From Bacteroidota bacterium (lineage in GTDB: Bacteria; Bacteroidota; Bacteroidia; AKYH767-A; 2013-40CM-41-45), in assembly GCA_026391975.1 (NCBI GenBank), contig JAPLDB010000080.1:43714-82578 (forward strand): a stretch of DNA of 38,865 nt. The letters run 5' to 3'. The notes under the pieces were generated by a model. That model worked only from the letters and a program-made list of their open reading frames with translations. It was not told the DNA's origin and made no database searches. A program made the position numbers and the translations under genes. How positions within the stretch are numbered: the first letter of the stretch is position 1; the number at the start of each line of letters is the position of its first letter. Positions 1 through 38,865 of this stretch are shown piece by piece.

Positions 1-7
1 GAGAACT

Positions 8-253
8 ATGAAGTCAGCTGCTACTTATACCAGTACCATACCGAGGGATTTGTTACTGATGCTAAACAAGTATTCCGAATTATTTGAGATTCCTAAAAAC
101 AAGGTCATTGAAAAGGCCCTTCGGTATTATTTTGATGAACTAAAAAAAGCCGAGTATGTGAAATCGTTTAAGAAGGCCAATGAAGACGGCGAAATGCTAA
201 CAATGGCCGAAGAGGGGCTGGAGGATTACCTTAAAATACTCGATCACAAATGA
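8..253 (+). CDS. Antitoxin of a MazF-type toxin-antitoxin pair (ribbon-helix-helix-like)
   Basis: An 81-residue protein directly upstream of a MazF-like toxin, overlapping it by ATGA, so the two are translationally coupled. The N-terminus (about residues 5-45) looks like a ribbon-helix-helix DNA-binding fold: a short strand around TYTSTIP, then two helices around LLLMLNKYSELFEI and KNKVIEKALRYYFDE. The acidic C-terminus (residues 58-78, AEEGLEDYLKIL) is a typical toxin-binding tail. By family behaviour it should neutralise the downstream nuclease and repress its own operon. The ATG is preceded by GAGAACT, but the promoter and any operator lie outside the window. The fold is inferred from pattern alone, and I cannot name the antitoxin family precisely. 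Confidence 0.8.
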   Translation: MKSAATYTSTIPRDLLLMLNKYSELFEIPKNKVIEKALRYYFDELKKAEYVKSFKKANEDGEMLTMAEEGLEDYLKILDHK

Positions 254-582
254 GACAGGGAGAGATCTTTATGGCCAATCTGAATCCGACCAGAGGCAAT
301 GAACAACGTGGCCTGAGACCGGTGGTTATAGTGAGCGGAAATGCAATGAATGATCATTTCGGTGTCGTGATTGTAATGCCTCTGTCAACAAAAATAAAAA
401 AATATGCAGGGTGCATACTTCTAAAAAAAGATAAAATAAATAACCTGAAGCAGGATTCAGAAGTAATCACATTTCAATTGCGTTCTGTTTCAAAGGATCG
501 CCTCACAAAAAAAATGGGAAATATTTCCGGAGATCAGCTGCATGAATTGAAGAAAAAATTACTTGAAGTTTTAACCTATTGA
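250..582 (+). CDS. mazF: MazF/PemK-family endoribonuclease toxin
   Basis: A 110-residue protein of normal MazF length. The N-terminus carries the family signature: a GEIFMANLNPTRGNEQRG stretch (residues 4-21), then RPVVIVS (23-29) and VMPLST (42-47). Together these form the SH3-like barrel and supply the conserved Arg and Thr/Ser of the cleavage site. MazF toxins cut mRNA at short sequence motifs when the antitoxin is degraded. The start overlaps the antitoxin stop by ATGA. The last codon and stop overlap the end of the convergent GH3 gene by 7 bases, so no terminator fits between them. All visible motifs are intact, so the toxin is probably functional. Confidence 0.93.
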   Translation: MRQGEIFMANLNPTRGNEQRGLRPVVIVSGNAMNDHFGVVIVMPLSTKIKKYAGCILLKKDKINNLKQDSEVITFQLRSVSKDRLTKKMGNISGDQLHELKKKLLEVLTY

Positions 583-2072
583 ATATACTTCTTCAACTCA
601 TCAGCAATTGCCCTGTCATTGCTTAGCCGGGGCATTTTATTTTGCCCGCCCAGTTTCCCCTGGGAGCGCATGTAATCAATAAATGAATCTTTTTTCATCA
701 TGCGCACCTTTAGTGGCTGAAGTATATTTCCCGAGATCAAATCCTTGTAATAAATATTCTGTCTGGCAAGTGATTCATCCAGGGTCCTGCTGAATTTATA
801 AATGTCATCAGGTAATCTGTCAAATTCAATGAACCACTCATGGTATGGTTTTTCTCCTGCCTCCGGATTTACCTGCGGAGCAAGGGTAAATTCAGCTACG
901 TGCGCATGGTGCTTTGCGCAGGATTCCATCAGTGCATTTTCCACCTCTTCTGCAATTACGTGTTCTCCGAAAGCAGTGATCTGATGTTTAATTCTTCCTG
1001 TCACAACGATCCGAAACGGATTTACAGAGGTGAATTTGATGGTATCGCCCAGGGAATATCCCCATAGTCCTGCATTGTTGCTTAAGATAATTGCATAATT
1101 GACTCCCGGGTTTACATCCCTGAGCGAAATGCGTTTTGGATTTTCTTTGAAGAATTCTGAAGCGGCAATGAATTCAAAAAATATTCCCGAATTGATATTG
1201 AGGAATAAATCATTCTTTTTCTGTGAATCCTGGAAAGCGATGAATCCTTCCGAAGCAGGGTATAGTTCAATCGAATCAATTTTTTTTCCGATTGTTTGTT
1301 CAAACTTCTTCCTGTATGGTTCATAGTTTACGCCGCCATAGATAAAGAGTGAAAAATCCGGAAAGATGTCTTTGATCTGTTTCCCGGTATTTGAGACAAG
1401 CTTGTCGAAATACATTTGCACCCACGGAGGTATTCCGCTTATCATTGTCATATTTTGTGACATAGTTTCCTGAACGATGCTGTCAATTTTTTCTTCAAAG
1501 TCTTCAATGCAGTTCGTGTCCCAGCTCGGAAGCTGGTTTCGCCTCAGGTATTGCGGCACATGGTGATTCACGATGCCACTCAGCCGGCCTACTTTCAATC
1601 CGTTCTTATTTTCGAGTGCCGGACTGCCACTGATAAAAATTAATTTGCCGTTCAGGAAATCAGCCTTTCCTGTTTCTGCGATATAAGCCAGCATTGCATT
1701 TCGCGTGCTGTTGATGTGGTTGCTGATGCTGTCTTTGGTGATCGGAATATATTTTATTCCTGATGTTGTGCCTGATGTTTTGGAGACATACAAAGGTTTG
1801 CCGGGCCATAGTATGTTTGATTCTCCTTTCAGCATCCTGTCGATGTACGGCTTCATTGCTTCATAATCGCGCACCGGTACCCGGCTGGTGAAGTCATCGT
1901 ACGTTTTAATTTCCCCAAACCAATGATCCTTCCCGAAAATCGTGCGGCGTGCTTTCCTGATGAGCTTTCGAAAAATTTTTTCCTGCAGCGCAACAGCATT
2001 CATGCTTTGGTGCCTGAGGGCGCCGGCGGTGAATGATGCAATTGGTTTACTGAGTGCGGAAAGGAAACTCAT
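576..2072 (-). CDS. GH3 auxin-responsive-promoter family protein (acyl-adenylating enzyme)
   Basis: A 498-residue member of the ANL-superfamily GH3 group, common in Bacteroidota. Three adenylation motifs are visible: the phosphate-binding loop TSGTTSG (residues 99-105), the second motif YPASEG (271-276), and GDTIKF (342-347) followed by a TGRIKHQITAFGEHV region (358-372). Plant GH3 enzymes join amino acids to hormone carboxylates through an acyl-adenylate. The bacterial substrate is not known from sequence, so only acyl-AMP chemistry can be inferred. The gene stands alone between two toxin-antitoxin pairs and converges on mazF with a 7-base overlap. Length and motifs are complete. Confidence 0.9.
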   Translation of the reverse strand: MSFLSALSKPIASFTAGALRHQSMNAVALQEKIFRKLIRKARRTIFGKDHWFGEIKTYDDFTSRVPVRDYEAMKPYIDRMLKGESNILWPGKPLYVSKTSGTTSGIKYIPITKDSISNHINSTRNAMLAYIAETGKADFLNGKLIFISGSPALENKNGLKVGRLSGIVNHHVPQYLRRNQLPSWDTNCIEDFEEKIDSIVQETMSQNMTMISGIPPWVQMYFDKLVSNTGKQIKDIFPDFSLFIYGGVNYEPYRKKFEQTIGKKIDSIELYPASEGFIAFQDSQKKNDLFLNINSGIFFEFIAASEFFKENPKRISLRDVNPGVNYAIILSNNAGLWGYSLGDTIKFTSVNPFRIVVTGRIKHQITAFGEHVIAEEVENALMESCAKHHAHVAEFTLAPQVNPEAGEKPYHEWFIEFDRLPDDIYKFSRTLDESLARQNIYYKDLISGNILQPLKVRMMKKDSFIDYMRSQGKLGGQNKMPRLSNDRAIADELKKYIQ

Positions 2073-2145
2073 CGAGGGAATAAAAGTAAATATTTAATCA
2101 CGAAGGGGAATAGAGATTCACTACGAAGAATTTAGTGATGGTGAT

Positions 2146-2519
2146 TTACTTTTTCAGATGAGAATGAATCCATTCTTTGATTAGGTCAATGTTTTTCTGA
2201 CCGGAAGCTATGCTGATAATGAAATCGTATTTTTCTTCCTGAGATGCATGAATGTCAGAACCGTACTTCATCATCATGATTCGCATAAGCACATAACCGG
2301 TTCTTTTATTGCCTCAATAAAGGGATGATTGATGAGGATACTTTCAAGCAGTGCCGCTGCTTTGTCTGCCGGGTGTGGGTAGAGTTCCTGATTGTCAAAA
2401 GTTGCAAAAGGTCTGTTCAGCGCGGCTTCCAGTAAACCAGGATCACGGATGCCCTGACTTCCACCGAACTTTTCAATTAGAATGGAATGAATGGCTAATG
2501 CATTTTTAAGCGCGGTCAT
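2146..2519 (-). pseudogene. Doc-type Fic-family toxin, frameshifted in the catalytic motif
   Basis: The intact frame from 2519 gives a death-on-curing N-terminus: IHSILIEKFGG, GIRDPGLLEAAL, DKAAALLESIL and NHPFI. At about 2313-2315 the frame slips inside the Fic motif HPFx(D/E)GNxR. The original frame reads HPFIEAIKEP and stops at 2274. Stepping back one base gives HPFIE-GNKRTGYVLMRIMM and stays open to a TAA at 2146-2148. Restoring one base gives about 124 residues, the normal Doc length (Doc toxins phosphorylate EF-Tu). It overlaps the upstream antitoxin by ATGA. As written, the toxin lacks its catalytic loop. This is either recent inactivation or one missing base in the sequence. Confidence 0.85.
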
Positions 2520-2704
2520 TTCGCCAGTTTTTCAAGTAGCTCTTTGTCCTCTGAAATAATTTCGCTAAGATGTTGTGAAAGTTGAACAGTGCCTGACGAT
2601 TTACCCTGAATGCTTTTGAGGTAATTTAAAATATCATTTAGTAAGTTTTCAGGAACTGCATCAATCACTTTTTGAATTTCTGTTTTTACTTCTTTGGTTG
2701 TCAT
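2516..2704 (-). CDS. Putative antitoxin paired with the Doc/Fic gene
   Basis: A 62-residue acidic helical protein whose stop overlaps the Doc start by ATGA, the standard antitoxin-first order. The N-terminal half (EVKTEIQKVIDAVPENLLNDILNYLKSI) is an amphipathic helical segment like those in DUF2281-type antitoxins. The C-terminus (LSEIISEDKELLEKLAK) resembles the toxin-neutralising tail of small addiction-module proteins. No clear DNA-binding domain is visible. If the partner toxin is truly broken, this is an orphan antitoxin. The call rests mainly on gene context and size. Confidence 0.7.
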   Translation of the reverse strand: MTTKEVKTEIQKVIDAVPENLLNDILNYLKSIQGKSSGTVQLSQHLSEIISEDKELLEKLAK

Positions 2705-2727
2705 TTACTTGTTTATTTGCTGATTTT

Positions 2728-2735
2728 CAAAGGTA
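2728..2735 (-). promoter_or_regulatory. Candidate -7 promoter element for the Doc/antitoxin operon
   Basis: On the minus strand this reads TACCTTTG, a match to the Bacteroidota -7 consensus TAnnTTTG, 24 bases before the antitoxin ATG. I see no good TTG -33 box at 18-20 bases, so this is a weak call. Confidence 0.35.
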
Positions 2736-2815
2736 GGAAATTGGTTGAAATGAAGGCAGCTTCCTAAAAAGCGCCGGCTTTTTACCAATCAACCACTCAA
2801 CTCAATCAACCACCC

Positions 2816-3679
2816 TCAAAACGCCACATACTTCTGCGGATCCAGCGCACTGCCATTGGACCATAGCTCAAAATGTAAATGCGGGCCCGTTGAAAGCTCG
2901 CCACTGTTGCCGATGATGGCAATCACTTCGCCGGCCTTTACGAAATCGCCGGCTTTTTTCAAGAGGGATGAGTTGTGCTTGTAGAATGAACAAAGATTAT
3001 TTCCATGTTGTATAGCAATGACCCAGCCCGTTTCACTGGTGAAATTTGCGAGGATGACGGTTCCATCAAGGGTAGCTTTTACAGCTTCATTGGGACTGCC
3101 GGCAATGTCAATTCCGTAATGTTTTTTCACTGCATTGAAACGGTTGGTAACCATACCTTTTACAGGAGGGAAAAAAAGAAAACTGCTGATGCCCGATGAT
3201 GCTGAGGTGTTTGCACTGAGTGTAAATTTATCACTACTCTCAATTTCATTGCGCAAAAGAGAATCTTCCCTTGACTTTTTCAGGGTATTGATATTCTCCA
3301 CCTTTGCATTGCCTGTGGGTTTTTTGTCAGCAGAATCATTTTTCAAGGTGCCGTTTACGATATTCCTGATATTGTCGATGTAAAGATCCCTGGCATTGAG
3401 GGCCACCTGCATGCTGTCGCTTCTTTGTACAAGAGTAAAAAGCTGCCTTTTCATTTTTACGTCGCTGTATCCGGGAATATATTCCCTTAATCCGGTAAAG
3501 GCGATGAGCAGGGTAGTAAGTACAATGAGCAGAATGATGGTAATACCGGCGGTAACAAAAATACTGAGTGGCCGCAGGTGAAAGGAGGCCCGTTCTTCAA
3601 AGGTGTCCTCATTCAGAAAAACGAGTTTATAGCGGCTTTTCAGTCCGCTGAGTTTTTTTTTCTTTTTTTCCTCCGCCAT
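2816..3679 (-). CDS. Membrane-anchored M23 family metallopeptidase (LytM domain)
   Basis: A 287-residue protein. A basic cytoplasmic N-terminus (KKKKKL near residue 10) leads to one membrane helix (about 39-62), a coiled or linker region (70-160), and a C-terminal LytM domain (about 170-285). The zinc and catalytic residues are present: H187 and D191 in HYGIDIA, H235 in YKHNSSL, and H267 and H269 in GPHLHFE. It should be an active endopeptidase that cuts peptidoglycan cross-links in the periplasm, or at least bind them. It diverges from sprE, and a bactofilin lies beyond. M23 peptidases and bactofilins are frequent neighbours, which suggests a role in local wall shaping. Confidence 0.92.
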   Translation of the reverse strand: MAEEKKKKKLSGLKSRYKLVFLNEDTFEERASFHLRPLSIFVTAGITIILLIVLTTLLIAFTGLREYIPGYSDVKMKRQLFTLVQRSDSMQVALNARDLYIDNIRNIVNGTLKNDSADKKPTGNAKVENINTLKKSREDSLLRNEIESSDKFTLSANTSASSGISSFLFFPPVKGMVTNRFNAVKKHYGIDIAGSPNEAVKATLDGTVILANFTSETGWVIAIQHGNNLCSFYKHNSSLLKKAGDFVKAGEVIAIIGNSGELSTGPHLHFELWSNGSALDPQKYVAF

Positions 3680-3714
3680 GAATGATTTCCCTGATTGGTG
3701 TTTTTTAGGCGCTT

Positions 3715-3743
3715 CAAATGTAACTTATACATTGTGATTACAA
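3715..3743 (-). promoter_or_regulatory. Bacteroidota-type promoter for the M23 peptidase
   Basis: The minus strand has TTG (3743-3741), an 18-base spacer, then TACATTTG (3722-3715). This matches the TTG-N19-TAnnTTTG consensus recognised by the Bacteroidota primary sigma factor. The peptidase start codon lies 35 bases further downstream. Confidence 0.6.
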
Positions 3744-3799
3744 TAGCCGGTTTAAGGATAACTTTTCTTTCCATGCGATTTCGGGGGTGATTATTAAAA

Positions 3800-3807
3800 T
3801 ATTTTTG
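3800..3807 (+). promoter_or_regulatory. Possible -7 element upstream of sprE
   Basis: TATTTTTG fits the TAnnTTTG pattern on the plus strand in the 234-base divergent intergenic region. It lies 106 bases before the sprE ATG and has no clear TTG at -33. A long leader would be implied. This is a weak call based on pattern only. Confidence 0.3.
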
Positions 3808-3913
3808 CAACTTTGTCGTTATCAGGTTGCCGAAAAACCGGGTGGAAATTCCAGTAAAAAATCACCTGTAGATTCGTAAAAACCACATCAAAAAGGAACA
3901 GGATTAACAGAAG

Positions 3914-6241
3914 ATGCACTCATCAGGATTAAAAGTAATTATTGTTTTTGCGTTCGCACTTTTCATGAGTTCATGTAAGAACACGAAGAGTGGTTTTATC
4001 AGCCGCAACTACCACGACCTCACAGCCCGCTATAACGGACTTTACAATGCCAACCTGAAAATTGAAGATGGCGCACAGAAACTTTCTGATGCACAGGTTG
4101 ACATTTATGACAGGACACTTCCGGTATATAAATATGCCGATGCTCAAAAGGCAAAAAGCATTTATCCGCAAATGGACGAAGCACTGAAGAAGACAAGTAC
4201 TGTTATTCAACGCCATACCCTCGTTGATAAGAACGGAAATGAAAAGCCGGATAAAGAACACTGGATTGACGACAACTGGATCGCTTATGGGAAGGCACTG
4301 TTCTACAAACATGAATATTTTGAGGCAATTGAGACATTTAAGTACGTAGAAACAACATACAAAAAAGAGCAGGGCAGGCATGAAGGCTCATTGTGGCTTG
4401 CCAAGACTTATTTGCAACTCACGCAATTAAAAGAAGCAGAGGACAAGCTTGATTACCTGCGTAATCAGAAGGACCTGAGTAAAAAAGTCCGCGCCGAATA
4501 CGATGCCGTTGCAGCAGATTTCTATTTGCAGACAAGAAATACTGATCGCGCCATTGAGCACTTGAAGCTTGCCATTCCGGTGGCAAAAAACAGGAATAAC
4601 CAGATCAGGTACATGTTCATACTGGCTCAATTGTATCAGCAAAAAGGAGATTTCAAAACAGCATTTGAACTGTATACAAAGGTGATCAAGAAAAATCCGG
4701 TTTATGAAATGGCATTCAACGCCCGCATAAACCGTGCACGATGTTTCGATGCGCAAAGCCAGAACAGCAACAGCGTGAAGAAGGAGTTGCAGAAGATGGC
4801 AAAAGATCCGAAGAACAAAGAATACCTCGACCAGGTTTACTATGCACTGGCAGGTATTTCACAAAAGGAAAGCAAGGAGGAGGAAGAGATCATTTACCTT
4901 CAGAAATCTGTTTTGGCAAGCACCAGCAACAAGAACCAGAAGGCAATCAGCTATCTCGAACTCGGGAAAATTTATTTGTCAAAGCCGGATTACAAAACGG
5001 CTCAGTTGTACTATGACAGCTGTATTACCAACCTTGGTAATGACCATCCAGACTATACAGACATTCTTACCAAAAGAAATTCCCTCACCAAGCTGATGAA
5101 GGCGTTGAATACCATTCACGATCAGGACAGCTTGATGGTGCTTGCCAGGATGACGCCTGCTGAACGAGAAAAAGCCGTTGACGACCTCCTGAAAAAAGAA
5201 GATGAGGAGCGTCAGCGGAAGATGGAAGAAGAAAAGGAGCAGCAGGTTAATCAGCTATTCAATACTGATACAAAGCAGCAACAGCCAACCCGGGGCAATG
5301 GATCATCATGGTATTTTTACAATACCTCGGCAATCAGTTTTGGCACCAATGATTTTCAGCGCAAATGGGGCAACAGAAAACTGGAAGATGACTGGAGGCG
5401 CAGCAACAAGCAAATGAATATACAGGAAGATGAAACGGTAGTGGAGGAAACAAAAAAGGAAGAGATCAAAGACCCGACTGAGGCGCGTGAAGCACACAAG
5501 AAGGAATTGCTTGATAAAATTCCAAGCGACCAGGCTGCTATTGACAAATCGATGGGCAAAGTAATTGACGCCTATTACAATGCTGCCATGATCTATAATG
5601 AGCAGCTGAACGATAAGCCTGCGTCGGCAAAAATGTTTGAAGACCTGCTGTCAAAATACCCTGACAATAAATACAAGTTGCCTGCATATTACCAGTTGTA
5701 TCGTCTTTATCTCTCAATGAAGGATCCTCAGAAGAGTGATTACTATAAGAATCTGCTGCTTGATAAATATCCCGATAGCGACTATGCCATGATCATCAAG
5801 AACCCGAACTTCATGGCAGAGAAGGCGTCAAAAAAATCAGACATTGAACTTTTCTATGAGGATACATACCGAAAATATTTAAATGGTGAATATGCTTCTG
5901 TGATTTCATGCAAGGCACAAGCGGAGCAAATGTATCCCGGCAATATTTATGTTCCCAAGTTTGACATGCTGAAAACGCTTTCCATTGGCCGGACGCAGCC
6001 TGTTGGAGTATTTACGGCATCTCTTCAGGACATTGTCAGGAATTACTCCGAGGATCCTGTGAAGGACCAGGCACAGGATATTCTTGATTACATCAATGGC
6101 ATAAGTTCTATTGATGACAACAAAATTCCAGAGAAGGACACAGTTGCCAGAATGTATAACTACATGGAAAGCGCCCCCCATTTGCTTGTGATCTCTTTCC
6201 GCAATGTCGGTCCTGTTAATTCTGATCAGCTGAAGAACTGA
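3914..6241 (+). CDS. sprE: SprE/PorW-like TPR lipoprotein of type IX secretion and gliding (C-terminus frameshifted)
   Basis: A 775-residue protein with a lipoprotein signal: a hydrophobic stretch at residues 7-18 and a lipobox ending at C21 (FMSSC). Many TPR-like helical repeats follow (for example around 125-300 and 590-650), with a charged coiled region at about 410-450 (KKEDEERQRKMEEEKEQQ). SprE/PorW is needed for the T9SS, linking the outer-membrane translocon to the periplasmic motor. The frame ends at a TGA (6239-6241) just where homologues continue. The missing C-terminal part is encoded in the -1 frame directly downstream, and joining the two gives about 867 residues, close to the family length. 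Neighbours are the M23 peptidase (divergent) and bactofilin (downstream). Confidence 0.88.
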   Translation: MHSSGLKVIIVFAFALFMSSCKNTKSGFISRNYHDLTARYNGLYNANLKIEDGAQKLSDAQVDIYDRTLPVYKYADAQKAKSIYPQMDEALKKTSTVIQRHTLVDKNGNEKPDKEHWIDDNWIAYGKALFYKHEYFEAIETFKYVETTYKKEQGRHEGSLWLAKTYLQLTQLKEAEDKLDYLRNQKDLSKKVRAEYDAVAADFYLQTRNTDRAIEHLKLAIPVAKNRNNQIRYMFILAQLYQQKGDFKTAFELYTKVIKKNPVYEMAFNARINRARCFDAQSQNSNSVKKELQKMAKDPKNKEYLDQVYYALAGISQKESKEEEEIIYLQKSVLASTSNKNQKAISYLELGKIYLSKPDYKTAQLYYDSCITNLGNDHPDYTDILTKRNSLTKLMKALNTIHDQDSLMVLARMTPAEREKAVDDLLKKEDEERQRKMEEEKEQQVNQLFNTDTKQQQPTRGNGSSWYFYNTSAISFGTNDFQRKWGNRKLEDDWRRSNKQMNIQEDETVVEETKKEEIKDPTEAREAHKKELLDKIPSDQAAIDKSMGKVIDAYYNAAMIYNEQLNDKPASAKMFEDLLSKYPDNKYKLPAYYQLYRLYLSMKDPQKSDYYKNLLLDKYPDSDYAMIIKNPNFMAEKASKKSDIELFYEDTYRKYLNGEYASVISCKAQAEQMYPGNIYVPKFDMLKTLSIGRTQPVGVFTASLQDIVRNYSEDPVKDQAQDILDYINGISSIDDNKIPEKDTVARMYNYMESAPHLLVISFRNVGPVNSDQLKN

Positions 6242-6516
6242 GCAACTACAACACGAAGTACTACAGTACAAAAGGATATTCCATCACCAGCCAGTTGCTG
6301 GATCACATTACACAAATCATCATTATCAGGGAGTTTAAGAATAAGGAAGAAGCGATGCTGTATTACAATGGCGCCAACGATAATGATGAAATATTCGGAA
6401 ATACGAACCCTGACCTTTATAACATATTCATAATTTCTGACAATAACTTTCCATCCTTTGTTAAGGACAAAAAGATTGAAACCTATCAGGATTTTTTCAG
6501 GAAATTCTACCAATAA
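6238..6516 (+). pseudogene. Displaced C-terminal end of sprE (-1 frame)
   Basis: This frame is open from CTG at 6238 (LSNYNTKYYSTKGYSITSQ) to a TAA at 6514-6516 and encodes about 92 residues. The sequence reads on naturally from the end of the main frame (VGPVNSDQLKN) and has the look of the SprE/PorW C-terminus, including EFKNKEEAMLYYNG. The only in-frame ATG is at 6295, too late to start a sensible protein. I therefore read this as the tail of sprE separated by one missing base between 6226 and 6241, and not as a separate gene. Confidence 0.8.
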
Positions 6517-6577
6517 TTAAGGTTGAAGGGACAAGTTTCCATCCCCGATATTCTTCATTTACCTTCCTAAATTACTA

Positions 6578-6607
6578 TTGCTTCAGAGTATAATTGCTCT
6601 ACATTTG
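6578..6607 (+). promoter_or_regulatory. Bacteroidota-type promoter for the bactofilin gene
   Basis: TTG (6578-6580), a 19-base spacer, then TACATTTG (6600-6607): an excellent match to the phylum consensus. The bactofilin ATG lies 36 bases downstream. The gene therefore has its own promoter, even though it follows sprE closely. Confidence 0.7.
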
Positions 6608-6643
6608 CATTTCAAAGGATTTCAAACCTAAAACTTTTGCAAC

Positions 6644-7066
6644 ATGTTCAATAAAAATTCTGACTCAAGGAAAACAGATTCCGGAACATCATCCATCAAT
6701 CTAATCGGTGCAGGTACCGTTGTTGAAGGAGATATCAAATCCAATGGCGATATCCGCATTGACGGAAGCGTGCGGGGAAACGTCGTTTCAAAAGCCAAGG
6801 TTGTGGTTGGAGCCACCGGTTCAATTGATGGCAACGTTACCAGTCAGAATGCAGATGTAAGCGGAAGCATCCGTGGTAAGGTAACAGTGAATGAACTCCT
6901 GTTCCTTAAATCTTCAGCAAACATACAAGGCGATATCGTTACAGGGAAACTGGTTGTGGAAGTGGGCGCCACCTTTACAGGTACGTGCAACATGGGTCCT
7001 ATGATCAAGGACATGCACAACAACAATGAAAAGCAAAATGAACTGAAGGAAAAGACAGGATCCTGA
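6644..7066 (+). CDS. Bactofilin family polymer-forming cytoskeletal protein
   Basis: A 140-residue protein with a short disordered N-terminus (residues 1-20, rich in Ser, Lys and Asp). A bactofilin core (about 20-118) follows, built of short beta-helix turns with repeated G-x-I/V patterns: GTVVEGDIKSNGDIRIDGSV, then GNVVSKAKVVVGATGSIDGNV, GSIRGKV, and finally ANIQGDI. The C-terminal tail is charged. Bactofilins polymerise without nucleotide, usually at the membrane, and position wall enzymes or other envelope machines. An M23 peptidase and a T9SS lipoprotein lie next door. The gene has its own upstream promoter and a downstream intrinsic terminator, so it can be a single-gene unit. Confidence 0.94.
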   Translation: MFNKNSDSRKTDSGTSSINLIGAGTVVEGDIKSNGDIRIDGSVRGNVVSKAKVVVGATGSIDGNVTSQNADVSGSIRGKVTVNELLFLKSSANIQGDIVTGKLVVEVGATFTGTCNMGPMIKDMHNNNEKQNELKEKTGS

Positions 7067-7087
7067 TTTTCTTCTTTCGTGATATTA

Positions 7088-7124
7088 GAATCTGCTTTCC
7101 GAATGAGGGCAGATTTTCTTTTTT
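7088..7124 (+). terminator. Intrinsic terminator after bactofilin
   Basis: A stem AATCTGC (7089-7095) pairs with GCAGATT (7109-7115) across a 13-base loop, followed by TTCTTTTTT. It lies 22 bases after the bactofilin stop and ends where the next promoter begins. Confidence 0.75.
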
Positions 7125-7151
7125 GTGGTGAAAATAGATTTGGTACATTTA
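7123..7151 (+). promoter_or_regulatory. Candidate promoter for the lamin-tail protein gene
   Basis: TTG (7123-7125), an 18-base spacer, and TACATTTA (7144-7151), one base off the TAnnTTTG consensus. The start codon at 7177 is 26 bases downstream. The -33 box overlaps the T-tract of the bactofilin terminator. Confidence 0.45.
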
Positions 7152-7176
7152 CCTTTCTCATTCAATCCTGCCATTT

Positions 7177-10089
7177 ATGAAGCGCATTATTTTTTTCATC
7201 CTTTCATTTTTTCCTGTATTTGTTTTTGCACAATTTCAGGATGACTTTACAGACGGAGACTTTACAAATAACCCTACATGGAGCGGAGATGCAGCACAGT
7301 TTACTGTGAATGCCTCCCAGCAATTACAACTTAACAGTACAGGTACAGCAACATCTTTTTTGTCTGTTCCCAATTCAATGTCATCTCTTGACAATACTGA
7401 ATGGCGTTTTTGGATCAAGCAAAGTTTTTCACCATCAAGCGCCAATTACGGAAGGGTGTATCTTGTATCTGATCAGGCTTTGATCACCGGTCCGTTGAAC
7501 GGTTATTACCTTCAATTCGGAGAAGCACTTTCGCTCGATGCCATTGAATTATTCCGGCTGGATGGAAGCACCTCAACTTCAATTTGCAGGGGAATTGATG
7601 CTGAAATTGCAAGTTCATTTACAGTGGGAGTGAAGGTCACCCGTAATGCAAGCGGATTGTGGTCACTCAGTGTTGACGCAACGGGCGGAACAAACTATAC
7701 ACTGGAAGCCACAGGGACAGATGCCACATACAACACATCAGCATATCTTGGAGTGGAATGTGTCTACACTTCCAGCAATGCCACGAAATTTTATTTTGAT
7801 GACTTCTATGCAGGCGGAGGAGTTGTTGATGTTACACCCCCTACCATCATTTCAGCCACGGCGGTTTCTGCCACACAGGTTGATGTATTGTTTTCAGAAA
7901 CTGTTGACCAGACAACAGCTGAAACGGAATCCAATTATGCAATTGCTCCTGCCATCGGCGTTCCTTTGTCAGCGATCCGTGATGGAAGCAATCTTTCTCT
8001 TGTGCATCTCTCGGTAGCAAGTGCATTTGCTTCAGCAACAACATATACCCTTACCGTCAATAATATTAATGATGCAGCGGGAAATACCATTCTTGCAAAT
8101 TCAACAACAACATTCACTTATTCAGCAGATGTAACCCCACCTGCGCTGTCGTCGGCAACAGCAGTTACGGCAACCCAGCTCGACGTTTTGTTTTCAGAAG
8201 CTGTTGACATTACAAGCGCACAGGTTCTTGCGAATTATTCAGTGGACAATACAATAGGCAATCCATCATCTGCTCAGCGGGACGCTTCAAATTTCAGTCT
8301 TGTTCATCTTGGTTTCACAAATTCTTTTGCAACAGGAACTACATATACTTTAACGGTTAATAATGTAAACGACCTTTCCGCGAATACCATAGCTTCGAAT
8401 TCATCGGCATTTTTTTCCTGGGTTGTATCCGGAGCGCCTGTTCCTTCTGATGTTGTGATCACTGAGTTTATGGCAGATCCTGATCCCCAGATCGGGTTAC
8501 CAAATGCCGAGTACATTGAGATCTATAACCGCAGCAATAAAATATTTGATTTATCAGGATGGAAGATCGGTGATTCGGGAGTTCCCGATGACCTGTCTTC
8601 ATTTCAATTAAGGCCGGATTCATTCTTAATATTATGCAGCAGTACATCAGTTACTTCATTTGCAGGATATGGTAGTGTGATGGGAGTTACTTCTTTTTCT
8701 CTGAACAATACAGGAGGTGATGATGTGATTCTTTATGACAATAATTCAACCATCATTGACAAAGTTCATTATGATGAATCTTATTATCACAATTCTGCAA
8801 AGATCGATGGTGGATGGAGCATTGAGCGCATTGATCCCGGCTATACATGCACCAGCGAAGCAAACTGGAGCGCATCAGTTGATCCATCCGGAGGAACACC
8901 GGGCAGGGTGAATAGTATTAATGGGATATTTGATGATGTGGTTGCTCCAAAGCTCCTGCGTGCATGTCTGGATGATTCACTCCATGTTACTTTATATTTC
9001 TCTGAGCCAATACCTGATACAGCTCTGATCAATGTGTCCAACTATTTCATTTCAGAAACAGACATATTGCTTGGTAACCCCGCTGCTGCTGTTTCTTCCG
9101 CTGATGGAATGAGCGTTACCCTTACACTTACAACATCTGCTGCTTCAGGTGTTTGGACAGTTGCGATAGTTCAAACATTTGCTGACTGTTCCGGAAATGT
9201 GATCAGCAACAATCAAGCAAACTTTGCAACACCGGTTGCTTCTTCTCCCGGCGATATTCTGATCAATGAAGTATTATTCAGCGTTGACAATGGTGCGGTT
9301 GAGTTTGTTGAATTATTTAATTCCTCCAATAAAATTATTGACCTTGGATCAATGGAGATCAATAATTACAGCATCACCAGCGGGTCTCCAAATACGCCAC
9401 AGGTATTGGCTAACGGATGTTACCTGATGTTTCCATCAACCTATCTTGTACTGAGCGATGACGGAGATAAAATAAAAGCGCATTACATAACCAAAAACCC
9501 TGATGCTTTCCTTGATATGGCTTTGCCTGATTTGCTTACTGATGAAGACATCATCGTTCTTAAAAATGCTGCTTCCGAGGTGCTTGATTCACTTCATTAC
9601 TATACTTCCTGGCATTTTCCATTGCTGAATGATGTACATAATATTTCACTTGAGAGATTAAGTGCATCCCGCCCGACCAATGAAAGTCAGAACTGGCACA
9701 GCGCCGCAGAGACTGTTGGTTTTGCAACACCGGGCTATAAAAATTCGCAGAATAATGAAGCCGGAACAGGCAAGGACGATGTCACTGTTGAGCCAGAAGT
9801 TTTTTCGCCTGACAATGACGGAACAAATGACGTGGTGAATATTTTGTTTCATTTCGAAACACCAGGTTATCTTGCCAATGTAAAAGTGTTTGATTCAAAA
9901 GGAAGAGCTGTACGAACGCTGATTCAAAATCAATTGCTCGGCAATGACGGAGCTTTTAGCTGGGATGGCGTAAATGACGATAAAGAAAAGGCGCGCACCG
10001 GAATCTATGTCTTTTACATAGAAGTATTTAACCTGAATGGTGATGCAAAGGAGTTCAAAAAGACCTGTGTATTGGCTACTAAACTCTGA
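7177..10089 (+). CDS. Secreted multidomain protein: Ig-like repeats, two lamin-tail domains, FlgD-like C-terminus
   Basis: A 970-residue exported protein. A signal peptide covers residues 1-18 (cleavage after VFVFA). A LamG-like beta domain follows (about 20-212), then two SbsA/Big_5-like Ig repeats starting DVTPP at about 218 and 318, exactly 300 bases apart. A lamin-tail domain (about 425-575, from VVITEFMADPDP) precedes a third Ig-like region (about 583-690) and a second lamin-tail domain (about 690-850, from GDILINEVLF). The C-terminus (868-970) has FSPDNDGTNDVV, WDG and GIYVFYIEVF, the pattern of the FlgD-like/CHU_C C-terminal domain, often a T9SS signal. Probably surface-bound or secreted and adhesive; no enzyme motif is visible. 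Confidence 0.88.
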   Translation: MKRIIFFILSFFPVFVFAQFQDDFTDGDFTNNPTWSGDAAQFTVNASQQLQLNSTGTATSFLSVPNSMSSLDNTEWRFWIKQSFSPSSANYGRVYLVSDQALITGPLNGYYLQFGEALSLDAIELFRLDGSTSTSICRGIDAEIASSFTVGVKVTRNASGLWSLSVDATGGTNYTLEATGTDATYNTSAYLGVECVYTSSNATKFYFDDFYAGGGVVDVTPPTIISATAVSATQVDVLFSETVDQTTAETESNYAIAPAIGVPLSAIRDGSNLSLVHLSVASAFASATTYTLTVNNINDAAGNTILANSTTTFTYSADVTPPALSSATAVTATQLDVLFSEAVDITSAQVLANYSVDNTIGNPSSAQRDASNFSLVHLGFTNSFATGTTYTLTVNNVNDLSANTIASNSSAFFSWVVSGAPVPSDVVITEFMADPDPQIGLPNAEYIEIYNRSNKIFDLSGWKIGDSGVPDDLSSFQLRPDSFLILCSSTSVTSFAGYGSVMGVTSFSLNNTGGDDVILYDNNSTIIDKVHYDESYYHNSAKIDGGWSIERIDPGYTCTSEANWSASVDPSGGTPGRVNSINGIFDDVVAPKLLRACLDDSLHVTLYFSEPIPDTALINVSNYFISETDILLGNPAAAVSSADGMSVTLTLTTSAASGVWTVAIVQTFADCSGNVISNNQANFATPVASSPGDILINEVLFSVDNGAVEFVELFNSSNKIIDLGSMEINNYSITSGSPNTPQVLANGCYLMFPSTYLVLSDDGDKIKAHYITKNPDAFLDMALPDLLTDEDIIVLKNAASEVLDSLHYYTSWHFPLLNDVHNISLERLSASRPTNESQNWHSAAETVGFATPGYKNSQNNEAGTGKDDVTVEPEVFSPDNDGTNDVVNILFHFETPGYLANVKVFDSKGRAVRTLIQNQLLGNDGAFSWDGVNDDKEKARTGIYVFYIEVFNLNGDAKEFKKTCVLATKL

Positions 10090-10122
10090 TTTTCTCCGGA
10101 GCATTTTTTCTATTTGCAATAT

Positions 10123-11088
10123 ATGGACACGATAAAATTTTCTGACCGTAAAGCATCAGTTGATTTTTATGAAAGCCGGTATTCCCGAGGGTACATGGGT
10201 CACTGGAGTAATTTTGATAAAGAGCGGTTGCTCGGACTGATAAAAAGTTTAAACCTTCCTTCTCATGGAAATGCGCTTGACTTCGGTTGTGGCAGAGGGA
10301 TATTCACGCAGGTAATCCGTGAGGCTTTGACGGGCTGGAGCTTTTCGGGTTGTGACATCAGCGCCGAAGCGATTGAAAGTGCAAAGAAGAATAGTCCGGG
10401 TGTCACTTTTTTTGTCCTCGGAGATAAAAATTTTGCTGACCGGAAGTTTGATTTTATCCATTCACATCATGTGCTTGAACATACTTTTAATGAGAAGGTC
10501 ACAGCAGAAGAAATGTCATCATATGCTGCCCCACATTGTACCATGTTGCACAGTTTGCCCTGCAACCATGAAGGAAGCCTGGAATACCGATTTTCGCAAT
10601 GGACAAAGGATGGATTTGATGCCGTGACAGGAAAATTTTTCTATGAAGATACAGCGCACATGAGAAGGTTGAATGTAAGACAATCGGAAGCGTTGTTTTC
10701 AAAGTTCAGTTTTAAACTAAGAAAGGGATATTACTCCAACCAGTATTGGGGAGCCATTAAATGGATTGCGGAAAGTAATTTCGGACTTGTATGGAATATT
10801 TCCAATCCGTTTCATGCCAATTCCTTTTCGTCTTTTTTCAAACTCGTTGTATGGCGAAATCGCTTAAAGTTTGCCTGGTTTTGTTTTTTCGCAGCCTCTG
10901 CTTTCATGCCCGCTGACAGGGGAAAGTATTATCATTTAAAAAAGACGATTCAGGCTTTATCCTTCATTCTTTTTTTCTGGCTTGCCATTCCGGTTGCGAG
11001 GTATATTTCAATGAAGGCAAAGCAAGAGTGGGATGAGAAAAAGGAAAGCCCGGATGGAACGGATATGTTTTTAGTTTTTGAGAGATGA
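10123..11088 (+). CDS. SAM-dependent class I methyltransferase with C-terminal hydrophobic segment
   Basis: A 321-residue protein. Motif I, ALDFGCGRGIFTQV (residues 51-64), followed by GCDIS at 76-80, marks a Rossmann-fold SAM-binding domain of the Methyltransf_11/25 type. HSHHVLEH is the post-motif region. A hydrophobic helix at about residues 260-285 (ALSFILFFWLAIPVA) suggests membrane association, as in some surface-glycan or lipid methyltransferases; the substrate is not identifiable. I chose the ATG at 10123 over an in-frame TTG nine bases earlier. It follows the lamin-tail gene by 33 bases, so it may be co-transcribed with it. Confidence 0.85.
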   Translation: MDTIKFSDRKASVDFYESRYSRGYMGHWSNFDKERLLGLIKSLNLPSHGNALDFGCGRGIFTQVIREALTGWSFSGCDISAEAIESAKKNSPGVTFFVLGDKNFADRKFDFIHSHHVLEHTFNEKVTAEEMSSYAAPHCTMLHSLPCNHEGSLEYRFSQWTKDGFDAVTGKFFYEDTAHMRRLNVRQSEALFSKFSFKLRKGYYSNQYWGAIKWIAESNFGLVWNISNPFHANSFSSFFKLVVWRNRLKFAWFCFFAASAFMPADRGKYYHLKKTIQALSFILFFWLAIPVARYISMKAKQEWDEKKESPDGTDMFLVFER

Positions 11089-11221
11089 AGCCCGGGTATT
11101 TTGAGACCATGCATTAGCAATGCAGATGTAGATGAATACAATACTTTAAAGATATTGCACATTAGTTCTTTGCTGAATAGATGAATATTTATTTCGATAT
11201 TCGTCAAACTATTTATCAGCA

Positions 11222-11656
11222 ATGTCAGAAGAACAAATTCCATCTTCCCAAGGAATCAACTCAGAGAAGGCCCCTGAGCCGGTTGGTTTATACCCGCATG
11301 CAAGGTGTGTCGGCAATCTTTTATTTTTATCAGGAGTCGGACCAAGAGAGCGCGGCGCAAAAAAGATCCCGGGAGTAGAACTGGATGCTGGCGGAAAAAT
11401 TACTTCGTACGATATCGAAGCACAGTGTCATTCTGTTTTCAAAAATGTAAAATTGATCCTGGAAGATGCCGGATCATCCTGGGATAAGATCGTGGATGTA
11501 ACGGTATTTCTCACCAACATGAAGGACGATTTTCCTAAATACAATAAATTGTGGGCCGAATATTTTAAGGACAACCCGCCATGCCGCACCACGATTGAGA
11601 TCAATTGCCTTCCAACGCCCATTGCCATTGAACTGAAAGTGACTGCTACGATTTGA
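11222..11656 (+). CDS. RidA/YjgF family protein
   Basis: A 144-residue RidA-fold protein, slightly longer than the usual 125-130 because of an N-terminal extension (residues 1-25). Family marks are FLSGVGPRERG (34-44), DIVDVTVFLT-like sequence near 90-98 (KIVDVTVFLTNM), PCRTTIEI with the conserved Arg that binds the substrate carboxylate, and PTPIAIELKVTAT at the C-terminus. RidA proteins hydrolyse reactive enamine or imine intermediates; the insert and ending resemble the 2-aminomuconate deaminase-like branch. The TGA stop overlaps the next gene's ATG (TGATG), implying coupled translation with the sulfatase-type protein. Confidence 0.9.
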   Translation: MSEEQIPSSQGINSEKAPEPVGLYPHARCVGNLLFLSGVGPRERGAKKIPGVELDAGGKITSYDIEAQCHSVFKNVKLILEDAGSSWDKIVDVTVFLTNMKDDFPKYNKLWAEYFKDNPPCRTTIEINCLPTPIAIELKVTATI

Positions 11657-13593
11657 TGCAAAAGCTGCTGCAAAAACTTCCTGCTCCCGTTCGGTATATC
11701 ATTTTTGTCTATGGAATCGGAATGCTGATCTTTTCGGCTTTCAGGATTTTACTTTTATCTCTTCACACAAGTGAACTGAAGGAGATTCCCGGCTTAGTTA
11801 TTTTTCATTCGTTGTTGATGGGACTTCGGTTTGATGCAGTGATTAATGGTTATTTGCTTATTGCGCCTCTATTCATATTCTTTCTTTTTTCTTTTTTTAA
11901 TACAAGGACTGAACGCATTGCTGGAATTATTTCTGCTTTTATAGTTATCGAATATACCATCTCCTTTTTTGCCCATGTTGCTGACATCAGGTGGTTTGGT
12001 CATGGCGCTGCACGGCTTACCGTTTCAATTCTTCAGTGGACAGATACGCCGGGCTGGATGCTGAAATTTATTTTTCAGGATATTTCGAATTATCCTTTTC
12101 TCATATTATTCTTTGTCCTGATCTATTTGTTTTACAGGTTGATTAAAAAAATACGGGTCGCATCGTTTGATGGACAGAACAAAGAGATAAGTTTTGTCCG
12201 CAGTATTCCTGTTTACCTTGTTCTGCTTGCATTGATGTTTGTCGGGATTCGCGGCCGCATTGCACTCAAATCACCCATCCGATGGGGAACAGCATTTTTC
12301 AGTCCTTACAATTTTACCAATCAGCTTGGATTGAATCCTGTCTATACATTTATCCGAAGCTGGCTGGATAAGAAGGAGAATAAGGATGTTCGTTACAATT
12401 TCATGAGTGACATAGATGCCGGAAAGATTGTGAGACGAAATCTTGGAATTGAAAATTACGACGAATCGGTTTCTCCGGTAGCCCGTCAAGTGGCCTCGCA
12501 TGGAACAGCGCACAATTACAATGTTGTACTTGTGCTTATGGAAAGCATGAGCGCGAAGAACATGGGTCATTTTGGAAATCCGGAAAACCTGACTCCTGTG
12601 CTTGACAGTTTATATGACCATTCCATTTCATTCACCAATTTTTATTCTGATGGCAATCATACATTCAATGGGATCTATTCTTCATTGTATGGATTCCATT
12701 CTTTGCCCATGGTGCATCACATGAAAGACCTGGCACACCAGCAACCCTACAATGGACTGCCGGGGACTTTGCTGGAAAATGGATACAGCACAACCTTTTT
12801 TACCACCCATGATGAGCAGTTTGATAACATGGCCGGATTTCTATTGCCTAATGGTTTTGAAAATTTAATTTCTGAAAAAGATTATGACAGGAAAGAAGTA
12901 CTCAGCACCTTGGGCGTTCCGGATCATGTGATGTTTGGCAGGGTGATTAGAGAAATGAGTGAAATAAAAAAGAGACCATTTTTTTCAGCAATGATCTCAG
13001 GGAGCAATCATGAACCACTTGTGATTCCTGAGAACATTGAATTTAAAGCGCATGCGCAGGGACTTGAGGAACAAATGGTAGAATATGCAGACTGGGCAAT
13101 CGGAAAATTTTTAAAGGATGCATCTGCGCAACCCTGGTTTGATTCAACCATTTTTGTTTTTACAGGAGATCATGGCGGACTTACACCGGGGTTTGATAAT
13201 TACCTCGCATTTCATCACCTCCCGTTTATTATTTATGCGCCCAAGATTTTTCCGGAGCCAATGCAGATCCATTCAGTAGGAGGGCAGGCTGATATTTTCG
13301 CTACTGTATGCGGATTGCTGAATTTATCTTATGTGAACAATTCAATGGGAATAGATCTCCTGAATGCGCAACGTATTTTTTATCCGTTTAACTATGACGA
13401 AGAGCTGTGTTGTGTATCAACAGAAAATTACTTTAGCATCAGTCATGGACATGAACGGTTTTATACGTTAGCAGCAGATAAAAAAAGCATGATTGAGGTT
13501 GGGAAAACGAGTACCTCCGACTCGATGAAAGTATTTCTTGAGGCAGCAATTCAGACAACGCAGCGGATGATCGAAGAGAGAAAAATGAAATAG
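11656..13593 (+). CDS. LTA synthase-like membrane sulfatase/phosphotransferase
   Basis: A 645-residue integral membrane enzyme with about five N-terminal membrane helices (residues 13-35, 48-56, 64-82, 88-108, 146-163, with another near 184-198). An extracytoplasmic alkaline-phosphatase-fold domain starts near residue 288. Active-site features are VVLVLMESMS (290-299; metal-ligand Glu at 296), NHTFNGIYSS with the probable Thr nucleophile at 336, and a downstream FTGDHGG metal-binding motif. LtaS-like enzymes move phosphoglycerol or phosphoethanolamine groups, or act as sulfatases. In a Gram-negative bacterium an envelope lipid or glycan acceptor is more likely than lipoteichoic acid. It is coupled to ridA by TGATG. 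Confidence 0.9.
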   Translation: MQKLLQKLPAPVRYIIFVYGIGMLIFSAFRILLLSLHTSELKEIPGLVIFHSLLMGLRFDAVINGYLLIAPLFIFFLFSFFNTRTERIAGIISAFIVIEYTISFFAHVADIRWFGHGAARLTVSILQWTDTPGWMLKFIFQDISNYPFLILFFVLIYLFYRLIKKIRVASFDGQNKEISFVRSIPVYLVLLALMFVGIRGRIALKSPIRWGTAFFSPYNFTNQLGLNPVYTFIRSWLDKKENKDVRYNFMSDIDAGKIVRRNLGIENYDESVSPVARQVASHGTAHNYNVVLVLMESMSAKNMGHFGNPENLTPVLDSLYDHSISFTNFYSDGNHTFNGIYSSLYGFHSLPMVHHMKDLAHQQPYNGLPGTLLENGYSTTFFTTHDEQFDNMAGFLLPNGFENLISEKDYDRKEVLSTLGVPDHVMFGRVIREMSEIKKRPFFSAMISGSNHEPLVIPENIEFKAHAQGLEEQMVEYADWAIGKFLKDASAQPWFDSTIFVFTGDHGGLTPGFDNYLAFHHLPFIIYAPKIFPEPMQIHSVGGQADIFATVCGLLNLSYVNNSMGIDLLNAQRIFYPFNYDEELCCVSTENYFSISHGHERFYTLAADKKSMIEVGKTSTSDSMKVFLEAAIQTTQRMIEERKMK

Positions 13594-13612
13594 TTTTGTT
13601 GTCTATTGGCGT

Positions 13613-14605
13613 TCAATACGCCCACTTCAGCCAGATACTTCCCCATGTGAATCCGCCGCCAAATGCAGCGAGAATCAGGTTGTCGCCTTTTTTTAATATC
13701 TTTTCATAGTCCCATAAACAAAGGGGAATAGTTCCGCTGGTTGTGTTTCCGAATTTCTGGATGGTCATCATAATTTTTTCTTCACCGACTCCCATGCGTC
13801 TAGCAGTAGCATCAATGATGCGTTTGTTAGCCTGGTGCGGTACAAGCCATGCCACATCATCTGCAACAAGGTTATTGCGCTCCATGATTTCTGCACTTAC
13901 GTCTGCCATTCCTTTTACGGCGAATTTGAAAACGGGCTGTCCATCCTGGAAAACAAAATGTTCTTTTTCATCTACAGTTTTATGTGAGGCAGGCTTTACG
14001 GAACCGCCGGCTTTCTGGTGAAGGTATACCCTTCCGCTGCCGTCACTTCTCAGGATTGAATCCTGAATTCCGAATCCTTCAGTATTTGGTTCCAGCAAAA
14101 CTGCGCCTGCTCCATCTCCGAAAATAATGCAAGTGGAGCGATCACTGTAATCAACGATGCTGCTCATTTTATCAGCTCCGACGATGACCACTTTCTTGTA
14201 CTGGCCGCTCTCAATAAATTTAGATCCGGTAACAAGGGCATATATAAATCCTGAGCAGGCGGCCTGGATATCATATCCAAATGCATTCTTTGCGCCGATT
14301 TTATCAGTAATAATATTAGCCGTAGCAGGAAAAACAAAATCAGGAGTGGTTGTTGCGCAGAGGAGCATGTCGATCTCTGAAGGATCAATGCCCCTTTTTC
14401 TGCAAAGTTCCAGCACAGCAGGAGCAGCCATATCACTGGTGCCTAATCCTTCGCCTTTGAGTATTCTCCGTTCTTTGATTCCTGTGCGGGAAACGATCCA
14501 TTCATCCTTGGTGTCGACCATTGTCTCGAGGATCTCATTGGTCAGTCTGAACTCAGGTACAAATCCTCCAATGGCAGTGATTGCGGCCGTTATTTTTTTG
14601 CTCAT
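13613..14605 (-). CDS. fabH: 3-oxoacyl-ACP synthase III (FabH)
   Basis: A 330-residue condensing enzyme of full FabH length. The catalytic triad is visible: C117 in [12 protein letters not shown]257 in VPHQANKRI and N287 in [20 protein letters not shown] near residue 36 is the substrate-entry region. It condenses acetyl-CoA, or branched acyl-CoA, with malonyl-ACP to start fatty-acid synthesis. It is the last gene of a DUF177-rpmF-plsX-fabH cluster, 98 bases after plsX; this spacer contains a run of eight G. The gene is convergent with the sulfatase gene, only 19 bases away. Confidence 0.97.
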
Positions 14606-14703
14606 CTGTAAAAGTTGAGCGACAAAAGTAGAAATATTGGCGAGGAATGAAAATCTTTAAGCGATGTGCTAAATCCGGAAAAAGTGGGGGGGGAATAGAA
14701 AAA

Positions 14704-15660
14704 TCAGGAAACCGGTTCCTTACTGAATGCCTGTGCAATTTTTTCTGACAATTTCACCTGCGCACATTCATGGGAATTCAGTACCATGTTCATGATGGCT
14801 TTTGCTTTGCTGATGCCATGTGCAATGATCACAGTACCATTGATGCCAAGAATCGGTGTGCCACCATAATCTTCGTAGTTGAAGCGGTCGAAATATTCGT
14901 TTTGAATTTTTTGCTTTTTGATAATACCGTAAAAGGATTCAGCTTCTTTGAGCATCACATTGCCTGTGAAACCATCGCAGACAATGACATCTGCTTTTTC
15001 GTTGAACAGGTCACGGCCTTCCACATTGCCCATGAAGTTAATATCCGGAGTTGCCTTCAAAAGCTGGTGCGTTTCTTTGGTGAGCAGGTTTCCTTTTTCT
15101 TCCTCTTCACCGATACTCATCAGTCCTACTTTTGGATTGGTGATGTGAAGAATGTGTTTTGCATAGACAGTTCCCAGGAGTGCAAATTGCTGAAGGACTT
15201 CTGGTTTGCAGTCGGCATTGACGCCTACATCCAGCAGCAGTCCCCATCCGCCGGAAACTTTAGGAAGGAGGGTCGCAATGGCAGGACGAAGGATCCCAGT
15301 AATCGGCTTTACAGTAAACATTGAACCCACGAGCATGGCTCCTGTATTTCCTGCAGAGGAAAAAGCATCGATCTTTCCTTCTTTCAAAAGATGAAAGCCC
15401 AGTGCAAGACTTGACTTTGGCTTTTGCTGAAAAGACTTTGTAGGATGCTCACTCATCTCAATCACCTCTGTAGTGTGGATGATTTCAAAAACGCTTTCTT
15501 CAATGCTCTGCTCTTTAAAAATGGGGAGCATGGCATCTCTGTCGCCGATGAGTACGAGTTTCACGTCTTTCGGAAGTTCATGAAATGCGGCAATTGCACC
15601 AAGCGTTGTTTCGCGCGGGGCATAGTCACCTCCCATGATGTCAATTCCGAGTCGCAGCAT
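14704..15660 (-). CDS. plsX: Phosphate acyltransferase PlsX
   Basis: A 318-residue PlsX of normal length. It starts LRLGIDIMGGDYAPRETTLGA and carries the conserved SAGNTGAMLVGSMF (about 103-116) and CDGFTGNVMLKEAE (about 224-237) segments. PlsX makes acyl-phosphate from acyl-ACP for the first step of phosphatidic acid synthesis, so it sits beside fabH at the branch between fatty-acid and phospholipid synthesis. The gene follows rpmF after 80 bases that hold a 7-base tandem repeat, where the two genes could be uncoupled. Confidence 0.97.
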   Translation of the reverse strand: MLRLGIDIMGGDYAPRETTLGAIAAFHELPKDVKLVLIGDRDAMLPIFKEQSIEESVFEIIHTTEVIEMSEHPTKSFQQKPKSSLALGFHLLKEGKIDAFSSAGNTGAMLVGSMFTVKPITGILRPAIATLLPKVSGGWGLLLDVGVNADCKPEVLQQFALLGTVYAKHILHITNPKVGLMSIGEEEEKGNLLTKETHQLLKATPDINFMGNVEGRDLFNEKADVIVCDGFTGNVMLKEAESFYGIIKKQKIQNEYFDRFNYEDYGGTPILGINGTVIIAHGISKAKAIMNMVLNSHECAQVKLSEKIAQAFSKEPVS

Positions 15661-15674
15661 TTTTATCTTAATTT

Positions 15675-15730
15675 GTTATTAGTTATTCGATGAACGATTA
15701 ACTAATAACTAATAACTAATAACTAATAAC
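15675..15730. repeat. 7-bp tandem repeat (AACTAAT) with an inverted partner, between rpmF and plsX
   Basis: AACTAAT is repeated 4.4 times at 15700-15730. Upstream, 15675-15687 reads GTTATTAGTTATT, the exact reverse complement of part of the array (AATAACTAATAAC), so the region can fold into an A/T-rich hairpin. It fills most of the rpmF-plsX spacer. Confidence 0.85.
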
Positions 15731-15740
15731 CTTTTTTAGA

Positions 15741-15929
15741 TTATGCAACTTCTTTCTCCATTACTACTTTTCCCTTGTAGTAAAGTTTTCCTTCGAACCA
15801 GTGTGCACGGTGATAAAGATGAGGTTGTCCTGTTGTAGGATCAGTTGCTACAGTAGGTACTGTTCCTTTGTAGGTTGACCTGCGGCTGGCTGTTCTCGCT
15901 TTCGAGTGTTTATGTTTAGGATTAGGCAT
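15741..15929 (-). CDS. rpmF: 50S ribosomal protein L32 (zinc-free form)
   Basis: A 62-residue protein with the L32 signature [17 protein letters not shown] at the start and [17 protein letters not shown] near the end. The four zinc-binding cysteines found in many L32 proteins are absent, as is usual in Bacteroidota, so this is the C-minus form. It lies between DUF177 (YceD) and plsX, the widely conserved order that links ribosome assembly to lipid synthesis. Confidence 0.96.
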
Positions 15930-15988
15930 TTTATATAATTATTATGAAAATTTATTTTACTTGTTACCGGTTTCCGGCTGTTCTTCTG

Positions 15989-16020
15989 ACTTTTAACTTT
16001 TAACTTTTGACTTTTTACTT
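15989..16020. repeat. 7-bp tandem repeat (ACTTTTN) between DUF177 and rpmF
   Basis: ACTTTTA, ACTTTTA, ACTTTTG, ACTTTTT and a partial ACTT run head to tail, five units with the seventh base variable. The array lies in the 100-base gap between the DUF177 stop and the rpmF start. Confidence 0.8.
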
Positions 16021-16029
16021 CCGTACTCT

Positions 16030-16566
16030 TCAATTCAGATTTATCTTCTTCAACACATCCCACCTTGGGTCATTTTCTTTTTCTTCTTCTTCTTTTTCGT
16101 GATGGAGAAGCTGGTCCAGTTTTTTTAATGTTTCCGGATTGCAGGTACTTTCCCCGTTTTCATCTTCTTCATGAACATTCCGCATCGGAATAAGCAAGGT
16201 TATATATTCATAAATGAACTGGGCGACATTTAATTCATGCTCCTTCGGAGAAATTACAATTACATCTTCCGATTCTTCACTTGGTTCCGGACCGAATTTT
16301 ACAGTTAGTTCGTTAAACCCGGTCAGTTCCAGTTCCATCGGATCACCACATTGTGCGCACTGTGTTTCAATGCTGCCCTCCATGGTAAAATCGAGGAGGA
16401 GCATGGTTTCCTGCTTGTTAAGGGTAACCAATACATCCAGAAATCCATGCTGAACAGGCACATTTCCGAAATGTTCAAAGAACTTATCGTCTACTTCAAA
16501 CTCGAATTCATGTTCGCCTTTGTCAAGACTTCCGAACGAAATCTTATACTTATCTAAATAGTTCAT
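16030..16566 (-). CDS. DUF177 (YceD-like) protein
   Basis: A 178-residue protein of the DUF177/YceD family, which in bacteria and plastids supports 23S rRNA and L32 handling and precedes rpmF. Visible marks are FEFEVDDKFFEHFG near the start, a Cys pair in QCAQCGDPMELEL, a third Cys in ESTCNPETL, and the C-terminal DPRWDVLKKI. I chose the ATG at 16566 (MNYLDKYKISFGSL, which aligns with the usual family start) over an in-frame ATG six codons earlier (16584). It heads the DUF177-rpmF-plsX-fabH operon. Confidence 0.9.
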   Translation of the reverse strand: MNYLDKYKISFGSLDKGEHEFEFEVDDKFFEHFGNVPVQHGFLDVLVTLNKQETMLLLDFTMEGSIETQCAQCGDPMELELTGFNELTVKFGPEPSEESEDVIVISPKEHELNVAQFIYEYITLLIPMRNVHEEDENGESTCNPETLKKLDQLLHHEKEEEEKENDPRWDVLKKINLN

Positions 16567-16744
16567 CCCTTCTGTTCCTTTCAATTTTTTAGGGTTGCAA
16601 AGAAAGGAAAATAGGGCGAATGGGCAAAGAAAATTCGAAGGTGGGATATAGCGTCAAAAAGCGTGAATTGATTGTAAAATGGATAAAATGATGATAATAA
16701 ATGTGATTTTATCCAAAATAAGGGATATAACAGGGTTGAAATTT

Positions 16745-16817
16745 ACAGGCCGCTCATATGGAGCTCTGTTTAAATTGGGTTGTTGATTCTACAAACAGGG
16801 CGCTCCTACGGAGCTCA
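16745..16817. repeat. Pair of REP-like palindromic units in a 344-bp gap
   Basis: Two 23-base units, 16745-16767 and 16795-16817, share 19 of 23 bases (ACAGGnCGCTCnTAnGGAGC core) and lie 50 bases apart. Each contains a GCTC/GAGC inverted repeat. They occupy the gap 16585-16928 between DUF177 and the sensor kinase. I see no gene or clear promoter in the rest of that gap. Confidence 0.75.
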
Positions 16818-16928
16818 AAACCAAATCTAATTGAGCTTAAATAATAGGTTGTACTGTCAGATCAAATGCCTCAAACTGACCTTTATTTCTCTGAACCGCC
16901 GTGCAATGTTGCTTAGGAAAATATTTCT

Positions 16929-19616
16929 TCACGCCACCACCTTCAGCCTCGCCACCAATCGCGACATCTTCTTCAGCAGTTCAACGGTATTGAATGGCTT
17001 GGCAACAAAATCATCCATTCCTGCGGCAAAGCAGCGCTCCACTTCTGTTTTCATGGCGCTGGCAGTCATGGCGATGATGCGTGTTTGGTTTTTTGGAGAA
17101 GGTAATTTACGGATGGCACGTGTGGCATCCAGTCCGTTCATCACCGGCATTTGCACATCCATGAGCACGATATCGTAATTGTTTTCTGAAACAAGTTTTA
17201 TTGCTTCTTCTCCGTTTTCGGCAACATCAATGGTTGCACGGGTAAGCTCCAATTCCAGGGTATCGATTGCAACCAGCTGGTTAAAATGGTTGTCGTCAAC
17301 GAGCAGTATCCTTAGGTCAATCATCTTACGACGAATGTCAGGATCGACCGTTTCAACCACAGCAACTTCTGCTTCCTGTTGTGCGATGAGATAAGGAACA
17401 GAAACATTAAAAGTGCTGCCTTCTCCTTTCACACTTCTTACATCAAGCAAGCCACCCTGCATTTCGATGAGCCGTTTGGAGATGGCAAGTCCAAGGCCTG
17501 TGCCGCCAAATTCACGGTTCACACTGCTGTTTTCCTGAGTGAAGCTGTCAAAAATTTTCCCGATGCTTTCTTCGGCAATGCCCACGCCGGTATCGATCAC
17601 GCTGAAACGCATCCTGCATTGCCCCTTGCCGATTTCTTCTGCACTGCAGGTGATCATTACACTTCCGCTCGAAGTAAACTTAATTGCATTTCCTGCAAGG
17701 TTGATGAGGATTTGCGCGAGACGAACGGGATCACCCATTACAGTTTTTGGAACTTCCGGAGAAATGCGCGCAGAAAATGTCAGCCCTTTTTCTTCAGCCT
17801 TAAAACGCAAAGTGGTGTGTACGTTATTAATTGCATCCCTTACATTGAAAGGAATATTCTCCAGCTCAACTTTCCCTGCCTCTATTTTTGAAAAATCAAG
17901 AATGTCATTGATGAGTACAAGCAAATGGTCTGATGACTGCGTGATTGCATTCAGGTATTTCATCTGCTCAGGCTTTGGATTTTTTTCGTGGAGCAACCGC
18001 GTCATACCCATGATGGCATTTAATGGTGTGCGAATCTCATGACTCATATTGGCCAGGAATTGTTCTTTCAGTTGTGTTTGCTGCAATGCAAGTTCTTTTT
18101 CCTTCCTGTTCTCAATGCTCCTGATGTGTTCCCGGTAGTAAACATATACCAACAACGTAATGGCAATAACGAGTGAAATCCTGAACCACCAGGTGCGATA
18201 GAACGGAGGAGTAATAATTATAGGAACAGAAATTCCGATCTCATTCCAGACATTATCATTGTTCGCAGCTTTTACTCTGAGAGTATATCTTCCGGGATCA
18301 AGATTCGTGTAAGACACAAAATTACGCGTGCCCAGTTTCACCCATTCCTTGTCAAAGTTCTCAAGCATGACAGCGTATTGATTTTTTTCAGCACTAAGAT
18401 AATTCAGTGCCGCAAACTCAAATGAGAAATTATTGTCTCTGTAATTAAATGTAATGGGCAAGCCTGAAAGAATGACCTTGCGTGCTTCAGGGTTGTCGTT
18501 CAATAGAGATTTGTCGATGAGCTTGAAATCAGTAAGTGCGACAGGTGGTATCAATCCATTCACGTGGATGCTGTCGGGATGAAAACTGTTGTAGCCTTTA
18601 AGTCCTCCGAAGAAAATAAATCCATCTGCTGTAATCATTGAAGCATTTTCGTTGAACTGATCTGAAACAAGTTCGCCTCTTGAATCAAAATTTGTTACCT
18701 GTAACTTACCCGGATCAAATCTTGATATTCCCCTATTGGTGCTTATCCATAAAGTTCCAGTTGGATCGCTTTGAATACTGAGTACTCCATTGCTTGCAAG
18801 TTCTTCTACCTCAGAAAATGTACGGAATGAATTTGTCACCGGGTTAAAAACGCTGATCCCGCCACCATTTGTTCCAACCCAGATGTGGTTTTGAAAATCG
18901 GAATGGAGACAAACAACCCGCTGGCTAGGCAATGCAGTAGAATCAGTACTTCCGCCTGTTATTTTCCTGAAGGTATTGCTTGAGAGATTGTATTGAAACA
19001 GCCCTCCGTCAGTACCGATCCACAACCTGTTCTCTGCGTCAACAAGAAGGTCCCTGATAATGCGTTCGTCAAACAGACTTGTGTTGTAAGGATTGAGGTT
19101 GACGTGAGTGATCTTTTCAGTACTGATGTCCATGCTCGATAAACCCTGCCCTGCGCCGATCCAGATTCTGTCATTGTGGTCATGTGCAAGTGATAAAACA
19201 AGGTTACTTTGAATAGAACTATTCAGGTCGGAAGGATTTTTTATAAAAAACCTAATGCTGCATTTGCTGTTTACTATTGTGCGGTTGCCTTCCTGTATAA
19301 ACAAATCTTTATTTTGAAAATATGCCAATCCATTGTTTGTGCCAACCCAGAAATTTCCTTTATCGTCCTTGTTGATGCAGTAAATATTCAGTGTTAAAAG
19401 TGCGTTGATCCTGAAAGTTTTTTTCAGGACATTGTCAAAAATAAAAAGGCCGGCACTGCCGGTTCCAAAAAAGTAAAACCTGTTTCCTTCAAGATGAAAT
19501 GCCTGCACATTGAAGTCGGCCGTATCAAGGTCGATAACAGGATAATTTTTTGCATAAAATCTTTCTTTGAGCGGATTAAGTAATGATATCCCATTCAGTG
19601 TACCGATCCAGAGCAT
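16929..19616 (-). CDS. Hybrid two-component sensor kinase with a propeller sensor (probably N-terminally truncated)
   Basis: From the ATG at 19616 this encodes 895 residues; the frame is open to 19691. Residue numbers here count from 19691. Reg_prop blades recur (LWIGTLNG 27, FWVGTNNG 114, IWIGAGQG 176, LWIGTDGG 223, IWVGTNGGG 270, LWISTNRG 314). A Y_Y_Y domain (about 420-495), a membrane helix (504-518), HisKA with H551, an HATPase domain (N668, DTGVGI 700, GGTGLGL 729) and a receiver with D845 follow. No DNA-binding domain follows the receiver. Complete relatives have a signal peptide and about twice as many blades. Here the frame opens within a blade and overlaps another gene, so I infer loss of the sensor's front half. 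Confidence 0.85.
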   Translation of the reverse strand: MLWIGTLNGISLLNPLKERFYAKNYPVIDLDTADFNVQAFHLEGNRFYFFGTGSAGLFIFDNVLKKTFRINALLTLNIYCINKDDKGNFWVGTNNGLAYFQNKDLFIQEGNRTIVNSKCSIRFFIKNPSDLNSSIQSNLVLSLAHDHNDRIWIGAGQGLSSMDISTEKITHVNLNPYNTSLFDERIIRDLLVDAENRLWIGTDGGLFQYNLSSNTFRKITGGSTDSTALPSQRVVCLHSDFQNHIWVGTNGGGISVFNPVTNSFRTFSEVEELASNGVLSIQSDPTGTLWISTNRGISRFDPGKLQVTNFDSRGELVSDQFNENASMITADGFIFFGGLKGYNSFHPDSIHVNGLIPPVALTDFKLIDKSLLNDNPEARKVILSGLPITFNYRDNNFSFEFAALNYLSAEKNQYAVMLENFDKEWVKLGTRNFVSYTNLDPGRYTLRVKAANNDNVWNEIGISVPIIITPPFYRTWWFRISLVIAITLLVYVYYREHIRSIENRKEKELALQQTQLKEQFLANMSHEIRTPLNAIMGMTRLLHEKNPKPEQMKYLNAITQSSDHLLVLINDILDFSKIEAGKVELENIPFNVRDAINNVHTTLRFKAEEKGLTFSARISPEVPKTVMGDPVRLAQILINLAGNAIKFTSSGSVMITCSAEEIGKGQCRMRFSVIDTGVGIAEESIGKIFDSFTQENSSVNREFGGTGLGLAISKRLIEMQGGLLDVRSVKGEGSTFNVSVPYLIAQQEAEVAVVETVDPDIRRKMIDLRILLVDDNHFNQLVAIDTLELELTRATIDVAENGEEAIKLVSENNYDIVLMDVQMPVMNGLDATRAIRKLPSPKNQTRIIAMTASAMKTEVERCFAAGMDDFVAKPFNTVELLKKMSRLVARLKVVA

Positions 19617-20022
19617 GAACGTAAACCTGATCCTTGGTGCTGCCGGGCATTGTTGCTTTGTAAACAAAGATTCCATTTGCATCAGGTGCATGGCAAAAGA
19701 TCAGGTCAAGTGTAATTTTACTGAACCAGACGCCTTTGTTAGCCTCTGGAATTGTTGGCCCGGAACCATTCACCATTGCCTGGCAAGTCCCTACGTTGTC
19801 AATTGGAAAATTCTCCGACCGCTCTTTTGGTGTCACATTGTATCTTTCCCCGTCTTCACATGCACAGGATAAAGATTTTTCCGAAGTGTCTGCCAGACTC
19901 ACATCACTACTCAAAGTAATGAGCTTATCTAATCGTTCAGTTTCTTCGTGATTCTGATATACAGCGTATGTGATCATGCCTGCCGTATAAGCAATTGCGA
20001 TTTTAATCCATGTTGAATTCAT
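19576..20022 (-). CDS. Unknown small membrane-anchored protein, possibly C-terminally truncated
   Basis: A 148-residue protein I do not recognise. Residues 5-22 (WIKIAIAYTAGMITYAVY) form a signal anchor; the rest would be extracytoplasmic and includes a CAC pair (about 53-55) and two further Cys. A segment NKGVWFSKITLDLIF followed by NGIFVYKA resembles small Bacteroidota proteins of unknown role that have a KGxWFS-type motif. The last 13 residues are read from DNA that also encodes the first propeller blade of the kinase in another frame. This suggests that the true C-terminus was lost at a junction near 19615. The next 263 bases upstream (20023-20285) hold only the serA terminator and a repeat. 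Confidence 0.6.
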   Translation of the reverse strand: MNSTWIKIAIAYTAGMITYAVYQNHEETERLDKLITLSSDVSLADTSEKSLSCACEDGERYNVTPKERSENFPIDNVGTCQAMVNGSGPTIPEANKGVWFSKITLDLIFCHAPDANGIFVYKATMPGSTKDQVYVHALDRYTEWDIIT

Positions 20023-20205
20023 AATAGATAGGGTTTAGTTGGTTTGGTTGTTAGCAATGAATAACCAAAAGTAGGTTATAAGCCAATGCAAGTAAAGAGG
20101 GTTTCCCCTGAATCTTTTTAAGGGTTTTCCCTGATGATTTTCTTTGATTTCATTGCTGAAACAAAGAATTGAAGGAAATTACGATAGGTGTCGCAGACAA
20201 TGCAT

Positions 20206-20251
20206 GAAAAAAGCCGCTTCTCTAATTATCTGAAAGATGCGGCTGTTTTTT
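20206..20251 (-). terminator. Intrinsic terminator after serA (could act in both directions)
   Basis: AGCCGC (minus strand, around 20244-20239) pairs with GCGGCT (20217-20212) across about 21 bases, followed by TTTTTT on the minus strand. The plus strand also has a T-run after the stem (GTTTTTTATT), so it may also serve transcripts arriving from the other side. Confidence 0.7.
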
Positions 20252-20285
20252 ATTCCCTCCGTTAGGGAGGGTTAGGGTGGGCTCC
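20252..20285 (-). repeat. REP-like hairpin element directly after the serA stop
   Basis: The minus strand reads CCCACCCTAACCCTCCC then TAACGGAGGG, a CCCTCC/GGAGGG hairpin starting about four bases after the serA stop codon. The same element follows the SufT-like gene at 28489-28517. Confidence 0.75.
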
Positions 20286-21257
20286 TTACTTGCTGTTGAA
20301 GTACTCAACTACTTTTTGAGCAAGCTCAATACCGATACGTTCCTGTGCTTCTTTTGTAGAGCCGCCAATGTGAGGGCTTAAGGTAACCTTAGGATGTTTG
20401 CGCAGTGCTTCTTTTATGAGCGGCTCACCTTCAAAAACATCTATTCCAGCAAAAGCAACTTTGCCTGAGCTGAGTGCTTCAATCAGGTCGTTTTCGGAAA
20501 CTACACCACCGCGGGCTGTGTTCACAATGCCGACTCCGGCTTTCATGAGGTCAAATTCTTTTTTACCAATAACAGGTGAACTGCCTTTCGGAAAAGGAAC
20601 GTGCATGGTGATGAAATCACTTTCTGTGATGAGCTTGGTAAAAGAAACACACTTGAAAGTAATAGAAACCTTTCGCTGGCTGAGGGCTGGATGAAAATCC
20701 AGATCGACCTCAACATCTTCATTGTTAAGGCGGTGAAACAATACATTCATGCCAAGTCCGACTGCAATGGCTGCAACGCATTTCCCGATTTGACCTGCGC
20801 CGATGATGCCCAGTGTTTTTCCGCGCAGCTCAATGCCGGCAGAATAATTTTTTTTCAGTTTGTCAAATGTTTCTTTGGAATCGCTTCCGGGCATATTGCG
20901 ATTCGCATCATGAAGAAAACGAACACCCGTAAATAAATGAGCAAATACAAGTTCGGCAACAGATTGTGATGATGCCGCGGGCGTATTGATTACTGCCAGC
21001 CCTTTTTCACGTGCATACTTTACGTCAATGTTGTCCATGCCTACGCCTGCACGACCGATGAGTTTTAAATTCGGCACAGCATCAATGTTTGCCTGCCGCA
21101 CCTGTGTGGCACTGCGGACAAGTATTGCATCAAAATTTTTCAATGCATCACTTAGGTTTTCCTGTGCAACTTTATCGGTAGAAACAGAAAAGCCGGCAGC
21201 TTCGAAAATCTTTTTTCCGGCAGCATCGATGCCATCGTTGGCGAGTATTTTAATCAT
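20286..21257 (-). CDS. serA: D-3-phosphoglycerate dehydrogenase, short form
   Basis: A 323-residue D-2-hydroxyacid dehydrogenase. The NAD-binding motif is GIIGAGQIG (150-158), and the catalytic residues are R249 (NTARGG), E278 (DVFEGEP) and H296 (SPHIGGS). It lacks the C-terminal ACT domain that gives serine feedback in longer SerA proteins. It oxidises 3-phosphoglycerate to 3-phosphohydroxypyruvate. The gene follows serC by 59 bases, so the first two steps of serine synthesis are together. A terminator and a REP-like hairpin end the unit. The SerA assignment rests on the serC pairing as well as the fold. Confidence 0.93.
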   Translation of the reverse strand: MIKILANDGIDAAGKKIFEAAGFSVSTDKVAQENLSDALKNFDAILVRSATQVRQANIDAVPNLKLIGRAGVGMDNIDVKYAREKGLAVINTPAASSQSVAELVFAHLFTGVRFLHDANRNMPGSDSKETFDKLKKNYSAGIELRGKTLGIIGAGQIGKCVAAIAVGLGMNVLFHRLNNEDVEVDLDFHPALSQRKVSITFKCVSFTKLITESDFITMHVPFPKGSSPVIGKKEFDLMKAGVGIVNTARGGVVSENDLIEALSSGKVAFAGIDVFEGEPLIKEALRKHPKVTLSPHIGGSTKEAQERIGIELAQKVVEYFNSK

Positions 21258-21316
21258 GATTTTATATTTAGATCATCATGAATCACAATGATCATGAAAA
21301 TCAGCGTTCAATTTTT

Positions 21317-22384
21317 TTAAGCCTTAACATTTGCGAATTCCTTCATCACCTGAACAAGTGCCTTCACGCTGTCAAGTGGCAATGCATTGTACATGCTTGC
21401 ACGGAAGCCACCGACTGAACGGTGTCCTTTGATGCCGATGATTCCTGCAGCTTTCGTCATTGCCAGAAATTCCTCGTCAAGGGAACTGTCATTTAATAGG
21501 AAACATGCATTCATCGGAGAGCGGTCTTCTTTTGCAGCGGTGCCGACAAACATCGGATTGCTGTCTACTTCGCCGTAGAAAAGGTCAAATTTCTGCTGGT
21601 TGATTTTCTGCATGCCTTCCACACCGCCAATGCTCTTAAGCCATTCAAGGGTGTACATTATTACAAGAATCCCAAATACAGGAGGTGTGTTGTACAAAGA
21701 ATCATTTTCAAGATGCGTTTTATAGTCAAGCATGGTTGGCAATGTTTTTCCGTGCGTACCAACAATGTCCTTCTTGATGATCACCATCGTAACACCAGAA
21801 GGACCCATGTTTTTCTGTGCACCGGCATAAATGAGATCAAATTTTGAAACATCAACAGGGCGGGAAAAAATATCGGAAGACATATCGCATACAACCGGGA
21901 TCGGTGATGCAGGGAATTCTTTTACCTGGGTGCCATGAATTGTTTCATTCGATGTAATATGGAAATAGTCACAATCTGTCGGGATCGTGTATCCTTTCGG
22001 CATGTAAGAATAGTTTTTGTCTTTGCTTGAGGCAAGTACAGAAACTTCTCCGAAAAGTTTTGCTTCCTTGATGGCCTTGTTACTCCATGCACCCTCGTCA
22101 ATATACGCTGCTTTCTTTTTCAGCAGGTTCATGGGAACCATGGCAAATTGGGTGCTTGCACCGCCCTGAACGAAAAGCACTTCATGGGTATCAGGAACTT
22201 TCAATAATTCTTTTACCAAAGACTTAGCCTTTTGCAAAACTGCTTCAAAATCCTTGCTACGGTGGGAGATTTCAAGGACACCCATTCCGGAATTATTAAA
22301 ATTGAGGATATCAGCAGCAGCTTTTTGCAATGCTGATTCAGGGAGAATGCCGGGACCGGCGCCGAAGTTATGTTTGCGATTCAT
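21317..22384 (-). CDS. serC: Phosphoserine aminotransferase
   Basis: A 355-residue class V aminotransferase of full SerC length. It opens HNFGAGPGILPESAL (residues 5-19), has FVQGGASTQFAMVPMNL (71-87), and has the pyridoxal-phosphate lysine K191 in YAGAQKNMGPSG. The C-terminal substrate loop reads GHRSVGGFRASMYNA. It converts 3-phosphohydroxypyruvate and glutamate to phosphoserine. It heads the serC-serA unit. Confidence 0.96.
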   Translation of the reverse strand: MNRKHNFGAGPGILPESALQKAAADILNFNNSGMGVLEISHRSKDFEAVLQKAKSLVKELLKVPDTHEVLFVQGGASTQFAMVPMNLLKKKAAYIDEGAWSNKAIKEAKLFGEVSVLASSKDKNYSYMPKGYTIPTDCDYFHITSNETIHGTQVKEFPASPIPVVCDMSSDIFSRPVDVSKFDLIYAGAQKNMGPSGVTMVIIKKDIVGTHGKTLPTMLDYKTHLENDSLYNTPPVFGILVIMYTLEWLKSIGGVEGMQKINQQKFDLFYGEVDSNPMFVGTAAKEDRSPMNACFLLNDSSLDEEFLAMTKAAGIIGIKGHRSVGGFRASMYNALPLDSVKALVQVMKEFANVKA

Positions 22385-22411
22385 AAGGATATGATTTTAG
22401 AATTTGAGGTT

Positions 22412-22419
22412 CAAAGGTA
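22412..22419 (-). promoter_or_regulatory. Candidate -7 element for serC-serA
   Basis: TACCTTTG on the minus strand, 27 bases before the serC ATG, matches TAnnTTTG. The matching upstream position carries TTTTTC instead of a clean TTG. Confidence 0.45.
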
Positions 22420-22490
22420 TAGGTTTTATGCGATCATGAAAAACAATAACTACAGAAGGAAAAAAGCCAATTTAGCAGCCAGGACTAGTA

Positions 22491-22740
22491 ACCATGGAGA
22501 CACGGAGATTTACTGCCAAATACCTCTGTGGCCCTCTGTGTCTCCGTGGTGATTGGCTGTTGTTTACAAACTGTTTAAGAAGTCATCCACTATTAATGTA
22601 AAATGCAAACATATGAGTCACGGAGATACACGGAGAAGAACCTCTGTAATTCTCTGTGTCCGCGGTGAAGGGCTGTTGGCTACACGCTGATTTTAATTTC
22701 GATATAGAAAATGAAAACATATGAGGGCACAGAGAGTCAT
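22491..22740. repeat. Cluster of CACGGAGA/TCTCCGTG inverted-repeat units in a 402-bp gap
   Basis: Unit 1 (22491-22552) has ATGGAGACACGGAGA facing CTCTGTGTCTCCGTGG. Unit 2 (22616-22669) has TCACGGAGATACACGG facing CTCTGTGTCCGCGGTG. Both are followed by GGCTGTTG. A partial third unit begins near 22709 and shares AAATGNAAACATATGAG with the lead-in of unit 2. The units are about 115-125 bases apart. The gap 22385-22786 between serC and the VOC gene otherwise holds only the serC promoter. Confidence 0.8.
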
Positions 22741-22786
22741 AAAGATTTTTCTACACAGACGAAGTAAATATTTTCAATTTTGGGAT

Positions 22787-23200
22787 TTATTTGGTCACCA
22801 CATTCAGCATCTTTTCAAACTCCAGATCCTTCGGCTCCCATAGTTCAATCTTGTTTCCTTCCGGGTCCATGATGTGCACAAACTTCCCGTAATCAAAAGA
22901 CTCGATCTCATCCACAACCTGTACGCCTTCGCTTTTCAATATTTTTACCAGCTCCTCCAGGTTCTCAACACGATAATTGATCATGAATTCTTTCGGTGAA
23001 GGATCAAAATATTTGGTGTCGGCTTTGAAAGGGCTCCACGCTGTATATCCTTTTTCCTCCGGCTTGTCACTCTTGCGCCATTCGAAAGAAGTTCCGTATG
23101 CATCGGTGTTTATGCCTAAGTGCTTACTGTACCATTCCTTTATCATATCAGGATTTTCACACTTGAAAAAAAATCCTCCGAGGGATGTTACCCGTTTCAT
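22787..23200 (-). CDS. VOC (glyoxalase/bleomycin-resistance) superfamily protein
   Basis: A 137-residue protein with one VOC domain. It begins RVTSLGGFFFKCENPDMIKEW, has YSKHLGINTD, and ends with HIMDPEGNKIELWEP, the typical last strand with the metal-ligand Glu. VOC proteins range from glyoxalases to isomerases and resistance proteins, and no substrate can be read here. It is transcribed away from lysA, with a 51-base gap that must hold both promoters. Confidence 0.9.
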   Translation of the reverse strand: MKRVTSLGGFFFKCENPDMIKEWYSKHLGINTDAYGTSFEWRKSDKPEEKGYTAWSPFKADTKYFDPSPKEFMINYRVENLEELVKILKSEGVQVVDEIESFDYGKFVHIMDPEGNKIELWEPKDLEFEKMLNVVTK

Positions 23201-23207
23201 ATTAGAT

Positions 23208-23215
23208 TACTTTTG
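23208..23215 (+). promoter_or_regulatory. Possible -7 element for lysA
   Basis: TACTTTTG fits TAnnTTTG, 36 bases before the chosen lysA ATG. No convincing TTG is seen at -33, where the DNA is VOC coding sequence. Confidence 0.35.
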
Positions 23216-23251
23216 AAGACCAATAGTACAATCTTTTTACGAAAGCATATA

Positions 23252-24484
23252 ATGGAAGAACTCAATGACTATTTAGCAAAAAAAGGAAAAAAGCTTGAAA
23301 CGCTTTGCGAACAATTCGGCACACCTTTGTATGTATATGACGGCGACATCATCGAGCGGCAGTATAAAAAACTGACTTCGTCTTTCAGCAGCGTTTCGTT
23401 GAAGATCAAATATGCGCTGAAGGCCAACACCAATCAGGGTATTTTAAAGCTGATGAGAAAATTGGGTTCAGGACTTGATGCAGTTTCCATTGAGGAAGTT
23501 CAGTTGGGTCTACTTGCGGGTTTTTCTCCGGAAGAAATACTATTTACTCCGAATGGGGTTGCTTTTGACGAATTAAAAAAAGCAGTGGAAATAGGAGTGA
23601 AGATCAATATTGACAACATCTCTGTTCTTGAACATTTCGGTCATGATTACGGCGACAAAGTACCATGTTGCATCAGGCTGAATCCGCATATAATGGCAGG
23701 AGGAAATACACACATTCAGACAGGTCATATTGATTCGAAATTCGGAATTTCTATTTATCAGTTGCGGCATGTGGAGCGCATCATTAAAAATTACAACATC
23801 AGAATAAACGGATTGCACATCCATACAGGCTCTGAAATTCTTGACTCATCCGTTTTTCTTCGCGTGGCTGATCTGATGTTTGAGACTGCGCAAAGTTTTC
23901 CTGAGCTGGAATTTATAGATTTCGGCAGCGGGTTTAAAGTTGCATACAAGGACGGTGATGCGGTAACCGATATTGAAGAACTGGGTAAAGAACTTTCACA
24001 ACGCTTCAATGATTTCTGCAAGGGTTATGGAAAAAAACTTGAGCTCTGGTTTGAGCCGGGCAAATTTCTGGTGAGCGAATGCGGATTCCTTCTGGTGAAG
24101 GTGAACGTGATCAAGCAAACACTCTCAACCGTTTTTGCAGGCGTCGATTCAGGACAAAATCACCTGATACGTCCGATGTTTTATGATTCTCACCACCACA
24201 TTGCAAACCTTTCCAACCCAAATGACAAGCCGCGGATTTATTCTGTGGTGGGTTACATCTGCGAAACCGACACCCTCGGCTGGGACCGTAAGATCAGTGA
24301 GATCCGTGAAGGAGATATACTTGCCATCTGCAATGCTGGTGCTTATGGTTTTTCGATGAGTAACAATTATAACTCACGTATGCGTCCACCGGAAATACTT
24401 ATCTATAAGGACAAAGTACACCTCATCCGAAAGCGGGAAACGATTGAGGACTTGCTGAGGAATCAGGTGGAGGTGGAATTATAA
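23252..24484 (+). CDS. lysA: Diaminopimelate decarboxylase
   Basis: A 410-residue fold-III PLP decarboxylase. K57 in YALKANTN binds pyridoxal phosphate. LHIHTGSEI (188-196) and FIDFGSGFK (221-229) are cofactor-phosphate segments. WFEPGKFLVSECG (266-278) binds substrate, and C337 in ICETDTLGWD comes from the neighbouring subunit. NAGAYGFSMSNNYNSR is the C-terminal signature. It makes lysine from meso-diaminopimelate. I chose the ATG at 23252 (MEELNDYLAKKGKKLETL); the frame is open 44 codons further up but runs into the divergent VOC gene, so that extension is spurious. Confidence 0.95.
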   Translation: MEELNDYLAKKGKKLETLCEQFGTPLYVYDGDIIERQYKKLTSSFSSVSLKIKYALKANTNQGILKLMRKLGSGLDAVSIEEVQLGLLAGFSPEEILFTPNGVAFDELKKAVEIGVKINIDNISVLEHFGHDYGDKVPCCIRLNPHIMAGGNTHIQTGHIDSKFGISIYQLRHVERIIKNYNIRINGLHIHTGSEILDSSVFLRVADLMFETAQSFPELEFIDFGSGFKVAYKDGDAVTDIEELGKELSQRFNDFCKGYGKKLELWFEPGKFLVSECGFLLVKVNVIKQTLSTVFAGVDSGQNHLIRPMFYDSHHHIANLSNPNDKPRIYSVVGYICETDTLGWDRKISEIREGDILAICNAGAYGFSMSNNYNSRMRPPEILIYKDKVHLIRKRETIEDLLRNQVEVEL

Positions 24485-24493
24485 TTTGGAGTA

Positions 24494-24569
24494 GTCATTG
24501 CGAGGAACAACCTGTCCCGCTTTTCGCTGGCAAACAATCCCCAAACAAGAATTGTCACTGCGAGGAACG
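24494..24569. repeat. Two copies of a TCAnTGCGAGGAAC repeat
   Basis: GTCATTGCGAGGAACAA (from 24494) and GTCACTGCGAGGAACGA (from 24554) are direct copies 60 bases apart, just after lysA. They match a dispersed intergenic repeat seen in many bacterial genomes. They form the left part of the 399-base gap 24485-24883; the rest holds a structured element (24638-24711) and A/T-rich DNA with no gene. Confidence 0.7.
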
Positions 24570-24637
24570 AAGCAGTCTCCCGAATTAAGTACTTAAAATC
24601 AAGAGAAGCGAAACTGTTACATTTCATAGTTACCACT

Positions 24638-24711
24638 CTGCCCGTCTTCCGCTGCTACTCCGGCTCACGCTGAAGGCCGGCGCATGCGGGGTATCCGCTG
24701 CAGCCGGGGCT
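24638..24711 (-). ncRNA. Structured intergenic element, left copy (possibly a Flavo-1-like RNA)
   Basis: On the minus strand it starts AGCCCCGGCTGCAGCGGATA, contains a CCGGC/GCCGG hairpin, and ends GTAGCAGCGGAAGACGGGC, so GCCC and GGGC can close an outer stem. The second copy is at 25691-25760 on the plus strand; both share AGCCCnG, GCAGYGGAnA and GCAGCG blocks around a variable hairpin. This layout recurs in Bacteroidota genomes and may match an Rfam family such as Flavo-1, which I could not check. It could be a small RNA or a transcript-end element. Confidence 0.45.
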
Positions 24712-24883
24712 ATTTAACCGGCAGCACAGTTTTTGAGAAACCTTCCTTACATCCCAATCGCGTTTTAACGTTAGTAGAAATTACCAACATTTCTGTCATT
24801 AGAAATAATATTATCGTTTTATCAAGTTAATAGAGCGGTAACAAACCGAAATTTTGACAATACAAGATGGGGATTTTGACTCA

Positions 24884-25423
24884 CTACTCCCCATCATACC
24901 TTTTATACCCGATTTTCCTTCTTGGCGGATTCGGCGTTTCCATCAATTGGCGAATCGCTTCAAACAGTGCCTGTATTTCATCGTCGTGTTTGTCAAATTT
25001 ATTTTCAAGTAATTGAAATTTTGTTGCAAGTTCTTTATGGGTAGAAAGTACTTCGCGCAACTTTACAAATGCCCGAACTACCTGTATGCTTGCTTCAACC
25101 GCAATTCTGCTGTTGAGTACGCTGGCAAGCATCACAGCTCCGTGTTCTGTAAAGGCGTACGGAAGGTATTTTCGATATCTGCCTTTGCCTTTCTCAAAGG
25201 TCGCAATTTGCGACCTTTGAAAGTCGTATTCGGATTTTGTGAGTTGAAATATAAAGTCCTTCGGAAATCTGGTTATGTTTCTACGAACCTGTTCATTTAG
25301 CCTCTTGACGGTAACGCCATACATCATAGCCAGGTCAGTATCAATCATTACTTTATGATTTCGGATGAGATAAATTTTGTTCTCAATTCTTTCGATTGGT
25401 ACCAGCGTTTTTGTTTTCGGCAT
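24884..25423 (-). CDS. ORF6N domain-containing protein
   Basis: A 179-residue protein with an ORF6N domain at about residues 8-105. Visible features are IENKIYLIRNHKVMIDTDLA, YGVTVKRLNEQVRRN, RFPKDFIFQLTKSEY and KYLPYAFTEHGAVMLASVL. The C-terminus (about 115-160) is a likely coiled coil, followed by a basic tail. ORF6N is a DNA-binding or regulatory domain best known from phage antirepressor-like proteins, and solitary chromosomal copies are common in Bacteroidota. The exact role here is unknown. A 12-base-arm palindrome lies inside the gene and a matching one lies upstream of the start. Structured elements flank it on both sides in inverted orientation. Confidence 0.9.
   Translation of the reverse strand: MPKTKTLVPIERIENKIYLIRNHKVMIDTDLAMMYGVTVKRLNEQVRRNITRFPKDFIFQLTKSEYDFQRSQIATFEKGKGRYRKYLPYAFTEHGAVMLASVLNSRIAVEASIQVVRAFVKLREVLSTHKELATKFQLLENKFDKHDDEIQALFEAIRQLMETPNPPRRKIGYKRYDGE
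25195..25219. promoter_or_regulatory. Palindrome inside the ORF6N gene (possible operator)
   Basis: Two perfect 12-base arms flank one central base; the core is TCGCAATTTGCGA (25201-25213). In the protein frame it encodes the RSQIATF region. It has the same core pattern (TCRCAATTTGYGA) as the palindrome at 25482-25494. Confidence 0.6.
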
Positions 25424-25481
25424 ATCTTTAATTTTTATGGGACTGTGGAGAATTGCAATAACGATTTAGAATTCTCTAAGG

Positions 25482-25494
25482 TCACAATTTGTGA
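25482..25494. promoter_or_regulatory. Palindrome upstream of the ORF6N start (possible operator)
   Basis: TCACAATTTGTGA, a perfect 6+1+6 palindrome, ends 59 bases before the ORF6N ATG. Outside this core the arms are imperfect. A related half-site (GTGAATTGCGA) lies about 40 bases further out. Confidence 0.5.
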
Positions 25495-25690
25495 GCTTAC
25501 AGATTGTAATGGTTGGTGACTTGATGTCGTGAATTGCGATTTCAAGTTTCGTTGCATTTTTAACAACATGCAACCGAAAAATCAGGGATATTAAATCAGC
25601 AATGACTACATGGCTTTGGCCTTCAATGGCTGCAAATGTTGGGATTTGGCTGTTTAGAGGACACGCTATGAAACCGGCAATGCTGTTGCA

Positions 25691-25760
25691 TAGCCCTGAT
25701 CGCAGTGGAAAGCCCGGATCCGCCGGTTGGCGGAGAGGACTTGCAGCGAAGAGCAGGACC
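25691..25760 (+). ncRNA. Structured intergenic element, right copy (possibly a Flavo-1-like RNA)
   Basis: It starts AGCCCTGATCGCAGTGGAAA, contains a strong hairpin TCCGCC-GGTT-GGCGGA, and ends TTGCAGCGAAGAGCAGG, so CCTG and CAGG close an outer stem. It is the counterpart of the element at 24638-24711, in the opposite orientation. It lies in the 467-base gap 25424-25890 between ORF6N and glnS. Short reading frames exist across it on both strands, but they look accidental. Confidence 0.45.
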
Positions 25761-25890
25761 GGGGCCGCCAGGATTGCAAAACATCTGCTACTTAGATTCA
25801 TTCTAACATCGTACTTTCGCACTTCCCTATTGGCAATTCGCTTATTCTTATAAAATTAGCTATTCGACGGGGTAATCAATCGTAATTGAC

Positions 25891-27588
25891 ATGGCTGATC
25901 ATAAAAACGCACCTGAAGTTGAGCATTTGAACTTCATCGAGCAGATGGTTGAAGAAGACATCCGGACCGGCAAGCATGGCGGCAGGGTACATACGCGCTT
26001 TCCACCGGAGCCGAATGGGTATTTGCATATCGGCCATTCAAAAAGTATTTGTCTCAATTTTGGCCTGGCTGATAAATACAAAGGCAAGACGAACCTTCGG
26101 TTTGATGATACCAATCCCGAAAAGGAAGAGCAGGAATATGTGAACAGCATTAAGGAAGACATTCGCTGGCTTGGCTTTGAGTGGGAGAATGAATTTTATG
26201 CTTCTGATTATTTCGAGCAGATCTATCAGTTTGCAGTAACGCTGATTAAAAAAGGTTTGGCTTATGTGGATGATCAAAGTGCGGAGGTAATTGCTTCACA
26301 AAAAGGAACTCCAACAGAAGCGGGAAAAGCATCGCCATTTCGTGACAGAAGTGTAGAGGAAAATCTTGACCTGTTCGCGCGCATGCGTGCCGGTGAATTT
26401 GCTGAAGGCAGCAGAGTATTGCGTGCCAAAGTTGACATGGCGTCTCCAAATATGCACCTGCGCGATCCGCTGATGTACCGCATTAAGTTTGACCATCATC
26501 ACCGCACCGGCGACAAATGGAAAATTTATCCGATGTATGATTTCGCGCACGGGCAAAGTGACAGTATTGAAAATATCACGCACAGCATATGTACGCTTGA
26601 GTTTGAGGTACATCGTCCGCTTTATGAATGGTACATCAAACAACTTGGCATTTTTCCTTCGCAGCAAATTGAATTTGCACGGCTCAATTTGAATTACACT
26701 GTAATGAGCAAGCGCAAGCTGTTACGACTTGTAACTGAAAAATATGTTTCAGGGTGGGATGATCCGCGCATGCCTACGATCTCCGGTTTTCGCCGGCGTG
26801 GCTTTACGCCTGAAAGCATCCGTGATTTTGCGGAGAAGGTTGGTATTGCGAGAAGAGAAAATGTAATTGATGTGGCGGTACTTGAATTCTGTTTGAGGGA
26901 ACACCTGAATAAAATTGCGCAGCGCAGAATGGTTGTTCTTGATCCTCTGAAAGTGATCATTACCAATTATCCTGATAGAAATTCGGAGAAACTCACTGCT
27001 GAAAATTTACCCGGAGAAGATCATTCGCTGTATCGTGAGATGAGTTTTTCAAAGGAGATCTATATTGAAAGGGAGGATTATATGGAAAATCCATCTCCCG
27101 GTTATAACAGATTTTTCCCGGGAGGAATGGTGCGTTTGAAACACGCTTTCATTTTGAAATGTGATGAAGCTATTAAAAATGATGATGGCTCAATCAAAGA
27201 ATTACGTTGCACATATTTCCCCGAAAGCCGGAGTGGCCAGGATAAGTCGGGTATCAAAGTAAAAGGAGTCATTCATTTTGTGAACGCAGCTGACGCCATT
27301 GATGTGGAGGTCAGGATGTATGACAGGCTTTTTAATGTGGAAGCACCTGATTCGGGGGAAGAAGATTTTACAAAATACCTGAATCCTGATTCATTGAAGG
27401 TTATTTCCAATGCAAAGGCAGAGCCTTCACTTAGTAAGGCAAAACCGGGAGAAAAATTCCAGTTTCTGCGCATGGGTTATTTCTGTGCAGATAAAGAATC
27501 AACTCCTGCAAAACTTATTTTTAACAGGACGGTTACGTTGAAGGATACGTGGGCGAAGGAGAACCAAGTGGCAGTGGGGAAAGGATGA
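25891..27588 (+). CDS. glnS: Glutaminyl-tRNA synthetase
   Basis: A 565-residue class I aminoacyl-tRNA synthetase. The HIGH motif is at 46-49 in PPEPNGYLHIGHSKSI, and the KMSKS-like motif is VMSKR (271-275). FDDTNPEKEEQEYV and DFAHGQSDSIENITHSICTLEFE are GlnRS signatures. The C-terminal half holds the anticodon-binding beta-barrels. It charges tRNA-Gln directly with glutamine. The ATG at 25891 (MADHKNAPEVEHLNF) begins at the usual place. A purine-only-looking stretch follows the stop. Confidence 0.97.
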   Translation: MADHKNAPEVEHLNFIEQMVEEDIRTGKHGGRVHTRFPPEPNGYLHIGHSKSICLNFGLADKYKGKTNLRFDDTNPEKEEQEYVNSIKEDIRWLGFEWENEFYASDYFEQIYQFAVTLIKKGLAYVDDQSAEVIASQKGTPTEAGKASPFRDRSVEENLDLFARMRAGEFAEGSRVLRAKVDMASPNMHLRDPLMYRIKFDHHHRTGDKWKIYPMYDFAHGQSDSIENITHSICTLEFEVHRPLYEWYIKQLGIFPSQQIEFARLNLNYTVMSKRKLLRLVTEKYVSGWDDPRMPTISGFRRRGFTPESIRDFAEKVGIARRENVIDVAVLEFCLREHLNKIAQRRMVVLDPLKVIITNYPDRNSEKLTAENLPGEDHSLYREMSFSKEIYIEREDYMENPSPGYNRFFPGGMVRLKHAFILKCDEAIKNDDGSIKELRCTYFPESRSGQDKSGIKVKGVIHFVNAADAIDVEVRMYDRLFNVEAPDSGEEDFTKYLNPDSLKVISNAKAEPSLSKAKPGEKFQFLRMGYFCADKESTPAKLIFNRTVTLKDTWAKENQVAVGKG

Positions 27589-27717
27589 ATGGGGAGAGAA
27601 GAAGAAAGGGAGAGTGGGGGAAAGGGAGAGAGAGAAATGGTGAGACAATAAGCATTCAAAAGAGAATATGATTTTGGCAATCAATATTAGAAGAACATTA
27701 CAAATGAAGGGAGAAGT

Positions 27718-28158
27718 TTGAGCGTGGAAAACAGTATTCAGGATATTGAAAATGAAATCATCGAAGAGTTTGAACTCTTTGATGAGTGGAGTGCCAAGTA
27801 TGAATACATCATTGAACTCGGACAAAAGTTGCCGCCATTGGATGAGAAGTACAAAGTAGATGAAAACAAGATAAAAGGATGCCAGAGCAGCGTGTGGCTG
27901 AATGCATATGAGAAGGATGGGAAAGTGTTTTTTGAAGCAGACAGTGATTCAACTTTCGTGAAAGGAGAAATTGCTTTGCTGATCCGTGTATTGTCAGATC
28001 AGAAGCCTGAAGATGTGATCAATGCTGAGTTGAAATTTATTGACGTAATTGGTTTGCGGCAACACGTTGCTGTGACAAGGGCAAACGGACTTGCAAGCAT
28101 GATCAAACAGATGAAGATATTCGCACTCGGTTTTCAGACAGTGAACCGTAAATTATAA
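27718..28158 (+). CDS. sufE: Sulfur acceptor protein SufE
   Basis: A 146-residue SufE-fold protein. The sulfur-accepting Cys is C55 in KIKGCQSSVWL. YEYIIELGQKLPPLDEKYK, GEIALLIRVLSDQKPEDV and TRANGLASMIKQMK are family-typical. SufE takes persulfide sulfur from the cysteine desulfurase SufS and passes it to the SufBCD scaffold; none of those genes is in this window. The start is unusual: the frame begins with TTG (27718), with GTG at 27724 as an alternative. The only nearby ATG (27704) is in the -1 frame and hits a TGA overlapping the TTG. It is the first gene of sufE, SufT-like, DUF2480. Confidence 0.92.
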   Translation: MSVENSIQDIENEIIEEFELFDEWSAKYEYIIELGQKLPPLDEKYKVDENKIKGCQSSVWLNAYEKDGKVFFEADSDSTFVKGEIALLIRVLSDQKPEDVINAELKFIDVIGLRQHVAVTRANGLASMIKQMKIFALGFQTVNRKL

Positions 28159-28162
28159 AGTT

Positions 28163-28489
28163 GTGACTGAAGAAGTAATTGACATAAGACCCATAACCGA
28201 ACGGGTGAAGGACATTTTACGTACCTGCTACGATCCGGAAATCCCTGTGAACATACTTGAACTGGGATTGATTTACGAGATCAATGTGCTGGAAGGGAAT
28301 GATATCAATGTAAAGATGACATTGACTTCGCCGGCATGTCCTGTTGCTGAAACACTACCTGTAGAGGTTGAACAAAAAATAAAAGGAATCCCTGATGTAA
28401 ATAATGCAAAAGTCGAGATCACCTTTGATCCGCCGTGGGAAAAGGATATGATGAGTGAAGAGGCGAAGATGGAATTGGGGATGTGGTAG
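28163..28489 (+). CDS. sufT: SufT-like DUF59/MIP18 family Fe-S assembly protein
   Basis: A 108-residue DUF59 protein. CYDPEIPVNILELGLIY (22-38) carries the conserved DPE, and TLTSPACPVAETLP (53-66) carries the conserved Cys59. The C-terminus DPPWEKDMMSEEAKMELG is typical of the SUF-system subgroup. These proteins help mature or traffic Fe-S clusters. The start codon is GTG at 28163, four bases after the sufE stop, so the two are surely co-transcribed. A REP-like hairpin begins at the stop codon. Confidence 0.92.
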   Translation: MTEEVIDIRPITERVKDILRTCYDPEIPVNILELGLIYEINVLEGNDINVKMTLTSPACPVAETLPVEVEQKIKGIPDVNNAKVEITFDPPWEKDMMSEEAKMELGMW

Positions 28490-28517
28490 GCCCACCCAAC
28501 CCTCCCGAAGGGAGGGC
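28489..28517 (+). repeat. REP-like hairpin element directly after the SufT-like gene
   Basis: CCCACCCAACCCTCCCGAAG continues into GGAGGG, giving a CCCTCC/GGAGGG hairpin that begins right at the stop codon. It matches the element after serA and sits in the same orientation relative to its gene. Confidence 0.75.
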
Positions 28518-28546
28518 AAAAAACATTGACAACTTGGTAATAAATA

Positions 28547-29107
28547 ATGAAAACAGATGACTATAGGCGCGATGGAAAGTCTCCCCTACGGGGAGATTTA
28601 GAGGGTCCCATAATAAATAAAGTAGAAGAAAGCGGATTGTTGCAATTCGATCTGGAGGAATTATATCAGTCGGGGGAAAGGATACTTTTTGATCTGAAGC
28701 CATGGCTTTTTCAGGAATTGATATTAAAAGAGAAGGATTTTCGGGAGCGGATCAAAAATCATGACTGGCCTCAATACGAGAATAAATTTGTTGCCATCAC
28801 CTGCACAGCTGATGCAATCGTTCCCACATGGGCTTATATGCTTGTGGTTACTCAGCTCGAGCCAATTGCAAAGACGATCGTTTTCGGCAGCCCCGCATTG
28901 CTCGAGGAGCAACTTTTCAGGGAGGCAATTTCAAAACTTGATCCTCAGAAATTCAAAAACCAAAAAGTTGTTATAAAAGGATGCGGCGATCACGTGCCTG
29001 TTTCGGCATATGTGGAATTCACCAATTTTCTTCGCCCACTTGTAAAGAGCATTATGTATGGTGAGCCATGCTCCACGGTTCCTGTTTACAAAAGCAAAGG
29101 CTCATAA
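28547..29107 (+). CDS. DUF2480 family protein with a repeat-derived N-terminus
   Basis: A 186-residue protein. From about residue 22 (IINKVEESGLLQFDLEELY) it matches the DUF2480 family, with KEKDFRERIKNHDWPQYE, FVAITCTADAIVPTWAYML, VVIKGCGDHVPVSAYVEF and SIMYGEPCSTVPVYK. The function is unknown. It commonly follows suf genes in Bacteroidota, so a link to Fe-S proteins is likely. The family normally starts at about the IINKV point. Here no ATG exists there, and the first ~21 residues include KSPLRGDLEGP, encoded by a REP-like repeat (28579-28607). The ATG at 28547 is therefore an acquired start. Confidence 0.87.
   Translation: MKTDDYRRDGKSPLRGDLEGPIINKVEESGLLQFDLEELYQSGERILFDLKPWLFQELILKEKDFRERIKNHDWPQYENKFVAITCTADAIVPTWAYMLVVTQLEPIAKTIVFGSPALLEEQLFREAISKLDPQKFKNQKVVIKGCGDHVPVSAYVEFTNFLRPLVKSIMYGEPCSTVPVYKSKGS
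28579..28607 (+). repeat. REP-like element forming the first codons of the DUF2480 gene
   Basis: GTCTCCCCTACGGGGAGA makes a CTCCCC/GGGGAG hairpin, followed by TTTAGAGGGTCC. It is of the type usually found dispersed between Bacteroidota genes. Read in frame it gives SPLRGDLEGP. Confidence 0.65.
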
Positions 29108-29258
29108 TCTTATAGACTCTTTCGAATAACGAATGGTCCAGAGGCATCGGGCCTGGCGAATATGCGAATTACGAATCGCAGAACTTCTGAATTGACATTC
29201 ACTTATTCGTTTCGCTTTTGGCGAGATTGGTTATTCGCCGCGATAAAAGTATTTTAAA

Positions 29259-30842
29259 TCACCCTTGCTTAATATCATTCTCCTTTGGAAGCGCATAGAG
29301 AAATAATGCATTAAAAAAAGCAAAAAAGGTAGCGCCCGGTTGCGTTTCAAGAGTATCTTCAGTGAGCATTGACAATGCCAGCGTCAGGAAAAATACCAGA
29401 TATAAGAAGTTTTTCTTTTTTTCTAAGAACAGCATTGGATAGCAAATCGCAAAAAGGAAATAAGCGAAACCAAATACTCCGAATGCCACGGCAATCGCCA
29501 GATACTGATTATGTGCGCGGAGGTAATGATAACTGTTAAGTTTCGAATTCATCAATTCATACTGCCTGTGAACCTCATTGGGTAGGTCGCCCGTTCCTGC
29601 TCCGAAAAATAAATTTCCACTGATTGCATTACAAGCAGCTTTCCATGATTCAATGCGCTGCATAATGGAATGGCCATTAGGGTCGCCACCTTTTATGGAC
29701 TGGTTTACTTCCCAAAGTAGCTCCAATAGTCGGACTTTGACAGATGGATTTTGGTAGTCGACGTTTGGAATTCCTGACTCGATGGATTTTATTTCTTTGT
29801 TACCCAGACTTGCAACTGCTGCGCTGTCTTTTCTTAAACCCTTGGAAGCCAGGAAGCGCATCAGTGTATATTTCAAAGGCTGCCCTTTTTTATCAAGCGA
29901 ATCATAATGGATGATGCTCCGTTTGCTCCATTCATTGCGCATTTCTTCCTCGCACATATATATGTAGGCAGGAAATCCATTTTCAACTTCCGGATTTTTC
30001 AGATCAAAAGCATAGTAATTTCCCAAAGCTGTTTTTGCATTCATATCAATAAATACATAGCGCAGGGCATACTTTTCTTTATATGTTTTATTCAGCTGGT
30101 AGAATAATACTGCCGGTACGGCAATGAAGGCAACGATCAGCATTATTTTTCCTATACCAGCCTGCTGCTTCCAGGCATGTGAAATGAACAGAAGAGAGAA
30201 TATAATTATAAGTACTGAAAGCCCGGTAAGCGATTCCACAATAACAAGAAAAATGAAAAGCCAGAGTGCGAGCAATAAAACCCCAAACCTGTAAAGGGGA
30301 TTTGCAATTGCTTTATTAATAAAGACGAAATAGAAAATGCATAAGATTGCAATACAGGTAAAAAGTCCAAAACGGATGTGAGAAATTTTAAAAATGAAAA
30401 CATCGCGGATGTCGAGTACTTCTCTGTGAATGACTCCAGTCAGGACAGCAATGCTCACAAGTGAGCCTGCGAAAACAGCAGCAATGAAACAGGAAAGAAC
30501 AAGGTGGAATTGTTTTTTTGTAAGAGGTTCATTGCCGGCAATGATCAGCGTTAAAACCAGTATCGGTAGTTTGATCCTGATATCATCCCATCCCTGTGAA
30601 AGATCTGTTGTCCAAAACAAACCAACTACATGCAGGAGCCAGATGCCTGCTACCAGCATGGCTGCTTTGTTCCTGGAAAATCGTTTGAATTTTTCTATAA
30701 AATTTCCTTCCAGGAAAAATGAACCTGCGAGAATAAACTGTGAAAGACTGATCAGGAACAGCGACAACGGAAGGCCCGTAACGAGGACAATAAGCCCGAA
30801 AACGTAGAGGTAGTTGTGTCGCAGGAATAGTGGTTTATTCAT
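29259..30842 (-). CDS. O-antigen ligase/polymerase family membrane protein (Wzy_C)
   Basis: A 527-residue polytopic protein with about ten or eleven hydrophobic helices (for example 11-31, 60-75, 93-103, 117-136, 157-175, 188-218, 233-247, 447-466, 475-490 and 505-518). A large extracytoplasmic loop lies at about 250-440. Near its end are NGHSIMQRIESWKAA, FFGAGTGDLP and RAHNQYLAIAVAFG, the conserved Wzy_C region with the Arg and His used by WaaL-type ligases. It probably transfers or polymerises surface glycan on the periplasmic face of the membrane. There are no glycosyltransferases beside it, so the glycan is unknown. It is last in the rnpA-yidD-S41-ligase series. Confidence 0.85.
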   Translation of the reverse strand: MNKPLFLRHNYLYVFGLIVLVTGLPLSLFLISLSQFILAGSFFLEGNFIEKFKRFSRNKAAMLVAGIWLLHVVGLFWTTDLSQGWDDIRIKLPILVLTLIIAGNEPLTKKQFHLVLSCFIAAVFAGSLVSIAVLTGVIHREVLDIRDVFIFKISHIRFGLFTCIAILCIFYFVFINKAIANPLYRFGVLLLALWLFIFLVIVESLTGLSVLIIIFSLLFISHAWKQQAGIGKIMLIVAFIAVPAVLFYQLNKTYKEKYALRYVFIDMNAKTALGNYYAFDLKNPEVENGFPAYIYMCEEEMRNEWSKRSIIHYDSLDKKGQPLKYTLMRFLASKGLRKDSAAVASLGNKEIKSIESGIPNVDYQNPSVKVRLLELLWEVNQSIKGGDPNGHSIMQRIESWKAACNAISGNLFFGAGTGDLPNEVHRQYELMNSKLNSYHYLRAHNQYLAIAVAFGVFGFAYFLFAICYPMLFLEKKKNFLYLVFFLTLALSMLTEDTLETQPGATFFAFFNALFLYALPKENDIKQG

Positions 30843-30931
30843 TCTTTAATTCCCTGCAAATGAAACGAAAGCACGGTCCGGTTATTTGATTTATACAGAA
30901 ATTTTGAAGGAACCAATTGTGTATGAAATGA

Positions 30932-32626
30932 TCACTTTTTTATTTCGTCAATGGAAGCTTTGAAGGTGCCATTCAGGATGCCGGAATGCATCCCTGGATT
31001 GCCCAGTACTTCAATCGCCTTCTGAACCTCCTTGTCGTTATTAAAGGAGGCTTCAATTTTTCCTGCCTGATAGTAATAACGCGTTACAATCTCCTGTTCG
31101 ATGAATCCTGAAATTTCCTGACGGTTTTTTTGAACGTCATCTTTCTTATTGTGCGCCAGTTTCATTTTCAATCCTTCTATATCACTTTTAAGATCTTCAA
31201 GGTACTTTTCTTCTTCTGAATTTTTTTTCAGCTCATCCAGGCTCTTTTCGCTTTTCGTTGTATAGTCATAATCTTTCTCTGCAATGTAAGTTACAAAATC
31301 ATTCCAGTCTGATTCGCTGAGTTTGAAATCCCTTGCAGGAACGATGGACTCGTGTTCGTTCCTGTAATGGCTGGCAAAATCAAAAATTATATTTTTTGTA
31401 ATGAGGCTAACGGTGATGTTGCTGAGTTTTTTTTGTTCAACAACGAGATCAGGCAAAATCCCTCCGCCATCAAAAACTTCCCTGCCGGCCTTTGTCTTAA
31501 AAGCTGTAACGAGTGAATCCGGAACTTTTCCTACGCTGCCGTCTTCATTCCTGTGCGTATAGTCAAGCGCCTGTATGCAGCGGCCGCTTGGTACATAGTA
31601 TTTTGAAGTGGTGATCTTGAGTTGTGAATTGTATCCGAGCGTGCGAGTGGTTTGCACAAGCCCTTTACCGAATGTCCGCTGACCAATGATGACTCCCCGG
31701 TCAAGATCCTGAAGCGTACCGGAGACAATCTCTGACGCTGAGGCAGAGCCGCTGTTCACAAGTACAGCCAGGGGAATATTGGTATCGATGGCAGTGTTTA
31801 TTGCTTTATAGGACTTGTCGAGCGCTTTCACTTTGCTTCGGGTGCTAACTATCTCCTGTCCCTTGTCAACAAATACATTCGTCACGTTGACCGCTTCGTT
31901 CAGCAATCCTCCGGGGTTAAACCGCAGGTCAAGGACCACTCCTTTCAGACTGTTCTTTTCTTTCAGTTTCACAAGTGCATCTTTTACATCAGCGCTGCAG
32001 TTGTCAGTAAAGTTGGTGAGGCGGATGTATCCGATATCATTCTTCAGCATTCCATAATAAGGAACGCTCTTCACTTTTATTTCTTCGCGCGTAATTATTT
32101 TTTCGATCGGATCTTTTACGCCTTCGCGGCGTATTAGCAATTTTACCTGCGACTTTGGCTGGCCTTTCAGGATGCGGCTGATCTCATCTGTTTTTTTTCC
32201 TTTCGCGCTGATGCCCTCCACTGAAAGGATCTCATCGCCTGCACGCAGGTCTGCCTTTTGCGCCGGGAACCCTTCATACGGCTCGCTGATCGCTACATAA
32301 TCTCCCTTTTGTCTGATCAAAGCACCGATGCCGCCATACTGACCTGTTGTCATGAACCGGTAGTCTTCAATTTCTGATTCAGGAATATAATTGGTGTAAG
32401 GATCAAGTGTTGCGAGCATTGCATCAATCCCTTTTTTCATGAACTTTCCCGGCTCTACCGGATCAACGTAGTACATATTCACCTCGCGGTATACAGAGGA
32501 AAAAATGTCAAGATTTTTAGAGATCTCAAAATAGTCATCAACAAAACTATAAGTGATCACTGATGATGCCGATACAAAGACCACCAGCAATAGCGTTCTG
32601 TACTTTTTAAAAAGTGTTTTTATCAT
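30932..32626 (-). CDS. S41 family carboxy-terminal processing protease (CtpA-like)
   Basis: A 564-residue protein with an N-terminal signal or anchor (residues 11-27), a PDZ domain (about 90-175, with GGIGALI and LRAGDEILSVEG) and an S41 catalytic core. The dyad is visible as Ser296 in NSGSASASEIV and Lys321 in GQRTFGKGLVQT, spaced 25 residues apart as in Prc/Tsp. A long helical C-terminal region (about 430-560) follows. These periplasmic proteases trim proteins from their C-termini and affect wall enzymes and lipoproteins. It follows yidD by 23 bases and precedes the O-antigen ligase by 89 bases. Confidence 0.95.
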   Translation of the reverse strand: MIKTLFKKYRTLLLVVFVSASSVITYSFVDDYFEISKNLDIFSSVYREVNMYYVDPVEPGKFMKKGIDAMLATLDPYTNYIPESEIEDYRFMTTGQYGGIGALIRQKGDYVAISEPYEGFPAQKADLRAGDEILSVEGISAKGKKTDEISRILKGQPKSQVKLLIRREGVKDPIEKIITREEIKVKSVPYYGMLKNDIGYIRLTNFTDNCSADVKDALVKLKEKNSLKGVVLDLRFNPGGLLNEAVNVTNVFVDKGQEIVSTRSKVKALDKSYKAINTAIDTNIPLAVLVNSGSASASEIVSGTLQDLDRGVIIGQRTFGKGLVQTTRTLGYNSQLKITTSKYYVPSGRCIQALDYTHRNEDGSVGKVPDSLVTAFKTKAGREVFDGGGILPDLVVEQKKLSNITVSLITKNIIFDFASHYRNEHESIVPARDFKLSESDWNDFVTYIAEKDYDYTTKSEKSLDELKKNSEEEKYLEDLKSDIEGLKMKLAHNKKDDVQKNRQEISGFIEQEIVTRYYYQAGKIEASFNNDKEVQKAIEVLGNPGMHSGILNGTFKASIDEIKK

Positions 32627-32649
32627 GGATAATTTTTGTAATGATTGGA

Positions 32650-32883
32650 TCAGGGAACAGGATCATAGCCATGTCCACCCCATGGGTTGCACCTTGCAAG
32701 TCTCTTTAAAGTAAGCCATCCGCCTTTTGTCGCACCATATTTATCGATGGCTTGTTTACCATATTCAGAGCAGGAAGGGGTAAACCTGCAGCTTGGCGCA
32801 AGCAACGGTGAGATCGCTCCCTGATAAAATTTGATCAGGAGGAGGAACAGCTTACCGAGAATTTTTGAGAATAGCTTCTTCAA
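32650..32883 (-). CDS. yidD: Membrane protein insertion efficiency factor YidD
   Basis: A 77-residue protein with the full YidD signature: [20 protein letters not shown] (residues 19-38), the following [12 protein letters not shown], and the C-terminal [14 protein letters not shown]. It aids YidC-dependent membrane protein insertion. It starts inside the end of rnpA, overlapping it by 32 bases in another frame. Confidence 0.96.
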
Positions 32884-33253
32884 ACCGTTGCAAAGTTAAA
32901 AGGAATTTTTTTTCGACCTCTTCATAATCAGGCACTTTTCGACCATTGAAAACGACCAGTATAGCACACTGTTTTTCTTTAGATTGCAATAACGAATAAA
33001 TACCTGATTTATTCTTACGGTATACTTCACGAATGAGTCTCTTGATGCGGTTGCGGTCAACAGCCCTTTTAAAGAAACGTTTAGGAACTGCAATGGCCAC
33101 CTGTACCGGAAAGGTTGTTGTTAATTCAGTTATTGTCCAGCTGATCCGGAATGGATTCATGCTGATACTTTTTCCTTCTTCAATAATCTTTTCAATGAGC
33201 TTCCGGCTTCGCAGACGTTCGTCTTTCGTAAAGGTATGACGGGAAGCAGGCAT
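32852..33253 (-). CDS. rnpA: Ribonuclease P protein component
   Basis: A 133-residue RnpA. The RNA-binding signature [20 protein letters not shown] (62-81) is intact, preceded by the central-cleft strand [10 protein letters not shown] (52-61). With RNase P RNA it removes tRNA 5' leaders. It overlaps yidD by 32 bases. rpmH, which precedes rnpA in many phyla, is not beside it. The 153-base gap upstream (33254-33406) has only short GGGAAAC-type repeats. Confidence 0.95.
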
Positions 33254-33406
33254 TTTATTGGAGAATGGAAGATGTATATGGAAAATGGCAAACGGGAAAC
33301 GGGAGATGGCTTAAGGAAGCGGAACCTGTCAATGGGAAATTGAGAATTCTAAACAGTTCAATATTTCAAAGGCAATGAATCAGTGTAACGGCAAGACCTG
33401 GACGCG

Positions 33407-34159
33407 TTATCCTTTATTTGCTTTCTTAATATATTGCTCAAGGGCCATGGTCATGCTGGGTGCTGCAGGAATGGGCGCCTGGATGTCCAGGCGAAGTCCT
33501 GCATCAAGAACGGCCTGTGCAGTAGTCGGACCAAATGCAGCGATACGGGTATTGTTCTGCTTGAATTTTGGAAAATTCTTTGTGAGCGACTTGATTCCGG
33601 AAGGACTGAAAAAAACAAGCACATCATAATTCACATTGGCAAGGTCGCTGAGGTCGCTTGCAACAGTTTTATAAATAACAGCTTTTGAATAGACTATTTT
33701 TTCTTCGTCAAGCAATTCAAAAATGTCCTGTTTGTGTATGTCAGTGCAGGGAACGAGGAATTTATCCTCGCGGTGTTTTTTGATCACATCCATCAGGTCA
33801 AACACTGTTTGTTTTCCGAAAAAGATCTTCCTTTTACGGTAAACAACAAATTTCTGAAGATAATAAGCAGTTGATTCTGAGACACAAAAATATTTCATGG
33901 TCTCCGGCACCACAATGCGCATTTCTGCACACATCCTGAAAAAATGATCAGCAGCATTTCTGCTGGTGAGGATAACGGATGGGAATTCTGATATGTTTAT
34001 TTTGTCCTTTCGGAAATCGATCGCTGAAATTCCTTCAATTTGTATGAAGGGACGAAAATCAACTTTCAGGTTAAATTTCTTTGCAAGGTCGACGTAAGGA
34101 TTTTTATCGTTCTCCGGCTTAACTTGTGTAACGAGGATGCTTTTCACTTTCGTGCCCAT
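33407..34159 (-). CDS. hemD: Uroporphyrinogen-III synthase
   Basis: A 250-residue protein of the HemD fold, a family of low conservation. ISEFPSVILTSRNAADHFF (residues 56-74) is the first-domain motif, and YDVLVFFSPSGIKSL (about 180-194) followed by IAAFGPTTAQAVLDAG (about 207-222) is the second. It closes hydroxymethylbilane to uroporphyrinogen III in haem synthesis. In Bacteroidota it usually lies directly after a DUF4271 gene, as here (44-base gap), which supports the call. Confidence 0.88.
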   Translation of the reverse strand: MGTKVKSILVTQVKPENDKNPYVDLAKKFNLKVDFRPFIQIEGISAIDFRKDKINISEFPSVILTSRNAADHFFRMCAEMRIVVPETMKYFCVSESTAYYLQKFVVYRKRKIFFGKQTVFDLMDVIKKHREDKFLVPCTDIHKQDIFELLDEEKIVYSKAVIYKTVASDLSDLANVNYDVLVFFSPSGIKSLTKNFPKFKQNNTRIAAFGPTTAQAVLDAGLRLDIQAPIPAAPSMTMALEQYIKKANKG

Positions 34160-34202
34160 ATGGAAATCGTTTCAAAAATTCCCTTAATCCCCTGCTGAAA
34201 GT

Positions 34203-35126
34203 TCACTGCATCGATACCAATTTTACCAACACTAGCAGAGGGGCAATTTCGAGGGCGCAAAGATATAAAAATAAATAGAACGGGGAGAAGCCGGGGTAGC
34301 TTACGGCAATAAGAATTCCACGGCCAATGCGGTACAGGTAAGCAACTGATGCAAGGCCCAATGCGATAAAAATAAGGGTAGAGGTGCCGGGGAAAATCCC
34401 AAACAAAATGAGTGCAACCACCGGGATCAGGACCAGACCAAGGAGGTTGTTAATGATGAAAACATTAAAAATATAAGTGGACATTTCCCTGCCCAGGTTA
34501 AAAAGGTATCCGCAAAACCTAAGGACAAGAAACTTCAGGGTAAATACTGCCGAAACGATAAGTGCAAAGAAAACAAAGCGGATAAAACCGGTGTCCATGC
34601 CATCCAGAGACCAGTCGTAATGAATACTGAGGAGGTAAATAAAGCCGGCGGCAATGATGCTGAATGAGACATTAAGCATTACAGAAGCGCGTTGCATGAG
34701 CAGGTTCTCATCCCTCACGATCTGGTTTGTAAGATTGTTGTTGAAGCATGAAGCGATGATCTGAAAAAAGTTTTTCCTGTAATAAACCCTGATGTATGTA
34801 AGCACACCAAGTACCAGCACAAGTACAACAAACAGCCAGTCAGGATTGGAAATTTTCAGTTGCTGAGGCAGGTCATGCTTTGGCTGCAATTCATGGTAGC
34901 CCCAGATATTTACATTGTTTTGGCTTGCTTCTGATACAGAAGGAAAATGCAAAGTATCTGACTGAAAGCCTGCAGAATCACCGGATGAATTTGTTGAAGC
35001 TTTTTCTACTGAATCAGCATGTAACCGAATGCGCGTAAAATGTTTTACAGCCGACGCAGAATCTGTTGCATGCGCAGCGGGAAAACTACTCGTCACCGAA
35101 GAAGAATCATGAAAATTTTCTTGCAC
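34203..35126 (-). CDS. DUF4271 membrane protein
   Basis: A 307-residue protein. The first ~75 residues are Ser/Asp-rich without structure. About six hydrophobic segments follow (for example 93-111, 153-168, 181-200, 217-236, 239-250 and 283-303). NPDWLFVVLVLVLGVLTYIRVYYRKNF is the usual DUF4271 opening, and PFYLFLYLCALEIAPLL lies near the end. The function is unknown; it is consistently linked to hemD in this phylum. The start at 35126 is GTG, just after an in-frame TAA, so the true N-terminus is uncertain and no ATG-started signal peptide is present. Confidence 0.85.
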   Translation of the reverse strand: MQENFHDSSSVTSSFPAAHATDSASAVKHFTRIRLHADSVEKASTNSSGDSAGFQSDTLHFPSVSEASQNNVNIWGYHELQPKHDLPQQLKISNPDWLFVVLVLVLGVLTYIRVYYRKNFFQIIASCFNNNLTNQIVRDENLLMQRASVMLNVSFSIIAAGFIYLLSIHYDWSLDGMDTGFIRFVFFALIVSAVFTLKFLVLRFCGYLFNLGREMSTYIFNVFIINNLLGLVLIPVVALILFGIFPGTSTLIFIALGLASVAYLYRIGRGILIAVSYPGFSPFYLFLYLCALEIAPLLVLVKLVSMQ

Positions 35127-35221
35127 TGCACGAAGTTACGCAGTTGTTACAGACGATCGATGGTGCACAGCGGCAAAAAATCAACGGGTCAATTCATTAA
35201 AACCTTGTGCTCCGCTTTTGA

Positions 35222-36109
35222 TCATTCGCCCAACTTAAACATCCTCGAGATACTGAAGCTCAGCTTCACACCGCCTTTTTTCCAGCTGTCCTGGGTATTG
35301 GGAATAAAGTCTGCTTCAGCCAAACCGATAGAATTGGTGTACATGATGGTGAACACGTGGCCTCCTGTTTCAATCTCCCATCCGATGCCCAACGGTGAAT
35401 AATGGTTTTCGAGGTTGGTAGGGGAGATGTTGTAAAAATAGTCGGCAACGATGGCTGAGCTTCTTGTAACTTTCAAGCGGAATCCGCCACCAATGCTGAA
35501 TACATCATTGCTATCTGAAGGCGAAACGATGTTGTGGTGTACCCACGTTGGAGCAACTACCAGTGAAAACCGTGAACCGAATTTACGTGCAAGGATCAGT
35601 TGCGTACAATAGCCGAGCCGGTGCGGCATTTTCTCAAGTCCTTCAAGCGGGTAATCTTTCGGGTCTTTTACTGTGTACGTGACTTCTCCGAAAAGCGCAA
35701 TGGAAAGCGGGCTGCCGCCATTTGTTTTTTGCTGAAGCAATTTCAGTTTGGCGATTCCTTCAAAGGTTTGGTTTCTTTTAATGTGTGCAATTCCAGCAGT
35801 GAGCCAGGGTGTAATGCCGTAATGAAATCCAATGCGGATGTCGGCAGATGCATCAAGGCCGTAAAAGTTTTTCAGTCCGCCACCGCTTTCCGGAAAAATA
35901 TTTCCAAAAAGGTGTCCTACACGAAAATCGAGGTTTCCTTTTGGCGTGGTTTCATTTGTTTCGATGTTGATGATCTTAAAACCTTTGAAGGTGGCAATGA
36001 CCGGTTCGCGTTTTGCCGGGGTCTGACTTTGCAATTGTTTCAGCAGATCATCCTGGGCAAAGAGGGTAGTGGAGAAAAGCGTCAGGACAGCAAGTAGTAT
36101 TTTTTTCAT
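35222..36109 (-). CDS. DUF5777 family outer-membrane beta-barrel protein
   Basis: A 295-residue protein with a signal peptide (residues 1-18, cleaved after TLFA). It has a family-typical region RVGHLFGNIFPESGGGLKNFYGLDASADIRIGFHYGITPWL, seen here as RVGHLFGNIF (63-72), GGGLKNFYGLDASADI and IGFHYGITPWL. The rest is alternating beta strands, as in an outer-membrane barrel, with a final aromatic-ended strand (SFSISRMFKLGE). The function is unknown. It follows yceI by 8 bases, a recurrent pairing that suggests shared handling of a lipid-like or redox ligand. Confidence 0.87.
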   Translation of the reverse strand: MKKILLAVLTLFSTTLFAQDDLLKQLQSQTPAKREPVIATFKGFKIINIETNETTPKGNLDFRVGHLFGNIFPESGGGLKNFYGLDASADIRIGFHYGITPWLTAGIAHIKRNQTFEGIAKLKLLQQKTNGGSPLSIALFGEVTYTVKDPKDYPLEGLEKMPHRLGYCTQLILARKFGSRFSLVVAPTWVHHNIVSPSDSNDVFSIGGGFRLKVTRSSAIVADYFYNISPTNLENHYSPLGIGWEIETGGHVFTIMYTNSIGLAEADFIPNTQDSWKKGGVKLSFSISRMFKLGE

Positions 36110-36117
36110 AAGTAAAT

Positions 36118-36666
36118 TTATTTTTTGTAAGGCTGATAGATGACATTGATTTTAACGGCTACCGTATCGGCGATATTCTGAAAAAGGAGTTGTGGGATCT
36201 CTATTTTAAAATCATTCACAGCCAATGGAAAGTTACTTTGCAGCGACGCTTCACCATTCTTTACGGTGAATGTGCCGGGTGCAGTTATTTCCTTTTCCTG
36301 TCCGTGCATGGCCATTTTGCCTGTGGAGGTTACTTCGTATATGCTGTCTTTACTGAGGTCGAAGTCACCATTAATGATTCCGCTATAGGTGGCATTCGGG
36401 AACTTATCACTCTCCATGTATTTTTCATTGAAGTGTTCCTGCATGAGGTCTTTCTTAAACTGAAAGCTGCGGATGGAAATGATAAACGCCACATTTTTTG
36501 TGGACGTATTGAGAATGCTTTGTACACTGTTACTGGTGGCTTCAATATTCTCCAGCGGGGATGCGCTGAAAAAAGTTGCACTGCCTGATTTGGCGGTGAA
36601 TACCTGGGCCATGAGTTGAATGACACAGACGTTTAGGATTGTGAATAACAGGGAGGTTTTTCTCAT
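36118..36666 (-). CDS. YceI family periplasmic protein
   Basis: A 182-residue protein with a signal peptide (residues 1-20, ending QLMA) and one YceI lipocalin-like domain. FTAKSGSATFFSASPLENIEA opens the domain; MESDKFPNATYSGIING (about 83-99) and GTFTVKNGEA are typical. YceI proteins bind isoprenoid-type or other lipids in the periplasm. It is directly upstream of the DUF5777 barrel and likely co-transcribed with it. Confidence 0.92.
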   Translation of the reverse strand: MRKTSLLFTILNVCVIQLMAQVFTAKSGSATFFSASPLENIEATSNSVQSILNTSTKNVAFIISIRSFQFKKDLMQEHFNEKYMESDKFPNATYSGIINGDFDLSKDSIYEVTSTGKMAMHGQEKEITAPGTFTVKNGEASLQSNFPLAVNDFKIEIPQLLFQNIADTVAVKINVIYQPYKK

Positions 36667-36796
36667 AGCAATTGCTGAGAAGCAAACCTACGGGATTTTT
36701 TTAGGAAATAATAAGGGAAATTTTAAAAAATGGTTATCGAAATAAGCCATTAAAGAGACCCATCGATATTATGGCTGAAGAGGGATAAATTGCTGC

Positions 36797-37705
36797 CTAA
36801 TTCGATTTAATAAACTTCGTCGTGTATTGTTCATCCGCACCCGACAGTTTACAGATATACACTCCCGGCGCGAGGTCAGTAAAATCCTCATCCAGCTTGT
36901 AGGTATTGGCCCTGAAAAAACGATTGTCAAAAAATTTCTTTTGGGTTTCACCCAATGCATTTAAAACTTCAATGGAATAATAACCCTCACGCTGTATTTT
37001 GAAATTCAAAAAGGATCTTGATGTGGTAAGAGAAGGTGCCAGGAAAAACAGGTTGTTGTTTTTGCTGTTCACGTATTCGGTTTGGGAATAATCATGATCC
37101 GGCCTTGCCATGCGCTGTGGGCAACCGGGAACGGTAATGGGTGAAATGTAAGCGTGAAATTTTGAACCGGCATTTGCCCTGAAACCATGTTTGAGTACCA
37201 CCTGGTTGGAGGCGACAAATGTTACATCAGCGTTTGCATCAACAATATAAGCTCCCTGGGGCTGGTTGTTGTCCACGCTGGTTCCCGCTTTGATAAAATC
37301 AGCAGCTTCATAATTTAAGATTGTGCGCGTTTCTGTTTTGTTTTGAAATAACCATTGTTCGTCTCTTTCTGTTACGGTTCCGCCGGTATAGAGCAATTGG
37401 TATCTCTGTTTGTTTATGTTTGTTGGGGTATTTTCAAAAACAATTTCCGAGCCGGGGTTTATTTCAAAGGTGCAATCAAAAAGTTTTACGCAGGGTTCGA
37501 TGGTGAGTTTGCTGCCGCTAATTAAATGGTAGATTGATGAATACTTGTGATCCGTTGAGCCATTGGGGTAAGCGTTGGAACTGATGTGGTAATCCATAAA
37601 TAGGTCTGTTTCAACAGGGACCTTTCTAAGGTCAGTGAAGGGCCCACCATTAGATGGATCATTATTAGCAGCTTCTACATAATAATCAAAACTCTGGATG
37701 CTCAA
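36797..37705 (-). CDS. C-terminal part of a split T9SS cargo protein (type A sorting domain)
   Basis: A 302-residue frame with TTG as its only upstream start (37705), overlapping the previous frame's TGA. It reads on from that frame and holds GGPFTDLRKVPVETDL, LISGSKLTIEPCVKLFDCTF and NADVTFVASNQVVLKHGF (repeat-like beta segments). A C-terminal type A T9SS sorting domain follows (about 215-302), with SFLNFKIQREGYYSIEVLNALG and DLAPGVYICKLSG, and ends TTKFIKSN. Such proteins are secreted through the T9SS and anchored on the surface. I read this as the back half of the gene at 37702-38865, separated by one missing base. Confidence 0.8.
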   Translation of the reverse strand: MSIQSFDYYVEAANNDPSNGGPFTDLRKVPVETDLFMDYHISSNAYPNGSTDHKYSSIYHLISGSKLTIEPCVKLFDCTFEINPGSEIVFENTPTNINKQRYQLLYTGGTVTERDEQWLFQNKTETRTILNYEAADFIKAGTSVDNNQPQGAYIVDANADVTFVASNQVVLKHGFRANAGSKFHAYISPITVPGCPQRMARPDHDYSQTEYVNSKNNNLFFLAPSLTTSRSFLNFKIQREGYYSIEVLNALGETQKKFFDNRFFRANTYKLDEDFTDLAPGVYICKLSGADEQYTTKFIKSN

Positions 37706-38865
37706 TTCCGATTATAAATTACTTTTTCAATAGGGTTAATTCGTGAAAGATCAATATACTTATCAATAAAATATTTATGAACCATTTCCTGCCCAGGGGT
37801 AACTTTCGAATTTAGATTAGTTCCGTCATTGCTATATCCTGCTAGAGCTTCGCCGTATGAAATACGGGGAAAGGTTGAAAGAATAAAAGTAAATGGTGCA
37901 ATAGGAAGTCTATCGGCTGTATAAGCATCCACTGTAAAGGAATTGGCCGGGTTATTCACGGGTACGTATGAGAGTACCGTACAATCATTATCATCAATTT
38001 CATTATAGGGTTGATAATCAAGCGTACCACCCAAAATAGATCCCCAAACAGCCGAACATTGGTTTATAATGTTAGAAGGAATAGAATATGCTTCACAATT
38101 TTCAGTTTTGGAATAATCGGAATTGAGCATCCAGAGTTCAGGCTTTATTACTATATCGTGAGTGGCAATCCCTCCGGGTGTATTGCTTGAGGTAAATGGA
38201 TATTCTCTCATTTTACCACGGGTATGATCAAGCAAAAATGAAAAAGAATTAATTATGGGAGATCCTGTCAAACTCGTTCCGCAATGAAGACGGATTGTAT
38301 GTTTTAAAATGGTATGTGGTAAGGCATTGCGATCGTTACCCACTCCACCACCTTCAAACGTTGATGAAACAAGAGAATTTGGGCTACTCATCCATGAATT
38401 AATATCAGGACGAGTTCCTGTTTGTAAAACGTATCGCGAAAGTTTATTCGTGGAAATTTGACTAGTTAAGGGATAGTCCCAAGAGTTAGAATTAGAATTA
38501 TAATAATTGTCTTCAGGCATAATTAACTCTCGAGTATTACCATAACCACAATTACCATCAGGATATGTAGAATTTGGGAATGCACAATCAAGTGAAAAAG
38601 GGAATGAAACTGCTTCAATTTCATAGGAAATAAGGAAGTTATTTATGTCAATACCTGGCGACACGCGGGACTGATTACCCCAAGGGATGTTGGAAAGATC
38701 AATTTGATACTCTCCGTTATAGACTATCCCTTGGTAAAACCAATAATAATAGGTTGGGCCCGTTTGAGCAGAATACACAAAATCTGCAAGAGGCTTCGAA
38801 GGAGGGGTATTGTAGAAATCTATTAGTTCCTGTGCCACAATCAAATTTTTTGAAGAGTAAGCATA
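37702..38865 (-). CDS. Front part of the split T9SS cargo protein, 5' end beyond the window
   Basis: The frame is open to the window edge, so the true start lies outside; the earliest internal start is TTG at 38844. About 387 residues are visible. They are rich in Asn, Ser, Tyr and aromatic residues, with several Cys, and show no enzyme motif I recognise. The end SRINPIEKVIYNRN followed by TGA is where homologous T9SS cargo proteins run into a beta-rich stretch, and that stretch is found in the -1 frame. The protein is likely a long surface protein. Confidence 0.75.
   Translation of the reverse strand, partial: YAYSSKNLIVAQELIDFYNTPPSKPLADFVYSAQTGPTYYYWFYQGIVYNGEYQIDLSNIPWGNQSRVSPGIDINNFLISYEIEAVSFPFSLDCAFPNSTYPDGNCGYGNTRELIMPEDNYYNSNSNSWDYPLTSQISTNKLSRYVLQTGTRPDINSWMSSPNSLVSSTFEGGGVGNDRNALPHTILKHTIRLHCGTSLTGSPIINSFSFLLDHTRGKMREYPFTSSNTPGGIATHDIVIKPELWMLNSDYSKTENCEAYSIPSNIINQCSAVWGSILGGTLDYQPYNEIDDNDCTVLSYVPVNNPANSFTVDAYTADRLPIAPFTFILSTFPRISYGEALAGYSNDGTNLNSKVTPGQEMVHKYFIDKYIDLSRINPIEKVIYNRN

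Follow-up and report, generated by a model that had tools for sequence, protein, structure and literature searches.

In the window, as we call the whole stretch of 38,865 nt analysed here, the sprE (porW) gene of a Bacteroidota bacterium is split by a frameshift near its 3' end; compared with its homologues, a net 4 nt are missing. The explanation we prefer to an assembly error is that sprE has recently undergone a real deletion in a dispensable domain (probability roughly 0.55). Following such a deletion near the 3' end of the sole sprE gene of the sequenced population, SprE would stop inside a C-terminal ferredoxin-like domain, in its first helix, and would keep the two parts that hold the SprA translocon together, its lipid-anchored N-terminus and its TPR scaffold. 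The truncated protein of 775 residues would then be made and would work in this bacterium.

The sprE gene and its interrupted reading frame

The window corresponds to positions 43714-82578 of contig C196 in the draft genome G000 (3.61 Mb, 98% complete). Three features describe the locus:

3914..6241, + strand: sprE/porW main-frame ORF, truncated, 775 aa (NCBIfam NF052312, Pfam TPR, PDB 8gl8_I)
6226..6241, + strand: junction, the overlap of both open frames, with a net 4-nt loss compared to relatives
6238..6516, + strand: -1 frame encoding the remainder of the C-terminal domain, 92 aa and stop (homology to relatives' C-termini)

The main-frame ORF scored 660.7 bits against NCBIfam model NF052312 (cut-off 250), covering model positions 2-716 of 716, and matched the SprE chain of Flavobacterium johnsoniae in the PDB (8gl8_I) with an E value of 1.3e-70. 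This alignment, together with matches to Pfam TPR families, indicates that the TPR scaffold is present, and a putative lipobox (FMSSC, MSSC-like) was spotted by eye near residue 21. Judged by these similarities, the ORF is sprE/porW, as a preliminary description of this DNA had proposed, and the gene is single-copy in the genome. The NF052312 model stops at residue 723 of the window's SprE, upstream of the tail, and does not require the C-terminal domain.

The main frame finishes with SDQLKN followed by TGA. In the -1 frame, positions 6226-6513 are open and a stop follows at 6514-6516; from 6238 this frame reads LSNYNTKYYS, exactly as in the preliminary description, whose central claim of an sprE split between a main frame ending QLKN-stop and a homologous tail in the -1 frame is borne out by the ORFs and by tblastn. 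The C-terminal domain typical of order-level relatives is absent from the main frame and was found only in the -1 frame, which shares 36-59% identity with the relatives' C-termini. Using the homologue from genome G004 as query, tblastn returned two collinear pieces: nucleotides 3914-6235 (frame 2) and nucleotides 6235-6513 (frame 1; 59% identity, 121 bits). In all four homologues that gave both pieces (L004, L008, L011 and L012; a fifth query, L003, yielded the tail piece alone in the range shown and is left out of this count), the pieces skip one residue and share nucleotide 6235. One missing residue and one shared nucleotide amount to a net loss of 4 nt, not 1. In a 41-row alignment the junction columns are gap-free in all rows, and the window's X occupies the column of the missing residue. 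The preliminary description had suggested a one-base error (AACCTG read as AACTG) whose correction restores the family length of about 867 residues. Given the net loss of 4 nt, the protein corrected in this way would still be shorter by one residue than all its relatives, and we rejected a single-base error because it does not fit the family length.

The tail domain in related genomes

A sprE gene was found in 11 of the 11 genomes of the GTDB family, and in the other ten the open frames comprise 869-942 aa; the genus is represented among the compared genomes by G000 alone. In the order, 41 of the 42 genomes searched gave matches above the cut-off, and G036 gave weak matches only. Among these 41, G000 alone ends at the window's stop (777 codons, stop to stop), so that homologues ending naturally at this position, which the preliminary description had named as evidence against a split gene, were not seen. 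The other short order-level matches, in G015 (666) and G024 (686), both start no more than 8 bases from a contig edge. The tail domain is present in 40 of 40 distinct homologous ORFs (identical ORFs merged; the window's own gene, L001 and L002, and the weak hits L013 and L014 omitted). 39 of them extend to the family C-terminus, and L049 stops some residues before it with the tail domain still present. When the joined product was aligned to these relatives, its tail frame matched the full-length homologues, all 40 of which continue past the junction. No frameshift was seen in any relative's sprE in the family and order searches or in the 40-ORF alignment. By homology, then, the two frames of the window's sprE belong together and the downstream frame is not a product of chance.

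The C-terminal 115-118 aa of L015-L021 were noted as a domain that is conserved across the order and lies outside the NCBIfam SprE/PorW model. AlphaFold2, supplied with this domain of L021 and seven aligned pieces (six relatives and the window tail), gave a mean pLDDT of 88.1 and a pTM of 0.82 and predicted the order strand-helix-strand-strand-helix-helix-strand-helix-helix. That is, the domain is predicted with good confidence to adopt a ferredoxin-like arrangement. A Foldseek search with the tail fold returned nothing at E ≤0.001, the best matches being NikR, PII and a designed ferredoxin fold (E 0.003 to 0.013); NikR and PII domains are ferredoxin-like folds. The tail found no convincing match among PDB sequences or in Pfam. 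Residues 844-864 of F. johnsoniae SprE align with the most conserved part of the domain (I-S-x-x-N-Y motif) at just 0.3 bits, so that position and motif are what support this correspondence. In the cryo-EM structure the SprE C-terminus is poorly ordered, and the NCBIfam model does not reach it. All distinct order-level homologues examined share it as a conserved domain, and its predicted fold is ferredoxin-like.

The window's break sits in the first predicted helix, and what is left of the domain is its first strand and some of that helix (about 22 residues); since it falls inside a helix, it is not a natural domain boundary. This bears on the reading that SprE has its natural end here, followed downstream by a chance ORF or a distinct gene. 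The end of the NF052312 model at residue 723, before the tail, would fit such a reading, as would the different C-terminal domain of P. gingivalis PorW (PMC8754138). The remnant of a broken domain and the homology of the downstream frame to the relatives' C-termini speak against it, as does the fact that the tail frame has no ATG start close to the junction, and we regard it as highly improbable; a separate downstream gene in particular was rejected for this missing ATG and the clear homology.

Age of the frameshift

Throughout the GTDB family, SprE tails have diverged more quickly than SprE bodies. Tail distance divided by body distance comes to 1.44 for the window (sd 0.21, 10 pairs) and to 1.46 for the others (sd 0.25, 45 pairs). 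Of 13 tail columns that are at least 70% identical (39 rows), 11 are kept in the window, and the other two carry the conservative changes V to I and L to F. No stop was found inside the window's tail frame (6226-6513); a single-base change in the tail creates a stop in about 4.6% of cases, and 95% of neutral copies would have acquired one after about 0.24 substitutions per site. Because the divergence of the tail relative to the body does not exceed that of the relatives and decay is not visible, the frameshift, as far as its sequence can tell, is either recent or not real. Conservation of the tail in all 40 ORFs and the lack of faster evolution here suggest that selection maintained it until very recently, which is also what a mere sequence error would look like.

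Unchanged constraint on the tail and the overlap of the two frames are also what programmed -1 frameshifting, yielding a short and a long SprE, would produce. Yet no in-frame slippery heptamer exists in 6200-6241, and the downstream RNA fold is modest (-11 kcal/mol, z -1.43, with 17 of 200 shuffles equally good). Furthermore, the product of a -1 slip would be one residue shorter than every relative, inside a helix, and no shift occurs in any relative examined, so the site is not conserved. Programmed frameshifting has very little to recommend it, and the most likely origin of the frameshift is a recent mutation of an ordinary kind or an error in the sequence.

Deletion or assembly error

A real deletion is supported by the size of the loss (net 4 nt) and by the junction itself, which has no homopolymer (none of 3 or more in 6200-6260). 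The usual assembly error is a single-base one, unlike this loss. In an indel-rate control, none of the other 101 gene comparisons from G004 to G000 (739 kb of genome) showed a frameshift. With sprE, whose G004 locus was deliberately added to the query set, the comparisons number 102 with 35,784 aligned residues, and the reverse comparison gave 0 of 95. A stop inside the alignment occurred in 5 of the 102, one of them (13601-14596) being an antisense shadow of the gene at 13613-14605. With no frameshift in 101 comparisons, the assembly is not generally indel-ridden.

An assembly or consensus error, with the true gene uninterrupted and encoding a full-length SprE of about 867 residues, is nevertheless a serious contender, somewhat less probable than the deletion. 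It would account for a tail that is conserved in all relatives and undecayed in the window, and for G000 being the only one of 41 genomes to end here. The genome is a draft in 239 contigs, and two further split genes in the same 39-kb window, which count against a real deletion, make a local quality problem possible. What weighs against an error is the 4-nt loss at a site free of homopolymers and the clean record of the other 101 comparable genes, and we retain the recent deletion as the preferred explanation.

Other split genes in the window and genome

The two further split genes are as follows:

2146-2519, - strand: Fic/Doc-like gene, frameshifted beside a conserved motif (Pfam Fic, 44.6 bits in the first part)
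36797-38844, - strand: type IX secretion system (T9SS) cargo gene, split into two ORFs of 380 and 302 aa (several relatives are single ORFs of 700-772 aa that span the junction)

By eye, the rest of the Fic/Doc-like protein is open in another frame. The second ORF of the cargo gene contains GCX_COOH and Por_Secre_tail domains; its relatives in G009 and G038 also look broken. Fic/Doc and T9SS cargo genes are kinds that often decay, so these two cases do not decide between real mutation and error. The junctions of sprE and the cargo gene have GAAYTGAGCA in common, and of 59 occurrences of AAYTGAGC in 739 kb, only those at these two junctions have a TGA that closes an open frame of at least 60 codons. 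Compared to its relatives, the cargo gene lacks about 20 more residues beside the junction, which means that its net loss is not firmly 4 nt. The idea of the same 4-nt deletion at one motif in both genes was dropped as coincidence.

An intrinsic scan of 467 coding-like ORF ends produced 24 candidate frame changes, 8 of them without a nearby ATG. Two of the 8 are cases of the window described here, one at 28155 was judged an ordinary neighbour from the ORF list, and five lie outside the window. In these five candidate pairs no Pfam family was common to both halves: L125 and L074 match known but different families in each half, and L112, L121 and L090 have an upstream half without a Pfam match. 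L090 could be a split cargo gene. Also outside the window, a Bac_Flav_CTERM signal lies in a 154-aa open frame (39059-39304 of the same contig, - strand), perhaps another split cargo gene. Within the window, the + strand at 7177-10089 encodes a 970-aa protein with lamin-tail and bacterial Ig-like domains and a CHU_C type IX secretion signal, and an ORF at 6644-7066 sits between this gene and sprE. A small two-gene unit occupies 8-582 (+ strand); its second gene resembles MazF, below the NCBIfam cut-offs.

Type IX secretion with a truncated SprE

The preliminary description had assumed that a true loss would be costly. According to a study in F. johnsoniae, SprE itself is essential, its N-terminal regions make the contacts with SprA, and deletion of F759-P870 had no detectable effect on T9SS function and gliding (PMC10994853), which leaves this assumption unsupported. 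Residue 725 of the window's SprE aligns near residue 748 of the F. johnsoniae protein, so the window's stop at 775 lies inside the dispensable region and the loss is smaller than the engineered one. The same study describes the counterpart of the PorN-binding end of P. gingivalis PorW as 'neither conserved nor functionally essential' (PMC10994853); the conservation of the SprE C-terminal domain within the order is a different comparison. With its TPR scaffold left whole, the truncated SprE very probably still supports type IX secretion.

The gene content of G000 is consistent with this. SprA is intact (2423 aa, no stop), and 18 Bac_Flav_CTERM matches (14 above the cut-off) and at least 150 Por_Secre_tail matches were found. 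Intact SprA and the many cargo signals show that the genome relies heavily on the T9SS. A dead SprE is not likely, and this content would fit a working truncated SprE as well as a full-length one masked by an error. By analogy with F. johnsoniae, type IX secretion is probably intact with a SprE of 775 residues. Of the two options in the preliminary description, a wrong sequence or a dispensable tail, the latter is the better supported in terms of function, and the former, in its one-base form, is at odds with the family length. The case is a caution that secretion is not necessarily lost when an 'essential' secretion gene is frameshifted, since the cut-off part is dispensable in the single species tested.

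Comparison with known systems

The closest counterpart is F. johnsoniae SprE (8gl8 chain I) with its engineered sprE(dcterm) variant: the proteins are homologous, and in both cases a C-terminal region downstream of the TPR scaffold is removed. The engineered deletion (F759-P870) is larger, whereas the window's frameshift is known here from sequence. It is possible, though less likely than not, that the window holds the natural counterpart of this variant, in a bacterium with a heavy T9SS cargo load that has just shed an order-wide domain. If true, comparison with relatives would reveal the role of a SprE domain that is conserved yet dispensable in the laboratory.

P. gingivalis PorW is the same T9SS component and shares the family name (NF052312) with the window's SprE. 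Its C-terminal D6 domain is reported to bind PorN and to be lacking in SprE-type proteins (PMC8754138).

Recent frameshift truncations occur in draft metagenome genomes. They likewise have an intact downstream frame, stem from a single event and are absent from relatives; in contrast, the case in the window strikes a conserved core gene, though in a part that is dispensable elsewhere.
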